A stretch of DNA of 64,000 nt. It comes from Synechococcus sp. CB0101 (GTDB lineage: Bacteria; Cyanobacteriota; Cyanobacteriia; PCC-6307; Cyanobiaceae). The stretch is from NCBI RefSeq assembly GCF_000179235.2, contig NZ_CP039373.1, forward strand, positions 62,032 through 126,031, read 5' to 3'. The notes beneath the pieces were generated by a model, which did not search any database, was not told the origin of the DNA, and was given only the letters and a program-made list of their open reading frames with translations. The position numbers and the translations under genes were made by a program. This document shows, in pieces, positions 1 through 64,000 of the stretch (the stretch's first letter is position 1; each line of letters begins with the position of its first letter).

Positions 1-1
1 T

Positions 2-190
2 ACCCCTCTGCAGGGTGTGAAGCAGGGCGGAAAAGGCATCCTGCCGCTCAGGTCTGGGCGGAGGTCTTGGCGTTGGTGGCTCCTGGGCCTGGTGATGGCC
101 GCGGCGGCGATGGCGGCCCTGGATCCAGGATCACGGTTGCCCTTCAGACCCCATGGTTCCAGCGATCGCCCTCTCGATCGGTGGCAGTGA
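2..190 (+). CDS. C-terminal fragment of an unknown protein (partial, enters from the left edge)
   Basis: This frame is open from the window edge to a TGA at 188-190. It encodes a basic stretch, then a hydrophobic segment (WWLLGLVMAAAAMAAL) and a polar Arg/Pro/Ser-rich tail. It would overlap the start of thiD by about 38 bases, which is more than usual here. A second frame is also open across the edge, so the reading frame is not certain. It could be the end of a membrane-anchored protein or non-coding sequence upstream of thiD. Confidence 0.25.
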   Translation, partial: TPLQGVKQGGKGILPLRSGRRSWRWWLLGLVMAAAAMAALDPGSRLPFRPHGSSDRPLDRWQ

Positions 191-956
191 TTCCGGCGGT
201 GGTGCCGGCATCCAGGCCGATCTGAAAACCTTTCTGGCCCTGCAGGTGCATGGCTGCAGCGCCATCACCTGCGTCACGGCGCAGAACACCTGCGGTGTGA
301 ACCGCGTGGATCCCCTGCCCCCCGAGGGCCTGACCGCCCAGATCGAGGCCGTGTTGAGCGATCTGCCGGTGGCGGCGCTGAAAACCGGGATGTTGCTCAA
401 TCGAGCACTCATCGAGGCCACGGCTGCCGCATTGCGCCCACTGGCCATTCCGCGGCTGATTGATCCGGTGATGGTGTCGCGGGCGGGTTCGGTGCTGCTG
501 GAAGCCGATGCGATTGAGGCTTACCAGCAGCAGCTCCTGCCGTTGGCGGAGCTGATCACTCCCAACATCCACGAAGCGCAGCTGCTAAGCGGGTTGCCGG
601 TGGAAAGCGCGAGCGATGTGGAGCGGGCGGCTGCAGCCCTGTTGGAGCTTGGGCCTCAAGCGGTGCTGATCAAAGGCGGCGGCATCCCGGCATTACGTGG
701 TAGCGATTACTTGCTGCAGCGCCAGGCATCCGGCCAGTGGTTGCGGCACCAGCCGGTGGCCACCACCCACAGCCACGGCAGTGGTTGCACCCTGGGGGCA
801 GCGATCACGGCGTTTCGGGCCAAGGGCTTGCCGCTGCTGGAGGCCGTCGAGCAAGCCAAGCGGTTTGTGGAGTGTGGCCTGCGCTTTGGGCTAGCCATTG
901 GGGCTGGCCAGGGTCCACTGTGTCATTGGCATCCGTTGCTTGAGTCCGATGGCTGA
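153..956 (+). CDS. thiD: Hydroxymethylpyrimidine/phosphomethylpyrimidine kinase
   Basis: Cytosolic kinase of thiamine biosynthesis that phosphorylates HMP and HMP-phosphate to HMP-PP. The 267-residue length is normal for bacterial ThiD. The N-terminus has the substrate-binding motif GGSDSGGGAGIQADLK (about residues 10-25), and PVMVSRAG follows near residue 105. The anion-hole/catalytic segment HGSGCTLGAA is near residues 208-217, with the conserved Cys. The start at 153 gives the expected short N-terminus (MVPAIALSIGGSDS). No TPP riboswitch is visible upstream. The small downstream gene overlaps its 3' end by 8 bases, suggesting co-transcription. Two TPP-dependent enzymes lie 10-14 kb away, but no direct link is implied. 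Confidence 0.93.
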   Translation: MVPAIALSIGGSDSGGGAGIQADLKTFLALQVHGCSAITCVTAQNTCGVNRVDPLPPEGLTAQIEAVLSDLPVAALKTGMLLNRALIEATAAALRPLAIPRLIDPVMVSRAGSVLLEADAIEAYQQQLLPLAELITPNIHEAQLLSGLPVESASDVERAAAALLELGPQAVLIKGGGIPALRGSDYLLQRQASGQWLRHQPVATTHSHGSGCTLGAAITAFRAKGLPLLEAVEQAKRFVECGLRFGLAIGAGQGPLCHWHPLLESDG

Positions 957-1341
957 CGCTCCTTATCTGATCGCGCTGGCCCTGCTGGAGCAGAACGGCG
1001 AGCGGGCGATGCCGCTGCAGGGCAAATCGCTGCGGGAACCGATTGCGGCGGATGGTGATCCGGGTGATGTGGGGCGAATGCAGGCGCTGGAGCTGTTAAC
1101 GCGGGTGTGGCAATGCAGCGATCAAGGGGCGCTGGCTCGCGCCGGTGGTGAACACAGCCTGCTGCTGGTGGCGGTGCCGATCGAAGCGCTGCAGGAGGCC
1201 CTCCCGGCCCTCAAAGCACGCTGGCTCAACAGCGGGGATACAGCGGCGCTGTTGCAGGAGTTGCGGAGCCTGGGCAGTGGCCTTTGGAGCCTGCAGCAAG
1301 AGCCGCGCCAGCCCCTGGCGTTCAAGCCACTTCTCGGTTGA
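949..1341 (+). CDS. Conserved hypothetical protein downstream of thiD
   Basis: A 130-residue protein beginning MADAPYLIALALLEQN, starting 8 bases before the thiD stop. It is rich in Leu, Ala and Glu, has no signal peptide or membrane segment, and looks all-helical. I do not recognise a family. The ATG at 949 is preferred over the earlier in-frame start at 898 because the latter lies deep inside thiD. It converges on the DUF1028 gene with about 20 bases of 3' overlap. Translational coupling to thiD is the only functional hint. Confidence 0.6.
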   Translation: MADAPYLIALALLEQNGERAMPLQGKSLREPIAADGDPGDVGRMQALELLTRVWQCSDQGALARAGGEHSLLLVAVPIEALQEALPALKARWLNSGDTAALLQELRSLGSGLWSLQQEPRQPLAFKPLLG

Positions 1342-1996
1342 GCATCGGTCGCTCCGCCAGCTCGTCGCGCCAGGCCTGAGCCCAGAGCAGTTGGCTGCGC
1401 TCGTAGAGCTCGGCCAGCTCCAGCACGGCGCTGTCGTGGTAGTCGATGCGCAGATCCAGCAAAGGGAAGGCCGCTTCACCGCTCACCTGCAGCGCTGCCG
1501 AGGTGGCATGGCTGGAGCGCCGGTCGCCACCGGCGGCTTCGCCGGCCTGGAGCGCGTGCATGAGACGTCGGCCGAGCTTCCAGCTCGGGTCACTGGAGAG
1601 AAACGCGTCTTCCATGGCGATCAGCACGGCTTCGCCCGCCAGCAGATTGCCCGCCACGGCCATGCCATCCCGGCTGCGATGGCCTGCCCACGCGCCGCAG
1701 TCGGCGCCGGTCCAGGCGGCGGTTTGGCCGCGGGCGTCGATCAGGTGAAACTGGCGCCGCTCCCGCTGGGGGTCGTCGCGCAAAAGGCTGGCTTTCACGT
1801 CGTCGGCGCTCAGGTTTTGTTCGAGCCGCTCCAGGCCACAGATGCCCAGATAGGGATTGGTATGGGCCTGGGTGGCCACGGCTCCAACCCCGGAGCGGAT
1901 GTGCGGCACGGTGGAGCCCACCGCTAAATGGCAGGTGGCGACGGCTACGCCGAAACGCCCGTTGTTGGGATCCCGCGCCAGGATCGAAAAGGTCAT
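1322..1996 (-). CDS. DUF1028 family protein (Ntn-hydrolase-like)
   Basis: A 224-residue cytosolic protein of the DUF1028 family, which has an Ntn-hydrolase-like fold and often sits beside peptidases or amidases. Family hallmarks are visible: MTFSILARDPNNGRFGVAVA at the N-terminus, then GVGAVATQAHTNPYLG and GNLLAGEAV. The reaction is unknown. Its ATG overlaps the stop of the upstream M20 hydrolase by 4 bases (ATGA at 1993-1996), so it is the last gene of the carbamoyltransferase/AsnB/M20 operon. A role in amide or ureide breakdown is inferred from this context only. Confidence 0.85.
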   Translation of the reverse strand: MTFSILARDPNNGRFGVAVATCHLAVGSTVPHIRSGVGAVATQAHTNPYLGICGLERLEQNLSADDVKASLLRDDPQRERRQFHLIDARGQTAAWTGADCGAWAGHRSRDGMAVAGNLLAGEAVLIAMEDAFLSSDPSWKLGRRLMHALQAGEAAGGDRRSSHATSAALQVSGEAAFPLLDLRIDYHDSAVLELAELYERSQLLWAQAWRDELAERPMLNREVA

Positions 1997-3261
1997 GGCG
2001 TTTGGCCCAAATGGAGCTCCTGATCAAGCTGCAGCAGGCTTTTGAGCAGCACGTTGGTGCCGGCTACGCATTGCTCAAGGCTGGTGAATTCAGCCGCTGA
2101 GTGGCTGAGGCCGCGGTGGCTGGGCACAAAAATCATGCCCATCGGCCAGCGCCGTCCCATCTCCTGGGCATCGTGGCTGGCCCTGCTCGGTAAGGGGCTG
2201 GCGCTGTAGCCCAGCTCGGCAGCACAACGGGCAATCGTCTGCATCACGGTGGGGTCGGCCGGGGTGGGCTTCACCTCAAATTGGGGCTCGATCACTACAC
2301 TGCAGCCGCTGCTGGCTTCGATGCGAGCGAGCTGCTGGCGCAGGTTCTGCTCGAGCTCCGCGAGAACCTCCCCGCTGAGGTCGCGCAGGTCGACGCTCAT
2401 CACCACCTCTCCCGGCACAACATTGGCGGCGTTGGGCCAAACATCCAGGCGCCCCACCGTGGCCACTGGATCGCCCGGGTGTTCGGCAGCGAGCTGCTGA
2501 ACCAGCAGCACCACTTGGGCGGCGGCAACCAGTGCATCCTGGCGTTCGCCCATCGGCGTGGTGCCGGCGTGATTGGCCTGTCCATGCACGCGAATGGTGA
2601 AGCGCCGTTGGCCCACCACTCCTTCCACCACCCCGATGGTGTGTTGGCGTTGCTCGAGCACGCCGCCCTGTTCCACGTGCAGCTCCACGAACGCGGCGAT
2701 GGCCTGATCGCTGCGGCGGGCCTGGCTCAGGTGGGCCCAGTCGCCGCCAAGGTGGGCCAGGTTCCGCTCGATCGATTCGCCGTTGCTGGTGGTGTAGTCA
2801 GCCGGATCGGCACTGGCCACACCACACATGCCTTTGCAGCCCACCATCGTGGATTCCTCGTCGGCGAACACCACAAGCTCCAGGGGGTGGCGCAGTTGGT
2901 GCTCAGCGTCGTTCAGGCAGCGCATCACCTCGAGCCCGGCGATCACGCCGAGGGCTCCGTCGTAGCGCCCACCCGTGGGCACTGTGTCGAGATGGGATCC
3001 AGTCACAAGGGCCGGCAAGGTCGCGTCCAGTCCTTCGCGGCGCGCGATCAGATTCCCCGCTGCATCCACCCGCAAGCTGAGACCAGCCTCCTGGAGCCAG
3101 TGGCCCAGCAGTTCACGCCCCCGGCGATCGTCGGGGCTGAACCCACGCCGGCACACACTGCCATCGGGCTGCGCGCCCACCTCCGCCATCGCTTCGATGG
3201 CGGCCAGCAGCCTTAACCCATTGGCTTGCAGCCGCGGAGCAACCGGAGGAGCGATGGACAA
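1993..3261 (-). CDS. M20 family amidase: N-carbamoyl-amino-acid hydrolase / allantoate amidohydrolase type
   Basis: A 422-residue dinuclear metal-dependent hydrolase of the hydantoinase/carbamoylase subfamily of M20. Metal-ligand motifs are present: GSHLDTVPTGGRYDGALGV near residues 87-105, FADEES near 131-136, ELHVEQG near 195-201, and GLSHSAAEF near the C-terminus. The dimerisation-domain motif HAGTTPM is also seen. Members release ammonia and CO2 from N-carbamoyl amino acids or allantoate, and the exact substrate cannot be read from sequence. Its stop overlaps the DUF1028 start. The neighbouring carbamoyltransferase-like gene suggests an N-carbamoyl compound as substrate (inference). Confidence 0.87.
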   Translation of the reverse strand: MSIAPPVAPRLQANGLRLLAAIEAMAEVGAQPDGSVCRRGFSPDDRRGRELLGHWLQEAGLSLRVDAAGNLIARREGLDATLPALVTGSHLDTVPTGGRYDGALGVIAGLEVMRCLNDAEHQLRHPLELVVFADEESTMVGCKGMCGVASADPADYTTSNGESIERNLAHLGGDWAHLSQARRSDQAIAAFVELHVEQGGVLEQRQHTIGVVEGVVGQRRFTIRVHGQANHAGTTPMGERQDALVAAAQVVLLVQQLAAEHPGDPVATVGRLDVWPNAANVVPGEVVMSVDLRDLSGEVLAELEQNLRQQLARIEASSGCSVVIEPQFEVKPTPADPTVMQTIARCAAELGYSASPLPSRASHDAQEMGRRWPMGMIFVPSHRGLSHSAAEFTSLEQCVAGTNVLLKSLLQLDQELHLGQTP

Positions 3262-3282
3262 TCTGTGCTGAAGAGAACAGTC

Positions 3283-5346
3283 TCAGCAGAGAATCTCCTG
3301 TTGCTGTCGATGGCCTTGTAGTGACGGCGACACTTCGGGATGCCAGCCCAGCTCGTCGGCCATCGCCCGCGCCTTGGCGGGGATGTCGCTGGCGATGAAG
3401 AGCCGATGCAGCATCTGCACCCCCAGCAGGTGGTTGATCACGGCATCCATCTGCACCCGTTCGGCATCGCTGGTGGCTGGGTCCTCGTGGCGGGCGAACA
3501 AGGCGTTGACGCCATCAGCGCTCAGGAGGCCGGCGTCAGCGATGGCCTGGTCATTGAGATAGGTCTTGGCCAGCTCTTTCATCTGCTGCCACTTCTTGGG
3601 CTCGGTATGAGCGGGTGGTGCCATGAAGGCGAATTTCTCGCGTTTGTAGAGCACCTCCGGCAGCAGGCCGGCCATCGCTTCGCGCAGCACGTATTTCTCG
3701 GTTTTGCCTTTGATGCGCAGCTCTGGCGGTACTTGCACGGCCACTTCCGCGAGATGGTGATCGAGGAAAGCCGGCCGCGCTTCCATCGAATGGGCCATGT
3801 CGACCCGATCGCCACCCCAGGTCAGGATCTGCCCTTCGAGCATGGTTTTGATCCACACGTATTGGGCGCGATCAAGGGCGTGACGCCCCTCCAGTTGCTC
3901 GGGGTTGAGTTGCTCGGCGATGGCTTGGCCGGGGGAATAGCCCTCCAGGGCCGTGCGATGGGCTTCCGCCAGCAGTGCCGGTACAAGAGGGGCACAGGCC
4001 AGCCAGGGTTGGAGGCAGCTGGGGGTGAAACCCACCACGGCCGTGAGGTGGGGATCCTCGATCTGTTCGGCCGCCAGCATCGCGCCCTGCACCAGGGCAT
4101 TGGATTGATCCAGCAGCTGCTGGCAGGCGCGGCGCTCCTCCTCGGGGAGATCGTTGAGGCCATGCAGATACATATCGCGCCGGAAGGCGGGGTAGCCGCC
4201 GAAGAGCTCATCGGAGCCTTCACCGGTCATCACAACCTTGTAATCCACGTCGTTGACGTGGCGGCTCATCAGAAACTTCGCCACCGCCAGGGTGTTGTAG
4301 ATCGTGCGCTCGGTATGCCAGATGGTGCGTTCCATCCAGCCATAGAGCTGCTCGCCCGACAGGCGCAGCACATCCTGCTCAGCCCCCGTGGCGTCGGCCA
4401 TCTCGCGGGCGATCGGTGTTTCGTCGTAGCGCGCATCATCGAAGCCGATGGTGAAAGCCTTCACCGGGCTCTGGCTCACCGCCGCAGCTAGGCCCAGGAT
4501 GGAACAGCTGTCGATCCCGCCGGAGAGATAACAGCCCACCGGCACATCAGCCACCATGCGCAACTCCACAGCCTCCAGCAAGGCGGCGCGGATCGCCTCG
4601 ATGTGGTGCTGTTCACCCAGGCTGCGGTCGCGTTCACCGTCACGCGGGAAGTTGAGGTCCCAGTAACACTGTTCCGACACTTGCAGGGCTCCATCGCGCC
4701 GCTGCACCTTCAGCACGTGGCCGGGCTTCACCTGGTGGATTCCGGCGAAGGCGGTGCTGCCGGGCACCATCGTTTGCATCAGCTGATGGAACAACCCTTC
4801 GGAGGTGAAGCGCCGCTCCACGGACGGATGGGCGAACAGCACCTTGAGCTCTGAGCCGAACACCAACCCTTCGGGGGTGAGGCACCAGTACTGGGGCTTG
4901 ATCCCGAAGCGATCGCGCACCAGATAGAGGCAGTCGTCGCCGCGGTCGTAGAGGGCGAAGGCGAATTCACCGCGCAGCTGCGGCAGCGTGCGCTCCAGCC
5001 CCTGCTGTTGGTAAAGGCGCAGCAGGATCTCGGAATCGCTCTTGCTGCTGAAGCGCACACCCCGGGCGGTGAGATCGGCGCGGATGCGTTGGAAGTCGTA
5101 GAACTCGCCGTTATGGGCCATCAGCAGCTGGCCATCGCTGCTGCTGAAGGGTTGGCGGGCGCGGGTTTCGTTCAGGTCGATGATCGAGAGGCGGGCATGG
5201 CAGAAGCCCACGCCGGCGTCCTCGAACTGCCGGATTCCGAATCCGTCTGGGCCGCGATGCACTTGGATCGCCGCCATGTTCACCAGCAGCTGGGGATCCA
5301 CCGCTTGCTGGGGTGTGTTGTGAAAGATTCCGCCGATGCCGCACAT
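3283..5346 (-). CDS. asnB: Asparagine synthase (glutamine-hydrolysing), class II amidotransferase
   Basis: A 687-residue two-domain enzyme. The N-terminal glutaminase begins MCGIGGIF with the nucleophilic Cys2 exposed after Met removal, and RHARLSIID- and HNGEFYD-type motifs follow. The synthetase domain has the PP-loop SGGIDS near residues 275-280. It is longer than E. coli AsnB (about 554 residues) and resembles the longer AsnB-like amidotransferases, some of which amidate small molecules other than aspartate. It sits 3 bases after the carbamoyltransferase-like gene and 21 bases before the M20 hydrolase, so it is in the middle of the operon. Plain asparagine synthesis and a specialised amide-forming role are both possible. 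Confidence 0.88.
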   Translation of the reverse strand: MCGIGGIFHNTPQQAVDPQLLVNMAAIQVHRGPDGFGIRQFEDAGVGFCHARLSIIDLNETRARQPFSSSDGQLLMAHNGEFYDFQRIRADLTARGVRFSSKSDSEILLRLYQQQGLERTLPQLRGEFAFALYDRGDDCLYLVRDRFGIKPQYWCLTPEGLVFGSELKVLFAHPSVERRFTSEGLFHQLMQTMVPGSTAFAGIHQVKPGHVLKVQRRDGALQVSEQCYWDLNFPRDGERDRSLGEQHHIEAIRAALLEAVELRMVADVPVGCYLSGGIDSCSILGLAAAVSQSPVKAFTIGFDDARYDETPIAREMADATGAEQDVLRLSGEQLYGWMERTIWHTERTIYNTLAVAKFLMSRHVNDVDYKVVMTGEGSDELFGGYPAFRRDMYLHGLNDLPEEERRACQQLLDQSNALVQGAMLAAEQIEDPHLTAVVGFTPSCLQPWLACAPLVPALLAEAHRTALEGYSPGQAIAEQLNPEQLEGRHALDRAQYVWIKTMLEGQILTWGGDRVDMAHSMEARPAFLDHHLAEVAVQVPPELRIKGKTEKYVLREAMAGLLPEVLYKREKFAFMAPPAHTEPKKWQQMKELAKTYLNDQAIADAGLLSADGVNALFARHEDPATSDAERVQMDAVINHLLGVQMLHRLFIASDIPAKARAMADELGWHPEVSPSLQGHRQQQEILC

Positions 5347-5349
5347 GGT

Positions 5350-6480
5350 TCAGATCACATCCATCACACGGTCGGTGCGGTCGACCAGGCAGGTGAGCAG
5401 GGCCATGCGCAGAAACACCGCGCCGCGGGCCTGGCTGAAATACCAGTTGTGCGGTGTGTCGTCCATGCAGGTGCTCAATTCGGGGCCGCGAGCCAGGGGG
5501 TGGAGCACGATGGCGTCGCTCTTGTAGGGGAGATCGCGGGTGAGGCGGAAGTTGCTGCCATGCACCTCGTAGCTATCGCCAACCCAGGCAATGGCATTGA
5601 TGTAAATCACATCCAGCTCCGGGATCTCGCGGTGCAGATTGGTGCTGAGTCGAATGTTCAGTCCCGCGTCTTGGAGCTCCTCGAGCTGCCCTGGATCGAA
5701 GAGTTGATCCGATGCGTGGGTGTTGGGGTCGTGAATGATGACGATTTCTTCCACGATTTGCGGGAATTTCGCCAGGATGTGCAGCAGCGATCGCACGGTG
5801 CGCATGCGATTCGGGATGCCAACAATGCCGATTCGAACCCGTTCTGAAGGGGCAACGCTGGTGTTGGCCAGGCTGGGTCTCCACTTGAACAAGGTGAACA
5901 GGTCGGCCATGGCCTGCGTGGGATGTTGATCGATCCCGTTGCCGGCATTGATGATCGGGATGCGCAGAGATTCGGTCATCTGGTAGACCGCTTCTGCGTG
6001 GTTGTCGCGCAGGACAACGCAGTCGCCGTAGTTGTTGAACATATGGGCGACGTCGGTGAGGGATTCACCCTTGGCGATGCCGGTGCTGCTGCGGTCGGTG
6101 ATGTTGATCGAGTCACCGCCGAGGCGGTGCCAGGCGCTATCGAAGGAGAGGCGTGTGCGGGTGCTGGGTTCGTAGAAGGCGTTGATCAGGATTTTTCCCT
6201 TGAGCGGCGAATTATGTGTGATGTAGCGATTGGGATTGCTCTCGAATTTGGCCGCCAGCCGGAACAGCTGAAGCAGGGTTTCGGCGCGGAACGGACGGAT
6301 CGACACCACGTGTTGATCCCGGAGGTCGAGCAAGGCTTCGCCGTCTTCCTGGATGTTGCTCAGCAGTGCCTGGGGTTGGGTGGCGCCGTAGATGTCGGGC
6401 CCAAGCGGTTGAAACCGTAGTGATGCAGCGGTGTCAGAGCGCTTTTCGGGCGAAAGTAAAGCCATGTCAACTTGAGGCAA
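5350..6480 (-). CDS. Aspartate/ornithine carbamoyltransferase-family protein, probably not PyrB
   Basis: A 376-residue transcarbamylase homologue. The carbamoyl-phosphate site motif EPSTRTRLSF is near residue 105, an STGIAKGESL loop corresponds to the ATCase 80s loop, and QHPTQA is near residue 185. The usual HPLPR motif appears as HPLARG near residue 328. An N-terminal extension of about 60-70 residues precedes the core. The altered motif, the extension and the operon with AsnB, an M20 carbamoylase and DUF1028 argue for a substrate other than in pyrimidine synthesis. It is the first gene after a 189-base gap containing two GTN10AC boxes, so it likely opens the transcript. Confidence 0.8.
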   Translation of the reverse strand: MPQVDMALLSPEKRSDTAASLRFQPLGPDIYGATQPQALLSNIQEDGEALLDLRDQHVVSIRPFRAETLLQLFRLAAKFESNPNRYITHNSPLKGKILINAFYEPSTRTRLSFDSAWHRLGGDSINITDRSSTGIAKGESLTDVAHMFNNYGDCVVLRDNHAEAVYQMTESLRIPIINAGNGIDQHPTQAMADLFTLFKWRPSLANTSVAPSERVRIGIVGIPNRMRTVRSLLHILAKFPQIVEEIVIIHDPNTHASDQLFDPGQLEELQDAGLNIRLSTNLHREIPELDVIYINAIAWVGDSYEVHGSNFRLTRDLPYKSDAIVLHPLARGPELSTCMDDTPHNWYFSQARGAVFLRMALLTCLVDRTDRVMDVI

Positions 6481-6669
6481 TAACGAGGCCGCTGAAACCT
6501 TGCGTGCCGTGAACGTGCAATATCCACACCCTGCACGACCGAGAGTCCGCTTTTCGCGGATCGCCGGTGAATCTTCAAACTACGCGCCAATTGGTAGCGG
6601 TTGATGCATAAAAGCGGTGAATCGCTTTACGATCAGACCCTTCAGGGTGTGAATTGCTTTACAGCTTTT
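6481..6669 (-). promoter_or_regulatory. Upstream region of the carbamoyltransferase operon with two NtcA-like boxes
   Basis: The gap contains a near-perfect direct repeat of 14 bases. Read on the minus strand the copies are GTAAAGCAATTCAC (6662-6649) and GTAAAGCGATTCAC (6630-6617), identical at 13 of 14 positions and spaced 32 bases apart. Each fits the GTN10AC core of cyanobacterial NtcA sites (full consensus GTAN8TAC), with CAC in place of TAC. The second copy also sits in an AAAGCG/CGCTTT inverted repeat (6611-6628). Tandem sites in front of a nitrogen operon suggest nitrogen control, which is inference. No clear -10 element was fixed. Confidence 0.5.
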
Positions 6670-6834
6670 TCACCACACGTTGTTCGATCGCCATTCGCGC
6701 CACCAGATCACCAGGAGCGCCAGAACGGCAAAGGCCAGGCCCGCCAGGCTGCCGAAAACCACTAGGCGAAGCAGGTTGAGGCTGGCTATCCAGGTGCTGT
6801 TCGCGAGGAGCGCTGAGGCCAGGGTTGGGTGCAT
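6670..6834 (-). CDS. Small single-pass membrane protein following the symporter
   Basis: A 54-residue protein beginning MHPTLASALLANST, with one long hydrophobic segment (LVVFGSLAGLAFAVLALLVIWW) and a short basic/polar tail WREWRSNNVW. The ATG at 6834 lies 5 bases after the symporter stop, so it is very likely translated from the same message. No family was recognised. Small accessory subunits of SSS-type symporters exist, and position plus topology suggest such a role. Confidence 0.6.
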   Translation of the reverse strand: MHPTLASALLANSTWIASLNLLRLVVFGSLAGLAFAVLALLVIWWREWRSNNVW

Positions 6835-6838
6835 TCGA

Positions 6839-8269
6839 TTACTCCCCGCGCAGGATGTGCCATTGGAATTGTTCCGGCCGAAGGCTCGTGCCAACGGCCA
6901 TCACCACGGCTGAGACCGCAGCGGAGATCAGGGCCGCGCAATAGGGCGCGATCTGCACATAGGCCGTGAGCCCAGCAGCGCTTCCAGCCACCATGGCTGC
7001 GATGGCGGCCTGGCGGTTGGCTTGCGGCCAATAGAGGCCATAGGCCACCGGCCAGATCGTGGAGGCCACGAGTGCGCCGGTGAAGAACAGCACCGATGCC
7101 AGTGAATCCAGCCTGGGCCAGGACAGGGCCAGGGTGATCAGGCCCAGCAGGACCACCACGAGCTTGGTGGCCTGGCGCAGCTGCGCATCGCTCAACTGGG
7201 GATTGAGCAGCTTGAAGATCACATCCTCAGCCACCAGATCGGCTGTGGAAGCCAGCAGAGAGTCGAGGGTGGAGGTGAGTGAGGCGAACACCACCACAAA
7301 CACCAGCGCTGATCCCCCGGCGCCGAGCAGTTGCGAGGCCATCACCGGGAACACCATGTTCACCTGGGGCAGCTCGAGGTTGTCCGCCAGGGCCACCAGG
7401 CCGATGGAACCCGTCACCACGGGCACGGTCATCCAGGCCAGCCCGCCCAGGATGAAGGAGTTGAACACCACAGAGGTGCGGCTGGAGAACACTCGCGACC
7501 ACCAGATGTTGTTGTGAAACACCTCTCCCATGGAGAAGAGTGCAGAGTTCCAGGCGATCAGCAGGCCCGCTGGGAGGAGCAGATTCAGCCGATCTGGGTG
7601 GCTTGCTGCCAGGTTGCTGTGCACTTGCTCCAGTGGAAAGCGCTGGAAGGCCAGCACCGCCACCACCACCAGCAAGCCCATGATCAGCAGCGACTGAATG
7701 AAATCGGTGCCCACCACCGCGCGCATGCCGCCGTACAGCGTGTAGATGGTCGAGACGCCAATCACAACCACCATGCCGAGTCGGTAATCAAAACCCGATA
7801 GGGCTTCCAGCAGGATGCCTGCACCCATGGCTTGTGTGATCAAGAACCCCAGGGTGTAGATCGCTGTGATCACCATGAACACCCACCAGGCAGCGCGCCC
7901 GTAGCGCAGCCGGATGAAGTCGCCGCTGGTACGGCCCCGGGGCATCAACTGTTTGATGCGAATCGCCAATGGCGCAAACAGGATTAAGCCCAACCCGGCC
8001 AGGGCATAGCTGAACATGCCCCAGAGCCCATTGCGGTAGCCGAATTCCGGTGCCAACAAGGTGGTGTTGCCCGTCACCCAGGAGGCCATCAAGGTGGCGG
8101 TACTCAGGGCCAGGCCGATATTGCGGCCCGCCAGCATGTAGTCGTCAGCATCGCCCTGACCCCGGCGACCCCAGGACACACCCAGGGCGATCCAGAGCAC
8201 GGCGAAGATCACCACCAAGGCCCAGGCGATACCAGGCGAGAGCAGCGGTGTGGCAGCGAGGAGTGTCAC
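6839..8269 (-). CDS. Sodium:solute symporter (SSS family)
   Basis: A 476-residue inner-membrane transporter with about 13 hydrophobic segments. SSS-family features are visible: GRNIGLALSTATLMASWVTG in the first third, GLWGMFSYALAG, GGMRAVVGTDFIQSLLI (about residues 185-201), and a typical FASLTSTLDSLLASTADLVAEDV segment near residue 330. The family takes up urea, amino acids, pantothenate, purine-derived ureides and similar solutes with Na+, and the substrate is not readable here. The start is GTG at 8269. Tiny membrane-protein genes flank it closely on both sides. Its neighbours suggest a nitrogenous substrate for the downstream amidase genes (inference). Confidence 0.85.
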   Translation of the reverse strand: MTLLAATPLLSPGIAWALVVIFAVLWIALGVSWGRRGQGDADDYMLAGRNIGLALSTATLMASWVTGNTTLLAPEFGYRNGLWGMFSYALAGLGLILFAPLAIRIKQLMPRGRTSGDFIRLRYGRAAWWVFMVITAIYTLGFLITQAMGAGILLEALSGFDYRLGMVVVIGVSTIYTLYGGMRAVVGTDFIQSLLIMGLLVVVAVLAFQRFPLEQVHSNLAASHPDRLNLLLPAGLLIAWNSALFSMGEVFHNNIWWSRVFSSRTSVVFNSFILGGLAWMTVPVVTGSIGLVALADNLELPQVNMVFPVMASQLLGAGGSALVFVVVFASLTSTLDSLLASTADLVAEDVIFKLLNPQLSDAQLRQATKLVVVLLGLITLALSWPRLDSLASVLFFTGALVASTIWPVAYGLYWPQANRQAAIAAMVAGSAAGLTAYVQIAPYCAALISAAVSAVVMAVGTSLRPEQFQWHILRGE

Positions 8270-8272
8270 GGC

Positions 8273-8398
8273 TCAGTCCTCCCCCCAGGGATTGCGCCCA
8301 CGCCAGGACCAATGGCCCCGGAGGATCATTCCGGCCGTGGCGGCTGTGACGACGGCGCCGACGCTAAAGATCAGCAGTGCTTGTTGAAACTCATCCAC
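8273..8398 (-). CDS. Very small membrane protein preceding the symporter
   Basis: A 41-residue frame from a GTG at 8398, ending 3 bases before the symporter GTG. It starts VDEFQQALLIFSVGAVVTAATAG, continues as one hydrophobic helix and ends in a Trp/Arg-rich polar tail (HWSWRGRNPWGED). An in-frame stop lies just upstream, so GTG is the only reasonable start. Position and topology match a small symporter-associated subunit. No homology can be claimed. Confidence 0.5.
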   Translation of the reverse strand: MDEFQQALLIFSVGAVVTAATAGMILRGHWSWRGRNPWGED

Positions 8399-8407
8399 AG
8401 GCTGTGG

Positions 8408-8450
8408 TTTGTTTGCAACACACTAGGGGCGTTGTTGTTGCGAAAACAAA
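8408..8450. promoter_or_regulatory. Inverted repeat upstream of the symporter genes
   Basis: TTTGTTTGCAACA (8408-8420) faces TGTTGCGAAAACAAA (8436-8450) across 15 bases. The arms are complementary except for a two-base insertion in the right arm. It lies just upstream of the GTG of the small protein that opens the symporter unit, where an operator would be expected. It is not followed by a T-run, so a terminator is less likely. Confidence 0.4.
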
Positions 8451-8467
8451 CTTACGCTTGGTGCTGA

Positions 8468-8683
8468 TCAGTTGTATTCGCCGGGGATGTCGTTCTTGTG
8501 AACCGTGACCCGATCAAATTTTTTGCCGGAAACTCGTAGTAACTCATCACCGGAAAACTCAAAGCCGTGTTTCATGGCGATTTGGGCCACGTCGTCGGCG
8601 GTGGCGGCCGCCAACACGTCTTGCTTGAGTGCAGCGTCGCTTTGCAGCCGCGCCAGGAACGCCTTCAGTTGATCGAGAGACAT
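8468..8683 (-). CDS. Nif11-domain peptide
   Basis: A 71-residue peptide that is almost entirely a Nif11 leader-type domain: MSLDQLKAFLARLQSDAALK, then AATADDVAQIAMKHGFEFSGDELL. The tail is short and charged (VTVHKNDIPGEYN). There is no Gly-Gly cleavage site, no Cys and no long core peptide, and no LanM-type enzyme or peptidase transporter is nearby. It therefore looks like an orphan Nif11 protein rather than a lanthipeptide precursor. A second, related protein is at 61958-62185. Confidence 0.82.
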   Translation of the reverse strand: MSLDQLKAFLARLQSDAALKQDVLAAATADDVAQIAMKHGFEFSGDELLRVSGKKFDRVTVHKNDIPGEYN

Positions 8684-8711
8684 GGCGCCGGCCGCTGCTG
8701 GGGCTCCAGTT

Positions 8712-9389
8712 TCACAGGAAGGGGTCGAGGAAGCTGAGGGGCCGGTTCATCGTGGCGGAGAAACCGAGGATGCCTGGATCCCGGTGGCTGTAGAGGAGGC
8801 TGTCGTCGGCATCGATCAGGAAGGTGCCGCCGCGTTGGGTGATGAAGTCGTTGCGGGGTACGTAGGTGCCCCAGTTGCCCAGCACCTCCGTCATGTTGCG
8901 CAGCCGCACGGTGGCGAGTTCAAACGGCCGTTGGAACCCCTCCCCACCAGCGAAGCGGAACAGCGGGCTGTCGATGCGCTGCGGGGCGTTGCGATCACCG
9001 GTGTAGCCCCGCAGCACCTCAGCCAAGGTGCCTGGCGATCCGATGCCGGCACACATCAACAACAACCCGGGCCAGGGGCCGCCTGGGGTTTTCAGGCCTT
9101 CGTAGAGCCCCAGCTCTCGATGGAGTGTGGGGTCGGCATCCACCTCCAAGGCGGTGCGGGGAAACCCGGTGTGGCGGCAGAACCGCTCGGCTCCGGCGGC
9201 GTCGCCAATGGCAATCGCCAGGGTGCGGATGCCAGCGGCTTCCAGCTTCGGCAGCTCTGGTGCCAGGGCCTGGGCGTACTCCATCGAGTCGAAGTCGCCA
9301 AGCTGGGTGAGCAGCAGCACCAGCCGGCGCACGCCTTGCATGTCGGCTGTTGCTTGCAGGCGTTGCAGCAGAGGGGCTGGGGCTTGCAT
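8712..9389 (-). CDS. AhpC/TSA-like (PRXL2-type) thioredoxin-fold protein
   Basis: A 225-residue cytosolic protein of the AhpC/TSA_2 class common in cyanobacteria. Visible pieces are a VRRLVLLLTQLGDFDSMEYAQ strand-helix start, FCRHTGFP, LDVDADP-like ALEVDADPTLHRELGLYEGL, and a C-terminal QRGGTFLIDADDSLLYSHRD that is characteristic of this family (redox proteins predicting FLID...G..LYxHRD). The typical peroxiredoxin TxxC motif is replaced by LLTQLGDFD, so peroxidase activity is doubtful. Start chosen at MQAPAPLLQRLQ. Confidence 0.75.
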   Translation of the reverse strand: MQAPAPLLQRLQATADMQGVRRLVLLLTQLGDFDSMEYAQALAPELPKLEAAGIRTLAIAIGDAAGAERFCRHTGFPRTALEVDADPTLHRELGLYEGLKTPGGPWPGLLLMCAGIGSPGTLAEVLRGYTGDRNAPQRIDSPLFRFAGGEGFQRPFELATVRLRNMTEVLGNWGTYVPRNDFITQRGGTFLIDADDSLLYSHRDPGILGFSATMNRPLSFLDPFL

Positions 9390-9429
9390 GCCGCGGAGGC
9401 CGGTCGGCGACTCAAACTAACCAGGTGTG

Positions 9430-9579
9430 ATGAACCCCATGGATCGCCGTCACTGGCTGCTGCTATTGGCCGCCATTGCCTGTATCGCCGGCCTGCTGCT
9501 CTGGATCGGTGAGATCGATCTGGGCATGGAAGACTCAATCACCCCGGCCCCAGCGCCTGCCGCTGCCCCCCAGTCATGA
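9430..9579 (+). CDS. Small membrane-anchored hypothetical protein
   Basis: A 49-residue frame starting MNPMDRRHWLLLLAAIACIAGLLLWIG, that is, a basic N-terminus and one hydrophobic helix, then an acidic linker and a Pro/Ala-rich end (TPAPAPAAAPQS). Its last codon overlaps the ATG of the DUF1499 gene (ATGA at 9576-9579), indicating coupling. No family was recognised. Confidence 0.5.
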   Translation: MNPMDRRHWLLLLAAIACIAGLLLWIGEIDLGMEDSITPAPAPAAAPQS

Positions 9580-9968
9580 CTGCCTTGCTGCTCACGCTCA
9601 CCCTGGCGCTGTTCCACTGGGTGGGGCCGGTTCCCGCTGATTTGGGTGTGCACAGCGGTGCGCTCTCCCCCTGCGCGAGCCCAGCGCATTGCGCCCGTGC
9701 CGATTGGGCTGTGGCTGATCCGCAGGCGGCTCTCAACGCGTTGGTGCCGGTGATTGAAGCCATGCCCCGCACCGAAATCGTGGAGCAATCTGATGGCTAT
9801 CTCCATGCCACTGCTACGAGTGTGTTCTTTGGCTTTGTCGATGATTTGGAGTTGTATGCCGACTCGGCGACGGGTGTGCTGCAGGCCCGTTCAGTGTCGC
9901 GGCTTGGTGATTCCGATCTGGGAGTTAATCGTCAACGGTTAACTGATTTGCAGCAGGAATTGTCTTGA
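9576..9968 (+). CDS. DUF1499 family protein
   Basis: A 130-residue protein with a short hydrophobic N-terminus (MTALLLTLTLALFHWVGP), probably a signal or anchor. The DUF1499 core follows: LSPCASPAHCAR, ALVPVIEAMPRTEIVEQSDGYLHATATS, FFGFVDDLELYAD and a C-terminal SVSRLGDSDLGVNRQRLTDLQ. Function is unknown; in cyanobacteria and chloroplasts such proteins are small, exported or lumenal. It is translationally coupled to the preceding 49-residue protein. Confidence 0.85.
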   Translation: MTALLLTLTLALFHWVGPVPADLGVHSGALSPCASPAHCARADWAVADPQAALNALVPVIEAMPRTEIVEQSDGYLHATATSVFFGFVDDLELYADSATGVLQARSVSRLGDSDLGVNRQRLTDLQQELS

Positions 9969-10047
9969 GGTTTGTAACCGGATCGTCGCGTTCTGGTTGC
10001 TGAACCCAGCGCATCCCCTCAGGGTTGAGGTGGTTTGGTTCAACGCC

Positions 10048-11691
10048 ATGAACGGCGCTCAAGTTCTGGTGAAGCTGCTGGAGCAGCACGGTGTGACCCA
10101 TGTGTTCGGGATTCCGGGCGCGAAAGTCGACAGCGTGTTTGAGGCTCTCAGCGAGTCCTCCATTGAGCTGGTGCTCTGCCGCCATGAACAGAACGCGGCG
10201 TTTATGGCCCAGGCCGTGGGCCGGATGACCGGCACGGTCGGCGTGTGTCTGGTCACGTCCGGGCCGGGGGTGACGAACCTGGTCACCGGTCTGGCCACGG
10301 CTAACTCCGAGGGAGATCCAGTGCTGGCCATCGGCGGTGAGGTGCCGATCGACGATCGCTTCAAGCACACCCATCAGGCCCTCGATGGGGTGGATGTGAT
10401 GCGGCCGGTGACGAAATACGCCCAGACGGCGCTCTCCATACACAGCTTGCCGGAGGTGTTCGGCAATGCGGTGCGGGCCGCTGAGAGCGGTCGCCCCGGT
10501 GCAGCTTTCCTGGGGCTGCCCAAGGATGTGGGCCTGGCGGAGTTCCCTGGCGAGCTCTCAGCGGGCTGGGCACGGCCGGTTCATCAGGGCGCCGCTGCTG
10601 CATCGGAACTCAGCCGGGCTGCTGACTTGATCAATGCCAGCCGCCGCCCGCTGCTGCTGCTGGGCATGCAGGCGTCGCAGGGCAGGTTGGCGGAGTCGCT
10701 GCAGGCGTTTGTGCGCGGCAGCGGCCTTCCCTACTGCGCCACGTTTCAAGGGCCCGGGGCCTGGGTGGCCCCGGATCAGTTCGCCGGTCGCGTGGGCCTG
10801 TTCCGCAATCAGCCCGCCGATCACCTGCTCGATGCCGCCGATTGCGTGATCACGGTGGGCTTCGATGCGATCGAGTTTGATCCGAGCCTCTGGAACACCG
10901 GCAACAGCCGGCCGCTGGTGGTGGTGGATGTGTTGCCGCCCGATCAGGATCAAGCCTTCCTGCCGAGCGCCGAACTGATCGGTGGCATCGATGCCAGCCT
11001 CTCCGCCCTGGCACCGCTGATCAAGGCGACGGTGGAGGAAGCCTTCCGAAGCAGTGGAGACACTGCTGCTGCCGAGCTTCATGCCACGGCGGCTGAGGGC
11101 GCCCAGCTTGGAGGCACGCCCCTTCATCCGCTGCGGGTGATCCATGAGTTGCGCCAGGTGGTGACGCCAGACACCACCCTGGCGCTGGATGTGGGCTCCC
11201 ACTACATCTGGATGAATCGCTACTTCCCTGCCGGCCATGCCCGGCAGGTGTTGGTGAGCAATGGTCAGCAGACCCTGGGTGTGGCCTTGCCCTGGGCGAT
11301 GGCCACCAATCTCTGCCGCCCAGGGCAGCCGGTGATCTCGGTGTCGGGCGATGGCGGGTTCCTCTTCACCGCCACGGAATTGCAAACGGCTACGCGGATC
11401 GGCAGCCGTTTCGTGCACCTGATCTGGAACAGCGGCAGCTACGACATGGTGGCGTTCCAGGAGCAAGCTCATTACGGCCGCACAGCGGGCGTGGAGCTTG
11501 GCACCTACAACGTGGAAGCCTTCGCCGAAGCGTTCGGCTGCAAGGGCTATCGCATCACAGCAGCCGATCAGCTCGGGCCAGTGCTGCGGGAAGCGCTGCA
11601 GCAAACCGTGCCTGTGTTGATTGATATTCCGATCGATTACTCCCAGAACCTCAAACTGATGCAAAACGTGCATCAAGACTTCATTCACTGA
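10048..11691 (+). CDS. alsS: Acetolactate synthase, catabolic AlsS/BudB type
   Basis: A 547-residue TPP enzyme that condenses two pyruvates to 2-acetolactate. The activating Glu47 (LCRHEQNAAFMAQ), GPGVTNLVTGLATAN, and the TPP/Mg motif from GDGGFLFTATELQ (about residue 433) to NSGSYD are all present. The N-terminus (MNGAQVLVKLLEQHGVTHVFGIPG) matches the FAD-independent catabolic enzymes rather than IlvB. No regulatory subunit gene is nearby, and the next gene is an acetolactate decarboxylase 13 bases downstream, giving a pyruvate-to-acetoin pair. The ATG at 10048 fits the family start better than the earlier 9997 frame. Confidence 0.88.
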   Translation: MNGAQVLVKLLEQHGVTHVFGIPGAKVDSVFEALSESSIELVLCRHEQNAAFMAQAVGRMTGTVGVCLVTSGPGVTNLVTGLATANSEGDPVLAIGGEVPIDDRFKHTHQALDGVDVMRPVTKYAQTALSIHSLPEVFGNAVRAAESGRPGAAFLGLPKDVGLAEFPGELSAGWARPVHQGAAAASELSRAADLINASRRPLLLLGMQASQGRLAESLQAFVRGSGLPYCATFQGPGAWVAPDQFAGRVGLFRNQPADHLLDAADCVITVGFDAIEFDPSLWNTGNSRPLVVVDVLPPDQDQAFLPSAELIGGIDASLSALAPLIKATVEEAFRSSGDTAAAELHATAAEGAQLGGTPLHPLRVIHELRQVVTPDTTLALDVGSHYIWMNRYFPAGHARQVLVSNGQQTLGVALPWAMATNLCRPGQPVISVSGDGGFLFTATELQTATRIGSRFVHLIWNSGSYDMVAFQEQAHYGRTAGVELGTYNVEAFAEAFGCKGYRITAADQLGPVLREALQQTVPVLIDIPIDYSQNLKLMQNVHQDFIH

Positions 11692-11704
11692 GGGAGCCTT
11701 TGTG

Positions 11705-12559
11705 ATGACATGTCGCCCGGATTCCCACCACGAGCTCCATGTGCGCTTGGGTGATGGCTTGTATCAAGCTCTCCAGGAGCGCTGTCGGCGCACCGGTGAA
11801 AGTGCGAGCCATGTGATGCGCGAGGCCCTGGCTGAATGCCTGGATCTTGAGCATCACACCATTTATCAGGTGTCCACCTCCGGCGCCCTGGTGCAGGGGG
11901 TGTATCAAGGCTGCGTCACCGTGGGGGAGCTGCTCAAGCACGGCAACTTCGGCCTCGGCACTTTCGATGGGCTCGATGGTGAGGGGATCCTGCTGGATGG
12001 GGTCTGCTGGCAGGCCCGCTCCGATGGCACGGTGCAGCAAGCGCCCCATGAAGCTCTAGCTCCGTTCTGGGCGGTCACGCAGTTTCAGGCTGATCACAGC
12101 GATCGCCTCACGGATCTCACCAGTTGGGCTGATCTCACCAGCCGGCTCGATCAACTCCGCGACAACGCCAACTTGTTTGTGGCGATACGCCTGCGCGGGG
12201 TGTTCGAGCGGATCCGCTATCGGGTGGCCTGCAAAGCGGAAGCCGGTGTGGATCTGGTGAGTGCCACCAACGCCCAGGCGATGTTTGATCTGGAGAATGT
12301 GACTGGCACATTGGTGGGCTTCTGGACTCCCACCTACGCCCGCACGATCAACGTGCCGGGCTATCACCTGCATCTGCTCAGCGACGATCACCGCCACGCC
12401 GGCCACGTGCTCGAACTGCAGAGCCGTGAGCTGCAGCTTGAGCTGCATCGCGAAAGCCATCTGCAGTTGGTGCTGCCAGAAACGCCGGCTTTTCTCAAGG
12501 CCGATCTGAGCGGGGATCCGGCGGCAGCCCTGGCGAAGGCAGAGGGGGATCACCCCTGA
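11705..12559 (+). CDS. alsD: Alpha-acetolactate decarboxylase with an N-terminal ribbon-helix-helix-like segment
   Basis: A 284-residue protein that should decarboxylate acetolactate to acetoin. The catalytic part runs from about residue 55: IYQVSTSGALVQGVYQG, FGLGTFDGLDGEG, GTLVGFWTPTYARTINVPG, and the zinc-binding YHLHLLSDDHRHAGHV near residues 220-235 with the three His positions kept. Residues about 8-48 (HELHVRLGDGLYQALQERCR, then TGESASHVMREALAECL) have a strand-helix-helix pattern like CopG/Arc ribbon-helix-helix domains and are not part of classical AlsD. Such a domain could bind DNA or drive dimerisation; this is inference. It directly follows alsS. Confidence 0.85.
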   Translation: MTCRPDSHHELHVRLGDGLYQALQERCRRTGESASHVMREALAECLDLEHHTIYQVSTSGALVQGVYQGCVTVGELLKHGNFGLGTFDGLDGEGILLDGVCWQARSDGTVQQAPHEALAPFWAVTQFQADHSDRLTDLTSWADLTSRLDQLRDNANLFVAIRLRGVFERIRYRVACKAEAGVDLVSATNAQAMFDLENVTGTLVGFWTPTYARTINVPGYHLHLLSDDHRHAGHVLELQSRELQLELHRESHLQLVLPETPAFLKADLSGDPAAALAKAEGDHP

Positions 12560-12568
12560 GACATCCGA

Positions 12569-13129
12569 TCAGGGATTGAGCCGCTCTTCCGCCCATGCCT
12601 GATCCGACCGCCAGCGGCGGCGCTGGTGGGGATGGCCGGTGAGTTCCAGCAGCTCCACCTGCTCGATTGCAATGCGCACCAGCTCAAAGCAGGCCGGCAT
12701 CGGGCTGCCATCGGCCAACTCGGCTGGAAAGGCGGCATCGGCCTCAAAGGATGCGCCGGGTTCGGGCCAGCCCCAAAGGGATCGGGCTCCTGGATGGAGC
12801 TGTTGCCAGTGCTGCTGGCTGGCTTCCTCGATCACCTGCGGTGGCATCACCAGGCGCTGGCCCCGCAGGCGGAACTGCGAGCGGGCTTTGGGCAGGAGCC
12901 AGCACAGTTCCACCCGTGGTTCGGCCGTGAGCTCCGCGCTTTTGCTGCTGCGGCGATCGGTGAGCAGATCCAATTCAGCGGGGCCAGCCCAGCCCCGAAA
13001 CACCAGGGTGCGAACCCTCGGGGCGCCATCGGCTCCAAGGGTGGCCAGCTGCAGCCAGCGGGCCTGCGGGGATCGCCCCTCCCGCTGGCGAGCGCCGCGC
13101 AGCAACGGTCGCCAGGGGGGGAGGGACAT
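12569..13129 (-). CDS. FMN-dependent PPOX-type (pyridoxamine-phosphate-oxidase-like) protein
   Basis: A 186-residue split-barrel flavoprotein. Family pattern: WLQLATLGADGAPRVRTLVFRGW near residues 25-47, LLTDRRSSKSAELTAEPRVELCWLL near 55-79, QFRLRGQ, then W-rich helices and a C-terminal ELVRIAIEQVELLELTGHPHQRRRW, as in Pyridox_oxase_2 proteins of cyanobacteria. The substrate is unknown and true PdxH activity is not established. It lies 6 bases downstream of the decarboxylase pseudogene on the same strand. Confidence 0.8.
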   Translation of the reverse strand: MSLPPWRPLLRGARQREGRSPQARWLQLATLGADGAPRVRTLVFRGWAGPAELDLLTDRRSSKSAELTAEPRVELCWLLPKARSQFRLRGQRLVMPPQVIEEASQQHWQQLHPGARSLWGWPEPGASFEADAAFPAELADGSPMPACFELVRIAIEQVELLELTGHPHQRRRWRSDQAWAEERLNP

Positions 13130-13135
13130 GGATCG

Positions 13136-14813
13136 TCAGCCGACCGGAGGGGTCTTCAGTAGATAGCCACTGTCGACTGTGCTCTCTGGTAGCGGCTGGC
13201 TTTCCTCGTTCGGAATCATCACCTCCACATAGGCCGCGCTGTCGTATGCGTCGATCTGATCGAGCACCAAGTCGAGTTCGGCCACTGTGCTCACCCGGGC
13301 GCTGATCCAGTTCTTGCAGCCGAAGGCCTCCGGCAACAGGTGATAGTTCACCGGGGCCAGGTCGTCATAGCCATGGCCGCGCTCGCTGAGCATATCCTCC
13401 ACGCCGTAGAGGCCGTTGTTGAGCACGAAGATCCGCGGCTTCACGCCGTAGCGGCCCATCACGGCCAGTTCATTGAGGGTGAGCTGGTGCGCCCCATCGC
13501 CGGTCACCATCCAGGTTTGGCCGGAGGTTTTGGCCATCGCCACCCCGAAGCAGGCCGGAGTGGCCCAGCCGATCGAGCCCCACAGGCCCTGGCCTTCGGC
13601 GCTCACACCTGCCGGCAGCAGCACCTTGTTGAGGTAGGTCATGCAGGTGCCGGTTTCGATCACCAGCGTGTCGCCGGAGCGCAGCCGCCGCTGCAGACGT
13701 GGGTAGAAGCTGGCGGAGCTGGTGGCATCGCCGGGCTCACCCACCAGCGGCATCGCCTCGAGCTTTAGGCCGTGATCGTTGCAGCGGGTGGTGACGCGTT
13801 CGCACAGGGCGTTGAGCACATCATCGATCGCCACATTCACGAACACCTTGCCGCCGGCGCGCACGAAGTTGTCCTGAATCGACACCACCTTGGCGGGGTC
13901 ATAGTTGCCGGTCCACAGGCCGGTGTTGAGTTCGGTGGTGACGATCCCGCCGACGTCGAGCACGAAGTCGGCATGGCCGATCAGATCGCGCACCTCGTTC
14001 GACGATGACCAGTCGCCGGCATAGAGCCCCGCATATTGCGGCATCGCTTCGTCGATGGTGCCCTTGTCGTTCGGGGTGAGGGCGGTGGGCAGGTTGGTTT
14101 TGCGGATCAGTTCCAGGGCCTGCTCGCGCACGCCGTAACGGCTCACCAGGTGGGTGAGCACGGCCACAGGCCGCTGCGCAGCGGCCAGTCGGGCCAGGAT
14201 TGTGGCCACTGCCGCTTCCAGTTCAGCGGGCACGCTGTGCTGCCGTTTGATCGTCGACAGTGGTTGGCCGGTCACAGGTGCGCCCAGAACCGGCTGGCCG
14301 CCGTTCACCTCCGAGATCACCAGGTAGGCCGGCATGCTTTGGCGCAGGGCATCGCGGATTACTCGCTCCAGCTCATCCACGCAGTTGTCGGGCGTGAGCA
14401 CGGCGTTCACACAGGCGGCTTCTGCGGAGAGGGCCTGGAAGCGGTCGTAGACCGCATCGCCCAGGTTGTGGTGGGTGATCAGCCCCTGCTTCTGGATGCG
14501 TTCACTGGGCATGCCCACCAGATGGAACACCGGCAGGCGATGGGCTTTGCTGCCCATCACGCCATTGATCGCCGAGAGCTCACCCACGCCGTAGGTGGTG
14601 GAGAGGATCGCCGCACCGCGGATGCGGGCGTAGCCATCGGCGGCGTAGGCGGCATTCAGCTCATTGGCGCAGGCCACCCAGGAGAGGCCGGGCACCTGCT
14701 CGGCTGCATCGTCGATGGCGAATGGCGTAGTCGCCCGGTACTCCGAAGATCCGATCGAGGCCGAGCTGAGACAGACGGCTGAGGGTGTACTGGGCAACGC
14801 TTGGAGCAGCCAT
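13136..14813 (-). pseudogene. Pyruvate/indolepyruvate decarboxylase-family TPP enzyme with an N-terminal frameshift
   Basis: The natural start is the ATG at 14813, giving MAAPSVAQYTLSRLSQLGLDRIFGVPGDYA, a standard PDC/IPDC beginning. About 30 codons in, the frame is lost near 14721-14724 (one extra base relative to expectation), and the remaining 530 or so codons continue in another frame. That part is intact: ANELNAAYAADGYARIRG, GDGAHQLTLNELAVMGRYG and NNGLYGVE carry the catalytic Glu and the TPP motif. Without the shift the protein would be about 558 residues and would decarboxylate a 2-keto acid to an aldehyde. The cause may be real inactivation or a sequencing error. Confidence 0.75.
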
Positions 14814-15033
14814 GGCCCTGAAGTGATGGTGAGGGTTCTTACATGGCTTAGCGGGTCTGGTTGCGGTCGACTCTGAAGAGAATCAGGCAATCCGGCTAGC
14901 GCTCAATCAGGCCTTGGATTGAAAGCCTATTTACTCTTTTGGCGGGGCCTGTTCTGTTGTGAATCGATGGCTTTGCTGACAGGTGTGACTGGTTGATCTA
15001 GATCTCGGTGAGTGATTGCTTGGGAGTCGGGCG
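14814..15033 (+). promoter_or_regulatory. Divergent intergenic region before the amidohydrolase operon
   Basis: About 220 bases lie between the decarboxylase start (minus) and the amidohydrolase start (plus). A perfect 10-base palindrome GATCTAGATC is at 14995-15004, roughly 30 bases before the coding start, and GGAG (15023-15026) is spaced as a ribosome-binding site for the TTG at 15034. It presumably carries both promoters. No recognised regulator site was found. Confidence 0.35.
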
Positions 15034-16797
15034 TTGTCGATCGGTCGTCCGCGGATTCTGGTGGCTTCGCGCATCCTCACCATGGATCCTGCCTGCCCCA
15101 TCGCAACGGCGGTGGGGGTGAGCCCGGAGGGTCGCATTGCGGCGGTGGGCGATCTAGCCAGCTGCCAGAGGCAATTGCCGGATGCGGAGGTGATTGATCT
15201 GGGTTCTGATGTGCTGTTGCCGGGCTTTGTGGAATCCCACTCTCACCCTGTTCTCTCTGGGGTGGGAACGCAGCCTCCGGCTTACTGGATTGCGCCTTAT
15301 GTGGGCTATCCCACCTGGAAGTCAGTGACTGATTTATTCGAGAAACTGCAAGCTGAGGCTCCAGCTGGTCAGGCCTTGCTCTTTAATGGTTTTGACAAAT
15401 TGCTGCATGGCGCTCCACCGCCAACCCGTGAGGTTCTCGATCGCTATTTCCCGGATCGTGAAGCGCTGGTGGTGGATAACTCGGGGCATGGAGCGTATTT
15501 CAATTCGGCTGTGATCGATCGCATGGGGTGGACCCAGGCACCGCCCCCTGACCCTGTGGGGGGCTCCTTTGGTCGGCATCCTGATGGCACGTCGAATGGT
15601 CAGGCTTTTGAAGCGCCTCCGTTGATGTTGCTGATGGAGGCCTTGATGCCAGATCTGGTTCCGCATCCTCTCGCCTCGGCGGCTCAGTGGTACGCCTTAA
15701 TGGCAGGAAATGGCATCACCACGGTCTCGGAGATGACCTACAACAGTTCGCAAAAACAGTCGTTTGAGGCCCTGGCGCAATTGCCTCACTGTCCCTTGCG
15801 CGTCTCCCTCTATCACGTGTCGACGGCTGCCGATTGTGCTGGGCCGTGGGAGTCGGATGTTGCGCCTGAGATGCTGTGCAAGCAAGGGATCAAGCTGTGG
15901 GCCGATGGGTCCCCCTGGGTGGGCAACATCGCGCTCACATTCCCTTACCTCGATACGCCGGCTGTGCGAGCCGCTGGTATCAAGCCTGGGGTGCCGCAGG
16001 AGATGAATTATTCCCGTGAACAATTGGATCAGATTCTGGATCAACTGGCTGGCGATCGCCTTCAGTTTGATTTCCAGGATCAAAGCTCAATTTGCACGCA
16101 GAACTGGCAGATGGCCATTCATGTGAATGGTGATGCGGCCTTGGATGTGGTGCTGGATGCCTTTGAGGCGGCCCTTAAACGCCACAATCTGCTGGGCACG
16201 GATCACCGCTGGCGCTTGGAGCATCTCGGTGCAGCCAGGCCGGATCAGCTTCGTCGGGCGGCTGGTCTTGGGGTGTACGCCTCCATGGGGCCATTCCAAT
16301 TCCAGTACTGGGGAGATTTATTGGATGGAGAGATGTTTGAACCGGAGCAAGGATCCCAGTGGTGCCGCGTTAAAGATGCCACGGAGGCTGGCCTTAGGCC
16401 CTCATATCACAACGATGGTTCGGTGAGCCCACCCTCACCGCTTGGCAATCTGAAAACGGTTGTCACGCGCACCACACAGTCCGGCGCCCTGCATGGTCCT
16501 GAACAGCGGGTCAGTCTGGATCAAGCTCTGCGCGCGCAAACGATTGATGCGGCCTTCATCCTGGGCCGTGAGCACGAGATTGGCTCGATTGAAGTTGGCA
16601 AGCTCGCCGATTTTGTTCAGCTTGATGTTGACCCCCACGATGTGGATCCGATGCATCTCGAAGACGGGATCAGTGTGCAAGCGACCTGGCTGGGCGGTGA
16701 ACGCCTTGACATTGCTGCCTTTGAGCGCGCGGCTGGGGTGAGTGATCCTGAGCCCCATCGCCATTTAGCCACGGCTGTGGTCAGACGGTGTTGCTGA
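15034..16797 (+). CDS. Amidohydrolase family protein (YtcJ/Amidohydro_3 type), first copy
   Basis: A 587-residue metal-dependent hydrolase. The metal-binding start of the TIM barrel is VLLPGFVESHSHP near residues 58-70. Later motifs are HVNGDAALDVVLDAFE, HRWRLEHLGAARPDQ and the C-terminal YHNDGSVSPPSPLGNL, followed by IGSIEVGKLADFVQLDVDP, typical of the composite beta-sandwich domain. No ATG fits; TTG at 15034 has GGAG seven bases ahead (GTG at 15061 is an alternative). The substrate is unknown; the family covers amidases acting on cyclic or N-acyl amides. Codon use looks more T-rich than in the next copy, hinting at a different history. Confidence 0.82.
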   Translation: MSIGRPRILVASRILTMDPACPIATAVGVSPEGRIAAVGDLASCQRQLPDAEVIDLGSDVLLPGFVESHSHPVLSGVGTQPPAYWIAPYVGYPTWKSVTDLFEKLQAEAPAGQALLFNGFDKLLHGAPPPTREVLDRYFPDREALVVDNSGHGAYFNSAVIDRMGWTQAPPPDPVGGSFGRHPDGTSNGQAFEAPPLMLLMEALMPDLVPHPLASAAQWYALMAGNGITTVSEMTYNSSQKQSFEALAQLPHCPLRVSLYHVSTAADCAGPWESDVAPEMLCKQGIKLWADGSPWVGNIALTFPYLDTPAVRAAGIKPGVPQEMNYSREQLDQILDQLAGDRLQFDFQDQSSICTQNWQMAIHVNGDAALDVVLDAFEAALKRHNLLGTDHRWRLEHLGAARPDQLRRAAGLGVYASMGPFQFQYWGDLLDGEMFEPEQGSQWCRVKDATEAGLRPSYHNDGSVSPPSPLGNLKTVVTRTTQSGALHGPEQRVSLDQALRAQTIDAAFILGREHEIGSIEVGKLADFVQLDVDPHDVDPMHLEDGISVQATWLGGERLDIAAFERAAGVSDPEPHRHLATAVVRRCC

Positions 16798-16842
16798 TCA
16801 AAACCTCCCTCTCAAGAGCCATTCACAGCTTGCTTTGTTCTG

Positions 16843-18537
16843 ATGACTGTCGCGATTGCTGATCTCATCATTCATGGGGGCTCCATCCTCACGATGGAGG
16901 AGTCCCAGCCCCGAGCCGAGGCGATCGCCATCGCCGGCGGTGAGATCTTGGCGGTGGGAGCTAAGGCGGATGTGATGGCTCACGCTGGGCCCAACACCCA
17001 GCGGCTGGATCTGGCGGGCCGCTCCTTGCTGCCTGGCTTCATTGACGCTCACGGTCACTTCGCCAATGCCCTGCAGGTGGTGGGCTGGGCCAACATTCAG
17101 AGGCCCCCGGCAGGGCCCGTGACCAGCATCGCCGACCTGCTGCAGGTGCTGCGCGAGCACGTGGTGCGCCACCCCGTTGCCAATGGCGAGTGGGTGATCG
17201 CCTATGGCTACGACCCGGATGGCTTCAGCGACGGCCGCCCGCTCGATAAGGCCGATCTGGATGCGCTGTTTCCGGAGAACCCGGTCATGGTGATCCACAA
17301 CTCCAACCACGGCGCGGTGCTCAACAGCTGCGCTCTGGCACTGGCGGGTTACGACGCCAGCACCCCCGATCCCGCTGGTGGTGTGATCGTGCGCCGCCCC
17401 GGCAGCACTGAGCCCGCAGGTCTGGTGATGGAGACGGCCTTCATCCCCTTGTTCCTGCACATGCCACAGCCCTCCGAGGAGCAGCGGCTGGAGCAGTTTG
17501 AGATGGCACAGCGGCTCTACACCGCGAAAGGCATCACCACCGTGCAGGACGGCGCCACGGTGGCCGCCGATCTGGGCCTGTTTCAGCGGGCGGCGCGCGA
17601 AGGTCGCCTCTGGGTCGACCTGGTGTTGCTGCCGCTGGTGCTCGATGTGCCATCGATGCTGCGCGAGCGCTTCCCCGACTTTCACGGCCAACCACTGGAG
17701 CTCCCCCAGCCCGCGCGCGAGGCCTTCGGCAGCTACCGCGATCGCCTCAAGCTTCAGGGCATCAAGCTGCTGGTGGATGGCTCACCCCAGGGCAAAACGG
17801 CCTTCTGGGGCGAGCCGCTGCTCACACCGGGCCCTAATGGGGAGGCCAACTGGCGCGGTCAGCCGGTGTGTGCGCCTGAGCAACTGATGGAGGCGGTGGC
17901 TCAGCTGAGCGCTCAGGGCATTCAGCTGTTTTCCCATTGCAACGGTGATGCTGCGATCGACTTGATGATCGAGGCCTGCCGCCGGGCCGGGCTCCGGCCC
18001 GAGCAGGACCACCGCACGGTGATCATCCACTCCCAGTTCATGGCGCCCGGCCAGCTTGAGCAGTACGTGGAGCTGGGCCTGCACCCCAGCTTTTTCACGG
18101 TGCATGCCTTTTTCTATGGCGATGTGCACCTGGCCAACCTGGGGCCTGAGCGGGCTGGGCGCATGAGCCCGATGGCCAGTGCCATGGCTCTGGGGCTGCA
18201 CTGCTCGAACCACAACGATTTTTCGGTCACGCCGATTGAGCCGATGCGCATGGTGGAAACGGCGATGACCCGCCGCACCCGCACCGGTGTGGTGCTGGGC
18301 GCCTCGGAGTGCGTGAGCGCTGAAGCGGCCCTGCGGGCCCTCACCATCGAAGCCGCCTGGCAAATCCGTGAGGAGACCAGCAAAGGCAGCCTGGCTCCTG
18401 GCAAGCGGGCCGACCTGGTGATCCTCGATGCAGATCCCACTGCTCTGGCCCCCGATCAGCTCAATGGCATCGCCGTGGTGGCCACCCTCAAAGACGGCGT
18501 TTGTGTGTACGGCTCCCTGGATGGAGGTCAGGCATGA
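16843..18537 (+). CDS. Amidohydrolase family protein (YtcJ/Amidohydro_3 type), second copy
   Basis: A 564-residue paralogue of the preceding gene, 45 bases downstream. Motifs: ADLIIHGGSILTMEE at the N-terminus, LLPGFIDAHGHF (metal His pair near residues 70-72), SHCNGDAAIDLMIEACRRAG, HRTVIIHSQFM, and CSNHNDFSVTPIEPMRM, ending with the sandwich-domain sequence LAPGKRADLVILDADP. It is cytosolic, with the substrate unknown. The last bases overlap the CobW-like GTPase start (ATGA at 18534-18537). The GC-rich codon use matches the genome better than the first copy. Confidence 0.85.
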   Translation: MTVAIADLIIHGGSILTMEESQPRAEAIAIAGGEILAVGAKADVMAHAGPNTQRLDLAGRSLLPGFIDAHGHFANALQVVGWANIQRPPAGPVTSIADLLQVLREHVVRHPVANGEWVIAYGYDPDGFSDGRPLDKADLDALFPENPVMVIHNSNHGAVLNSCALALAGYDASTPDPAGGVIVRRPGSTEPAGLVMETAFIPLFLHMPQPSEEQRLEQFEMAQRLYTAKGITTVQDGATVAADLGLFQRAAREGRLWVDLVLLPLVLDVPSMLRERFPDFHGQPLELPQPAREAFGSYRDRLKLQGIKLLVDGSPQGKTAFWGEPLLTPGPNGEANWRGQPVCAPEQLMEAVAQLSAQGIQLFSHCNGDAAIDLMIEACRRAGLRPEQDHRTVIIHSQFMAPGQLEQYVELGLHPSFFTVHAFFYGDVHLANLGPERAGRMSPMASAMALGLHCSNHNDFSVTPIEPMRMVETAMTRRTRTGVVLGASECVSAEAALRALTIEAAWQIREETSKGSLAPGKRADLVILDADPTALAPDQLNGIAVVATLKDGVCVYGSLDGGQA

Positions 18538-19430
18538 GCAACGCCTCAGCTGTGGCACGCCTGCGCGGTGTCCCCGTCACGGTGGTGGGGGGCTACCTGG
18601 GTTCAGGCAAAACCACCCTGATCAATGGTTGGCTGCAACAGGGCGCCTGTGAGGGGTGGGCCCTGCTGGTGAATGATCTCGGCCAGATCAATGTGGATGC
18701 CGAACGCCTCCGCCAGGGCGATGGTCGTGTGCTGGAGCTCGGCGGTGGATGCGTCTGCTGCACACTGCGCGATGGCTTGGGAGTGGCGCTCCTGGAGCTG
18801 GCCAAGCGCGAGCAGCCTCCGGTTCATGTGCTGATTGAAACCAGCGGCATGGCGGTGCCCCGGCGGGTGGCCAGTCAGCTGCAGCTGTTGGGTTTGACCA
18901 TCGCGCGGGTGTTGCAGGTGGTGGATTTGGAGCGGATTGAAACCCTCTGGCACGACCCCTGGGTTGGTGAGGTGGTGCAACAACAGTTCGAGGGGGTCGA
19001 CGTGTTGCAGTTCAGCAAAGCCGATCTGCTGGAACCGGTGGAGGCCAAGCGGCGTCAGCAGTGGTTGCTTCAGCAGCTGGAGGCCCTCCAACAGCAGCCT
19101 GCTCCCCCCTCCCACAGCGAACGGCAACTGGTGCGGAGCGATGTCTGGCTGCAACTCGAAGCGCTCGAGCGCAGTCAGGTGCTGGCCTGGGCCGAGCAAC
19201 TCGGTCCGGAGGTGCTGCGCGCCAAGGGGGATCTGTGGCTGGCGGATGCCCCCCATGGTCCCGTGAGCCTGGATGTCACAGGCCCTCGGCTCTCGTTGGC
19301 CGCGGCTCCCAGTCGCCCCTGGCCCAGCCCTTTGCAACGGCGCGGCCAGCTCGTGGTGATCAGCCGCGCCAATGCGGCTGCGCCCCGTTGGCCAGCCACC
19401 GTTTCGTCCCCCCGCCTCATCCCTGCATGA
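18534..19430 (+). CDS. CobW/G3E-family GTPase, probable metallochaperone
   Basis: A 298-residue GTPase. The P-loop is in TVVGGYLGSGKTTLINGW (about residues 14-31). The family metal-binding motif GGGCVCCTLRDGL follows near 69-81, ETSGMA is near 104, and an SKAD motif stands in for NKxD. G3E proteins deliver zinc, cobalt or iron to client enzymes. This gene is translationally coupled to two metal-dependent amidohydrolases, making them likely clients (inference). It also overlaps the MFS transporter start by 4 bases. The His-rich stretch of many ZNG proteins is absent. Confidence 0.87.
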   Translation: MSNASAVARLRGVPVTVVGGYLGSGKTTLINGWLQQGACEGWALLVNDLGQINVDAERLRQGDGRVLELGGGCVCCTLRDGLGVALLELAKREQPPVHVLIETSGMAVPRRVASQLQLLGLTIARVLQVVDLERIETLWHDPWVGEVVQQQFEGVDVLQFSKADLLEPVEAKRRQQWLLQQLEALQQQPAPPSHSERQLVRSDVWLQLEALERSQVLAWAEQLGPEVLRAKGDLWLADAPHGPVSLDVTGPRLSLAAAPSRPWPSPLQRRGQLVVISRANAAAPRWPATVSSPRLIPA

Positions 19431-20959
19431 ACAAGTCATCAACGCAAGCGTTGGCGGTGCCCTTTCTCGGGGTGCTGGCCAGCTTGCAATTGATCGATCC
19501 CACCGTGGCTAACACCGCCTTGGTGAAAGCTGGCGAGGCTCTGAACATGCATGGAGCCACCTTGGCTCTTGCCGCCAGCATCTCCACCCTGGCTCAGGCC
19601 GCCACGGTGCTGCTCATGGGTTTTCTCGGCGATCGTTTGGGCCGCCGGAAGGTGTTGATGGCGAGCCTGGTGCTGTCGATCGCTGGCGATGGCATCGCCT
19701 TGGCGGCTCCGAGTGCAGGCCTGTTTCTCGTCGGCCGTGCCCTGGTGGGGATCGGCGTGGGTGCGGTGTTGGCGCTCACCTTTGCGTCGGTGCGGTTTGT
19801 GAGCAAGCCCGAGGAGCTGGGTAAGGCCCTGGGTGTGTGGAACCTGCTGATCATTGCCGGCTTCATCGGTGGTTCCCTGGTGGGTGGCGTGTTGGCCGAC
19901 AGCAGCTGGCGTCTGGCGCTCGGCTTGGTGCCGCTGATCGCGCTGCTCTGCCTGCCGCTTGTTCCGGTGCTGCTGCCCGCCATGCCCGCCAACCGAGAGT
20001 TGCGGGCGGACTGGCCGGGTCTGATCAGTATCGCCGCGGCGATGGTGCTGTTCCTCAGCGGCGTCAGCCATGCGGTGAGCGGGTTCACCTCACCCCAGTT
20101 CCTGATTCCCACCCTGGCCGGCGTGGTGCTCTTCGGCGTGCATGTGTTGATCGAACGCGGCCGCCAGGCACCGATCTTTCCGGTTTCCCTCTACGGCCGT
20201 GGCTGCTTTGCCGCGGCGATCGTGAGTGGCATCGCCTGGAACTTTGCTCAGGCGGTGGTTCAACTGCAGACCAGCAATTTCTGGCAAGTGGTGCAGCGTT
20301 ACAGCACCAGCCAGGTCGCCCTCGCTCAGGTGCCGCTGCTGATCTGCTTTGCCGTTGGCGGCGTGGTGGCAGGTCGCCTGATGAGCCCAGGCCGCCGCAC
20401 CACGCAGCTGATGGCGGGCGGAACGATCACCTTGGTGCTCGGGTTGTTCCTGCTCGCCGGTCTGCGCACCACCACCAGCTATGCCTCGCTTGTGGTGCCG
20501 TTGGTGTTGGTGGGGATCGGGCTGGCGTTCATTTCTGTGCCCCAGTCAGCGTTGTTTGTGCAGGAAGCACCGCCCCGCTATTTCGGCTCGGTGACCGCCT
20601 TCCGCACCACCACCGGTCAGCTGGGCTTTGCCCTGGGCTTTGCCGCCAGTGGCGCCATGGTGAATGGATTCGGTTTTGCCAGCCTGCGCGATCGCTTGCT
20701 CAAGCTGGGAGCCTCCCCCGCTGAGATCCCGGAGCTCGAAGCCAAGGTGCGGGCTCTGTTGAGCAGCGGCGCCCTCACGCAGCACAAAGAGACAACCTCG
20801 AAGGCCCTTGAGGTGATCGGCCAGGCCTACGCCAGTGGCTTGGCGGGCACGATGATCGTGGTTGGGTTGCTGGTGGGGTTGCTCGGCGCCATCAGCCTGC
20901 TGCTGTTGGTGATTGGTCATCAGCAGGGCAGCCAAGTGGTTGAGCAACCTCAGGGATGA
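19427..20959 (+). CDS. MFS transporter
   Basis: A 510-residue inner-membrane protein with about 13-14 hydrophobic segments. The signature loop between TM2 and TM3 is GDRLGRRKVLMASLVLS (about residues 66-82). TM4-5 contain LVGRALVGIGVGAVLALTFASVRFV, as in DHA2-type drug/solute transporters. The start at 19427 overlaps the CobW stop (ATGA), and its stop overlaps the next gene. Sitting in a hydrolase/dehydrogenase operon, it may move the operon's substrate or product rather than drugs; the direction is not deducible. Confidence 0.87.
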   Translation: MNKSSTQALAVPFLGVLASLQLIDPTVANTALVKAGEALNMHGATLALAASISTLAQAATVLLMGFLGDRLGRRKVLMASLVLSIAGDGIALAAPSAGLFLVGRALVGIGVGAVLALTFASVRFVSKPEELGKALGVWNLLIIAGFIGGSLVGGVLADSSWRLALGLVPLIALLCLPLVPVLLPAMPANRELRADWPGLISIAAAMVLFLSGVSHAVSGFTSPQFLIPTLAGVVLFGVHVLIERGRQAPIFPVSLYGRGCFAAAIVSGIAWNFAQAVVQLQTSNFWQVVQRYSTSQVALAQVPLLICFAVGGVVAGRLMSPGRRTTQLMAGGTITLVLGLFLLAGLRTTTSYASLVVPLVLVGIGLAFISVPQSALFVQEAPPRYFGSVTAFRTTTGQLGFALGFAASGAMVNGFGFASLRDRLLKLGASPAEIPELEAKVRALLSSGALTQHKETTSKALEVIGQAYASGLAGTMIVVGLLVGLLGAISLLLLVIGHQQGSQVVEQPQG

Positions 20960-21915
20960 GCATCGTTGTTCTGGATGGCTACACCACCAACCCAGGTGAT
21001 CTGAGCTGGGAGCCGTTGTCTGTTCTTGCTCCGTGCACGGTGTGGGATCGCACGGCCCCTGCCGAGGTGAACGCTCGCCTCGCCGATGCCGAGATCGTGC
21101 TCACGAACAAAACGCCTCTAGCGGCGGAGACATTGGCGGCCCTGCCGAAGCTCAGGTTGATCAGTGTGTTGGCCACGGGCGTCAACGTGGTCGACGTAGC
21201 AGCGGCCAAGGCGCAGGGGATCACCGTGTGCAATGTCCCCGCCTACAGCACTCCAGGCGTGGCGCAAGCCGTATTCGCCCTGCTGCTGGAGCTCACCAAC
21301 CGCACCGGCCATCACTCCGACAGCGTGCACGCCGGGCGCTGGAGCGCCGGGCCTGACTTCAGTTATTGGGACGGCACCTTGGTGGAACTAGCCGGTCTCA
21401 CCCTGGGCGTGGTGGGCTACGGCGCCATTGGCGCGGCGGTGGCCGCGGTGGGTCGTGCCTTCGGCATGCAGATCCTTGGCAACCGGCGATCGGCCCAGGG
21501 GCCGATCCCTGAGGGTGGTGAGTTCGTCACGCTGGATCGCCTCTTCCAGGAGAGCGATGTGGTGACGCTGCACTGCCCGCTCACCCCGCAAACGGCAGGG
21601 CTGGTGGATGCGGCGCGGCTGGCTCAGATGAAGCCCACGGCCTATCTGATCAACACAGCGCGTGGTCCGCTGGTGCAGGAATCCCCTCTGCTGGATGCCC
21701 TCCATGCGGGGCGCCTGGCTGGTGCGGGCCTCGATGTCTTGAGCGTGGAACCTCCGGCGCCTGATCATCCCTTGCTCCGAGCCCCGAACTGTGTGATCAC
21801 CCCCCATATCGCTTGGGCGACCCGGGCCGCTCGCCAGCGGCTGATTGCCCAGTCGGCCGCCAACATTGCCGCGTTTCTGGGGGGAGCACCGGTGAACGTG
21901 GTGCAGCCTGGTTAA
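20956..21915 (+). CDS. D-2-hydroxyacid dehydrogenase (hydroxypyruvate/glyoxylate reductase type)
   Basis: A 319-residue NAD(P)-dependent enzyme that interconverts 2-keto acids and D-2-hydroxy acids. The Rossmann motif GVVGYGAIGAAVAAVGRAFGM is near residues 150-170. The catalytic Arg is in NTARGPLVQE, the Glu in LDVLSVEPP and the His in ITPHIAWAT. Closest overall to glycerate dehydrogenase/hydroxypyruvate reductase, but the precise substrate is open. It is the last gene of the amidohydrolase operon (ATGA overlap at 20956-20959), consistent with handling a keto or hydroxy acid released by hydrolysis (inference). Confidence 0.87.
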   Translation: MSIVVLDGYTTNPGDLSWEPLSVLAPCTVWDRTAPAEVNARLADAEIVLTNKTPLAAETLAALPKLRLISVLATGVNVVDVAAAKAQGITVCNVPAYSTPGVAQAVFALLLELTNRTGHHSDSVHAGRWSAGPDFSYWDGTLVELAGLTLGVVGYGAIGAAVAAVGRAFGMQILGNRRSAQGPIPEGGEFVTLDRLFQESDVVTLHCPLTPQTAGLVDAARLAQMKPTAYLINTARGPLVQESPLLDALHAGRLAGAGLDVLSVEPPAPDHPLLRAPNCVITPHIAWATRAARQRLIAQSAANIAAFLGGAPVNVVQPG

Positions 21916-22346
21916 GGCAAAGCAGCCGTGGGTACCCGTTCACAGCTGTAGTTCTCCCAGTCGCCACGTCGCTGGGCGAACTCCGGATGATCGGGATCCA
22001 GCGCTTGCCACCACCAGCGCCCATCGCTGTAGCTGGGGGTGCCGGCGTTGTTGGTGCGCGGCAGCTGCAGGCTCACGCCGCGCCACTGCAGCACGATGAA
22101 GGCCCCAGGCACGGTGCCGCTGGAGCTGTTGGGGATTTCGGCGGCATCCACGGCGCCGAGATGCACAGACGCCACCAGGGGATCGGCATCGCAGAGGAAG
22201 TGCTCAGGAGCCGGATCCACCAGGGCCAAGCCAGCCGGCGCTGCGATCAGATCCCAAAGCGGCAGCGTCAAGGCCAGGAGCAGTGCCAGGAGCAGTGCCA
22301 GGAGCTGGGTCACGGCAAGGGAGCGGGCCTGATCAGGATGGCGCAA
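21912..22346 (-). CDS. Hypothetical exported or membrane-anchored protein
   Basis: A 144-residue protein with a strong hydrophobic N-terminal segment (LLALLLALLLALTLPLWDLIA) and a polar domain containing SVHLGAVDAAEIPNSSSG, VLQWRGVSLQLPRT, GRWWWQALDPDHPEFAQRRG and a final CERVPTAALP. Two Cys (near residues 51 and 136) could form a disulfide in the periplasm. No family was recognised. It converges on the dehydrogenase with a 4-base overlap and is divergent from the DCC protein gene, sharing base 22346. Confidence 0.65.
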   Translation of the reverse strand: MRHPDQARSLAVTQLLALLLALLLALTLPLWDLIAAPAGLALVDPAPEHFLCDADPLVASVHLGAVDAAEIPNSSSGTVPGAFIVLQWRGVSLQLPRTNNAGTPSYSDGRWWWQALDPDHPEFAQRRGDWENYSCERVPTAALP

Positions 22347-22738
22347 TGACCCTGGTGCTCGTGTACGACGGCGGCTGCCCGTTTTGCCGTCATTTCGCCC
22401 TGCGGAGTGAGCTGGTGGGTGGGGTGCCCGGGCTCCAGATCCGCGATGGCCGCGCCGATGCCGCGCTGCGAACGGAGCTCAAGGCTCGCGGGTTCAATCT
22501 GGCCCGCGGCGCGGTGTTGCTGGAGGGGGATCAGGTTTGGTTTGGGGCTGAGGCGATTGCTGAGCTCTGCACGCGCTTGCAACCAAGCGATCCACTGCTG
22601 GCTTTGCTGCGGCAGTTGTTCGCCGCACCTCCCCAGGCACGCCGCTTGTACCCACTGCTGCTCTGGGCCCGGCGCATGGCCTTGCACTGGAAAGGCCTGC
22701 CGGAAGACCCCGATCAAACGGGGCTCCGGCAGGCCTGA
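22346..22738 (+). CDS. DCC-family thiol-disulfide oxidoreductase-like protein (DUF393)
   Basis: A 130-residue protein beginning MTLVLVYDGGCPFCRHFALRSEL, with the family motif DGxCPxC at residues 9-14. A second part has RDGRADAALRTELKARG and GAVLLEGDQVWFGAEAIAELC, typical of DUF393. It is thioredoxin-like, and partner and substrate are unknown. The start at 22346 is 63 bases inside a longer open frame and gives the canonical N-terminus. It ends 20 bases from the cpcB stop, convergently. Confidence 0.87.
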   Translation: MTLVLVYDGGCPFCRHFALRSELVGGVPGLQIRDGRADAALRTELKARGFNLARGAVLLEGDQVWFGAEAIAELCTRLQPSDPLLALLRQLFAAPPQARRLYPLLLWARRMALHWKGLPEDPDQTGLRQA

Positions 22739-22758
22739 GGGATCAGCGGCGGCTGGGA

Positions 22759-23277
22759 TCAGGCCACAGCAGCAGCAGCGCGATCGAAGTAGGTGCCGAT
22801 CTCGCTCATCAGAGCGGAGCAGTCGCCGGGGGTGATGCCGTTGCGATCGTTGGCGATCGCAATGGCGGCGTCCTTCATCTTGCGCACGCCCTCAGCCACG
22901 GAAGCGCCAGGAACGCCCAGAGCCAGGTAGGTCTCACGCAGGCCGTTCAGGCAGCGGTCTTCCAGCACGGAAGCGTCGCCGGTGAAGATCGCGTAGGTCA
23001 CGTAGCGGAGGATGATCTCCATGTCGCGCAGGCAAGCAGCCATCCGGCGGTGGGTGTAGGCGTTACCACCGGGGGCGATCAGGGCGGGCTGCTGATCAAA
23101 GAGGTCGCGAGCCGCGCCGGTGACGATCTTGGAAGCGTTGGAGGTGATGCGGTTCACAGCATCCATCCGCTTGTTGCTCTCAGCCACCATGGCGGCGAGG
23201 GCATCAATCTGACCAGCGTTCAGGAATTCGCCGCGGGCATCAGCCTGAGCAACGACCTTGGTGAAGGCGTCGAACAT
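22759..23277 (-). CDS. cpcB: Phycocyanin beta subunit, without cpcA
   Basis: A complete 172-residue C-phycocyanin beta chain, a light-harvesting phycobilisome rod protein. The N-terminus [17 protein letters not shown] is standard. Both chromophore cysteines are present: [14 protein letters not shown] (Cys near 82) and [14 protein letters not shown] (Cys near 153). APGGNAYT keeps the methylated Asn near 72. The gene is not followed by cpcA: only 20 bases separate it from the convergent DCC gene, and no linker or lyase gene lies nearby. The upstream gap is about 65 bases, far shorter than usual cpc leaders. It is presumably an extra copy outside the main rod operon. Confidence 0.95.
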
Positions 23278-23342
23278 GAAGAACTGTGTTCTCGGGCTCA
23301 GGAATCTAGGAAGCGGCGTGCTGGCCCCGCGAGCGTGATCCG

Positions 23343-23795
23343 ATGAAACACCGTTTCTCTGCGGCCTGGTTGGCTCTGGGCTGTCTGACCCTCACCCTCC
23401 CCCCCGAAGGGCGCGCGGAGCTGCCCCCGGCTGTCTACGCCCAGGAGCACCGCCAGGCCCCCTATGCGCTTGAACTGCTGGTGCGCAGCGTGCACCGCAC
23501 GGGCAGCGTGGCTGCTGGCCAACAGTTGCAAGTGGTGGCCCAGGTGCTGGAGGTGAAACGCCAGCCCGCTGGCGCCCGCTTGAAGCCGGGTGATCAGATC
23601 CGCCTGAGCTATGGCCTTCCCCCCGCGCGTCCGCAGGGGTGGGCTGGCCCCTCCCCGGTGCCGCCTCTCGAGCCCGGCGAGCGCGTGCCCGCCTGGTTGA
23701 GCCCCGATCCAGCTGGGCCTGGCCGCTTTCAGCCCGCAGCGGGTGGCCGCTCCTTTGGCCCCTCGTTGGAAGCGGTGGTCGAGCCAACTCCGTAG
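23343..23795 (+). CDS. Hypothetical secreted protein
   Basis: A 150-residue protein with a clear signal peptide ([25 protein letters not shown], cleavage near residue 25). The mature part [48 protein letters not shown] looks like a small beta-barrel/OB-like domain, followed by a Pro-rich tail. No family name can be assigned. It is divergent from cpcB across 65 bases. Confidence 0.65.
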
Positions 23796-23807
23796 GTGTT
23801 GGAGCGA

Positions 23808-23849
23808 GTGTCTGCCGATGGATATCCATGCATATCCATCGGCAGACAC
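23808..23849. repeat. Perfect 18-bp inverted repeat upstream of arsM
   Basis: GTGTCTGCCGATGGATAT (23808-23825) is exactly complementary to ATATCCATCGGCAGACAC (23832-23849), with a 6-base loop CCATGC. It begins 12 bases after the stop of the preceding gene and ends 73 bases before the likely arsM start. The transcript would fold into a very stable hairpin. No T-run follows on either side, so an ordinary intrinsic terminator is unlikely. An operator, an attenuator or a mobile palindromic repeat are all possible. Confidence 0.8.
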
Positions 23850-23922
23850 CGCTACCCCCGCATGCCCCCCCGCCTTGGCGCTTCCCTACGGTTCGGCCAG
23901 CGCAGTGCGAGTTGGGGAATCC

Positions 23923-24972
23923 ATGCAGGAGTTGGTGCAGGCCTATTACGGCCAGGAGTTGCAGAGCAGCGCCGACCTCAAAACCAGTGCCTGCTGCGAT
24001 GCCGATGCGGTGCCGGCCTGGTTGAAGCCGCTTCTGGCCAAGGTGCATCCGGAGGTGAGCAGCCGCTACTACGGCTGCGGGCTGGTGTGCCCGCCTCTGC
24101 TGGAGGGTTGCCGGATCCTCGATCTCGGCAGTGGCAGTGGCCGCGATGTGTATTTGCTGGCCCAATTGGTGGGTGCCAGTGGCGAGGTGGTGGGCGTCGA
24201 CATGACGCCGGAGCAATTGGAGGTGGCCAGGCGCCATCAGGCTTTCCACGCTGAACAGTTCGGATTCAGCAACGTGCGTTTTCTTGAGGGGCGCATCGAG
24301 GCCCTTGAGCAGCTGGATCTGGAGCCGGGCAGCTTCGATGTGATCGTGAGCAACTGCGTGCTCAACCTCTCCACCGATAAGCCTGCGGTGCTGCGTGGTG
24401 CCCAGCGCCTCCTGAAGCCCGGGGGAGAGTTTTATTTCTCCGACGTGTACGCCGATCGGCGCCTGCCTGCGGCGGTGCAGAGCCATCCGGTGCTCTATGG
24501 CGAATGCCTCGGCGGCGCCCTCTACTGGAACGACTTTTTGCGTATGGCTCGCGGCGCCGGCTTTGCCGATCCGCGCTTGGTGAGCGACCGGCCGCTGGAG
24601 ATCACCGAGCCGACCCTCGCTGCCCTGGTGGGAGAAGCGCGCTTTTATTCCGCCACCTATCGCCTCTTCAACATCCCCGAGCTGGAGGATGCCTGCGAAG
24701 ACCATGGCCAGGCCGTGGTCTACCGCGGGTCAATCCGTGAATCACCCACCCGCCTCGATTTCGATAAGCACCACAGCATTGAAGCCGGCAAGGTGTTTCC
24801 GGTGTGCGGCAACACCTATCGGATGCTGCAGCAAACGCGCTTCGCCCCGCACTTTGAGTTCATCGGTGCGTTCGATCGCCACTACGGCTTGTTTGAGGGC
24901 TGCGGCAGTTCCATTCCGTTTGATCGCACTGCCGTCGGCATCGCGGGCGGGGCTGGCTCAAGTTGCTGCTGA
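23923..24972 (+). CDS. arsM: Arsenite methyltransferase
   Basis: A 349-residue SAM-dependent methyltransferase that detoxifies As(III) by methylation. The SAM site ILDLGSGSGRDVYLLAQLVG is near residues 65-84. Arsenic-binding cysteines are expected in SACCDAD (N-terminus), YYGCGLVCPP, SNCVLNLS and the C-terminal FPVCGNTYRML, all seen. The protein ends in a Gly/Ser-rich SSCC. The ATG at 23923 (MQELVQAYYG) is preferred; the earlier in-frame ATG at 23818 would put the 18-bp hairpin inside the coding region. No ArsR gene is adjacent. Confidence 0.88.
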   Translation: MQELVQAYYGQELQSSADLKTSACCDADAVPAWLKPLLAKVHPEVSSRYYGCGLVCPPLLEGCRILDLGSGSGRDVYLLAQLVGASGEVVGVDMTPEQLEVARRHQAFHAEQFGFSNVRFLEGRIEALEQLDLEPGSFDVIVSNCVLNLSTDKPAVLRGAQRLLKPGGEFYFSDVYADRRLPAAVQSHPVLYGECLGGALYWNDFLRMARGAGFADPRLVSDRPLEITEPTLAALVGEARFYSATYRLFNIPELEDACEDHGQAVVYRGSIRESPTRLDFDKHHSIEAGKVFPVCGNTYRMLQQTRFAPHFEFIGAFDRHYGLFEGCGSSIPFDRTAVGIAGGAGSSCC

Positions 24973-26360
24973 ATGAGTGTCCCTTCCTACAGCTGAGAGA
25001 ACACAGACGCCAGCTGATTCAGCAGCCCCTCGCCATTGATGCTGCCAAGGCCAGTGGCTGCATCAAATCCTATGCCGGTGCTGGAGAGGTTAGTGTCTAA
25101 ATTTCCGCCAGGACCTGTGCCGTTGACCGGTATGAGGTATTTCTGTTTGGTAGTTTCATCTTGGTATATGAGGGTGTATCCAGACCAATTGTCGGGATTG
25201 TTTGCGATGGTGAAAACATTGGCATTGTTGGTTCCTGCTGGGACGTCAAAAAATAATTTGTCTCTGTAGTCTGAATTGTAAGCTTCATAAAGAAGCGAGT
25301 TGATCATGCCGAATTTTAGATTCTGACCAAACCGCTCTCTGATGTATGATAAGAGGTTGGAGAGGAGCCCTGCAACAAGTGGTGTGGCGGCAGATGTGCC
25401 TCCGGCTATAGACACCTCAGGTACAAAATCTGTTTTAGCATTATTTGGGACTATGTCTAAGAAGTAATAATAGCTTGTGCTCTCTTGTTTTGTGCTGGAG
25501 CCAGCTAGGGCTGAAATGTCTGGATAGCGACGACCAGTCCCATGCCATTGCGTGCTGAGATTCTCTGTCTGGTATGCAGGCATTGGTAGGACAGAAGAAT
25601 ATTGCACTCCGCTGCCGCCAATCAAATTATCGAAGGCTCCTGGGAGCAGCGTCGAGCCAATAAAATCTTTGCTTGTGAATCGATTTGAAATTGTGGGATA
25701 AACTATTGCATCTTGGCGATCTTCTTTGGTTAGTGGTACAAACGAGTTGGCTTTCCATGCGTATTGGTCGCTGATTAGTCCTGTTAGGTTATCAATTGTG
25801 CTCTGGCTGAATGATGGTGGAAATGCTGTTGGTAGAGTAACTTCGCTGCGCGGCCATGTTATGGCTTTTGCATTTTTGTTCAAGGCTGTGCCGCCTACAC
25901 TCAGGACTGCTGGGCTTTCGCTAGGGGAAGGAATTGTGGATCCTGTGGGCAAAAATTTACGGTTGCTGGACGCTCCCACGTCTCCAGATGATTGAACGAT
26001 GGTCTGTCCCCTCAGTAATGCGTCGATAAATAATTCATTTAGAGCTTCAGTTAGGTTGAAGGTCCCTGGATCTTGCCCGAACTCAGATGACGACGAGATG
26101 ATATCAACGCTTTTGTTGTAAATCAATTCAGCGAAAGAGCCGTAGAGCTTCGAGTCGCCTGAATTTGAGCTCATGTAGATATCTGATTTTGGCGCTATGG
26201 AGCGGGCTATGCTGAAGTCAAGCGAGGGTTCACCATAGATGTCAGCATTTTTTGGGTCGACAGGCGTATTGTCCGAGAAGAATTGACCAAGGGAAACTCT
26301 GGACAAGCGGTGTTTGAGCGGCGGCAGCGAGCAGAAAGAGTGGTTTTGGCTGCAAATTGC

Positions 26361-27483
26361 CTCTGAGGCCATTTTTTGATGACCTTGGCTCACATATCCA
26401 GCCACTTTCGGCTGGTTTTGAGGCTAAATAGAGGTGTGCAGGCACACCAAGTCCCTGTTCACACTGTCGCGAGTAATTGTCGTCGGGCCTGGTACAGATT
26501 CGACAGTGCCGCAAGCACGTTGATTTTGCAGCGGTTCTTGGCCAAGCCTCGCAGCCGGGTCTTTTGAAAGCCGAACTGCTGCTTGATCACACGGAAGGGA
26601 TGCTCAACCTTGGAGCGGATGTGAGCTTTGGCCGTCTCGATCAGATCCTGCACCCTCCCATCCGGGGTGTCAGGAAGAGCCCTGCGCGTGCCGGGCCGCA
26701 TCGCCACTCTGAACTCCGCTGTCTTGCCAGCCATTTCTGGTCTCTTGGCGATGCCCTGGTAGCCAGCATCGCCGTACACCACCTCCTCATCTCCATGCAG
26801 TAGCTCAGCTGCCGGGGTGAGGTCGTGCACGTTGGCGGCGGTGACGACAACCGAATGGATCAGGCCTGAGTCCTTGTCAACGCCGGCGTGGACCTTCATG
26901 CCGAAGTACCACTGGTTGCCCTTTTTGGTCTGGTGCATCTCCGGATCCCGCTTCCCATCTTTGTTCTTGGTGGAGCTGGGCGCTGCGATCAAGGTGGCAT
27001 CGACGATCGTGCCCTGACGCATGGTTACGCCCCGAGCGGCCAGGAGCGCTTTGACGGTGTCAAAAATCTGCTCACCCAGCCCATGCTTCTCAAGCAGATG
27101 GCGGAACGTGAGGATCGTGGTCTCGTCCGGGATCCGATCGCTGATCAGCTCGATGCCGGCAAAGCGGCGCATGGTGGGCACCTCGATCAAGGCCTCTTCC
27201 ATGGCCGGATCGCTGAGGGAGTACCACTGCTGCAGCAGATGAATGCGCAGCATCGTTGCCAGCGGATAGGGAGGCCTGCCGCCTTTCTTGCTCGCCTTGG
27301 GGTAGTGCGGCTCGATCAGATCGATGAGTGCCTGCCAAGGCACCACAGCCTCCATCTCGGAGAGAAATTTCTCGCGCTTGGTGCGCTTCTTGGCCGTGGT
27401 CAGCTCATAGTCCGTGAAACCGAGCTGCTTGCCGCCCATCAACCCAGTCCTGGTCTGCGATTACAGGTTCATTTTCGCGCAGA
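26361..27483 (-). mobile_element. IS5-family insertion sequence (ends approximate)
   Basis: The element is inferred from one transposase gene interrupting the S53 peptidase. The outer limits are set only roughly, by where the peptidase reading is lost on each side. Weakly similar inverted termini (CTCTGAGGCC at 26361 and the reverse complement of 27475-27483, GTCTGCGCG) are possible but not convincing, and no target duplication was fixed. A CCAGCC-actttc-GGCTGG hairpin follows the transposase stop at 26399-26416. An imperfect inverted repeat lies just upstream of the transposase start (27440-27494). Confidence 0.6.
26459..27439 (-). CDS. IS5-family transposase
   Basis: A 326-residue DDE transposase very similar in layout to E. 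coli IS5 InsH. Visible landmarks: YPKASKKGGRPPYPLATMLR, LLQQWYSLSDPAMEEALIEV, the first catalytic Asp in TIVDATLIAAPSSTKNKDG, a DPEMHQTKKGNQWYFGMKVH block, the second Asp in VYGDAGYQG and the Glu in SKVEHPFRVIKQQFGF. The frame is uninterrupted, so the element could be active. The ATG at 27439 is preferred; a TTG precedes it by one codon. Confidence 0.92.
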   Translation of the reverse strand: MGGKQLGFTDYELTTAKKRTKREKFLSEMEAVVPWQALIDLIEPHYPKASKKGGRPPYPLATMLRIHLLQQWYSLSDPAMEEALIEVPTMRRFAGIELISDRIPDETTILTFRHLLEKHGLGEQIFDTVKALLAARGVTMRQGTIVDATLIAAPSSTKNKDGKRDPEMHQTKKGNQWYFGMKVHAGVDKDSGLIHSVVVTAANVHDLTPAAELLHGDEEVVYGDAGYQGIAKRPEMAGKTAEFRVAMRPGTRRALPDTPDGRVQDLIETAKAHIRSKVEHPFRVIKQQFGFQKTRLRGLAKNRCKINVLAALSNLYQARRQLLATV

Positions 27484-28344
27484 CGGGCTGGGTTTTCCAG
27501 AATTTCCCAAGGTCTTCAGTGTTTGCCCCTTGTGCGCTTAGATAGTTGATGAGTGTGTTGTTTATGCTCAAATACTTGTTGAATTGATCGCCGCCGGTGC
27601 CAACGATGCCAAGGCCAATGCCCTTCCCACCGTTTGTTTCTGCTTGGTCAGGGTAATTATACTGGGCTGCAACTTCTAGCGGATAGTAAGCAAAGCTGGA
27701 AATGCCGTTTGGAGTGTTGTTCTCCTGAGGGCTCGGAGTAGTTTCTGGTGGATTGCTGCTTACTGTCCGTGATATACGACTGCCAATAACCGCGCGTGCG
27801 AAAGATTCGCCATCGCTCCCTCGGGCCGTCAAATAAGAATCAGTAAAATTTCCTGGATTATAGTAGTAGAGCATATCCTCAAGCCTTCGCTGAAAACAAT
27901 ATCTCTCCTTCCGGCAAGGAAAGCAGACTTAAAATCACCAAGAGTTAGTGTTGCTTTGACAGATCTCTGCTCTTGGTTTGCTTCTACATTTGTGGCGTTA
28001 TTTTTTAGCAGGTAGTTGGCGACTGCTGTGAGATCTCCCTCTGAAGCTCCATACCAGCTGCGAATGTCTTCGGAGTTTAAGTTGTTGATGAATGACGCCT
28101 GTTGCCTGTAGGGAAGATTTAACAGCTCATTGGATTTAATGAAGCCTTCGGGCTTTTCTGTTGTTTCAAATGTGTTTCTCCTGAGGATGAACTGTACGTT
28201 TATCTTGGTTTCGTCTGTGAGTGATCTCTTCTGGCTGTCCGGCAGGTTGTTGCCAGGTGTTCCTTCAAGATAGTCCGAGGGAGTTAGGTAGGCTCCGGGG
28301 ACCCAGGAGGCAAACTGATTGGAGTTGCGAATTTGATGAAGCAT

Positions 28345-28723
28345 GTTGCCTTCGCTTGTGTTTGTAGTCTAGCGAGCACAAGTCGCTGCTATTTTTTGTT
28401 TACGTTTTTCATGGTCTTGTCCTTATGGGTGAATGAAATTGCTAACGCGCCTTGTTTGCGGCGCTCGCAAGGTCACCAGAGATCGGTAGTGCTGCAACTT
28501 CAGCAGGCCTGCCTCCTGTGGAGTGCGTCAGCTCCTCTCAAGGATCCCGCAGGCTTGCTACTGGGAGTGCCAGCTCATATGCATTCTATTCGATATTGCC
28601 GTTCTGCCCGTGCTGGATGCTGTTCTCCTTCTATCGGCCATGTCATTTGATCCCGGCTTTTCGGTGGCAGCAAGCGCGGAATCGGGATGGTGATGCAGTT
28701 GATCGATCAGGGCGTATTCACCC
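28345..28723. other. Intergenic region upstream of the S53 pseudogene
   Basis: About 380 bases without a convincing gene. The half adjoining the peptidase gene is AT-richer, like that gene, and probably contains its promoter. An open frame on the plus strand at 28333-28650 has no plausible protein character. No repeats or terminator were recognised. Confidence 0.4.
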
Positions 28724-28888
28724 TTAACCAAAGAACCCCTGGCTGTTCAGCCAGAGCCCCAACGCCAGCATCGGCACGAACACGGTTGCAGCGATCTGGA
28801 GCTTGATCTTGAAGCCTTCGCTCAGCGCAGGTTTGGAGGCAGGAGCTTTGGAAGGGGGCGTGGGTTTCGGTTGAGATTTGCGCGGCAT
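28724..28888 (-). CDS. Small membrane protein with a Lys/Pro-rich N-terminus
   Basis: A 54-residue protein beginning MPRKSQPKPTPPSKAPASKP, then an amphipathic stretch and one membrane helix (LQIAATVFVPMLALGLWLN), ending SQGFFG. Basic Pro-rich cytoplasmic tail plus single helix is a common picocyanobacterial small-protein layout. Function is unknown. It lies 39 bases downstream of the nitroreductase stop on the same strand. Confidence 0.6.
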   Translation of the reverse strand: MPRKSQPKPTPPSKAPASKPALSEGFKIKLQIAATVFVPMLALGLWLNSQGFFG

Positions 28889-28927
28889 GGGGTGTTTCAA
28901 AGGGAACGAACGGAAGCAGCGGTTGGC

Positions 28928-29599
28928 TCAGCGGTGCTCAATTAGATCGCCTGCGGCGTAGCGCACCTTCGCCAAGCTGGCGTATTTGTCATCGCTACTG
29001 CGATAGCCGCAGGTGCACACCACACAGCTCTGGTACTCGCTGTTGTCCAGCCCAAGGATGCGGTCGTAATCAGTCGGGCTGAACCCCTCGATCGCGCAGG
29101 TGTCCACGCCCAGCAGGGCGGCGCTGGTGAGCAGGTTGCCTAGGGCGATGTACACCTGGTTTCCGGCCCATTGCCCAATGATCTGGCTGCGGGGGCCATC
29201 GATCAGATCCACCTGGATCATCTTGCGGTAGCCATCCAGGAGGCTGGCCTCAATGCCACGGGTGCTGGCGGTGGCTTCGATGAGCCGATCCGCATCGGCG
29301 GCGGTGATGGTCCGCTTCTTCAGCAGCACCACCAGATGGGAGCAATCGGTGATCTGGCTCTGATTCCAGGAATGGGGGCGCAGCTCGGCCCGGATGGCGG
29401 CATCGCTGATCACCAGAAACTTCCATGGCTGCAGGCCGTAGCTGGAGGCAGTGAGCACCAGCGCGTTTTCGAGGGCGCTCCAGGTGCTGGCATCGATCTG
29501 CCGGCTTGCATCAAACGCTTTCGTGGCGTAGCGCCAGCGCAGGGCGTCGAGCAGGGTGGTGGTGTCGGCGGGCATGCCATCGGGCCAGATGGTTTGCAT
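28928..29599 (-). CDS. Nitroreductase-family NAD(P)H-dependent oxidoreductase
   Basis: A 223-residue FMN-dependent protein of the NfsB/nitroreductase fold. Family elements: LLDALRWRYATKAFDASRQI near the N-terminus, LVLTASSYGLQPWKFLVISD (FMN and substrate contacts), and the C-terminal GVDTCAIEGFSPTDYDRILGL. The physiological substrate is unknown; members reduce quinones, nitroaromatics or aldehydes. The final segment has paired Cys (SCVVCTCGYRS), which is less usual. Confidence 0.87.
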   Translation of the reverse strand: MQTIWPDGMPADTTTLLDALRWRYATKAFDASRQIDASTWSALENALVLTASSYGLQPWKFLVISDAAIRAELRPHSWNQSQITDCSHLVVLLKKRTITAADADRLIEATASTRGIEASLLDGYRKMIQVDLIDGPRSQIIGQWAGNQVYIALGNLLTSAALLGVDTCAIEGFSPTDYDRILGLDNSEYQSCVVCTCGYRSSDDKYASLAKVRYAAGDLIEHR

Positions 29600-29626
29600 T
29601 CTCCGTGTCCGCCTTCACCGCCAGCG

Positions 29627-29650
29627 AAAAGCCCCGGCTTGCGCCGGGGC
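29627..29650 (-). terminator. Rho-independent terminator after the L,D-transpeptidase gene
   Basis: GCCCCGGC (29631-29638), a 4-base loop and GCCGGGGC (29643-29650) form a perfect 8-bp GC stem. On the minus strand it is followed by TTTT (29630-29627), placing it downstream of the gene that ends at 29769. Confidence 0.8.
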
Positions 29651-29768
29651 AGGGGGTGTGAGGAATGGTGCATCTCAGTGAGGTGCCCATTGCCGCCGGC
29701 TTGGAGCAGTGGGGCGCTGGTGGCCGCGCCGTCACCTCGGCGGTACTCCATCCCTAGCAAGGTTGGTG

Positions 29769-30278
29769 CTACTGCGCCACAACCAGGGTGTTTGCTCCGC
29801 TGCGGCGCACCAGATCGGCCAGGGCATGCATGTCGTTGGAGCGGATCAGGCCGATGCATCCGGCGGTGCCGCTGTTCCAGTTGCGGCCGGCGCTGGGATC
29901 GAGATGGATCCCAAGCACGCGCCGGCCGGTGCTGAATTCGGGTTCGATGCCAATCCAGATCGGGCCCAGCTCCTTGGGATCGCGGTGCCCCAGTGGTTCG
30001 ATCGCGCCCAGCCGATAGCGGCCTATCGGGAGGGGCGCTTCGCTACCCATTTGATCGCGGTTGGCGCCCTGACGATCGGCTCGGCCGCTCACGGCGTCGA
30101 AATGGCGCACGGGCTCACCGGGAATGTCGAGCCGGAGATCCCAGATCGGATCTCCGGTGCGCGGTAGCCGCCGTGAGGTGCGCTCCAGGGTGAGCAGCGG
30201 CATCGGCTGCAGCGCTGCCGGCGGGGAGGCCATGCCCAACTCCAGCGTTGTGGCTGCAAGCAGCATCGGCAGGGGCAT
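29769..30278 (-). CDS. L,D-transpeptidase-family (YkuD) exported protein
   Basis: A 169-residue protein with a short hydrophobic start (MPLPMLLAATTLELGMA), likely a signal peptide. The YkuD-type core shows PIGRYRLG, ELGPIWIGIEPEF, GIHLDPSAGRNWNSGTAGCIGLI, with the conserved His about 14 residues before the catalytic Cys (GTAGC), then SNDMHALADLV. Such enzymes cross-link peptidoglycan or attach proteins to it in the periplasm. The C-terminal motif is GTAGCIGL instead of the usual SHGCIRL, a modest divergence. A terminator follows. Confidence 0.8.
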   Translation of the reverse strand: MPLPMLLAATTLELGMASPPAALQPMPLLTLERTSRRLPRTGDPIWDLRLDIPGEPVRHFDAVSGRADRQGANRDQMGSEAPLPIGRYRLGAIEPLGHRDPKELGPIWIGIEPEFSTGRRVLGIHLDPSAGRNWNSGTAGCIGLIRSNDMHALADLVRRSGANTLVVAQ

Positions 30279-30368
30279 CCGGTGTCACCAGCGCAGAGCT
30301 GATGACAACTAGGCGGCATTGTTTTTCGCCGGTGAACCTAAATCCGGTTGTCCGGCTGGCACTCGCTC

Positions 30369-30707
30369 TTAGAAGCCGTAGGGCAGGCAGGCCAGCTGCA
30401 CATCAGACACAGACGCCATCACCTCTGTGGGCACGGCATCGCGCATGGGCAGCAGCTTGATCACCTCTTCCAGTTCACTGATCTCCTCCTTGCAGAGGTG
30501 GGAACTGCGGCCGTAAGCCGGGTTGCTTTTGAGCGAGTTCACCAGGGCTTCAGCTTGCCGGCAGGCTTGGGCACTGCTGGTCTCGATGCACGACTGCACG
30601 CCCGTCTCCAGGCTCCAGAGGCTTTGGCCCGCGAGGGCTGAGCCGGCGCCGGCGCTGAGCACGATCAGAGCTGTGAGGGTGCGGTGTAAGGGGCGGCGGT
30701 TGAGCAT
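30369..30707 (-). CDS. Hypothetical secreted protein
   Basis: A 112-residue protein with a signal peptide (RTLTALIVLSAGAGSALAG). The mature part is helical with four Cys (QSCIETSSAQACRQAEAL, SHLCKEEISELEEVIKLL, VQLACLPYGF), possibly two disulfides. The ATG at 30707 gives the signal peptide; an upstream in-frame start at 30812 would add 35 implausible residues. Function is unknown. It is divergent from the PPK2 gene. Confidence 0.65.
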   Translation of the reverse strand: MLNRRPLHRTLTALIVLSAGAGSALAGQSLWSLETGVQSCIETSSAQACRQAEALVNSLKSNPAYGRSSHLCKEEISELEEVIKLLPMRDAVPTEVMASVSDVQLACLPYGF

Positions 30708-30794
30708 CGATCGAGTCCGGTCGCCACTGATTGTGGCGCCGTTGCTGACAACACTCCAGGTTCTCGCCAGCTTGTTGACAGCACATCGATCTCG

Positions 30795-31682
30795 ATGGCC
30801 GATTCCCGTCATCGCTTAAGCCGTCAGTTCCGCGTCAGCAACGGCGACGGCTTTGAGCTCAAGCACGTCGATCCCGGCAGCACCGACCACGCTGAGCCCG
30901 GGGGGAAGCAGGTGGCTGCAGCGGCCTTGGCGCAGGGGGTGGAGCGCATGGCTGAGCTGCAGGACAAGCTCTACGCCCAGGACCGCTGGGCGTTGCTGCT
31001 GATCTTTCAGGCCATGGATGCCGCCGGCAAGGACGGCACCATCAAGCATGTGATGAGTGGGGTGAATCCCCAGGGCTGCCAGGTGAGTTCGTTCAAAGCG
31101 CCTTCAGCCATCGACCTCGATCACGATTACCTCTGGAGGGCCAATCAGTGCCTTCCTGAGCGCGGCCGCATCGGCATTTTTAACCGCAGCTACTACGAGG
31201 AAACCCTCGTGGTGCGCGTTCACCCCGAGATGCTGGCCCGGCAAACCATTCCACCCGAGCTGGTGGGTGAAGACATCTGGCAGCAGCGCTACCGCGATAT
31301 TCGCCATTACGAAGATTACCTAGGCCGCAATGGCGTGGTGGTGCGGAAGTTTTTCCTGCATGTGTCGAAGAAGGAGCAGAAACGGCGCTTCCTCGAACGG
31401 CTCGATAATCCAGAGAAAAACTGGAAATTCTCGGCGGCCGATATCCGGGAGCGTGCCCACTGGGAGGCCTACATGGACAGCTATGAACAGATGATCCGCC
31501 ATACCTCAACCGAGCGCGCCCCTTGGTATGTAGTACCCGCCGATCACAAGTGGTTCACGCGTTTAGTGGTGGCCGATGCTGTGATCGATGCCCTTGAATC
31601 CCTCAACCTTGCCTACCCAACGGTGAGTGAGGAAGCACGGCGTGCCCTCGCCGAGGCCCATCAGCAATTGCTGGAGGAGTGA
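30795..31682 (+). CDS. ppk2: Polyphosphate kinase 2 family protein
   Basis: A 295-residue polyphosphate:nucleotide phosphotransferase. The Walker A region is QAMDAAGKDGTIKHVMSGVN (about residues 74-93), Walker B/lid motifs are ERGRIGIFNRSYYEE, and later RRFLERLDNPEKNWKFS and PWYVVPADHKWFTRL are typical of one-domain PPK2 proteins. The Asp/Glu-Arg-Tyr pattern fits the group that phosphorylates AMP and/or ADP (class III-like), but class cannot be fixed by eye. Its stop overlaps the MarC start (TGATG at 31680-31684). Confidence 0.9.
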   Translation: MADSRHRLSRQFRVSNGDGFELKHVDPGSTDHAEPGGKQVAAAALAQGVERMAELQDKLYAQDRWALLLIFQAMDAAGKDGTIKHVMSGVNPQGCQVSSFKAPSAIDLDHDYLWRANQCLPERGRIGIFNRSYYEETLVVRVHPEMLARQTIPPELVGEDIWQQRYRDIRHYEDYLGRNGVVVRKFFLHVSKKEQKRRFLERLDNPEKNWKFSAADIRERAHWEAYMDSYEQMIRHTSTERAPWYVVPADHKWFTRLVVADAVIDALESLNLAYPTVSEEARRALAEAHQQLLEE

Positions 31683-32362
31683 TGGCGGATTCTTCGGTTG
31701 TGGAGCACATGATGCCGCAGACGTTTCAGCATTATTTGCTGGGCCTTTTTGCGGTTGCGAACAACATCCCAGCCCTGGGGCCGTTTCTCAATCTCCAGGA
31801 AGGTCTGCCCCGCACTCAGGCACGCCATGTGATTCGCGTGGCCACGATCACGAGCTTTCTGATCATGATCAGCTCGTTTCTCTTCGGCACAGCTGTTCTG
31901 CGCTTTTTCGGCATTGGCGTGAGCGCCTTCCAGATTGCCGGTGGTCTTTTGCTCGGCGCCAGTGGTCTGAGCATGCTCCACTCGAATGATCCTGGTGGTG
32001 CTAGCGAGAAGCAAGTGGATACCTCTCGGATCAATGCCGGGCAAATGACATCCACGGCCATCGTTCCCATTTCGCTGCCACTCACCACGGGTGCAGGAAC
32101 CATGTCAACCATCACGGTGTATGCGGATTCGGCAGACAGCTTTCCGCACCGGATGGAGCTGTTGGCGGCCATGTTGGTGATGACTGTGCTGATCGCCTTG
32201 ATGTTTAGCTTTGCGGCGCGGTTGACCCAATGGCTGGGTCATGTGGGTATGACGGTGTTGATCAAGGTGATGGGCCTTTTCACCCTGGCGATTGGGATTC
32301 AGTTCATCGTGACAGGATGCATCACGATCCTTGAACATATCCCCCTGCAGCTGGCGAGCTGA
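31682..32362 (+). CDS. MarC family integral membrane protein
   Basis: A 226-residue protein with six predicted membrane helices. Family landmarks are FAVANNIPALGPFLNLQEGL near the N-terminus, FQIAGGLLLGASGLSML near residue 85, and ISLPLTTGAGTMSTITVYAD, the signature MarC PLxxGPGxIST-like segment (here TTGAGTMST). The usual NP motif of the first helix is NN here. Function is unresolved; early links to multiple antibiotic resistance were not supported. It is coupled to ppk2 by stop/start overlap. Confidence 0.85.
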   Translation: MADSSVVEHMMPQTFQHYLLGLFAVANNIPALGPFLNLQEGLPRTQARHVIRVATITSFLIMISSFLFGTAVLRFFGIGVSAFQIAGGLLLGASGLSMLHSNDPGGASEKQVDTSRINAGQMTSTAIVPISLPLTTGAGTMSTITVYADSADSFPHRMELLAAMLVMTVLIALMFSFAARLTQWLGHVGMTVLIKVMGLFTLAIGIQFIVTGCITILEHIPLQLAS

Positions 32363-32363
32363 G

Positions 32364-33452
32364 TTAGCCCCCACTGCCAAGCCTGCCCAGAATCAGCAGG
32401 CAGATGGCGCCGGCAATGGTGGTGAGTTGGTAGGTGAAATCAACCCGGTTGATCCGTTGCATCACGGCGGGATGATCACTTGCCGGTGCCCGGCTGATCA
32501 GGTTTGTGCTCCAGACGAACAGCCAGAATTCAGCCGTTGCCATCAAGTACCCAAATAGATAGAGCTTGTCGAGAAAGGTGAGGTAGTCGAGCGCGGGCAG
32601 CTCGGCATGGGCGCCCTCCTGAAGAAACACCAGGGTGAGTAGAGCCGTTGAGGGGATGGCGAGGCGCAGATCGTTGAGATCACCCTCCAGGTTGGGAGCC
32701 AGCAGCAGGATCACCATCACGGCCATCCACGGGAGCACGAACCGGTAAAAAGCAGCCCAGCCGTTGGTGCGGTACGTGATTTCAAACGTTGCGATGCTGT
32801 AGTCGCCAGCATTGGCAACCCCCTCCTCGCCGAAGCTGGTGGTGTAGGTGTGAATGCCGCTCGAAATCCGGCTGGCCTCCGTGCTGTAACCGTTGAGATT
32901 GATCGAATCGCCTTTGATTTCCTCAAGATCGGGATTGGGAACCAGCACGATTCCCTCGGATCCCATCGAAAACATGGATGGGCGTGTTTCCAATGAGATG
33001 GGGAGCTCCAGTGATTCGAAGGGAAAGCCGCGGAGGTTCTGCAGGTCGTCGTAAAACTTGCTGGAGAATTTGAAAGATTGAAGGTAGCGATTCCCTGGTA
33101 GTTTTTCCGGTTCGCTGCTGTCGGGCTCGATTTGCGAATCAAAGCCTTCCACCTGGTTCACCAGCTCTACCAGGTCGGTAACGGGGATCTGGTTGGCTTC
33201 GATGATCGTTTGGATTGATTCAGGCCATTTCAGCCAAAACCATCCTTCTGCATTGAATGTTTTATCTTTCAGCGACAGGTTGTAGATATTCTTGATGTGC
33301 ATGCCCGTCTCGATCTGGCGAGCCGGGCTCACGTTGGGCGCCGGTTTGATGTTGGGTCCCGGCTCGTCGTTCACCCCCAGCGTGGTGAGGCTGAAGATTC
33401 CCACCGCAAGGAAGCTGATCAGGCCTGCCAGCCAAGATCGCTTCAGCTGCAT
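32364..33452 (-). CDS. Probable pentameric ligand-gated ion channel (Cys-loop-type family, GLIC-like)
   Basis: A 362-residue protein with an N-terminal hydrophobic segment (LAGLISFLAVGIFSL), an extracellular beta-rich domain of about 230 residues and four C-terminal helices. M1 is YRFVLPWMAVMVILLLAP, M2 LRLAIPSTALLTLVFLQEG, M3 YLTFLDKLYLFGYLMATAEFW, and M4 FTYQLTTIAGAICLLILG. The domain start (HIKNIYNLSLKDKTFNAEGWFWLKW) resembles the first strands of prokaryotic pLGIC ligand-binding domains. No Cys-loop cysteines are present, as in other bacterial members. The start at 33452 avoids an 87-residue basic extension. Ligand and ion selectivity are unknown. Confidence 0.72.
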   Translation of the reverse strand: MQLKRSWLAGLISFLAVGIFSLTTLGVNDEPGPNIKPAPNVSPARQIETGMHIKNIYNLSLKDKTFNAEGWFWLKWPESIQTIIEANQIPVTDLVELVNQVEGFDSQIEPDSSEPEKLPGNRYLQSFKFSSKFYDDLQNLRGFPFESLELPISLETRPSMFSMGSEGIVLVPNPDLEEIKGDSINLNGYSTEASRISSGIHTYTTSFGEEGVANAGDYSIATFEITYRTNGWAAFYRFVLPWMAVMVILLLAPNLEGDLNDLRLAIPSTALLTLVFLQEGAHAELPALDYLTFLDKLYLFGYLMATAEFWLFVWSTNLISRAPASDHPAVMQRINRVDFTYQLTTIAGAICLLILGRLGSGG

Positions 33453-33561
33453 GGTGATGAACGCATCTCGGGGAAACCGTACCGCTCGTAGGCATGTGCT
33501 GACACGTGCGCTCCCCGCCCATGGATCCGGCGAATATTGAGGGATGTAAACGGAGCAACGG

Positions 33562-34566
33562 ATGACCGAGGCGAAGCGACCGCTCAGCTGGCTGAAGAAG
33601 TTGGTCCCCTCCGCCCTGCGTTCCAGTGCGGCCAAGAGTGGCGCCGCTGGCTCGGTACCCCGCTCACCGTCTTCTCCCGCAGCAGCCTCGTCCATGGCTG
33701 CTCCAGTCACCACCCATGTGGTGTTTCTGCCCCGGGATCCCCAATGGGCCTATTGCTTCTGGGCGATCAGTGACACCGACCGCGAGAAGGCGCGTCAAGC
33801 CGGTGCCACCAGCTTGTGCTTACGGGTTGCCGACGTGACGGGTCTGGCCGGTGATCAGTCACACCCGCATGCCCTTCAGGAGTTGGTGGTGGACAACCAC
33901 GCCAGCGAGTGGTTCCTCCCGGTGCCCGTGGATGGGCGCGACTACCGCGTCGAGCTGGGCTATCGCCTGCGCAATGGTGGTTGGTACTCCCTGGCGTTTT
34001 CGGCCGTGGCCCAGGTGCCGGCTCTCGAGCCCAGCCAGCGCGTGGCCGATGCCTTCGTGCCCTTCAGCCTGGATCAACCTCAGCAGTTCTCCATGCCGGA
34101 GGCGGGCAGTGGTGGCGGTGTGCAGCACGAGCAGGTGTATCAGATCGCTACGGCGGCGGGTCTGCGCAGTCGCCGGGTTGGTTCAGAGGTGCTCCATGAA
34201 TTGGAGGCTGGCCAGCAGGGCCTCCTCAATGATTCCGGTGCTGGTGTGTGGGCCAGCGGTCGCAGCGAATCCGGCAGCGGCCTGGTGCGTCAGCGTTCGT
34301 TTTGGTTGGTGGCCGACGCGGAACTGATTGTGTATGGCGCCACCGATCCCAGCGCGAGCCTGTTTATCGGTGATCAGCAGGTGGCGCTTTCGGCCGATGG
34401 CACCTTCCGCGTGCATGTGCCGTTCCGGGATGGCCAACAGCTCTACCCGATCCGGGCCGTCGCCGCAGATGGGGAGCAGGAGCGTTCGATTCGCCTCGAG
34501 TTCGAGCGCCGCACCCCCGAAGCGCGGGTTAATACCCGCGAAGACGCTGTTGCTGAGTGGTTCTGA
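33562..34566 (+). CDS. DUF4912 domain protein
   Basis: A 334-residue cytosolic protein. An N-terminal Lys/Ser/Pro/Ala-rich linker (about 50 residues) leads to the DUF4912 core: VVFLPRDPQWAYCFWAISDTDREKA, SLCLRVADVTG, SEWFLPVPVDGRDYRVELGYRL, GGWYSLAFSAVAQVP. A second beta-rich domain near residues 250-320 contains ELIVYGATDPSASLFIGDQQVALSADGTFRVHVPF. Function is unknown; the family is widespread in cyanobacteria. It converges on rpaB with a small GGGGG/CCCCC hairpin between the stops. Confidence 0.85.
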   Translation: MTEAKRPLSWLKKLVPSALRSSAAKSGAAGSVPRSPSSPAAASSMAAPVTTHVVFLPRDPQWAYCFWAISDTDREKARQAGATSLCLRVADVTGLAGDQSHPHALQELVVDNHASEWFLPVPVDGRDYRVELGYRLRNGGWYSLAFSAVAQVPALEPSQRVADAFVPFSLDQPQQFSMPEAGSGGGVQHEQVYQIATAAGLRSRRVGSEVLHELEAGQQGLLNDSGAGVWASGRSESGSGLVRQRSFWLVADAELIVYGATDPSASLFIGDQQVALSADGTFRVHVPFRDGQQLYPIRAVAADGEQERSIRLEFERRTPEARVNTREDAVAEWF

Positions 34567-34580
34567 GGGGGATTTCCCCC

Positions 34581-35345
34581 CTACGCCACCTTCACCGCCT
34601 GGGCAATGCGCTGGAACATGTAGCCCATGCCCCGTGCGGTGAGGATCAGCTCAGGGTTTTCCGGGTCGTGCTCGAGCTTGGCCCGCAGCCTTGAGATGTG
34701 CACATCCACCACGCGGCTGTCGGAGGAGCGCTCTGGCTTGTAGCCCCACACCTTCTCGAGCATGTCGAGACGGCTGATCGGTTCACCCGAGCGGCTGATC
34801 AACAGCTCCAGCAGGTTGAATTCCATGCCGGTGAGGCGAATCCGCTCCTCGGCGCGGAAGGCCTGGCGGCGGTTGAAATCCACGCTCAGATCACCCACCA
34901 CCACCACGTTGGCGGCAGCACCACCGCCGCTGCCACCGCCGGCTTGGCTGGTGTTGGCGCGGCGCATCACACAGCGAATGCGCGCCTCGAGTTCCTTCGG
35001 GCTGAAGGGCTTCACCATGTAATCGTCGGCGCCCAGCTGCAGCCCGGTGATTCGATCGGCCACATCGCCTAAGGCGGTGAGCAGGATGATCGGCACTTCC
35101 GATTGGGCCCGAATCCGCTCCACCACGGCGAAGCCGTCAAGCTCCGGCATCATCACGTCGAGCACCACCAGGTCGGGCTCAGAGCCGCGAAAGAGTTCGA
35201 GGGCTTCGGCGCCATTGCTGGCCATCAGCACCTCGTGGCCCTGCATGGTCAGGCGAGTCTCGAGGATGCGGCGGATGTTGGCCTCATCGTCTGCCACCAG
35301 GATCTTCAGGCCCTCAGGACGGCTTGTCTCACTGGTTTGAGTCAT
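34581..35345 (-). CDS. rpaB: Response regulator RpaB (OmpR/PhoB type)
   Basis: A 254-residue two-component regulator. Receiver: VADDEANIRRILE (acidic pair), the phospho-acceptor in LVVLDVMMPELDGF (Asp near residue 65), LLTALG and MVKPFSPKEL. A Gly/Ala/Ser-rich linker separates it from a winged-helix domain ending SRVVDVHISRLRAKLEHDPENPELILTARGMGYMF. The sequence matches the essential cyanobacterial RpaB, which binds HLR1 sites before high-light and photosynthesis genes and works with NblS. Start MTQTSETSRP is preferred over an upstream frame. The window's three hli genes are likely targets of this regulator, by general knowledge only. Confidence 0.92.
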   Translation of the reverse strand: MTQTSETSRPEGLKILVADDEANIRRILETRLTMQGHEVLMASNGAEALELFRGSEPDLVVLDVMMPELDGFAVVERIRAQSEVPIILLTALGDVADRITGLQLGADDYMVKPFSPKELEARIRCVMRRANTSQAGGGSGGGAAANVVVVGDLSVDFNRRQAFRAEERIRLTGMEFNLLELLISRSGEPISRLDMLEKVWGYKPERSSDSRVVDVHISRLRAKLEHDPENPELILTARGMGYMFQRIAQAVKVA

Positions 35346-35517
35346 GTCCCACACCGCTTCTGTGGGCAGTTTCACCGTCGAGCGGGCTCGATTGGTTGGT
35401 TGCGCGTCGGTTTAGGGGCGATTGTTACAAGGCCTCGATGAACGGTTTTCCGTCGTCTGCAGCACCTACCGCTGCTGTGAATCCCATCCAGACTCAAGCC
35501 AGGACGAGGAAGGCGAC

Positions 35518-35772
35518 ATGCAGGATGTGGTGTTTGAACTGATCAGCGACCAACCGGGTCGACTGGTGGCCACTGCGCGCGCCCAGCACCTGCAGATCCA
35601 GGCCACCAACCTCGAGGAGCTCCAGCACGAAGCCCGCGAAGCGTTGATGGGTCACTACGGCCCTAGCCATGTGGCCTACCGGGTGCGTCTGCGTCGCTCG
35701 GTGCGCCAAGCCAGTCGGGCCCAGTTTGCGAGAGGTTGCGCACCTGCAGCCATGCCCCTGAAGCGGTGCTAA
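35518..35772 (+). CDS. Small HicB-like conserved cyanobacterial protein
   Basis: An 84-residue protein from MQDVVFELISDQPGRLVATARA. The core has the beta-beta-alpha pattern of HicB/UPF0150-like proteins (HLQIQATNLEELQHEAREALMGHYG, then AYRVRLRRSVR). AGGAAG lies just before the ATG at 35518. No HicA toxin partner is adjacent, so it need not be an antitoxin. Similar short proteins occur beside photosynthesis regulators in picocyanobacteria, but the function is unknown. It is divergent from rpaB. Confidence 0.65.
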   Translation: MQDVVFELISDQPGRLVATARAQHLQIQATNLEELQHEAREALMGHYGPSHVAYRVRLRRSVRQASRAQFARGCAPAAMPLKRC

Positions 35773-35799
35773 CAACGGGTCGCCTCTGATGCACAGGTC

Positions 35800-35919
35800 A
35801 TGAATGCCCTGCTGTTTGCCTCAGCCGTGGCCCCCAAAGGCCTGCCGGTGATCCTCCCCGCGCTTGCTGGTGCCGGGATTCTGATCTTCCTCTCGCAATT
35901 GTTTGTTCCCAAGACCTGA
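35800..35919 (+). CDS. Very small single-pass membrane protein
   Basis: A 39-residue frame, MNALLFASAVAPKGLPVILP then ALAGAGILIFLSQLFVPKT, consisting of little more than one membrane helix. Size and composition resemble the small subunits of photosynthetic complexes, but I cannot match it to any named subunit. It lies 27 bases after the HicB-like gene. Confidence 0.5.
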   Translation: MNALLFASAVAPKGLPVILPALAGAGILIFLSQLFVPKT

Positions 35920-36009
35920 TCCCCGCAGGTTGAAGCCGTCAGAGGTGATCTCTGTTGCGGCGCAATCGGGCTGATCCGGTCACAATGGCCGCGCATCTTG
36001 TGATCTGCA

Positions 36010-36510
36010 GTGGCTCAACCTGATCTGGTGCCGCTCTCCCAGCTTGAGCAGGAGCTCGGGATCGGCCGTGTTGATCTGCTGCTGCTGCTGCGCCGCCTCG
36101 GTATCCAGCCCCTGCGGCGCGGCATGCGCACACTGCTCACGACCGAGCAGGCCGAACAGCTCGCGAACCATGTGGGCAGTGGCGCATCGCTGGAAACCAT
36201 CACCGCTGAGCTGGTGTTGGATGAGCCAGGCCAAGACAACCTCCCCGTGCCGATGGGTGAGAGCTGGGGGGAGGCGGCGCGCTATGCCCAGCTGCGCCTG
36301 CTGCGCGAACGGCTTGAGATCCTGGAGGCCCTGATGCGCAGCGGCATCGAGCTCGACAGCCGCCAGCTCTGTGATCTGTTGGACTTGCGTCGCCTTCCGG
36401 CTGTTCAGCCTTTGGACGATGACGCCATGGGCTTCATTCGCATGGGTCTGAAGTTTTCACGGCATCAGCGCCCTGGGCAGCGCAGCAGCTGGCGAATCGG
36501 TAGGGCCTGA
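36010..36510 (+). CDS. Conserved hypothetical protein with an HTH-like N-terminus
   Basis: A 166-residue soluble protein from GTG at 36010. The N-terminus LVPLSQLEQELGIGRVDLLLLLRRLGIQP followed by RTLLTTEQAEQLANHV resembles a MerR/excisionase-like helix-turn-helix. A middle helical part (YAQLRLLRERLEILEALMRSGIELDSRQLCDLLDL) looks like a dimerisation coiled coil. The end is basic. No defined family was recognised; a DNA-binding role is inferred only. Confidence 0.6.
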   Translation: MAQPDLVPLSQLEQELGIGRVDLLLLLRRLGIQPLRRGMRTLLTTEQAEQLANHVGSGASLETITAELVLDEPGQDNLPVPMGESWGEAARYAQLRLLRERLEILEALMRSGIELDSRQLCDLLDLRRLPAVQPLDDDAMGFIRMGLKFSRHQRPGQRSSWRIGRA

Positions 36511-36515
36511 AGGCT

Positions 36516-37187
36516 GTGGGGTATCAACACCCGGTTGCTTTTGAAGATCTAGCCCGTGGTTTCAGGGCTTTTGTGGTTGGAACCACGGTGATGGTGGCAG
36601 GGTTGCTGGCCCGGTTCCATCCGGCAGAGGCCCTCACCCTGGCCATCCTGGTCACCATGTTGTTGGATCTGTTGCGCATGGTGCAAGCATCACTGCGCTT
36701 GGATGCTGTGCGCACGCGTCAGATTTTCTCCACCTGGCAACCGAATGGCAAGCGTTTGCTGGGCCGCACGGTTTTGCTGGCCTTTTTGAGTGTGTTGGTG
36801 CTCAGCTTCTGTGTGCATGATGTGAAAGCAGTGCAGGGGATTTTGCCCGCGCCTCTGCGGATCAGTTTATTTTTTGCGGCACTCTTTACCACTTGGCTGG
36901 AGCTGCACCTGAGTTTCGCTGTTTACTACGCGAAGGTGTATTTCTCGAGGAACCCGGAGCCCGCAGCCGATGGTGATCAGGCGCAGGTTTTTATCTTCCC
37001 TGGTACCGATGAGCCTTTGTTTACGGACTTTCTGTATGTGGCCTATTCGGTGGCGCTTACATTTGCGATGAGTGATGTGGATCTCGAGGATGGCCTTGCT
37101 CGCCGCATTGTGCTGCTTCAGGCCATCGTGAGTTTTCTGTTTTATTCCACGATCTTCAGCATGGTCACCAATTTGATGGTGAGCTAA
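36516..37187 (+). CDS. DUF1345 family membrane protein, first copy
   Basis: A 223-residue protein with about five membrane segments: FVVGTTVMVAGLLARF, ALTLAILVTMLLDLLRM, VLLAFLSVLVLSFCVHDV, FFAALFTTWLELHLSFAVYY, and YVAYSVALTFAMSDVDLED, then VSFLFYSTIFSMVTNLM. The family motif around SDVDLED is kept. Function is unknown. Its 3' end overlaps the convergent dead P-type ATPase homologue by 23 bases. A close paralogue at 46171-46842 lies on the other side of the metal-related cluster. Confidence 0.82.
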   Translation: MGYQHPVAFEDLARGFRAFVVGTTVMVAGLLARFHPAEALTLAILVTMLLDLLRMVQASLRLDAVRTRQIFSTWQPNGKRLLGRTVLLAFLSVLVLSFCVHDVKAVQGILPAPLRISLFFAALFTTWLELHLSFAVYYAKVYFSRNPEPAADGDQAQVFIFPGTDEPLFTDFLYVAYSVALTFAMSDVDLEDGLARRIVLLQAIVSFLFYSTIFSMVTNLMVS

Positions 37188-39228
37188 CGGCGCCGCGTGT
37201 GTGGCTGCGGAAGCTGTTGATGTTGCGCAGTTCGGCCAGTAGCAGGGGAATATCAGCCAGAAGCACCGTCTGCAGCGGGCTGATCGCCAGGCCGGCTGTC
37301 GCCACAGACGACAACACGTGGGTGAGGCCGATCATCACAGCATTGCCATCAGCGGTGTGTTTCAGGCTGCGGCTCAGCACCACCAGCCTTGGCAGCCATT
37401 GAGGATCGCGGCTGAGTGCCAGATCGCACAACTTGCTGGTGAGCATCCCAGCCTCATCAAAATCCAGGCCAATGGCTACATCGGCTCGGGCGAGCGCGGG
37501 GATGTCTTGGATGACATCGCCCAGGTAGCCCACCTGCTCTCCTCTGGCCTGGCAGGCCTCCACGCGCTGCAAGCGTGCGCTGGCCTCGGCTGGATCATCC
37601 ACCGACTGGCCAACGACTTCCACGGCAATGCCCAGCTCCTCCAGTTGCTGACGCACATGCTTCCAGTTTTCGTTGGGTTTGCGTTGCAGCGTGACCCAAC
37701 CCAGGCAGCGTTCCCCTTCCCGGAATTCCAGCGGTTCAACCATCACCCCTCGGCTCAGGGGTGAGGCTTCCGGCCTGCTGCTTCGTGACACCAGCAGCCT
37801 GCGCCCGTCCTGCAGATCCACGGTCCAGCCCTTCTGGCTGAGGTCGTGCAGCTCGAGATGTTGAACCGGGATCGGATTGCTGACGTTCTCCAGCTGCATG
37901 TTCCAGAGCGGCAAGGTGCTGTTGGTTGCCAGCCATTGCTGCACCCCAGCCAGGATGCGAATCAGTTCGCCGGAGCGGAGGCCGCTCTTCGGTGCGCCCT
38001 CTTCCTTGAGCTCAACTTGATGCAGCCGCTGCTCACAGCTGTGGCTCACTAAAAGACGCTGGATCCTCCCCAAATTGGAGAACACATCCGGGTTGGCGAT
38101 GTTGATCCCGTGCAGGCGCAGTTCCGCCGCGGCTGCCAGGCGGTTGGCATTGCGGCTGGTTTCCCAGTCGTTGATGGGGTTGAACTGAAAGGCGGCCAGC
38201 GCTTGCTCGCTGGCACCGCGCAGGGCCAACACGCTGCCGAGGGTAAAGAGCAGAGGATTGATGAAACGCTGGCCGGCTTGCTTGACCAGGGAGTTGCTGC
38301 GCTCTTGCAATGGTGGAGGCAGTTTGAACTGGGGGCAATCGGCAAATGCCTGGAGAACCTCAAGCTCAGCAGTGCCGGTGAGCACCAAGCAGCCCGGCTC
38401 CAGCGCATCGCCGGGCCGGTATTGGCGCGGGTGCCAGTCGCCGGTGAGTTGGCGGTTGATGGCCACCAGCTCACCGCTCACGATCTGGCAGGGCACAAAC
38501 ACGGGATCGCCCCCTTGCAGCTGAATGCGTTCGGCTCGGCACAGCTCGCCAATGGGTTTGTCGACGGCATCGGGGCCGGCCGTTCGCACACGCTCCTGTT
38601 CGGCCAGGCGGGTGATCAGATCCCGGTAATCCCCTCGGCTCAGCTCGTGGTGGCTCACCTCCTGGAGGATCGTGCTGCCGTCATCCAGGGCCAGATCCAT
38701 CAAGGCTTCCCGGGGAAGCCCCTGCTGGAGCAACACAGCGCTGAAGCCCAGATCCAGCGCCTCCACCGGCAACACGCGCCGATGGCGCACGATCCGAATC
38801 AACTCCAACACCACAGGCACCATCAATAGGGCTGTGGCTCCCTGCAGCGCCAGCACAGGCACGCCGACGAGCCAGTCCACGCCAAGCAGCCCGGCGCAGA
38901 GAGCAGCGTGGCGGATGCTGCGCTGGCTGCGTGCGCGCGGCCGCGTGATGTTTTGAAGCGCGGTGAAGCCATGGGGCAGGGTGAGGGCCAGCTCCATCAA
39001 GGCGTCGAGCCCCTCACGGCGCTGGATCGGGAAGCGAAGGCTCAGGCATCCAGCCACGGGGTTGATTCGGAACCCCTCGAGCCAGTGGCAGCCCGTGAGC
39101 ACGGTGCGGCAGTGGCGCCGCAGCGCTTCTGATTCGGCGAGCCCAAGGCAGTGCAGCCTCACGCGGCCGGGCAGCTCGCTGCGGATCTGCCACGGCGGCG
39201 CCGCTGCCGAAACCTCCGTTACCACCAT
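37165..39228 (-). CDS. P-type ATPase homologue lacking catalytic motifs (pseudo-ATPase)
   Basis: A 687-residue membrane protein with P1B-ATPase layout. It has an HMA-like N-terminal domain (ELPGRVRLHCLGLAESEALR), two helices near 125-165, an actuator-like domain, more helices near 355-380, and a C-terminal GDVIQDIPALARADVAIGL that mirrors the GDGxNDxPAL hinge. The actuator TGES is replaced by LTGDWHP. Where DKTGTLT is expected, after a RGG-like segment (HGINIANPDVFSNLGRIQRL), the sequence reads LVSHSC, with no Asp. It therefore cannot be phosphorylated and should be a structural or regulatory partner. It is last in an operon with an intact P-ATPase. Start at 39228, one base after the preceding stop. 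Confidence 0.8.
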   Translation of the reverse strand: MVVTEVSAAAPPWQIRSELPGRVRLHCLGLAESEALRRHCRTVLTGCHWLEGFRINPVAGCLSLRFPIQRREGLDALMELALTLPHGFTALQNITRPRARSQRSIRHAALCAGLLGVDWLVGVPVLALQGATALLMVPVVLELIRIVRHRRVLPVEALDLGFSAVLLQQGLPREALMDLALDDGSTILQEVSHHELSRGDYRDLITRLAEQERVRTAGPDAVDKPIGELCRAERIQLQGGDPVFVPCQIVSGELVAINRQLTGDWHPRQYRPGDALEPGCLVLTGTAELEVLQAFADCPQFKLPPPLQERSNSLVKQAGQRFINPLLFTLGSVLALRGASEQALAAFQFNPINDWETSRNANRLAAAAELRLHGINIANPDVFSNLGRIQRLLVSHSCEQRLHQVELKEEGAPKSGLRSGELIRILAGVQQWLATNSTLPLWNMQLENVSNPIPVQHLELHDLSQKGWTVDLQDGRRLLVSRSSRPEASPLSRGVMVEPLEFREGERCLGWVTLQRKPNENWKHVRQQLEELGIAVEVVGQSVDDPAEASARLQRVEACQARGEQVGYLGDVIQDIPALARADVAIGLDFDEAGMLTSKLCDLALSRDPQWLPRLVVLSRSLKHTADGNAVMIGLTHVLSSVATAGLAISPLQTVLLADIPLLLAELRNINSFRSHTRGAVSSPSNW

Positions 39229-39229
39229 T

Positions 39230-39751
39230 TCAGAAGGCAGGGGCTGCGGTGAAGGGGCGCCGCAGCTTGAAGGCGGTTTCCACCAGCACAAAGGCCAGCA
39301 ACAGCAGTGGCAACCCAGGCGCCAACGGCAAGATCAACCCCACGATCCCGCCCAGCAGCAGCAAAGCCGCTAAGCCGAGCAGGCCACTGGCGGCAAGAAA
39401 GCTGACCAGGTTTGCCGGTGCCAACACACAGCGCCAGAGGCGAGAAGGCCGATCGCGCACCACCTCCACCCGCACCTGAACCACGTCGGGCTGGGGTGGG
39501 GTGGCACCGCTGCGCTCGAGGGCGGCAACAAGGCTCTGCCAACCCTGTTGTTGTTGCTTGGGCTCTGAAGATTTGGCTTCCAGGAGGAGGGTGCTGCAGT
39601 GGCGATTCAGGCGCCAATGCCATTGGCTGGAGGGCAAGGCGGCCTGCAGTTCTTGCTCCAAGCGACTCCACTGGATCGGTGTTGTGCTGCGCAGGCGGTA
39701 CCGCCACCGATTCGGCAAGGCATGCACCAGCTCAGCGCAGCTCGACACCAT
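39230..39751 (-). CDS. HMA-like domain plus membrane hairpin protein, first copy
   Basis: A 173-residue protein. The N-terminal part (NRWRYRLRSTTPIQWSRLEQEL, WHWRLNRHCSTLLLEA) has the beta-alpha-beta rhythm of HMA_2-like domains but no CxxC. The C-terminal half is a membrane hairpin (LVSFLAASGLLGLAALLLLGGIVGLILP then LAPGLPLLLLAFVLVETAFKL), ending basic. LPLAPGLPLLLLA recalls DUF454-like segments. A related protein is at 43717-44208. It is packed between a small HTH gene and the pseudo-ATPase with 1-3 base gaps, so co-expression is almost certain. Function is unknown. Confidence 0.7.
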   Translation of the reverse strand: MVSSCAELVHALPNRWRYRLRSTTPIQWSRLEQELQAALPSSQWHWRLNRHCSTLLLEAKSSEPKQQQQGWQSLVAALERSGATPPQPDVVQVRVEVVRDRPSRLWRCVLAPANLVSFLAASGLLGLAALLLLGGIVGLILPLAPGLPLLLLAFVLVETAFKLRRPFTAAPAF

Positions 39752-39754
39752 GGT

Positions 39755-39919
39755 TTAGGCCGTTGCCCGGAGGTAGCTGTTGGAGCGATCGCAATACGAC
39801 CAGACATAGCCGGCCGGATCGAGCGACTGGATCCAGCTGCCGAAATCGCCGCGCTTGCGCCGCGCCGTGATGCTTTGGTGGGCGACGCCCAGCCGCTTCG
39901 AGAGGGCCGCCAAGCTCAT
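39755..39919 (-). CDS. Small helix-turn-helix-like protein
   Basis: A 54-residue basic protein from the ATG at 39919: MSLAALSKRLGVAHQSITAR, then RKRGDFGSWIQSLDPAGYVWSYC. The first half fits an HTH (SLAALSKRLGVAHQSITARR) and the second a small C-terminal wing, like tiny regulators seen in picocyanobacteria. Its start overlaps the stop of the P-ATPase gene by 4 bases (ATGA at 39916-39919). A role as local regulator of the cluster is inferred from position. Confidence 0.6.
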   Translation of the reverse strand: MSLAALSKRLGVAHQSITARRKRGDFGSWIQSLDPAGYVWSYCDRSNSYLRATA

Positions 39920-42213
39920 CGCTTTGGGGTGCTGCTCCACAACAGCGGGCTCTTCCGTTTTGGCGGGGGGGCTGTTGCCGTTGTTGTCGGTGCAGGGGGG
40001 GCTGCGGGGGCGAGTTGCTTGCCTTTGAAGCCGAGCACGCGCATGGCGTTAGCGGCGGCCACAAGCGCTGAGCCGTTGTTCAGCACCACGGCAGCGATCG
40101 GGCTCACGGGCAGGAAAGTGCCGAGCAGCAGGGCCGACAGGTTCGGCACACCCACGATGCCGATGTTTTGCTTCACCAGAGCGAAGGTTTCGCGGGCCAG
40201 GTCCTGAGCCACGATCAGATCCGACACCTTGTCGTTCGTGAGCACGATGTCGGCGGTTTCGCGGGCGAGGTCGCTGCCGGAGGCAAACGAAATCGACACA
40301 TCGGCGTAGGCCAGAGCCGCCGAGTCGTTGATGCCATCGCCCACGAAGGCCACTTTGTGGCCCTCCTGGCTGAGCTGCTGCACCAGCCGGGCCTTCTCAT
40401 CGGGCAGGGCATCGGCGTGCACCTCTTCGGGGCGCAGCCCCAGGCGCTTGGCCACGGCATGGGCCACGCTGCTCACATCACCGGTGAGCATGTGGGCCTG
40501 GATGCCGCGGCGGTGCAGTTCCGCCACCATCGCCTGGCTATCGGGGCGTAGGGCATCGGCGGCGTAGATCACCGCCACCACCTTGCCGTCCACGGACAGG
40601 TAAACAGGCGTGGCGGTTTCCAGCTCAGGATCGACGCTGGGCGTGGCCGGCTCCAGGTTTTCCTCACGCAGCAGCTTGGCGTTGCCCACCAGCACCTGGT
40701 GACCGGCAATGGTCGCGGCGACGCCGCGGCCGATGCGGTAATCCCATGCCTCGCACTCTTGGGCGCTCACACCGAGTTCCTCGGCGTGCTTCACGATCGC
40801 CTCGGCCACGGGGTGGTTCAAGCCCTGCTCCGCTGAGGCGGCCAGCTGCACCAACTTCTTGATCGAGTGGGCGCCCTCCACCACTTCCACATGCACCAAC
40901 GAGGGATGGCCCTGGGTAAGGGTGCCGGTCTTGTCGAACACCACTACATCGATATCCACGAGCTGCTCCAGTGAGCGGCCGCTGCGGATCAGCAGGCCCT
41001 GGCTGCCGGCGCGGGTGAGAGCGGCCATGATCGCCGTCGGCACCGACACGCGCAGACCGGTGCCAAGGTCGAACATCAGCAGCGACGCCGCCTGGGCGAT
41101 GTTGCCGCCGCTCAGCAGCAGTGAGAGACCGGCCAGGGCGAGGGTGGGCAATACAAACCGGTTGGCCACCTTGCCGGCCACGTTGCCGACGCGGGTGTCG
41201 TACACCGGCGCCGATTCGATCATCGCGGTGATCTGGCCCACCCGGGTGGCTTCACCCACGGCCTGGGTTTCCACGATGAGGTTGCCCTCCAGCAGCAGGA
41301 AGCCAGCCAACACTTCATCGCCGGGGCCGGCATGGCGGGGCACCGATTCGCCGGTGAGCTTCACCACATCGAGGGAGCCTTCACCGCTTTCAATGCGGCC
41401 ATCCACTGGGATTTGATCGCCAGGGAAGAGAGCGATGCGATCGCCGGCCTGCAGGCTGGTGCTCGGCACGATCACTTCGGCGCCGTCCACGAGTAGGCGC
41501 ACATCGGTCTGCAGGCTGGCCAACAGATCGGTGTTGGCGGAATGGGCGATGCGTTGGGTGGCGTCGCGCACCGCTTCGCCGCCCTCAATCATGGTGATCA
41601 TCATCGCCGGGCCCACCAGGAAGCCCTCCAGGCTGTGAAGGGTCACGGCCAGGGCGTCGAGGAAGTCGACGTTGATCTTGCGCTCTTCCTTCAGCCCCTG
41701 CCAGGCGCGCTTGAAGCTCAGATGGGCCGACACCAAAATGAACCCTGCAACCGCGATGGGCGGTAGGGCCAGGGGACCAGCCAGCAGAGCCAGCGCCAGG
41801 GAGCTCACCGGCAGGATGATCCGGCTGGGCACAAAGCTCTCGTCGTCTTCGCCCTCGGGGTTTTGGGCTTTGGTGGCGTTCTTCGTCGCCGTTGGCGATT
41901 CAGCTGAGCGCTGCAGGCTCGGAAGCGCTCCAGGAAGTTGTTGAAGCCACTGGAGAGGATCGACAGCTGCGTCGCGATCAAATTCCACAACGCAGCAGCC
42001 AGCCAGGCTGTTGAGGCGCACGTGCTTCACCTCGGCGGCCTGGTTTAGGGCCTGTTCGAGCTGGGGCCAGCTGCTGGTGGCGCCGCCCACTCGGAAGCGC
42101 ACTCGTCTCGAGCTGTGGTGGAGCACCTCTTCCACGCTGTAGCCGGCTGAACTGGCTTGGCGTGCCACGGGCACCAAGGTGAGCTGGGGCAGACGCGGGG
42201 GTTCAGCGAGCAC
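39916..42213 (-). CDS. P1B-type heavy-metal ATPase with a non-CPC transport site
   Basis: A 765-residue ion pump. The N-terminal HMA-like domain (SSRRVRFRVGGATSSWPQLE, LAGCCVVEFD) lacks CxxC. Catalytic parts are intact: actuator KLTGESVP, phosphorylation site VVFDKTGTLTQGHP (Asp near residue 425), the P1B HP motif GLNHPVAEAI, and GDGINDSAALAYAD. The intramembrane CPC/SPC motif is replaced by MFDLGTGLRVSVPTA, as in some mycobacterial-type pumps, so the metal is not predictable (Mn, Zn, Ni or Co are candidates). The C-terminus is Pro/Ala/Thr/Lys-rich. It is the second gene of a tight five-gene unit. Confidence 0.88.
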   Translation of the reverse strand: MLAEPPRLPQLTLVPVARQASSAGYSVEEVLHHSSRRVRFRVGGATSSWPQLEQALNQAAEVKHVRLNSLAGCCVVEFDRDAAVDPLQWLQQLPGALPSLQRSAESPTATKNATKAQNPEGEDDESFVPSRIILPVSSLALALLAGPLALPPIAVAGFILVSAHLSFKRAWQGLKEERKINVDFLDALAVTLHSLEGFLVGPAMMITMIEGGEAVRDATQRIAHSANTDLLASLQTDVRLLVDGAEVIVPSTSLQAGDRIALFPGDQIPVDGRIESGEGSLDVVKLTGESVPRHAGPGDEVLAGFLLLEGNLIVETQAVGEATRVGQITAMIESAPVYDTRVGNVAGKVANRFVLPTLALAGLSLLLSGGNIAQAASLLMFDLGTGLRVSVPTAIMAALTRAGSQGLLIRSGRSLEQLVDIDVVVFDKTGTLTQGHPSLVHVEVVEGAHSIKKLVQLAASAEQGLNHPVAEAIVKHAEELGVSAQECEAWDYRIGRGVAATIAGHQVLVGNAKLLREENLEPATPSVDPELETATPVYLSVDGKVVAVIYAADALRPDSQAMVAELHRRGIQAHMLTGDVSSVAHAVAKRLGLRPEEVHADALPDEKARLVQQLSQEGHKVAFVGDGINDSAALAYADVSISFASGSDLARETADIVLTNDKVSDLIVAQDLARETFALVKQNIGIVGVPNLSALLLGTFLPVSPIAAVVLNNGSALVAAANAMRVLGFKGKQLAPAAPPAPTTTATAPPPKRKSPLLWSSTPKR

Positions 42214-42260
42214 GGGCCGAGCGATGAGGGTGTGGTGGATGGGGAGCTGGTGGTCGGCGA

Positions 42261-42590
42261 TCAGTCGACCTTCACCTTGGTAATCGCTTTATCGGCGCTG
42301 GCCGTGCTGTTGTCGGTGGAGGCTGTCTCTTCCATTTCCGACTTGGCTTCAGCCACCAGGTCCACCAACGATTCCGCGGCTTCGGCTGCGCTGCGCGCCA
42401 CATTGCGCGCTGCTGTGCCAGCCACACCGGCCACGGTCACGCCCACCTTGATGCCGCCCTTGGCCATCGACTTGCCCACGCTGCTCATCGAGTCGCTGAG
42501 CTGGTGGTTGCCCATGCGCTTCACCATGGGCGCCAGGGCCACGAGGCTGGCTCCAACACCGAAGGCCAGAACGGTCTCGAACTCAAACAT
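42261..42590 (-). CDS. DUF5132-like small membrane protein, first copy
   Basis: A 109-residue protein: a short membrane segment (VLAFGVGASLVALAPMVKRM), a Gly/Ala-rich helix (KSMAKGGIKVGVTVAGVAGTA), an amphipathic AAEAAESLVDLVAEAKSEME, and a Ser/Thr/Asp tail. This resembles DUF5132 and, in layout, the DUF1490/PacL proteins of mycobacterial P-ATPase platforms. It lies 47 bases upstream of the P-ATPase gene. A scaffold or stabilising role for the pump is inferred by analogy. A paralogue is at 44205-44495. Confidence 0.72.
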   Translation of the reverse strand: MFEFETVLAFGVGASLVALAPMVKRMGNHQLSDSMSSVGKSMAKGGIKVGVTVAGVAGTAARNVARSAAEAAESLVDLVAEAKSEMEETASTDNSTASADKAITKVKVD

Positions 42591-42711
42591 GCTCCTGGGA
42601 GGCTTCGGCAGGACAACGCGCTATGGCGTTTCCGGTTTGCGGGCAACTGTAAAGCTGTTTTGCAGTGGAACTGCTGCTCGGCGCCCATGATCAGGGCGTC
42701 CAGAATTGTCA

Positions 42712-43764
42712 ATGGCTTTACATCAGTTCGATCTCCATTGCGTCAGCGCTGATTTGCCCTCGTTGGCCTGTGGGTTGATCGCGGCCGATCAGCAGTTGCG
42801 GGGGCCGCTGCATGTTCTGGATTTAAGTGGCGAACAGTGGTTGGATCCGGCTATCCCAGCTGGCTCACTGCGGGCGTATGCGGCGGTTCCTTACGCCCTG
42901 AATCTCTGGCAGGACCTACAGCCGCGCCTGGATGCTTGGTTGCAGTTGCTGCAGCTGCAGCAACTGGAGCCGCTGCTGGTTCCTCCCCTACCTGGGGTCG
43001 ACATGCTCTTGCGCTGTTTGGCCTTGGCGGAGGCGCTGGATGAGGCCCTCAGCCAGGAGCGCCCGCTCACCGTGCTGCTCCCCGCCCCCGGAGAAGCTCT
43101 GGCGTTGCTGGAGCTGGCCCGCACCGGTCCCGCTCTGGTGGAGTCGTTGCTGGAACCCCTGCTGACCTGGTGGGATCAAACCCGCCAGAGCCTTGCCAGC
43201 CTCGAGCTGGTGTTGCGTTTGAAGTTGCCGTCTTCAGAGAGCCTGCGGCTCGATCCGCGCTGGCGTCAGCGCCTCGAGCGGATGGCGGAGTTGCTGGCAC
43301 CCCAGGCGCCCTGGCAGCTCAGCCTGGTGCTGGAGTGCAGCGATCCCCAAGCTCGGATGTTGCGCCAACGCTTCTGCAGCATCAGCCTGCGAGGTTTGCT
43401 GCCCAGTCGGGTCGGATTGCATGGCATGGCGGCTGCAGCCGTCGTGGACCATCCCCCCAGCTGGTGGCTTCAGGATCTGCAGGCCATGGTTGTGCCGGCA
43501 GCACCAGAGGCGTCGGCGTTGGAGGGTTTCCTCAAGCAGCGTCCCTGTGAAGCGCGTGCACACCTCGATCCGGAGGGCGGCCGTTGGCTGGTGCCGATGC
43601 CAGGGGTCGAGAAAGATCAGCTCGACGTTCAGCAAATCGGCACCGAGATGGTGCTGATGAGCGCTGGGCAACGTTGTGTGATCAGCCTTCCGGAGAGCTT
43701 CAAGGGGCAGCAGTGCTCAGGTGCTCGGTTGGAGCAGGGATGGCTGGAGCTCCGCTTCGGCTGA
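42712..43764 (+). CDS. ArsA-like protein without an N-terminal P-loop, with HSP20-like C-terminus
   Basis: A 350-residue soluble protein. The last 65 residues (WLVPMPGVEKDQLDVQQIGTEMVLMSAGQRCVISLP) match the HSP20/ArsA_HSP20-like domain found at the end of cyanobacterial ArsA/Get3 homologues. The middle resembles ArsA (PLPGVDMLLRCLALAEALDEA, VLLPAPGEALALLEL, EALALLELARTGPALVESLLEPLL). The N-terminus (DLHCVSADLPSLACGLIAAD) has no GKGGVGKT-type P-loop, so ATP hydrolysis is unlikely. Start ATG 42712. It is divergent from the P-ATPase operon. Possibly a membrane-protein or metal chaperone relic; this is inference. Confidence 0.7.
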   Translation: MALHQFDLHCVSADLPSLACGLIAADQQLRGPLHVLDLSGEQWLDPAIPAGSLRAYAAVPYALNLWQDLQPRLDAWLQLLQLQQLEPLLVPPLPGVDMLLRCLALAEALDEALSQERPLTVLLPAPGEALALLELARTGPALVESLLEPLLTWWDQTRQSLASLELVLRLKLPSSESLRLDPRWRQRLERMAELLAPQAPWQLSLVLECSDPQARMLRQRFCSISLRGLLPSRVGLHGMAAAAVVDHPPSWWLQDLQAMVVPAAPEASALEGFLKQRPCEARAHLDPEGGRWLVPMPGVEKDQLDVQQIGTEMVLMSAGQRCVISLPESFKGQQCSGARLEQGWLELRFG

Positions 43765-44208
43765 GTCGCCTTGTTCAGGCTTGGGGGCAGGACGCCAACC
43801 CAGCCACCAGGCCAACAGAAAAAACGGCGTGCCGGGAAGGATGGGCAAGGCCCAACCGGCTACAGCCAGAGCCATCAACACCTTGATCGACCCCTGGCGG
43901 GTTTGTCCCAACCAGCGATCCATCGCTGTGAGCGGGAGGGCCGGTCCATGCAGATCCGGTGCCACTACGGCCGCATGAACCAGGCCGGCCACCAAGGCCG
44001 GACAGAGACGTTGCTCCTCGTGGCAGGTGACCACCAAGCCGTGCCGATGGGCGGAAGCCCTGACCAACCCGCTGGGTTCCAGCTCCTGCAGGGCGGTTTG
44101 GATCAGCAGCAGCCGCTCGGCGCTCAGGGGAGCCGCAGAATCAAACCGGAGCCGGTGGGGCAGCTGATGGCGAATGGTCAGCACCCCATCGGTCCGGATT
44201 GAGCTCAC
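43717..44208 (-). CDS. HMA-like domain plus membrane hairpin protein, second copy
   Basis: A 163-residue relative of 39230-39751. The N-terminal HMA-like part is LTIRHQLPHRLRFDSAAPLS and AHRHGLVVTC. A later helix pair (VLMALAVAGWALPILPGTPFFLLAWWLGW) resembles DUF454-type hairpins, with the LPGTPFFLLA signature. The tail is polar and acidic. Its start overlaps the stop of the second DUF5132-like gene by 4 bases, and its 3' end overlaps the ArsA-like gene convergently by 48 bases. Confidence 0.7.
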   Translation of the reverse strand: MSSIRTDGVLTIRHQLPHRLRFDSAAPLSAERLLLIQTALQELEPSGLVRASAHRHGLVVTCHEEQRLCPALVAGLVHAAVVAPDLHGPALPLTAMDRWLGQTRQGSIKVLMALAVAGWALPILPGTPFFLLAWWLGWRPAPKPEQGDSAEAELQPSLLQPST

Positions 44209-44495
44209 TTCGTGCTGGTGCGGGATTGAGCCAGGTCGGCCTTGGCTTCGGCCAGAACGTCGGTGAAGCTTTCGCCCACTTCGGCCAGGCCACGGCTGAT
44301 CCCCTTCACGGCGCCGGAGGTTTTATCGGCCACCACCAGGCCGATCTTCAGACCCTGCTTGGTGATGGAGCGGCCGGTGCCGCTCACCGCACCGGTGATC
44401 TTGCTGTCTTTGCCGGCCACGGCGGCAACCACCGGAGCCAGGGCCATCAGGCCCGCGCCCAAGCCAAAGGCCAGCAGAGTTTCCAGCTCGAGCAT
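44205..44495 (-). CDS. DUF5132-like small membrane protein, second copy
   Basis: A 96-residue paralogue of 42261-42590: MLELETLLAFGLGAGLMALA, then a Gly-rich helix (SITKQGLKIGLVVADKTSGAV) and the amphipathic GLAEVGESFTDVLAEAKADLAQ. The two copies share the start (M-x-E-x-ET-LAFG-GA) and the ES-x-x-D-x-x-AEAK segment. It is coupled by ATGA to the second HMA-like/hairpin gene, so the DUF5132-like plus HMA-hairpin pairing occurs twice in the cluster. Confidence 0.72.
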   Translation of the reverse strand: MLELETLLAFGLGAGLMALAPVVAAVAGKDSKITGAVSGTGRSITKQGLKIGLVVADKTSGAVKGISRGLAEVGESFTDVLAEAKADLAQSRTSTK

Positions 44496-44613
44496 GACGA
44501 ACCAAAGAAGGCACTTGGGCGAAATTTAACGCCCGTGCCTTGAAGATGCCCCCCAATCGCCTCAGCTTGAGCAGCATGGTGTGTGCTCAATGACAACGAT
44601 GGGGGAGGCGTCC

Positions 44614-45522
44614 ATGAGCTCAGCCCAGCTTCAGCTCATGCATGCCACAAACCAGCGGCTGCGCCTCCGCTACAGCGAGCTGATGCCGGACGCCGCGCTG
44701 GAGGCATTGATCGCTGCGCTGTGGGGCCAGCCGTGGGTGCATGCGTTGCAGCAGAGGAGGGCTAGCCGAAGCCTGGTGCTGGAGCTCGAGCCGGGGTGTA
44801 CGCCGGTGCGATGGCATCTCGCTCTGGCTGATCTGGGCTGTGGCTTGGTCGATCGGCGCCGCACCGAGGCGCCGATCGATTCACCTTGGGTGCGAATGGT
44901 GCGCCAGATGGGCGGCAACATCATGGGAGCGGCTGTTGGCCAGGTGCTGCTGGGTGGCGGCGGCGCTGCGCTGGGTGCGTGGTTGTTGGGAGCACGCGGA
45001 GCCGTGATGGGTGGTGCCTGCGGCGCCTTGTTGGGTTCGGTGGTGGGTTCTGTGGCCGGTGGTGAGCTGGCCGATGGCGATAGCCCCTTGCGCAAGGGTG
45101 ATTTGGGTTCGGTCTCGATGCGCAAGCTCGGAGGAAAACTGGGGGAAGAGGCGGGTTGGAGCACCGGGGCCGCCATTGGTGCCGCCCTGGCGGGCCCAGC
45201 TGGTGCCGTGGCAGGTATGACGCTGGGTTCGATGGTGGCCGGCCAGGCGGTGGAAGATCTGATCGCCAGCCATGGGCGCGACCGCCAGGTGGGCCGCGTC
45301 AGTTGGCTGGTGCGGCTTGGGGAAGATCAAGCCGGTGAGCGGGCCAGCGAGGCCCTGCTGGGAGGGCTCGGGCGCGGCCTCAGTGGTGGGCAGGAGTGGG
45401 GGGCGCAACTCGGCACCCGTCTGGGTGGATCCCTCGGCCGCAAGATCGATTGGGCCAGCAGTTGGAGTCGTCACCAGCTGGTGAGTCGAATCAAGCCCCG
45501 TGTTGCACCCCCAGCCAGTTGA
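44614..45522 (+). CDS. HMA-like domain protein with a glycine-zipper membrane region
   Basis: A 302-residue protein. The N-terminus (MHATNQRLRLRYSELMPDAA, SRSLVLELEPG) has the same HMA-like rhythm as its neighbours and no CxxC. From about residue 105 it is dominated by Gly/Ala-rich helices with GxxxG spacing (GGNIMGAAVGQVLLGGGGAA, GAVMGGACGALLGSVVGSVAGG, GAAIGAALAGPAGAVAGMTLGS), then LGGLGRGLSGGQEWGAQLGTRLGG. Glycine zippers assemble or span membranes. GGGGGAGG at 44601-44608 supports the ATG at 44614. Function is unknown. Confidence 0.68.
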   Translation: MSSAQLQLMHATNQRLRLRYSELMPDAALEALIAALWGQPWVHALQQRRASRSLVLELEPGCTPVRWHLALADLGCGLVDRRRTEAPIDSPWVRMVRQMGGNIMGAAVGQVLLGGGGAALGAWLLGARGAVMGGACGALLGSVVGSVAGGELADGDSPLRKGDLGSVSMRKLGGKLGEEAGWSTGAAIGAALAGPAGAVAGMTLGSMVAGQAVEDLIASHGRDRQVGRVSWLVRLGEDQAGERASEALLGGLGRGLSGGQEWGAQLGTRLGGSLGRKIDWASSWSRHQLVSRIKPRVAPPAS

Positions 45523-46108
45523 TCCCCAGGTTGTGCAGCTCAAAGCAGGCGGCGTGAACCTCCAGTTGGCCGCCCTTGATGCGCTCGCGCAGCAGAACAC
45601 TGCTGTTAATCAGTTCGCGTGCGGTGACCTCAGCGTGTAGCGCGTAGGCATGGACGAGATCGGAGGCCGGTTCAAAGGTCAGCCCGGCTCCTTTGAGGCC
45701 ATTGCGGATGTGGCCCACGTGGTCCATGAGGGTTGGGGTGAGCAGATGCTCCGGTGTGCAGGCGGCGCCGACAGCGCCACAGCCGACGTGACTCATCACC
45801 AGCACCACCGGCACCTGAAGGGCCTCCACCGCGTATTCCACCGACGCCAACGTTCCCGGGGTGGAGGAATTGCCGGCATTGCGGATCACAAACAGATCAC
45901 CGAATCCGCTGTCGAAGATCAGCTCCACGGCCACGCGTGAATCCGAGCAGGTGAGCACCGCGGCATGGGGCGCCTGACCTTGTTCCAGCTCATGCAGGCG
46001 GGCTTCCGTGGCGTGCGGGTGGATTGACTCCGCCTGTTGAAAGCGTTGGTGCCCCTCCTGCAGTTCACGGATGACCTGGGCTGGTGTGGGGGTGGAGTTC
46101 TGGGTCAC
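45491..46108 (-). CDS. Beta-class carbonic anhydrase
   Basis: A 205-residue zinc enzyme interconverting CO2 and bicarbonate. Metal ligands are in VLTCSDSRVAVELIF (Cys and Asp) and MSHVGCGAVGAA (His and Cys), with NAGNSSTPGTLASVEYAVEAL between them. The order and spacing are canonical. There is no signal peptide with the GTG start at 46108; the longer in-frame start at 46183 would add 25 residues and would also overlap the divergent DUF1345 gene. It is not an obvious carboxysomal protein. Its 3' end overlaps the glycine-zipper gene by 32 bases, convergently. Confidence 0.9.
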   Translation of the reverse strand: MTQNSTPTPAQVIRELQEGHQRFQQAESIHPHATEARLHELEQGQAPHAAVLTCSDSRVAVELIFDSGFGDLFVIRNAGNSSTPGTLASVEYAVEALQVPVVLVMSHVGCGAVGAACTPEHLLTPTLMDHVGHIRNGLKGAGLTFEPASDLVHAYALHAEVTARELINSSVLLRERIKGGQLEVHAACFELHNLGINWLGVQHGA

Positions 46109-46170
46109 GTGCGTTCGGCTGGCATGGCTCTGAATTGTGGTTAGTGTGCCGCTGCAAGGCCTTTCGTGCT

Positions 46171-46842
46171 GTGAGCCGAACACATCCAGCCTGTTTTAGG
46201 GATGGCAGCCGCTTTGTCATGGCGCTGTTGGTCGGCACCGTGGTGAGTGTTGCGCTCTCCAAGGCGCTGCGGCTTCAAGAAGCGTTTCCAGTTGGATTCC
46301 TGGCCGCCATTGTGTTCGATCAAACGCGCTTTTTTCTGGAAGCGTTTCGGATTAACGCCGAGCAGACCCGTGAGATTTTTGGGCGTTGGCTGCCCAGCCG
46401 TGCGCTGTTGTTGGAGCGCACGGTGATTTTCACCTTCATCAGCGTTGGTTTGCTGAGCCTGTGTGTGCGTGATGTGCATAATCCCACTTCAACGCTCCCC
46501 CAGGACTGGCGCACGTTTATTTATTTCGCGGCACTGTTTGCTGTGTGGCTGCAGATGCACAATGGTTTTAGCATCTATTACGCCAAGAAATATTTCAAGC
46601 TCAACCCGGCTCCTGCTGCGGATGGTCCCGACCCCCAGGGCTTCGTCTTTGCGGGCTCGGATGAGCCGGAGTTCACCGACTTCCTTTATGTCTCCTATGC
46701 CGTGGGGCTCACCTACGCCATGAGTGATACCAACCTGGAAGACAGCTCGACCCGGCGAGTCGTGCTCTTTCACTCGGTGGTGAGCTTTCTCTTCTATTCC
46801 ACGGTGATTTCAGCGGTGATCAATCTGTTCACCTCGGGTTGA
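46171..46842 (+). CDS. DUF1345 family membrane protein, second copy
   Basis: A 223-residue paralogue of 36516-37187. Matching segments include HPACFRDGSRFVMALLVGTVV, ERTVIFTFISVGLLSLCVRDV, FFAALF-like IYFAALFAVWLQMHNGFSIYYAKKYF, DEPEFTDFLYVSYAVGLTYAMSDTNLED and VVSFLFYSTVISAVINLF. GTG at 46171 gives the same length and N-terminal alignment as the first copy. Function is unknown. The two copies bracket the P-ATPase/HMA-like cluster. Confidence 0.82.
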   Translation: MSRTHPACFRDGSRFVMALLVGTVVSVALSKALRLQEAFPVGFLAAIVFDQTRFFLEAFRINAEQTREIFGRWLPSRALLLERTVIFTFISVGLLSLCVRDVHNPTSTLPQDWRTFIYFAALFAVWLQMHNGFSIYYAKKYFKLNPAPAADGPDPQGFVFAGSDEPEFTDFLYVSYAVGLTYAMSDTNLEDSSTRRVVLFHSVVSFLFYSTVISAVINLFTSG

Positions 46843-46845
46843 AGC

Positions 46846-47013
46846 TCAGATCCCCAGCGACCGCAGCCAGGCTCCGATGCCGCTGTGGGTCATGGGCACC
46901 TCCATGTTGCGATCGAGGAACCACAAGTAGCCAGCCGCCGCATTGAGGGCCAGCACCAGCGCCCACACGCGCCAGCCTTCAGGGAGTTTCATCGCGCTCG
47001 GCTTGTCGTTCAT
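46846..47013 (-). CDS. Small single-pass membrane protein
   Basis: A 55-residue protein from MNDKPSAMKLPEGWRVWALV, with one helix (VWALVLALNAAAGYLWFL) and a polar C-terminus (DRNMEVPMTHSGIGAWLRSLGI). The ATG at 47013 is chosen because the preceding 35 codons are basic and unlike a protein start. It ends 3 bases after the convergent DUF1345 gene. No family was recognised. Confidence 0.6.
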   Translation of the reverse strand: MNDKPSAMKLPEGWRVWALVLALNAAAGYLWFLDRNMEVPMTHSGIGAWLRSLGI

Positions 47014-47208
47014 CGGCGGCAACGTTAAGAAATCCTTGCTTTTGCGGCCTGGGCCTGCCATTGGTAGCCGCGTGAACTTCAGCCATGCTCGCCGAGCCGC
47101 AGAGTGTGCTCGTAGCAACCGCTACCAAAACGTTCACCTCGCCCCGGCGAGGCGCAGTTCGATCCAGGCCATGGAACGGGGACCTGGACTTGCCTGTGAA
47201 CACCGACC

Positions 47209-47310
47209 ATGACTCTCACCTACCGCGGCCAGAAGTACGAGCAGAACAAGCAGGCTGCTCCCCAGCAGCACACTGCTCTGCAGTACCGCGGCGTTCGCTA
47301 CCAAAAGTGA
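47209..47310 (+). CDS. DUF4278 micro-protein
   Basis: A 33-residue protein, MTLTYRGQKYEQNKQAAPQQ followed by HTALQYRGVRYQK. Both ends carry the (Y)RGxxY motif that defines DUF4278, a family almost restricted to cyanobacteria. It is basic and Gln-rich, of unknown function. A strong terminator follows 20 bases after the stop, supporting that it is expressed as its own short transcript. Confidence 0.82.
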   Translation: MTLTYRGQKYEQNKQAAPQQHTALQYRGVRYQK

Positions 47311-47330
47311 TCGCCACCTAGTGGAACTTC

Positions 47331-47356
47331 AAAAGCCCCGCCAAAGCGGGGCTTTT
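47331..47356 (+). terminator. Rho-independent terminator after the DUF4278 gene
   Basis: AAAAGCCCCG (47331-47340) pairs with CGGGGCTTTT (47347-47356), giving a GC stem with flanking A and T runs, TTTTTT on the plus strand. It can act in both directions, also for the convergent NTF2-like gene ending at 47377. Confidence 0.88.
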
Positions 47357-47376
47357 TTGTGTCTGCTCTGCTGGTC

Positions 47377-47814
47377 TCAGTCCACAAAGCGCTTGTACAG
47401 CCAGCGCACGAAGCCACCGATCACCGGCACGGGCGCAAACGTGGGACCCACGAAATCGAAATAGTCGCGGTGATCCACGATCAGCCCAGCGTCGTTGAAC
47501 AGCACGCGTGTGGTGCCGGGGTAGATGAATTCGATGCCTTTGATCTTGAGGCCCATCTCCCACTCCACAAAGGCGGTGTTGCCGTCCATCGCGATCGCCC
47601 CGGGCCTGAGAACCACGTCATCGCAGCGGCGTAGCAAGCCCTCCTGGGCGGCCAGGTAGGCGTTCAGTCCCTTCTGTTTCTGAGTGGGATCTTCGAACAC
47701 CACGTCGTCGCTGTAGGCCTGGCGCCATTGCTGTTCCGTGGGCGCGGGCGCTCCATAGGGCTTGGTGAACAGGGCGCGCAGCTGGGAGATGTCCACGATG
47801 TCGAGCGACGACAT
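47377..47814 (-). CDS. NTF2/SnoaL-like protein
   Basis: A 145-residue protein with the cone-shaped NTF2 fold pattern: LRALFTKPYGAPAPTEQQWRQAYSDDVVFEDPTQKQKG, LNAYLAAQEGLLRRC, MDGNTAFVEWEMGLKIKGIEF, PGTTRVLFNDAGLIVDHRDYFDF, ending in FVRWLYKRFVD. Such proteins may be small enzymes or ligand binders; nothing here fixes the substrate. It is divergent from an hli gene with a 55-base gap. Confidence 0.75.
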   Translation of the reverse strand: MSSLDIVDISQLRALFTKPYGAPAPTEQQWRQAYSDDVVFEDPTQKQKGLNAYLAAQEGLLRRCDDVVLRPGAIAMDGNTAFVEWEMGLKIKGIEFIYPGTTRVLFNDAGLIVDHRDYFDFVGPTFAPVPVIGGFVRWLYKRFVD

Positions 47815-47869
47815 TCATTGTGGCGCGCCTGTTCAGGGCATAGCCTCGCGGTCGCTCACCAGGTGATCT

Positions 47870-48085
47870 GTGGCCAAGCCCGACTATCTCTACGAACCAC
47901 ACGAAGCGTTTGGCGAGGGGTTGACCACCCGCCGGCCCTGGAACACCACAGCCTTGGCTGGAGTCGAGCGCTTGAACGGTCGCGTCGCGATGCTCGGGTT
48001 TGCGGCAGCCGTGGTGGGTGAGTGGATCACGGGCCATGGCCCAGCGGGGCAAGTGTTGGATCTGCTGCGCTGGTACCTCTCCTAA
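47870..48085 (+). CDS. High-light-inducible protein (Hli/Scp), copy 1
   Basis: A 71-residue thylakoid protein with one chlorophyll-binding helix: AGVERLNGRVAMLGFAAAVVGE, carrying the ExxNGRxAMxGF motif of the LHC superfamily. The N-terminus (KPDYLYEPHEAFGEGLTTRRPW) is polar. Start is GTG at 47870. Such proteins bind chlorophyll and carotenoid and protect photosystem II assembly under excess light. A hairpin terminator lies between it and the convergent hli pair. Confidence 0.9.
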   Translation: MAKPDYLYEPHEAFGEGLTTRRPWNTTALAGVERLNGRVAMLGFAAAVVGEWITGHGPAGQVLDLLRWYLS

Positions 48086-48091
48086 GCGCAA

Positions 48092-48120
48092 TAAAAAGCC
48101 CCAGGCTTTCGCCTGGGGCT
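48092..48120 (-). terminator. Bidirectional hairpin between hli genes
   Basis: AGCCCCAGGC (48097-48106), loop TTTC, GCCTGGGGCT (48111-48120). On the minus strand the stem is followed by a T-run (complement of the A-run at 48093-48097), so it best fits the end of the minus-strand hli pair. It may also stop transcripts of copy 1. Confidence 0.82.
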
Positions 48121-48148
48121 GATGAAACCGGATCAAGGTGCCGGTGCT

Positions 48149-48385
48149 TCAGAAGCAGAAGGGTAGGAACTGGGTCCGGCAGGCGGCATAGCCGTCCACC
48201 AGGGGACCGAGACCGATTTGGTGGGCGATACCCGCGCCTGTCAGCGCCTCGGTGAGGATGCCGATCACGATGCCGAGCATGGCAGCGCGGCCGTTGAACA
48301 GTTCAACGCGCTTCAGCTGTTCCATATGGATCTGCTGGGTGGCGCGATCCCAGTACCACTTCTCGTTGGCGGGGCTATTGGTCAT
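48149..48385 (-). CDS. High-light-inducible protein (Hli/Scp), copy 2
   Basis: A 78-residue protein: polar N-terminus NEKWYWDRATQQIHMEQLKR, then the chlorophyll-binding helix VELFNGRAAMLGIVIGILTEAL with E-x-x-NGR-AM, and a longer tail GLGPLVDGYAACRTQFLPFCF containing two Cys. It starts 4 bases after the stop of copy 3, so the two form one operon. The Cys-containing tail is unusual for short Hli proteins. Confidence 0.88.
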   Translation of the reverse strand: MTNSPANEKWYWDRATQQIHMEQLKRVELFNGRAAMLGIVIGILTEALTGAGIAHQIGLGPLVDGYAACRTQFLPFCF

Positions 48386-48389
48386 GGCT

Positions 48390-48533
48390 TCAGCCCAGGC
48401 CGATCTGGGAAAGGATGCCCTGGCCGGTGAGCAGCTCGGTGCCGAGGCCGATCACGAAGCCGAGCATGGCGAGACGGCCGTTCCAGGTTTCGGCAAAGCC
48501 GACGAAACCGAAGCGAGCATTGGAGTCGGACAT
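48390..48533 (-). CDS. High-light-inducible protein (Hli/Scp), copy 3
   Basis: A 47-residue protein, MSDSNARFGFVGFAETWNGR followed by LAMLGFVIGLGTELLTGQGI and LSQIGLG. The motif AETWNGRLAMLGF is a complete LHC-type helix. It is the first gene of the minus-strand hli pair. An inverted repeat lies 4 bases upstream of its ATG. Confidence 0.9.
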   Translation of the reverse strand: MSDSNARFGFVGFAETWNGRLAMLGFVIGLGTELLTGQGILSQIGLG

Positions 48534-48537
48534 GAGA

Positions 48538-48566
48538 CGTTACGGAACGTTTCAGCAACCGTAACG
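48538..48566. promoter_or_regulatory. Inverted repeat immediately upstream of the hli pair
   Basis: CGTTACGG (48538-48545) and CCGTAACG (48559-48566) are perfect 8-base inverted arms separated by 13 bases, ending 4 bases from the ATG of hli copy 3. GTTAC elements recall, but do not match, the tandem RpaB HLR1 box. It may be an operator or a 5'-UTR hairpin. Confidence 0.4.
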
Positions 48567-48713
48567 GATCGTGAACGATTTTGGGTCTGGGGTGGCCAAA
48601 GTCGTGTGAGCGGTTCAACACGCGCTCAAGGCGGCGCTGGGTCCTGGTGGCTCCCAGGGGTTCCCGCTGGACAGTGGATCGCGTGATCGCCGGCTAGAAG
48701 AGCGTTTTTGCGG

Positions 48714-48908
48714 ATGAGCCCGATTTTTCCCTGCAAGGGATGCGGCACGTTCATCGAGCGCTCAACCCAGCACTACCGGCGGGTGAAGGGTCAGGTGTTG
48801 TGTTCCACCTGCTCGGATGCGCGGCAGGCGGAAGCAGCCCAGGCGCGGCCGGGGCTCTGGCGCCGCTTGCTTCAGCGGGTCAGCCGGCGGCGCGAAGGCG
48901 CGTGCTGA
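48714..48908 (+). CDS. Small zinc-ribbon-like protein
   Basis: A 64-residue basic protein, MSPIFPCKGCGTFIERSTQH then VKGQVLCSTCSDARQ, with two CxxC pairs (PCKGC and LCSTC) 21 residues apart, as in zinc ribbons. The rest is Arg-rich (RPGLWRRLLQRVSRRREGAC). Function is unknown; nucleic-acid binding is plausible. Its 3' end overlaps a small minus-strand frame. Confidence 0.65.
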   Translation: MSPIFPCKGCGTFIERSTQHYRRVKGQVLCSTCSDARQAEAAQARPGLWRRLLQRVSRRREGAC

Positions 48909-49134
48909 TGCCAAGCCCCACTTCGATCGGCACGGTTCCGTCGGCTCGGAGGGCCTGCGGGGTGGATTGCAGGGTCTGCAGCAGTTGGACCCGCTGTTCG
49001 GGGCTCAGCTGGAGAAGCTCAGCGAGAGCGTGAGGGTCGATGCGCCCCAGGCGGGCGCGGGCGAGATCCGTCACGGGGGAGGCTCTACCACTGGTGATCA
49101 GGCGGCCGCTAGTCGCCACATCTGGTGGTGTCAT
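48880..49134 (-). CDS. Hypothetical small protein at the end of the nfr-like operon
   Basis: An 84-residue frame on the strand of the nfrB/nfrA/DUF4434-like genes, 15 bases after the last of them. It contains a plausible helical core (DLARARLGRIDPHALAELLQLSPEQRVQLLQTLQSTPQ). It overlaps the zinc-ribbon gene by 29 bases at the 3' ends. There is no recognised domain; the reading is supported mostly by position. Confidence 0.4.
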   Translation of the reverse strand: MTPPDVATSGRLITSGRASPVTDLARARLGRIDPHALAELLQLSPEQRVQLLQTLQSTPQALRADGTVPIEVGLGISTRLRAAG

Positions 49135-49149
49135 CCCTCGGTTTGGACA

Positions 49150-50028
49150 TCAAGGGGGTTGGCTCAGTGGAGCGGCCCACGGCAGGTAGCGGAGTTCGAA
49201 CACCGCATTCGGGTGGCAGGGGACTGCTGGCTGAGGCGAGGCGGGTACGGCGCTGAAGGGAGCGCCGGGGGCGGAGGTTTGTCGAAACGCTTCGCGAACG
49301 ATCCCGATGGGGCAGGGAAGGGCATCTCTGTATGCGGTCCGGATCGGGGGGGGCAATTCAGCGATGCCTTCACCGTCTTGCCACCACACCTGCAGGCCCG
49401 CTTGTTGGAGGCTGCTCAGCCAGGTGGCGTTTGCCCGGGGAGATAGCTGTCCATGGCTATACGCGCTGATGTGAAGGGGGCGATTCAGCCGTTCCGCCAA
49501 CTCCAGCAGTTGCTTCCGAGTGTTGTCTCGTCTCCCTGGGTCGTTGAAGAGTCGGTCGGAGAGTTCAGCGGGTAGATACCAGCCAGCCACCGGTAGCTGG
49601 CGCTGCTCCAGCAACGGCATCAGGCGCTGCTGTTGGTTCAGTGATTGACGCTGTAACGCGGCCCAGTAGCTGCTGAGGCGATCCTTCCAGCCTGGCTGCA
49701 GCACCGTTTGGAAGTAAGTCGGATCCGCGGCCAGCCCGATCACCAGCTTTAAACCTTGCTGATGGGCTTCGGTTAGAGCGTTGAGCAGCCAATCGTTTTG
49801 CTCGAAGCGCTCATCACCAAAGGCACTCCATTGCACGATCAAACTTTCGTAGCCCTGGCTGCGGCTGCGCTGCCAGATCTGGCTCCACTCCTCAACGCTC
49901 AGCCCCTGATCACGGTTGAGGGGCTGATAGAAGAGTGTTTCAGCGCCAACCCTGGTGCCGCTGGCCAGGAGCACGGCAACGATCGTCAGGACCTGCTGCC
50001 CGAGTCTGCGGTGCATCCAACGCGTCAT
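49150..50028 (-). CDS. DUF4434-like exported TIM-barrel protein (YbcH-like position)
   Basis: A 292-residue protein with a signal peptide (VLTIVAVLLASGTRVGA). The domain begins ETLFYQPLNRDQGLSVEEWSQIWQ and continues YESLIVQWSAFGDERF, LKLVIGLAADPTYFQTVL, VAGWYLPAELSDRLF, PLHISAYSHGQLSP, a beta/alpha series like DUF4434 glycosidase-related barrels. Its start overlaps the nfrA-like stop (ATGA at 50025-50028). In E. coli ybcH sits beside nfrA and nfrB; this gene occupies the same place and may process or bind the exported glycan (inference). Confidence 0.72.
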   Translation of the reverse strand: MTRWMHRRLGQQVLTIVAVLLASGTRVGAETLFYQPLNRDQGLSVEEWSQIWQRSRSQGYESLIVQWSAFGDERFEQNDWLLNALTEAHQQGLKLVIGLAADPTYFQTVLQPGWKDRLSSYWAALQRQSLNQQQRLMPLLEQRQLPVAGWYLPAELSDRLFNDPGRRDNTRKQLLELAERLNRPLHISAYSHGQLSPRANATWLSSLQQAGLQVWWQDGEGIAELPPPIRTAYRDALPCPIGIVREAFRQTSAPGAPFSAVPASPQPAVPCHPNAVFELRYLPWAAPLSQPP

Positions 50029-52541
50029 AGATCGGCCTGCAGGCTGAGCACCAGGCCCGTGCTGTTGCGATACAGATCACCGGCTAGCGATTGCTGCAGT
50101 TCAATGCGCGTTGTGATCTTGCGTCGGTAGGCCCGCAGGCGATCCTGTTGCAGCCACAGCTGCCAGCGCAGACCCAGCCCCACCCGCAGGTCGGCGAGGC
50201 TGTTCTGTTGGGTGAATTGCCCGAGCAAATAGGGGCTGAGGGTCTGCGCGAGCCCACGACCAATTCGCCAGGTTCTTCCCTGGCTGTAACGGGCCAGGCT
50301 GAGGGTCTGGTTCTGATTCACAAACCAGGCTGCATCGAGATAGAGCGAGCGTTCATTCCAGGCCCGTTGATCTTCTTTCCATTCCGCATTCCAGCGGCCC
50401 TGATCGAGCAGAGAGCCGTTGATGCGTAGCAGCAAATCGTTGGTCTGAGCCTCGCCAATCTGCCCTTGATAAGCTTCAGTGAACAGGTTCATGTTCACAC
50501 CAGCAATCGGTGCATAACGCAGGCCCGCACCGGCGGCTGTTTGGTTCTGGTTGTTCGTCGCATCGTTGGCGCTGATCATGCGCCCGTATCCATAGAGGCC
50601 CTCCATCGGCAGACGGTGTTCATAAAGCGCTGTGGCGACCAAGGTGTTGTTGGCATTGATCAAGGCTTCATTCACCGTCTGGGCGGCACCATCGGGAGCT
50701 GCCGTCACGTTGAGCAGCAGACTGTTTTGGCGGGCGAGACTTTCGTACGTGCGTTTCAGCCCATAGATCCGTTGCCGCTGCGCTGGCAAATCAAGACGGT
50801 CGGTGGCGGTCGACTGATCCTGCTCGAGCTCGATGGCCTTGGCCAGGTGAACGAGGCTTGCGGAGCGGTTGCCCTGCTCCCGATACCGATTCGCTAATTC
50901 CGTCTCCACGGCTGGGTTGCCGTTGTTCTGACGACTGACCTCCAGCAGCACCGGCACGGCCTGATCCCTCACGCTGCGTCTTGGGTCCTGGCTGAGGGTG
51001 AAGCCGTAGTCGCTCAGATAGCTCGGTTGGCCTGGGCTCAGTTGAGTGGCCTTCTCCAGCCAGGTCAGGGCTTTGCCTCGGTCCCCTCGGGCGCGCGCGA
51101 TTAACCCGGCTTGATAGAAATCAGCAGCGTCTTTGCTGTCACGCAGCACATGCTCGTAGCGCTCCAGCGCTGATGTCAGATCACCACGGGCTTGGGCAAT
51201 CAGCCCCCCGAGCCGCCATTGCGCGAGCGTTGGCTCGCGAAGCTGAAGCCAGTGTTCTTCAGCCTGTTCCGGTTGGTTCAGTTCCAGTGCCACCTGGGCC
51301 ATGCCGGCCTGTACGACTGGCTTCCTGCGCTCCTCGTCCGGTTGGGCTGTCCAGATTTGATAAGCCTGCTCCGGTTCGCCACTGGCGGCCAGGGCAAAGG
51401 CCAGCAACGCATCGGCATCGCGGCGCCCCATCGCCGAGGCGCGCTCGAGCTGGATCACCGCTTCACCGGGACGCTCGCTTAAGGCGCATTCGCCTCGGGC
51501 TAACCATTCGCTCGCGGCAGCTGATTGAGCAGCAGCGCTGGTGAAGGGCGGTAAGCGATGGCACTGGCCGCGATCAACCAGGAGTTCGTAGAGGTCACCG
51601 CGCAGCGTTGCGGGTAGTCGCGGCGCCAGCCGCCCGAGCCAAGCCGCCTCTGGTGGCCGGAGCTGGGCGTAGAGATTCACCAACCGACTGGCGAGTGGTT
51701 CTGGGATGGGTGGTGCCCCTGGTCGGTCATCCTGCAAGCGATGCTCCAGCAGGCTTAGCGCCTCGGAGCTCCGGCCCGCTTGAATCAAGCGGTAGCTCAG
51801 TTGATCGAGGGTCGGCGGAGGCTCCCGTTGTTGGGCCTGCGCCTGGGCTGTTGTCTGTAGCGGTATGGCGGGGTTGAGAAATGCTCGAGCCAAGTTGAGG
51901 CGTTTGCTCAGCAGTGATGACAGTCCTCGGCCCTGGCGGCTCAGGGGCTCGAGCTCAGCCACCACGGAGCGCCAGTCACGAGCCAGCTCGGCCAGGCCGC
52001 TGCGGTAGTCGATCAAGCCGCCATGGTTTCGCAGCCAACGCCAGGCGGCAGGGGCTCCCCACCTGCGCCGGAGCTGTTCCGCATAGGCGGTTGCCAGCGC
52101 ATCGCGATCTTGCTTGGAGCGGGCTTGCTGCAACCAGCGTTCCACCCGGTTGGTTGGAGCGGGGTTGGGTTGGTTCAACCAACTGTTCTGGATCTCCCGG
52201 CGTAGCGGTTCTCGCGGTAGAGGTGCCAGAGCATCCAGGGCTGTTCCAAAACGCCGTTGCGCCAGCAACGCCTCGGCCAACAGCAGCCGAGCCTCACGGG
52301 AGTTGGCGTCGATCTTGTTGAGCACATGTCGTGCCTCCCGTTCGGCTTCAGCGAAGCGCCGTTGCTGGAGGGCCTTGGCTCCACGCGCCAAATGGGGGTA
52401 GCTGCTGAACCGCTGCCAATCGCGCAACAGATTGGGAAACGCTTGCGCAGGAGCACTGGCCATCAGCCCGCTCAAGCCCGTTCCCACCCAGAACAGCGTG
52501 AGCCCATGCCCTAACAGCAACGTGGTGAGCTGTTGTCTCAT
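50025..52541 (-). CDS. nfrA: NfrA-like outer-membrane protein: TPR array plus C-terminal beta-barrel
   Basis: An 838-residue exported protein. A hydrophobic N-terminus (TTLLLGHGLTLFWVGTGLSGL) is followed by TPR-type helical repeats to about residue 600 (for example LVNLYAQLRPPEAAWLGRLA, AGLIARARGDRGKALTWLEKATQLSPGQP) and by a beta-rich C-terminus with alternating aromatic strands (INLF, RWQLWLQQDRLRAYRRKITTRIELQQSLAGDLY) ending in VLSLQADL. This is the NfrA/BcsC plan for glycan export through the outer membrane. Its start overlaps the nfrB-like stop by 4 bases. In E. coli NfrA is the phage N4 receptor component. Confidence 0.8.
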   Translation of the reverse strand: MRQQLTTLLLGHGLTLFWVGTGLSGLMASAPAQAFPNLLRDWQRFSSYPHLARGAKALQQRRFAEAEREARHVLNKIDANSREARLLLAEALLAQRRFGTALDALAPLPREPLRREIQNSWLNQPNPAPTNRVERWLQQARSKQDRDALATAYAEQLRRRWGAPAAWRWLRNHGGLIDYRSGLAELARDWRSVVAELEPLSRQGRGLSSLLSKRLNLARAFLNPAIPLQTTAQAQAQQREPPPTLDQLSYRLIQAGRSSEALSLLEHRLQDDRPGAPPIPEPLASRLVNLYAQLRPPEAAWLGRLAPRLPATLRGDLYELLVDRGQCHRLPPFTSAAAQSAAASEWLARGECALSERPGEAVIQLERASAMGRRDADALLAFALAASGEPEQAYQIWTAQPDEERRKPVVQAGMAQVALELNQPEQAEEHWLQLREPTLAQWRLGGLIAQARGDLTSALERYEHVLRDSKDAADFYQAGLIARARGDRGKALTWLEKATQLSPGQPSYLSDYGFTLSQDPRRSVRDQAVPVLLEVSRQNNGNPAVETELANRYREQGNRSASLVHLAKAIELEQDQSTATDRLDLPAQRQRIYGLKRTYESLARQNSLLLNVTAAPDGAAQTVNEALINANNTLVATALYEHRLPMEGLYGYGRMISANDATNNQNQTAAGAGLRYAPIAGVNMNLFTEAYQGQIGEAQTNDLLLRINGSLLDQGRWNAEWKEDQRAWNERSLYLDAAWFVNQNQTLSLARYSQGRTWRIGRGLAQTLSPYLLGQFTQQNSLADLRVGLGLRWQLWLQQDRLRAYRRKITTRIELQQSLAGDLYRNSTGLVLSLQADL

Positions 52542-54718
52542 GGAGCTGTGATCGTGAGTCCAGCCAGACCGCGTTGCCGTTGCCGTTGTTGTTCCATTAA
52601 CAGCGTCTCCAGGCTGTTTTGGTTGAGCAGACCCCGTTGCAGCAGGTGATCTCCCAGGCGCTCCTGCAACGGGTCAAAGCTGATCAGGGCCTGGCTGAGC
52701 ACGGCTTGGTTGAGCAGACCCATCTCCACGGCCAGATCTCCTAGCAGGATCAAGTGGCGGCCAAGCGCTTCCACGCGTTCAGGGTTGGGATCCCGCGCTA
52801 GTTCACGGATGCCTGCGGCCAGGTCACTGTTCTCATCGGGCCGGTATCCATGGATCAGTCCGATCTGAACACGGCCCTGGGGCACCAGAACCTGGCGGCA
52901 GGGACAGCCCAGTTGACGGCTGATCACGCCCAGGGCCACGGCACTGGCGGCGCTTTCGCGCCCCAACACTAAGTTGTTCTCTTCCATGCATAAGGGCAGC
53001 ACGGAGTATTTGAACGCCAACCGTTCTCCAATCCGCTCAAGCAGCTCGGCATCTGGTTGGAAGGGATTGCAATCGCGCCAGCCGAGCTGATGTTGCTGGG
53101 CCAGCGCGGCGGCTAATTGACGGCTGTCGATCAGGCCTTCGTCAAGGAGCTGTTGCCCAATCCTTCGGCGTCCACTGCGTGCCAGTACCTGCTCCAGCTG
53201 GGTTCTTCCGAGGGATCCCTGCTCGATCAGGATCTCGCCAATCGGCTGGCTCTTCGAACTTTCGGCGACACTTGGGAACACATGTGTGGTTTTGTCCCAG
53301 GCCACTCGCCGTGCATCGCCCATCGCCATCACTTGCCGGAAGGCGCGCAAGTTGCCGAAGAAATTCACCCAGTTGGCCCACACCATGCGTGGAATGGCCA
53401 TAACACTGGCAACGAAGCCATAGAAGCTGCCCGTGAAGATCATGCGTTGCATGATCCGGTTGAGTAGCAGAAGTCCATTGTACAGAAGCAGACCATGGAG
53501 AAAGCGGCTATTTCCGAGAATCGATGCAAACTCCCAGCCGCTCCACCCCTCCAGGCTGATCAACCAAGCAATCCCAAGTTGTACAGCTAGAAGCATCGAC
53601 AGCAGTCCAATTAGATTGCTGATGCCACCGCGTCGATCGCGCCACAGGAAGTAGTTCAGAAGCCAGTTTCGCGTCCAGGGGATCGTCTGGGATCCTTGAA
53701 AGACAATCCCAGTAATCCAGCGTGATTTCTGCCGGATGGCTGTGGCCATCGTCTCGGGAAAGTTTTCGCGTACGCAGATCACCTTGGAGGTGCGTTCATT
53801 CACGCCGAAGCGTTGTTCGCGCAGCGGGGCCAGGGCAGGATCCCGAGGGCTGAAGCGCACAAAAATCTCGCGCATCCCAGCCTGTCGCAGGCGGAATCCG
53901 ATGTCATAGTCCTCGGTGAGGCTCTGGGTTGAGAAGGCAATGCCTTCTCCCTCATTGAGAAGCTGTAGAACTGCTCGGCGGCTGAAGCAGGTGCCAACAC
54001 CGGCGCTCGGTACTTGCCCAACCAGTGCCTCCCGAACGATCACGTCCTTGCCATGCAGTTCTGCGAATTCATCGGCGTAGTGGTTGGCCGTGAAGTTCCA
54101 CCAATGGCGATGCAGAAAGGGATAGACCGGCACCTGGATCAGGTCTTTGCGGTCGACCAATAGATTGAATAGCCTTAGTTCCAGGGGCGAGATCACGTCT
54201 TCGGCATCATGCAGGATGAAGCCACTGAATTGCACACACGCCTCCTGCTCAAATCTCAGAACGGCTGCCAGGATGTTGTTGAGGCAATCGGCTTTGCTGG
54301 TTGGCCCCGGCAAGGCGCACACCACCTTGTGCACATTGCTGAAACGTTGGCAGGCCTGGTCAACATCGCTCTGAGTGTCGGCATCGTTGGGATAGGTGCC
54401 AACGAAGATCTGGTAGTTCTCGTAGTCGAGGTGTGTGGCTGCCAGATGAGCCATCTGGCCAATCACGCCTACCTCGTTCCAGGCGGGCACAAGGATTGCG
54501 AGGGGACGCTCACTCTCGCGATAAAGGGTTTGCTCGTCTGCGAATGAGCGGCGGCTGTAAATCCAGGCACGTCGCCAGCTGAAGCGCAGCCAGTACAGCA
54601 AATCGATGAGCAGATCCTCTGTGCCGAAGGCTGCCAAGGCACTTCCGATCACGGCCGTGGCGATCCGCAAGAGGTAGAGATAGGCGGCAAAGCCGTCAAC
54701 GAGAGCGTCGGCAGTCAT
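52538..54718 (-). CDS. nfrB: NfrB-like membrane glycosyltransferase with MshEN c-di-GMP-binding domains
   Basis: A 726-residue inner-membrane protein. GT2 catalytic core: LAILVPAWNEVGVIGQM near residue 72, HDAEDVISPLELR (DxD-like), SLTEDYDIGFRLRQAGM (TED) and RQKSRWITGI (QxxRW). Several membrane helices follow (LIGLLSMLLAVQLGIAWLI, FLHGLLLYNGLLLLN). The C-terminus has repeated MshEN-type units: IGEILIEQGSLGRTQLEQVL, RIGQQLLDEGLIDSRQLAAAL and LGDHLLQRGLLNQNSLETLL. MshEN binds c-di-GMP, and a diguanylate cyclase gene is divergent, with its probable start about 70 bases away. It synthesises an unidentified polysaccharide, by analogy with E. coli NfrB. Confidence 0.85.
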   Translation of the reverse strand: MTADALVDGFAAYLYLLRIATAVIGSALAAFGTEDLLIDLLYWLRFSWRRAWIYSRRSFADEQTLYRESERPLAILVPAWNEVGVIGQMAHLAATHLDYENYQIFVGTYPNDADTQSDVDQACQRFSNVHKVVCALPGPTSKADCLNNILAAVLRFEQEACVQFSGFILHDAEDVISPLELRLFNLLVDRKDLIQVPVYPFLHRHWWNFTANHYADEFAELHGKDVIVREALVGQVPSAGVGTCFSRRAVLQLLNEGEGIAFSTQSLTEDYDIGFRLRQAGMREIFVRFSPRDPALAPLREQRFGVNERTSKVICVRENFPETMATAIRQKSRWITGIVFQGSQTIPWTRNWLLNYFLWRDRRGGISNLIGLLSMLLAVQLGIAWLISLEGWSGWEFASILGNSRFLHGLLLYNGLLLLNRIMQRMIFTGSFYGFVASVMAIPRMVWANWVNFFGNLRAFRQVMAMGDARRVAWDKTTHVFPSVAESSKSQPIGEILIEQGSLGRTQLEQVLARSGRRRIGQQLLDEGLIDSRQLAAALAQQHQLGWRDCNPFQPDAELLERIGERLAFKYSVLPLCMEENNLVLGRESAASAVALGVISRQLGCPCRQVLVPQGRVQIGLIHGYRPDENSDLAAGIRELARDPNPERVEALGRHLILLGDLAVEMGLLNQAVLSQALISFDPLQERLGDHLLQRGLLNQNSLETLLMEQQRQRQRGLAGLTITAP

Positions 54719-54788
54719 GGCGGGATGGGCGCTTCACCGCTTCTCGACGCCTGCCTACAGTAAGGCCGCTGAAGGATTGGCAGTCGCC

Positions 54789-56252
54789 ATGAACGGGCTT
54801 GCTCTTCCCTTCAAAAGCTCCCGTCGTGCCGCGATTCTTTTATCGGCTCTGCTGTTGGCAGGTCTGGGTTTCCTGTCGCTTTTTGCGTATCTGCGCTCGA
54901 CCCGGCAGTTCGATCGTCAGATGGCCACCAAGATCCTGCCGCTTACGGCAGATGCCGTGACGGCTCGCATCGATGATGTGATCAGTCAGCCTATTTTGGC
55001 TTCCAGGTTGCTTGCTGATAACAGCCTGATCCTTGGTTTGCTCTCATCTGGACGCAACGACTCTGGTGCGATTACGTCGTATCTTTTGTCTATTCAAAAG
55101 GCTGCAGGCGCGCAATCTGCATTTCTGGTGCCTCAGAGCACGCTTCAGTATTTTCATTCCTCAGGTGTGATCAAGACGATTCAGCCTGAATCTCCCCAGG
55201 ATCGTTGGTATCGAGATTTTCTAGCCTCTGGCCAGATGGTTGAGATCGATATCGATCGTGATACGGCTGATCCAAGTCGGACTGTTGCGTTTGTGAACGT
55301 CCGCATCCAGGGGCGTGATCAGCAGTTGCTGGGGGTTGCTGGTTTGGGCGTGTCGGCTGAGGCCATCCAGCGGCAACTCAAGGCGATTCAATCCGATTAT
55401 GGCGCTCGGGTTCTGCTGGTTAACGGCGTCGGATCTGTGGTGTTGTCCTCAGACGGAACACAAGGCATTCTCAGTCATATTCCTGGTCTTGGCGATCAGG
55501 CTCGGGTGATTCTGTCTCAGCCGAGTAGCTCCATACAGCGCCAACTTGGAAGTGACTTACTCTATGTGAATGTACAGCAGATTCGTGGATCTGGTTTGAC
55601 TCTGGTGGTTGTCCAGACCCTGGATCCCGACGAAAAGCAATTGCGCAGCTTGCTGATTTAGAACACGTTGGTTGCCCTATTGATTGGGGCCTTGTTGATT
55701 GTGGCTGGCCGTTTTACGATTGGCCGTGAGCATGAGAAGCTTCACCAAGCTGCTCACACCGATGGCCTCAAAGGCCTGTTGAACCGTACGGCCTTCGCTC
55801 CTTTGTTTGATGCCTGCACGGCAGATGCAGCGGCAGGCCAGGGTGGTCTGGTGGCCGCGTTGATGGACATTGACTATTTCAAGCGCGTGAATGACACGTA
55901 TGGCCACGCTGTTGGTGATGAAGCTCTGCGCATCGTGGCGACTGCAATTCGCAGTAGTGTTCGTGACACCGATCCTGTGTTTCGTTGGGGCGGTGAGGAG
56001 TTTCTGCTCTTGTTGCCGATGGCTGATTTGCCCCAGGCCCTTGCACGATTAGAGGCCCTCCGGGATCGATTGCGGGGTACTCCGATTGAGGTGCCACAGC
56101 CTGCGGGGGCGATCTATGTCAACCTTAGCTTTGGTGTGGGACGTCACCGGAAAGGGGAATCCAGTGCAGGTCTGCTTCAGCGCGCCGACCGAGCTCTTTA
56201 TGACGCTAAAAACAGCGGGCGCGACTGTATCGCTGTCGATCAAGAGTCTTAG
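54789..56252 (+). pseudogene. Membrane diguanylate cyclase split by an in-frame TAG
   Basis: The frame would give 487 residues: N-terminal helix (AAILLSALLLAGLGFLSLFAYL), a periplasmic sensory domain of about 240 residues, a second helix (TLVALLIGALLIVAGRF), then a GGDEF domain. The domain is complete: TDGLKGLLNR, MDIDYFKRVNDTYGHAVGDEAL and RWGGEEFLLLLP, with the inhibitory RxxD (RDTD) five residues before GGEEF. A TAG at 55659-55661 interrupts it just before the second helix; one change (for example CAG) would restore it. Two products, sensor and cytosolic-side cyclase from TTG 55668, are conceivable. It is divergent from the nfrB-like gene. Confidence 0.8.
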
Positions 56253-56413
56253 CGTCTTGGTAGCCGCTCCCAAGCGAGGTCAAAGAGGTAATAGATCAAG
56301 GTGAGGCCGATATGGATTTCTATCGATTGTCTCAATCCAATAAATAGTGCTGTAAAAGCAATTGCAATCACCCGGTAAGCCAGGGCTTTCCAGATCAATG
56401 GGCGTTGAATCAC
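56249..56413 (-). CDS. DUF2061 small membrane protein
   Basis: A 54-residue protein from GTG at 56413: VIQRPLIWKALAYRVIAIAF then TALFIGLRQSIEIHIGLTLI and YYLFDLAWERLPRR. The K-A-x-x-Y/W-R-x-I-A start, one helix, and YYxxDxAWER ending fit DUF2061, a family of tiny membrane proteins of unknown function. An in-frame stop directly upstream excludes a longer form. Its 3' end overlaps the diguanylate cyclase stop by a few bases. Confidence 0.75.
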   Translation of the reverse strand: MIQRPLIWKALAYRVIAIAFTALFIGLRQSIEIHIGLTLIYYLFDLAWERLPRR

Positions 56414-56641
56414 GAGCGGTCACGCGCGCTGGCTTTCGCTAGGAAGTCTGCCTGAGCCAGTGCTGACGCATGGTTGTGATGCGCGCCTTTCCTGAGCGTG
56501 GCCGGCTTCACAGTGCACCTACGATGCAGTCTCCTGTGGCGTGAGATTTAACGCCGGATCGAAGATCTTCAGGCGTTGGAGTCCGATCTACAGGCCATGC
56601 TGTCCAGCTGGCAATCTTGTGGTGGCCGTTAGCCGAGGGGC
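56414..56641. other. Intergenic region with a possible regulator remnant
   Basis: About 230 bases without an intact gene. On the plus strand, 56552-56632 reads RRIEDLQALESDLQAMLSSW and ends at a stop, a heptad-like C-terminal helix with a late Cys as in MerR-family regulators, but preceded by a stop and without a DNA-binding part. It may be a gene remnant or coincidence. Confidence 0.25.
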
Positions 56642-56899
56642 TCAGAGTCCTTCGCAGTGCTGCACGGCCTTGAGGTAGATCAGTTTTCCAGGGCCGCTCT
56701 GCCCCTGGAGCGCACTGCTCTGGCGCAATTGGATCTGGGCATCCACGCAGCGGTTGTAGCGATGGGCTTTCACCGCTTGGGGAATTTGCAGGAGGGCGAT
56801 GGCCAGAAGGCTGCAGCTACTGATGGTGGCCAGTACGGGGTAGGCGTGGGCGCGCACCATCTCGCGGGTGGTGAGCTGCTGCTGGGTGTGATCGCTCAT
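56642..56899 (-). CDS. Small membrane protein of unknown function
   Basis: An 85-residue protein from MSDHTQQQLTTREMVRAHAY, with a hydrophobic segment (YPVLATISSCSLLAIALLQIP) and a basic/polar tail with two Cys (HRYNRCVDAQIQLRQS, AVQHCEGL). An ATG 45 bases upstream (56944) is also in frame and could be used. No family was recognised. Confidence 0.55.
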   Translation of the reverse strand: MSDHTQQQLTTREMVRAHAYPVLATISSCSLLAIALLQIPQAVKAHRYNRCVDAQIQLRQSSALQGQSGPGKLIYLKAVQHCEGL

Positions 56900-56980
56900 G
56901 GCGGTCTCGATGCTGCGCTGATGATGCTCCGTTGACATCCCCATCCGTACTGGCTAGTACAGGTGTACTCCGCCCTTGGG

Positions 56981-57178
56981 ATGATGGCTGTCGCTTCCCC
57001 TTATGCCGTGTTCCGCGCTGTTGATGTGATCTGGCCGCCCCAGGCTCCGCCTGTGGTTGTGGAGGGCGATCACGCCCGCATCCCCATTGCTCCCGTGCGC
57101 CGGCCTCGCAAGCGCCGTGTCACGGCCGCGGTGCAAGGAGAGTTGTTCCCTGCGGCGGCTGGGCTTTCGGTTGTGTGA
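56981..57178 (+). CDS. Hypothetical small basic protein
   Basis: A 65-residue frame, MMAVASPYAVFRAVDVIWPP then a Val/Pro-rich part (QAPPVVVEGDHARIPIAPVRRPRKRRVTAAV) and QGELFPAAAGLSVV. Its stop abuts the convergent cytochrome-b-like gene. No domain was recognised; coding status is plausible because the frame fills the gap with normal codon use. Confidence 0.45.
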   Translation: MMAVASPYAVFRAVDVIWPPQAPPVVVEGDHARIPIAPVRRPRKRRVTAAVQGELFPAAAGLSVV

Positions 57179-57700
57179 TCAGCGGCGGCGCAGGAGTTGC
57201 CTCGGCCAGCTGCGCGGCCCGTCGTTCTCGCGCACCTGGAGTTGCGCCATCGAGCGCGCGAAGCGCCAGCCCCCGCGGCGCAGCACAGCTCCCCCATGCC
57301 AGATCACCGCACCACTGATCAGTAGCCAGGCGAGCAGGTGCAAGTGATACGGAAAGGCATCGAGCTGCCCCGTGCGTAACCAGTCCTCCTGCATCAACTT
57401 GCCGCTGCCGATCGCGAGCATCAGACCGATCAGGGCTGCGGCATTGGCCGGTTGGCGCAGGCGGCTCCGACCAGCGTTCAGCGCGTAGAGCGCAAACACC
57501 AGCGCCACGGGCCAGAGCAGCACCCCCACCGTTCCATGGATGTCAATCCAATCGCCGGGGAGTGTCGGCAGGCGCAACCAGCGGCCGTCGTGATTGCTGA
57601 ACACCACGAGCCCGCTCAGCCAGGCCAGCGGCACGAGTAGGGCGGTGCATCCGTGCAGCAGCCGCAGCAGCGAGGGTTGGTAAGGAATGGGGCGGTTCAT
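57179..57700 (-). CDS. Cytochrome b561-like four-helix membrane protein
   Basis: A 173-residue integral membrane protein. Helices carry spaced His residues suited to b-type hemes: LLRLLHGCTALLVPLAWLSGLVV, WIDIHGTVGVLLWPVALVFALYAL, NAAALIGLMLAIGSGKLMQ and FPYHLHLLAWLLISGAVIWHGG. Electron-transfer partners are not encoded nearby. The C-terminus is Arg-rich. The assignment rests on the His/helix layout and not on a strict motif. Confidence 0.68.
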   Translation of the reverse strand: MNRPIPYQPSLLRLLHGCTALLVPLAWLSGLVVFSNHDGRWLRLPTLPGDWIDIHGTVGVLLWPVALVFALYALNAGRSRLRQPANAAALIGLMLAIGSGKLMQEDWLRTGQLDAFPYHLHLLAWLLISGAVIWHGGAVLRRGGWRFARSMAQLQVRENDGPRSWPRQLLRRR

Positions 57701-57743
57701 GTCGCCTGCCGGCCACAGTGAGAGTGATCCTGGCGTCTGATGG

Positions 57744-58073
57744 TTAAGCCAGGGGATCCGGGGCCGTCATCAGGCTGAGGTGATCGCGATGATCATCACG
57801 GTCGTGGTGGTTATCGCTGCCGCCGAGCGAATGCTCGCTGTCGTCGGAATACACAACGCTGCCGACGCGGCGCCCATCATCCTCTCGATGATCATCACGG
57901 CTGCCGTAGTGGCGTTCGCCATCGTGATCGTTGGAGTCGCCACCTGAAATGATCGGATCATCACTAAATGAAGCTGCCGTGAGCGAATCACGGTTTCGGT
58001 TGCGCTTGTGATCGCGATGATCGTTGCGGTGATGATCACGATCACGCCGATTGCGCTTGCGGTCGCGAGACAT
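57744..58073 (-). CDS. His/Asp/Arg-rich low-complexity protein
   Basis: A 109-residue hydrophilic protein: MSRDRKRNRRDRDHHRNDHR at the start, a central SGGDSNDHDGERHYGSRDDHRED and a C-terminal GGSDNHHDRDDHRDHLSL. It contains many GATCAT/GATCAC-derived Asp-His steps. There is no signal peptide. Such composition could bind metal ions or be intrinsically disordered. The alternative frame across the same DNA reads as an Ile/Thr/Ala run and is judged a shadow. Confidence 0.5.
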   Translation of the reverse strand: MSRDRKRNRRDRDHHRNDHRDHKRNRNRDSLTAASFSDDPIISGGDSNDHDGERHYGSRDDHREDDGRRVGSVVYSDDSEHSLGGSDNHHDRDDHRDHLSLMTAPDPLA

Positions 58074-58134
58074 TGGCTGCTCTCGGAGAACTCTTTCACC
58101 GTATGCAGCGTCCCGTGAGGAACTCGTGAGGCCC

Positions 58135-59751
58135 TCAGAGTGGCCGGCAGCTGTAGAGATCTGGCCCTTGCGGTGTGGTGTCGGAAGCCTGCTCTGCCAG
58201 CCCGCAGCTGAGCTCGGGGGTGGATGGATCCTCGTCGCTAAGCACCCATTGCTGTTGATCGCCGCGGCGCAGTTGCCGTCGCGCTTTGGCTCCCGTGATC
58301 ACCTCCCGATCCAGATACCAACTGAGGCTGGGCCGCTCATCGCCCTGCAGCAGTAGTGGTGCTGCCCCATTCGCGCCCAGCCGTGGCTTCATCCAGGCGG
58401 TGACCGGCGGCACGCTCCAGGTTTCCGCTAACTCCCACAGCCAGATTCGGCTGGCAAAGAGATCGAACAACGCCAACCAGAGCAGTGTGACCAGCACCAC
58501 GGCACCCCAGAGGCGCCAGCGCTGTTGCCGGCTGATCAGCAAGCTTCCTCCAGCCAGGAGGGCGAATGCCACCGGCAGGCTGACCGCCATGGGTAACGGC
58601 AGTTGGCGATGCACGGCCAGCAACCCGGCCCCCGCCAGGATCCATAACCACGGCACCCACGGCAGCACGCGCGTGCAGATCCAGGAACGGGAGCTGTTGC
58701 GTTCGATCAGTTGAGCCAGAAGCGGCCCCACGCTTAAAGCAAACGATGGCCAGAGCAAATGGCTGTACCAGGGCAACTGTGTGCGCAGCGGCAGTACGGC
58801 TGCTGCGGTGATCAGCGTGAGGCCAAGACTCCAGAAGCCCCAGCGCGACTGCCGTTGTTGCAGGGCCATGACCATGGCCAGCGGCCAGAGGCTGAGCCAG
58901 GGCCAGCCCCCCTCCAACACCTCCGTGACCGGCACCATCCAGCCACCGCTATGGCCTTCTAGGGAGCTCACCACCCGTGCCAGCCCCTGGCTCCCCCACA
59001 TCGTGAGACCTTCCGGCCCCCGATCTAGGAGATGCCAGCCATGCCAGAGAAGGCCTGGCACCAGTCCAATCGCGATCCAGCCGAGCAGAGGCAGCCATTG
59101 CTTCGGGCGCCAGCGCCGCTCCCAGCCCAGCAAGAGGCACGCGCCTAGGAGCAACGGCAGGCTCGCGGGGGCTTTCAACAGCAGGATCGCTGAGGCGGCT
59201 CCGCCCGCGATCAGGCCCCAGCGGCGTTGCTCGGCAGGCTGCGGATCCTGCGGCAGGCTCAACAAGGCCCACCACTGCAGGGCCATGGCGCTGATCAAGC
59301 TGCCATCGAGCATGGCGAGCCGCCCATGGCGCATCAGGGGCAGCAAGGTGAGGGCCACGGCTGCCGTGCAGATGGCAGCGAGCCGATCTCCCGGCCGGAG
59401 CCGCCATTGCACCAGCGCCAGCAAGGGCACGATCAAGCTGGAGGCCAGGGCTGGTAGGGCCCGCACCACCCATTCGGGGGGCACCTGACCCGCAGCCTCG
59501 AGGCCAACCACACCCCGCCAGAGGCCAATGGCTGCGGCGATCAGGCTGTGGAGCAGTGGCGGCTTGTTGAGGTAGGGCTCGCCCCAGAGCGTGGGCAACA
59601 GGTTGGCGGGGAAAGGCCGCAGGCTGATTTCTTGGGCGACCCTTGCCACCAGGGCCTCGTCCCAATCCCGCAGGGGAAGGTCGCCCAGGTGGTTGAACAA
59701 CAGCAGGAGTGCTCCCATCCAGAGCAGACCAACCCACCAACGCCAGGGCAT
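58135..59751 (-). CDS. ArnT/PMT-like GT83 family glycosyltransferase
   Basis: A 538-residue membrane protein with about 11-12 hydrophobic segments. The catalytic first loop is FNHLGDLPLRDWDEALVARVAQE (Asp/Glu pair near residues 30-33), followed by ANLLPTLWGEPYLNKPPLLHSLIAAA, the typical GT83 NKPPL segment. The C-terminal periplasmic domain is soluble (RLGANGAAPLLLQGDERPSLSWYLD). Members transfer sugars from polyprenyl-phosphate donors to lipid A or other acceptors in the periplasm. The acceptor is unknown. It follows the histidine kinase gene on the same strand by about 80 bases. Confidence 0.85.
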   Translation of the reverse strand: MPWRWWVGLLWMGALLLLFNHLGDLPLRDWDEALVARVAQEISLRPFPANLLPTLWGEPYLNKPPLLHSLIAAAIGLWRGVVGLEAAGQVPPEWVVRALPALASSLIVPLLALVQWRLRPGDRLAAICTAAVALTLLPLMRHGRLAMLDGSLISAMALQWWALLSLPQDPQPAEQRRWGLIAGGAASAILLLKAPASLPLLLGACLLLGWERRWRPKQWLPLLGWIAIGLVPGLLWHGWHLLDRGPEGLTMWGSQGLARVVSSLEGHSGGWMVPVTEVLEGGWPWLSLWPLAMVMALQQRQSRWGFWSLGLTLITAAAVLPLRTQLPWYSHLLWPSFALSVGPLLAQLIERNSSRSWICTRVLPWVPWLWILAGAGLLAVHRQLPLPMAVSLPVAFALLAGGSLLISRQQRWRLWGAVVLVTLLWLALFDLFASRIWLWELAETWSVPPVTAWMKPRLGANGAAPLLLQGDERPSLSWYLDREVITGAKARRQLRRGDQQQWVLSDEDPSTPELSCGLAEQASDTTPQGPDLYSCRPL

Positions 59752-59833
59752 GCATGCGGCGCCTACAGCGCCAAAAGATCACTTTCTCAGGGATGGGTGA
59801 AGAACTCGTGAAGAAGCGATGAAGATCCGCTCC

Positions 59834-61168
59834 TCAGGCCGCCGCTGGTAGCTGCACCGCCATCCGGCAGCCACCGCTGCTGCTGCCCTGGGCTTCGATG
59901 ACGCCCCCATGCACCTGGGCAATCCCGCGGGCAATGGATAGCCCGAGGCCTGAATTGGGTCCGCTGCGGGCTGCATCGGCTTGCCAGAAGCGCTCAAACA
60001 CCAGCCGGCGCTGCGCGGCGGGAATGCCCGGACCTTCGTCGTCCACCACCACCATCACCTGATGGCCCTGGAGCTGAACCTGCAGGGCAACGCTTCCCCC
60101 TGGCGGGGTGAATTGCATGGCATTCACCAGCAGATTGCTCAGCAATCGCCGCAGCTGTTCGGGGTGGCCGTGAATCATGGCCGGCCGCTGCAGATCCGCC
60201 TTCAACTGGAGCTGTTGGCTAGCGGCGCGATCCCGATACAACGCCACTAGATCCTCGGCTAGATCGCAGAGGTCAAAGCGCTGCCAGTGCTGCTGATCCG
60301 GTGCAGAGCGGTCGAGGCGCGTGAGCAGGAGCAGATCATCCACCAGGCGGCTCATCTCTGCTGTGGCCTGGTCGATGCGTTCGATTTTTTCGGCCAGTGC
60401 TGGTTCGGCATGCTCCAGCTGTCCCCGTTCCCGTGCCGCGCCGATCACGGCCCGGATGGCGGTGAGGGGATGGCGCAATTCATGGGAGGCATCGCTGGTG
60501 AAGCGAATCAAGCGGCGCAGTTGATCGCGAATCGGTTTGAGCGAACTGCCCACCATCCATTGGCTCAACATCGCGGCGGCCAGGGCGCCCACGGCACCAC
60601 CCACCACGAGGCCATTGCGTAGGCGCACCATTTCGCGGTCGGTTGGTGCCGTGGACAGCGATGTGAACACGTAGCCCTCCAGTTCACGGTTGGAAGCTGT
60701 GCTCTCCCTCAGGTACACCGGGCGCCAGTAAGCCACGCCGTTCGGCACCGTGATGAACTGCCGTTCATCGGGCTGAGCCAATGTCTCTAGCGCCTTGAGA
60801 TCGGCAGGCATGTCGCCGAACTGGCTCAGGATCGTGCGGTCTTTATCGAAGAGAAGAATCTTCTTGTGCTGCAACGCGGAAGCCTGTGATTCCAGGCGTG
60901 CGATATGGCCTGATTCGCGCAGCAGTTGTTGATGGGGCAGCTGGTTGTACTCCTCCATTTCATGCAGGATCAGCGGCATTTGGGAGGCCGCAGTGGAGGC
61001 CAGTTGCTGCACCTGTTCGCGCAGTAGAGCAGAGCGGGCGCGGCTCACTTCCAGAAACACGGCGATGCCAAACATCACCAGCACAAAGGATGAGATCACT
61101 GCGTAACGCCCGGTGAGCTTCCAGCGGATTCGGCTGAGATCGGGCTCCATGGCGGCAGGCGTGGTCAC
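59834..61168 (-). CDS. Two-component sensor histidine kinase
   Basis: A 444-residue membrane kinase. TM1 is AVISSFVLVMFGIAVFLEV (about residues 24-42), then a periplasmic sensor region of about 135 residues and TM2 VVGGAVGALAAAMLSQWMVG. The phospho-acceptor His is in SDASHELRHPLTAIRAVIG. The ATPase domain has the N-box LLSNLLVNAMQFTP, G1 VDDEGPGIP and G2 SGLGLSIARGIAQVHGG. Its start overlaps the regulator stop by 4 bases (61165-61168). The signal is unknown. Confidence 0.9.
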   Translation of the reverse strand: MTTPAAMEPDLSRIRWKLTGRYAVISSFVLVMFGIAVFLEVSRARSALLREQVQQLASTAASQMPLILHEMEEYNQLPHQQLLRESGHIARLESQASALQHKKILLFDKDRTILSQFGDMPADLKALETLAQPDERQFITVPNGVAYWRPVYLRESTASNRELEGYVFTSLSTAPTDREMVRLRNGLVVGGAVGALAAAMLSQWMVGSSLKPIRDQLRRLIRFTSDASHELRHPLTAIRAVIGAARERGQLEHAEPALAEKIERIDQATAEMSRLVDDLLLLTRLDRSAPDQQHWQRFDLCDLAEDLVALYRDRAASQQLQLKADLQRPAMIHGHPEQLRRLLSNLLVNAMQFTPPGGSVALQVQLQGHQVMVVVDDEGPGIPAAQRRLVFERFWQADAARSGPNSGLGLSIARGIAQVHGGVIEAQGSSSGGCRMAVQLPAAA

Positions 61169-61848
61169 GCGTGGCTGGCGTTGAGGCGGAAGCCCACGCC
61201 GTACACCGTTTCGATGAGGTCGGCAGGCGCGCCCGTTTGGTTGAGCTTCGCTCGGATGTTCTTCACATGGGTTTTCACGCTTTCATCCCCAGGCACATCC
61301 GCCCAGGCCCAGGCGGCTTCAATCAACTGATCTTTTGAGCAGGTTCGGCCTCCGGCTTTCATCAGTGCCTCCAGCAGGGCGTGTTCCTTGGGTGTTAACC
61401 GCAGGTCTTGCTGGTTGAAGCTGGCGGTGCGGCCATCGAGGCTGAGCTTCAGCCCACCCCAGCTCCAGTCTTCTTGTAGAGGGCGTGAGGCGCGCCGCAG
61501 TAGTGCCTGGATGCGTGCCTTGAGCAGTGCCGGCTCGAATGGCTTCACGAGATAGTCGTCAGCCCCCTGTTCCAGCCCAAGCACGTTGTCATCAAGGCTG
61601 TCGCGAGCGGTGAGCATCAGCACCAGAGGCTGATTGCCCGGCATGCGCCTCAGCCGGCGGCACACCTCGAGGCCATCAAGGCCAGGCAGGTTGAGATCGA
61701 GGAGCACGAGGTCAAAGGGGCTGGCCTCCAGCAGCGCCAGCGCTTCAAGGCCGTTTCCTGTGGTTTCGGTCACCAGACCCCAGTGCTGCAGCAATTCAGC
61801 CACGGCGCCAGCAATGACGGGATCGTCTTCCACGATCAGCACCTTCAT
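61165..61848 (-). CDS. OmpR/PhoB-family response regulator
   Basis: A 227-residue regulator. Receiver: VLIVEDDPVIAGAVAELL (acidic residues), LVLLDLNLPGLDGLEV with the phospho-acceptor Asp near 51, MLTARDSLDD and YLVKPFEPALL. The winged-helix domain ends VKTHVKNIRAKLNQTGAPADLIETVYGVGFRL. It is coupled to the histidine kinase downstream. Targets may include the GT83 gene on the same strand (inference). Confidence 0.92.
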   Translation of the reverse strand: MKVLIVEDDPVIAGAVAELLQHWGLVTETTGNGLEALALLEASPFDLVLLDLNLPGLDGLEVCRRLRRMPGNQPLVLMLTARDSLDDNVLGLEQGADDYLVKPFEPALLKARIQALLRRASRPLQEDWSWGGLKLSLDGRTASFNQQDLRLTPKEHALLEALMKAGGRTCSKDQLIEAAWAWADVPGDESVKTHVKNIRAKLNQTGAPADLIETVYGVGFRLNASHA

Positions 61849-61957
61849 GCCATGGGTAGGCCCAGCCCAGCCTTCATGCTCACTCGATCGTGGAGTGCTG
61901 CCTGTGAAGAAGTCGTGAAGCTCTAAAAGTTTGGCCGCCTACCTCGATCAACGCTGC

Positions 61958-62185
61958 TTATACGTATCGCCCCGGGTATTCGCCGGGGTGCTCGATGCGC
62001 GTCACCCTGACACCTGAGGCTGTGCGGCCGGAAAAGCGCAGGAGATCGCTGCCGCTCACGGGATAGCCGAGGTCTTGGGCGAGCAACGACACCTCATCGG
62101 CTGTGATCGCTTCACTCACCCTGCGGCGCAGCAAGGGGTCTGCTCGAACCCGGGCCAGGAACTGCTCCAGTGGCGTTGTGCTCAC
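61958..62185 (-). CDS. Nif11-domain peptide, second copy
   Basis: A 75-residue peptide from GTG at 62185: VSTTPLEQFLARVRADPLLR then VSEAITADEVSLLAQDLGYPVSGSDLLRFSG, a full Nif11 domain, ending VRVTRIEHPGEYPGRYV. There is no Gly-Gly site and no Cys. The tail shares the PGEY ending with 8468-8683. The GTG avoids overlap with the upstream transporter gene, 10 bases away. No modifying enzyme is nearby. Confidence 0.78.
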   Translation of the reverse strand: MSTTPLEQFLARVRADPLLRRRVSEAITADEVSLLAQDLGYPVSGSDLLRFSGRTASGVRVTRIEHPGEYPGRYV

Positions 62186-62195
62186 AGCGCGTTGA

Positions 62196-62663
62196 TCAGG
62201 CCCAGGCCACCAGCGTCGCACCAATGGCCATCAGCACCACACCAATCCAGGCCTTGAGCCCCAATGGTTCCGCCAACAGCAGCCAGGCCAGGAGCGCCAC
62301 GAGCACCACGCTCAGCTTGTCGAGTGCGGCTACTCCAGCCACAGGTCCCAGCTGCAGTGCGCGGTTGTAGCAGAACCAGGAGAGGCCAGTGGCAGCTCCA
62401 GATAGTGCAAGCGCCAGCAGGCCAAGGCGCGGGAGCTGTAGCAGCGGACCCCAGCTCAGATGACCGCTGCCGGCAAGCACGACGGTCAGCGCGATCGCCA
62501 CCACCAGCGTGCGCACCCAGGTCGCCAGTGCGGCATCGATCCCTTCAACGCCAAGCTTGGTGAGCAGTGCCGTGAAGGCGGCAAATAGCGCCGCCAAGGC
62601 GGCCCAGATCTGCCAGGTCTGCCAGGTCTGCACAGGACTTGTTGCGGCTGAGACGTCAATCAC
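62196..62663 (-). CDS. EamA/DMT-family small transporter
   Basis: A 155-residue membrane protein with five hydrophobic segments, half the size of classical ten-helix DMT exporters. Typical EamA pieces are IWAALAALFAAFTALLTKLGVEG, LSGAATGLSWFCYNRALQLGPVAGVAALDKLSVVLVALLAWLLLAEPL and AWIGVVLMAIGATLVAW. Such half-size proteins pair as dimers. The substrate is unknown. A short QTWQTWQ repeat near the start comes from a nine-base tandem repeat at about 62609-62634. Confidence 0.82.
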   Translation of the reverse strand: MIDVSAATSPVQTWQTWQIWAALAALFAAFTALLTKLGVEGIDAALATWVRTLVVAIALTVVLAGSGHLSWGPLLQLPRLGLLALALSGAATGLSWFCYNRALQLGPVAGVAALDKLSVVLVALLAWLLLAEPLGLKAWIGVVLMAIGATLVAWA

Positions 62664-62696
62664 GCTAGGTCGCCTGCTTGCTGCCGTAGACGGAAC

Positions 62697-62876
62697 TCAG
62701 ATGACGTCGTTGCTATCCCAATCCATGCGAATCAAGAGATCCATGGCTTGGCGTTGCACTTCGATCTGTTGGAGCAGCAGGTGAGCGGCTCGTTTGGCTT
62801 CGTCAAGCGAGGTGATGGCATCGATTTCACGCCTCACCACCTCAGTGCTGAAGGCGCGCCCTAAGTGTTGATCCAT
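62697..62876 (-). CDS. Small conserved helical protein
   Basis: A 59-residue soluble protein from MDQHLGRAFSTEVVRREIDA, continuing TSLDEAKRAAHLLLQQIEVQRQAMDLLIR, one long amphipathic helix, and an acidic end MDWDSNDVI. The ATG at 62876 is preferred to one at 62969 because the upstream 31 codons look non-coding. No family was recognised. Confidence 0.55.
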   Translation of the reverse strand: MDQHLGRAFSTEVVRREIDAITSLDEAKRAAHLLLQQIEVQRQAMDLLIRMDWDSNDVI

Positions 62877-63043
62877 GGGTTCTCGCGCTGCGACAGAGCA
62901 TGACGGCAGTTGGAAAAAACTGCTACCAATCTCAAGGGTTGATTTCGATTTCACCTCCTGATCATTCAAGCCCTGCTGGTAGGGTCGCTTTGGCGGGATG
63001 TTGAGTCCTGGGTTGCATTAAGTCGTGGATCGGATGGGACCGG

Positions 63044-63763
63044 ATGAATCTTGTTCTCCTGTATGACTCCGATTGGATTGCTGAAGATCTGGTGCTGTTG
63101 CGTGATCATCGCGCAGAGCATCTACGCACGTTGTTAAATGTTGTTGTTGGTGATGGCGTGTGTGTCGGTTGTCTCGGCGGTCTTCGAGGCGAAGGCGTCG
63201 TGGTGGAGCTCGAGCCTGATGGCGTCAAGCTCCGGGTTGACCTCCATCAACAGCCTCCCGCTCGCCATCGTTTTGATGTGGTGCTGGCCCTACCTCGGCC
63301 CAAGATGCTCCGCCGCATCCTGAGGACGGTGGCCGAATTTGGTGTAGCCCATCTTCACCTGATCAACACGGCTCGTGTGGAGAAGAGCTATTGGCAGAGC
63401 CCATTGCTTCGGCCGGAGAAGCTGCAGGAGGCTCTTGTGGCTGGGATGGAGCGTTCCAGCGACACCGTGGCACCAGTGATTCATCTCCATCCACGCTTTC
63501 GCCCCTTTGTGGAGGATCGCTTGGTGGAGATCTGCGCCGGGCGACCCTGTTGGATCGCTCACATGGGTGGCGAGCGTTCACTGGCGGACGTGCCGCCCGT
63601 GCCCTCTGTGGTGATGATTGGTCCGGAAGGCGGGTTTGTTCCGTTTGAGGTAGAGCTGGCAGAACAGCTGATTGCACAACGGGTTCATCTCGGCGGGCGA
63701 GTGCTGAGTGTCGATACAGCTCTCCCTACCGCCTTGGCGCAAGCCCTTCCTACCTCGTCATGA
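63044..63763 (+). CDS. rsmE: 16S rRNA (uracil-1498-N3)-methyltransferase
   Basis: A 239-residue SPOUT-class methyltransferase that modifies U1498 of 16S rRNA. An N-terminal PUA-like domain (RDHRAEHLRTLLNVVVGDGV) is followed by the knotted domain: VLALPRPKMLRRILRTVAEFGVAHLHLI, the SxRS-like loop region, VMIGPEGGFVPFEVELAEQL and HLGGRVLSVDTALPTALA. IGPEGGF is the diagnostic SAM/knot motif; the common RxLRTET appears as GRVLSVDTA. ATG 63044 gives the normal length. Confidence 0.9.
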   Translation: MNLVLLYDSDWIAEDLVLLRDHRAEHLRTLLNVVVGDGVCVGCLGGLRGEGVVVELEPDGVKLRVDLHQQPPARHRFDVVLALPRPKMLRRILRTVAEFGVAHLHLINTARVEKSYWQSPLLRPEKLQEALVAGMERSSDTVAPVIHLHPRFRPFVEDRLVEICAGRPCWIAHMGGERSLADVPPVPSVVMIGPEGGFVPFEVELAEQLIAQRVHLGGRVLSVDTALPTALAQALPTSS

Positions 63764-63770
63764 TCACGCG

Positions 63771-63968
63771 ATGACCAACCCCAGTCCTGAGCTCAGTAGT
63801 GATGATTGGCGCCGGATCTGTGATGCGTTGCGCTATCTCGGGCGCGATTTGCATCACCGTTCGTTTGCCGTCACGGATGAGCGCCGCGCTTTGCTTTGGC
63901 AGGAGATGGATCTGTGTCTGCAGCTGGCGGACCGATTGGCTGCTGAGGTGGTCGGACGGTCAGACTGA
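63771..63968 (+). CDS. Small conserved hypothetical protein
   Basis: A 65-residue acidic-helical protein, MTNPSPELSSDDWRRICDAL then YLGRDLHHRSFAVTDERRALLWQEMDLCLQLADRLAAEV. The start at 63771 lies 7 bases after the rsmE stop, so it is probably co-transcribed. No domain was recognised. Confidence 0.55.
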   Translation: MTNPSPELSSDDWRRICDALRYLGRDLHHRSFAVTDERRALLWQEMDLCLQLADRLAAEVVGRSD

Positions 63969-64000
63969 GCTTCAACGGGGTGGGAGTGGACAAGACTTGT

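Follow-up and report, generated by a model that had tools for sequence, protein, structure and literature searches.

What is the function of a dense group of genes built around a P1B-type ATPase in Synechococcus sp. CB0101? The group lies in the window, the whole stretch of 64,000 nucleotides that was analyzed, and an earlier note had read it as a metal-handling membrane platform of nine genes in 8.4 kb (37165 to 45522), a cyanobacterial counterpart of the mycobacterial PacL systems.

Extent and conservation of the module

All nine ORFs were recovered at or near the same positions, but they amount to eight genes, and the tight minus-strand unit holds four rather than the five claimed, since the HTH ORF is part of the ATPase. 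A separate HTH regulator of 54 to 61 residues at 39755 to 39940 (minus strand) was rejected, as the ORF encodes the ATPase C-terminal domain, and in six of six relatives the ATPase and this HTH-like domain form one protein of 815 to 824 aa. DNA alignment revealed a frameshift (indel) in the window within the C-rich linker of the ATPase, owing to which the domain reads as its own ORF.

The interval first noted also proved too narrow, since an HTH gene, two DUF1345 genes and a carbonic anhydrase gene show the same presence and absence as the cluster, which sets the bounds of the module at 36010 to 46842, with twelve genes. The HTH-like protein of 166 aa (36010 to 36510, plus strand), a candidate regulator of the module, has no Pfam match; its gene was present in 3 of 3 cluster-bearing versus 0 of 12 cluster-lacking genomes tested and adjoins the cluster in other genera as well. 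The left DUF1345 membrane protein (36516 to 37187, plus strand; PF07077, E = 1.3e-28) occupies the same position in relatives, and a homologue of the right one (46084 to 46842, plus strand; PF07077, E = 4e-30) was absent from 8 cluster-lacking genomes of the genus. The beta-carbonic anhydrase (45491 to 46183, minus strand; PF00484, E = 1.6e-31) carries the Zn ligands CxDxR and HxxC, and its orthologue accompanies the cluster in every picocyanobacterial genus having the cluster, while cluster-lacking genomes contain paralogues of 39 to 48% at most, or none. The membership of this enzyme had been overlooked.

Conserved co-occurrence outside this strain, proposed earlier as a check, was found in the genus and in other picocyanobacterial genera. 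Of 25 genomes in the genus, 8 share the gene order, which is the same in six other genomes and interrupted by contig ends in a seventh, and every cluster gene is under purifying selection; together, these data rule out a chance arrangement. Within the genus, the components are present or missing as one set, and in genomes without the cluster the flanks of the RpaB-like gene show a different gene order. The module occurs in other picocyanobacterial genera with or without the glycine-zipper gene described below. A search of plasmids did not find a mobile copy of the cluster; the one pump detected, a distant one, is carried by a plasmid of Gloeothece verrucosa. The ATPase operon and the ArsA-like gene are separated by a putative divergent control region (42591 to 42705), in which a six-genome alignment revealed a conserved TGTAAAGC block.

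The ATPase pair and its membrane-associated partners

The P1B-type ATPase (39916 to 42213, minus strand; TIGR01525, E = 5e-142) has a CoBaHMA N-terminus and belongs to a group that we call subfamily A. Its catalytic motifs DKTGT, TGES, GDGIND and HP are intact, as the earlier note had stated. TM4 of the window ATPase reads DLGTGLRVSVPT and TM6 reads NNGS, in a subfamily with the consensus DxGTG[IL]RVSVPT in TM4 and NNG[ST] in TM6, and essentially all members have TM4 and TM6 motifs without Cys or His. In the alignment, the CPC site of TM4 is replaced by LGT (LGT or FGT across the subfamily), and the TM4 motifs of the soft-metal P1B-1 to P1B-5 classes (CPC, CPH, SPC and TPC) are absent from the enzyme. 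The HN pair in TM6, which defines P1B-6 ATPases (PMC9374683), was not found in subfamily A, which has NN, and is confined to some P1B-6-like relatives outside it. In addition, an Arg lies near the Asp of TM4 in the subfamily; this residue could neutralize a cation site and so counts against reading the enzyme as a calcium pump.

The neighboring P-type ATPase homologue (37165 to 39291, minus strand), also with a CoBaHMA N-terminus, had rightly been called dead: DKTGT is changed to VSHSC, TGES to TGDW and GDGxND to GDVIQD, with loss of the catalytic Asp and of the TM4 motif. Nevertheless, its omega values are 0.16 to 0.40 (seven genomes); its real start may lie downstream of 39291. The subfamily A pump often adjoins a second CoBaHMA ATPase, whose catalytic Asp has been lost in several lineages. 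The combination of an active P-type ATPase and an Asp-less homologue in one locus was seen in several families of cyanobacteria and would be out of the ordinary for P-type ATPases generally.

The pairing of a DUF5132-like protein with an HMA-hairpin protein does occur twice, as had been noticed. One hairpin protein (39230 to 39751, minus strand), identified by profile match and alignment, consists of a CoBaHMA domain and a C-terminal membrane hairpin and was matched by a CoBaHMA profile made only from other families (E = 9e-4). In the other (43717 to 44208, minus strand), the hairpin is DUF454-like (27.7 bits, below the cut-off), and the AF2 model predicts a bb-a-bb-a arrangement followed by the membrane hairpin, with pLDDT >90 over most of the domain. 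The DUF5132-like proteins, an Ala/Glu-rich one-TM protein at 42261 to 42590 and a one-TM protein at 44205 to 44495 (both minus strand), scored 14.9 and 21.5 bits, respectively, under the PF17195 cut-off of 25 bits. A single family profile united both with true DUF5132 proteins at 49 to 66 bits, and by this transitive sequence match they belong with DUF5132. The copy at 44205 to 44495 shows the tightest constraint among the cluster genes (pN/pS 0.14).

The ArsA-like protein (42706 to 43764, plus strand) is a degenerate ArsA/Get3-like protein, and the earlier description holds in part. Its HSP20-like C-terminal domain is retained and is the only part with a Pfam match (PF17886, E = 1.5e-11), but the Walker A P-loop is missing in all aligned picocyanobacterial members and deviant in distant ones.

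Calcyanin and its link to the pump

The gene at 44581 to 45522 (plus strand) had been described as encoding an HMA-like/glycine-zipper protein, and both features are present, but its identity had been missed: judged from sequence and structural models, it is calcyanin (ccyA), in which three glycine-zipper hairpins follow an N-terminus of the CoBaHMA type. This identification changes the likely substrate and purpose of the locus. An HMM built from the calcyanin of the genus retrieved GlyZip proteins of distant cyanobacteria, and the triple GlyZip is common to 13 aligned sequences with an invariant Gly ladder. The foreign CoBaHMA profile matched the N-terminus with E = 7.5e-6. The AF2 model contains an HMA-like domain (pLDDT >90; target-normalized TM-score of about 0.6 to the ATP7B and ZntA domains) and three helical hairpins, the latter at moderate confidence. 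Calcyanin is said, after Benzerara et al. 2022, to be the marker protein of cyanobacteria that form intracellular amorphous calcium carbonate (iACC). Passages in two papers associate the protein with iACC in cyanobacteria (PMC11773610, PMC12836880). A homologue is present in Synechococcus sp. PCC 6312 (genome assigned via its plasmid, 100%), a proven former in which iACC has been imaged (PMC6087745).

Each of the 24 sampled genomes that encode a near full-length calcyanin has the subfamily A pump, compared with 45 of 390 overall, and this pattern of co-occurrence was repeated within five genera. On three contigs from other families, a calcyanin-like gene lies about 1 kb or less from the pump. 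Three observations count against a calcyanin module: the pump occurs in seventeen genomes that lack calcyanin; the two genes are not adjacent in PCC 6312 or in Thermosynechococcus-like and Gloeomargarita-like genomes; and, according to a paper citing the ccyA paper (PMC11773610), a cyanobacterial equivalent of the ATPase was reportedly not found in a published comparison.

Function of the module and comparison with known systems

Our best reading is that the locus is probably a ccyA module for alkaline-earth cations, most likely calcium, and carbonate, linked to iACC, which it would either feed or temper. We infer calcium as the substrate from the missing soft ligands and from calcyanin; the cation could instead be Mn, Fe, Mg or Zn. 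The DUF5132-like and CoBaHMA-hairpin proteins would organize a membrane patch, binding anionic lipid through their basic surface, and within this patch the ATPase and its dead paralogue would form a heteromeric pump. In carrying Ca2+ (or Sr, Ba, Mg or Mn) over the membrane, the pump would rely on oxygen ligands supplied by TM4 and TM6, and the carbonic anhydrase would tune the bicarbonate supply. Calcyanin would self-assemble through the glycine zippers, at the membrane or on the surface of the grain, and there retain amorphous carbonate or nucleate it; where a genus has the module and lacks calcyanin, the role would be restricted to cation homeostasis. Counting against this, the layer of about 2.5 nm that encloses iACC grains is no bilayer (PMC6087745), and the pump could therefore not sit directly on the grain. 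A stronger version, put forward tentatively, is that the enzyme might be the first Ca2+ (or alkaline-earth) P1B-type ATPase, an obligate heteromer with its dead paralogue, supplying calcyanin-dependent carbonate biomineralization.

We consider it unlikely that the module is a heavy-metal efflux platform, in which the ATPase exports Zn, Cd, Mn or Fe, the DUF5132-like proteins act as PacL-like scaffolds and calcyanin is a neighbor with a separate role. The ATPase does exceed the threshold of the ATPase-IB heavy-metal model, a one-TM Glu/Ala protein accompanies the P1B-ATPase in PacL-CtpC platforms (PMC9374683), and genus g24 has the module with calcyanin absent. Yet LGT stands at the CPC position in a subfamily without Cys and without the HN pair, His/Cys-rich tails and CxxC are absent, and efflux leaves the perfect nesting of calcyanin among pump carriers unexplained. 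Of the platform originally proposed, a membrane-associated cation module of several parts stands, with a P1B-ATPase at its center and small Ala/Glu-rich one-TM proteins next to the pump, while heavy-metal efflux is not favored.

Quite improbable is a lipid or membrane-shaping machine, with an ATPase pair that moves or senses anionic lipid, or is a conformational motor, and CoBaHMA domains that organize a membrane patch or inclusion envelope. The lost TM4 metal ligands, the basic CoBaHMA domains on five proteins, the dead partner and the unexplained layer that surrounds iACC grains (PMC6087745) would fit, but known P1B-type ATPases are cation pumps only. The module also lacks a lipid-processing gene. 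A ferrosome-like iron organelle is very improbable: ferrosomes are cation stores enclosed by membrane, their clusters resemble this one in grouping small membrane proteins around an ATPase, there of the P1B-6 type, and P1B-6-like relatives with the HN pair exist outside subfamily A, but that system has no place for carbonic anhydrase or calcyanin.

Calcium carbonate formation inside cyanobacteria is an open problem whose main marker gene encodes calcyanin; in the literature as far as surveyed, no pump has been tied to this protein. We know of no description of ccyA in such a gene set, the ccyA paper being known to us through papers that cite it. As a ccyA module, the locus points to genes worth testing for calcium and carbonate handling in cells, and a pump subfamily fully co-occurring with calcyanin, a compact locus that includes carbonic anhydrase and an active/dead ATPase pair offers concrete knock-out targets.

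The mycobacterial PacL1-CtpC system likewise combines a P1B-ATPase with a small neighbor that has one TM segment and an Ala/Glu-rich helix (PMC9374683), but the proposal of a PacL counterpart did not hold. DUF1490 (PF07371), reported from Actinobacteria only (PMC9374683), gave no match among the cluster proteins at E up to 1; the window proteins are of the DUF5132 type and lack the metal-binding tail DLHDHDH; CPC and HN are present in CtpC, whereas the window pump has neither, with LGT for CPC and no Cys; and the window has several extra parts. P1B-6 ATPases share the overall P1B architecture, and the HN pair of TM6 persists in some related sequences, but subfamily A has NN there and a TM4 without Cys. 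The CoBaHMA family was reportedly defined by Gaschignard et al. 2024 as HMA-like in fold, with one further strand at the N-terminus and a conserved set of basic residues (HxxPGRxRxR). Both hallmarks recur here, but with five CoBaHMA proteins in a single locus, two bearing membrane hairpins and one being a dead ATPase. Finally, the protein of the window shares with known calcyanin the HMA-like N-terminal domain, the triple glycine zipper and homology to the PCC 6312 protein, but its gene sits in a module of twelve, together with those for a P1B-type ATPase, the dead paralogue of this ATPase and a carbonic anhydrase.

Conservation and extent of the cluster

The ORFs between 37165 and 45522 were all found in the window as the earlier note had described them. 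Searches against Pfam and NCBIfam identified an intact heavy-metal-type P-ATPase (the pump, 39916-42213, minus strand; TIGR01525, E 5e-142), a second, weak P-type homologue, and DUF5132 and DUF454 traces in small proteins, both under cut-off. Six further congeneric genomes, one of them interrupted by a contig end, kept the order, orientation and flanks of the cluster genes, which were 54-96% identical, establishing that the cluster is real. The count of nine genes required correction. In six relatives the pump is a single protein of 815-824 residues, the final ~60 of which correspond to the ORF previously read as an HTH protein (39755-39940, minus strand), and DNA alignment located a frame change in the C-rich linker of the window pump sequence; the interval therefore holds eight genes. 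The frameshift is a sequencing artifact or else an indel of recent origin. Purifying selection was detected on all cluster genes, including the ArsA-like protein.

Of the 25 genomes of the genus, 8 carry calcyanin and 7 carry the pump; the remaining calcyanin genome has the same cluster cut by the ends of contigs. DUF1345 homologues occurred in 0/8 cluster-lacking genomes of the genus, the orthologous carbonic anhydrase (Zn ligands CSDSR and HVGC kept in the sequence) was not found in cluster-lacking congeners, and a 166-aa HTH gene (36010-36510, plus strand) occurred in 3/3 genomes with the cluster versus 0/12 without it, the latter including other genera. These three genes adjoin the cluster in further genera of the family too, and this common presence pattern and adjacency led us to delimit the module at 36010-46842. 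Co-occurrence beyond this strain extends to other genera: locus L052 has the identical order, calcyanin included; L114/L115 have the module with calcyanin at a separate site, plus a second dead ATPase; and L116/L121 have the module in genomes giving no calcyanin match. Immediately right of the module, small ORFs (47870-48533) with NGRxAMLGF motifs resemble high-light-inducible proteins. The divergent promoter region (42591-42705) contains a conserved TGTAAAGC block, possibly a regulator site.

Calcyanin and the small proteins

A profile of the glycine-zipper protein (44581-45522, plus strand) found homologues in distant cyanobacterial families. The alignment revealed a common Gly ladder over three repeats, exchangeable N-termini, and invariant columns at G116, G120, G132, G137, G148, G152 and G156, from G188 to G216, and at W242, E253, G269, G278, G282 and R287. 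AF2 modeled the N-terminal domain as HMA-like (pLDDT above 90), resembling ATP7B, ZntA and Menkes domains, and the remainder as three helical hairpins with moderate confidence. We take this architecture to be calcyanin/(GlyZip)3/CoBaHMA; the earlier HMA-like and glycine-zipper description held, with the calcyanin identity missed. The naming draws in part on papers that cite the calcyanin work (PMC11773610, PMC12836880). One carrier, recognized via its plasmid (100% identity), is Synechococcus sp. PCC 6312, which forms intracellular amorphous calcium carbonate (iACC) within a non-bilayer envelope of ~2.5 nm (PMC6087745).

A CoBaHMA profile drawn from other families alone matched both ATPases, hairpin protein A (39230-39751, minus strand) and calcyanin; it missed hairpin protein B (43717-44208, minus strand), which was reached by an iterated profile and its own structure model. 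One profile joined the DUF5132-like proteins, themselves below cut-off, to proteins above the Pfam cut-off adjoining the pump in L064 and L065, upholding that assignment transitively. The ArsA-like protein matched the ArsA HSP20 domain in Pfam/NCBIfam, and Walker A was absent from it. CoBaHMA domains were also fused to multi-TM proteins adjoining the pump, at L105:3815-4975 and, EamA-like, at L104:5109-6260 and L119:4103-5332. A Ca-type P2 ATPase (L066:2704-5550) and an MgtA-type (Mg-type) P-ATPase (L119:1245-3911) lie beside distant CoBaHMA clusters, which is suggestive only.

The pump and its dead partner

When a profile from ten pump orthologues was run on 390 genomes of the class, subfamily A, to which the pump belongs, scored about 1000 bits or more (45/390 genomes), an intermediate class roughly 450-960 bits, and generic P1B pumps below about 412 bits. 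All 24 genomes whose calcyanin is near full-length (at least 160 bits) also had subfamily A; the hypergeometric p values, which ignore shared ancestry, were 3e-26 by genome, 9e-11 by genus and 1e-5 by family. The association was also seen at the level of single genera: in g1, g16, g20, g38 and g42, some members had both proteins and others neither. Five further genomes had partial calcyanin, four with subfamily A and the fifth (G305) with a pump split across two frames. The pump occurred without calcyanin in 17 genomes and is therefore the more ancient or more widespread part. In L103, L104 and L105 no more than about 1 kb separates calcyanin-like proteins from the pump; in L107 calcyanin and a DUF5132-like gene are 46 bases apart. 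Separately, a short calcyanin remnant (L134:6841-6987, G198) was seen in a genome with neither full calcyanin nor a subfamily A pump, as if both had been lost jointly.

The 708-aa homologue (37165-39291, minus strand) has lost the catalytic motifs and is under purifying selection (omega 0.16-0.40), in agreement with its earlier description as a dead ATPase. Outside picocyanobacteria, a second CoBaHMA ATPase often adjoins the pump. In different cyanobacterial families (L103:2911-5157, L119:5309-7552 and L122:7744-9915), this full-length P1B-type neighbor of an intact pump has Ala for the phosphorylated Asp (FAKTG or FARTG for FDKTG) and GEGxDD for GDGxND; in L066 it has FDSSS in place of FDKTG, and in L108, L110, L117 and L118 the Asp is retained. 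Judged by these motifs, an active/dead ATPase pair in one locus is recurrent; the tree does not settle one descent with the picocyanobacterial dead ATPase.

Proposed function and comparison with known pumps

We favor a membrane module that would handle Ca or other alkaline earths together with carbonate, calcyanin being its putative carbonate-specific part. We infer this substrate, and likewise a heteromer, lipid binding and the role of each small protein, alongside the observed identities, conservation, co-occurrence and motif changes. The main difficulty is that no bilayer bounds iACC grains; hence, the pump probably acts close by, at the plasma membrane or a thylakoid membrane, rather than on the grain itself.

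The membrane cation platform of PacL-like layout proposed earlier was right in general class, but that reading overlooked calcyanin, did not capture how far the module extends, and did not notice that the soft-metal site has been lost. LGT of the window pump aligns with CPC of HMA4; over 40 subfamily A sequences carry D[FLV]xTG[IL]R[VI]S[VI]PT and NNG[ST], and only one of them has a Cys in TM4. The hallmark of P1B-6 pumps is an HN pair in TM6 (PMC9374683), seen here only in some relatives outside subfamily A.
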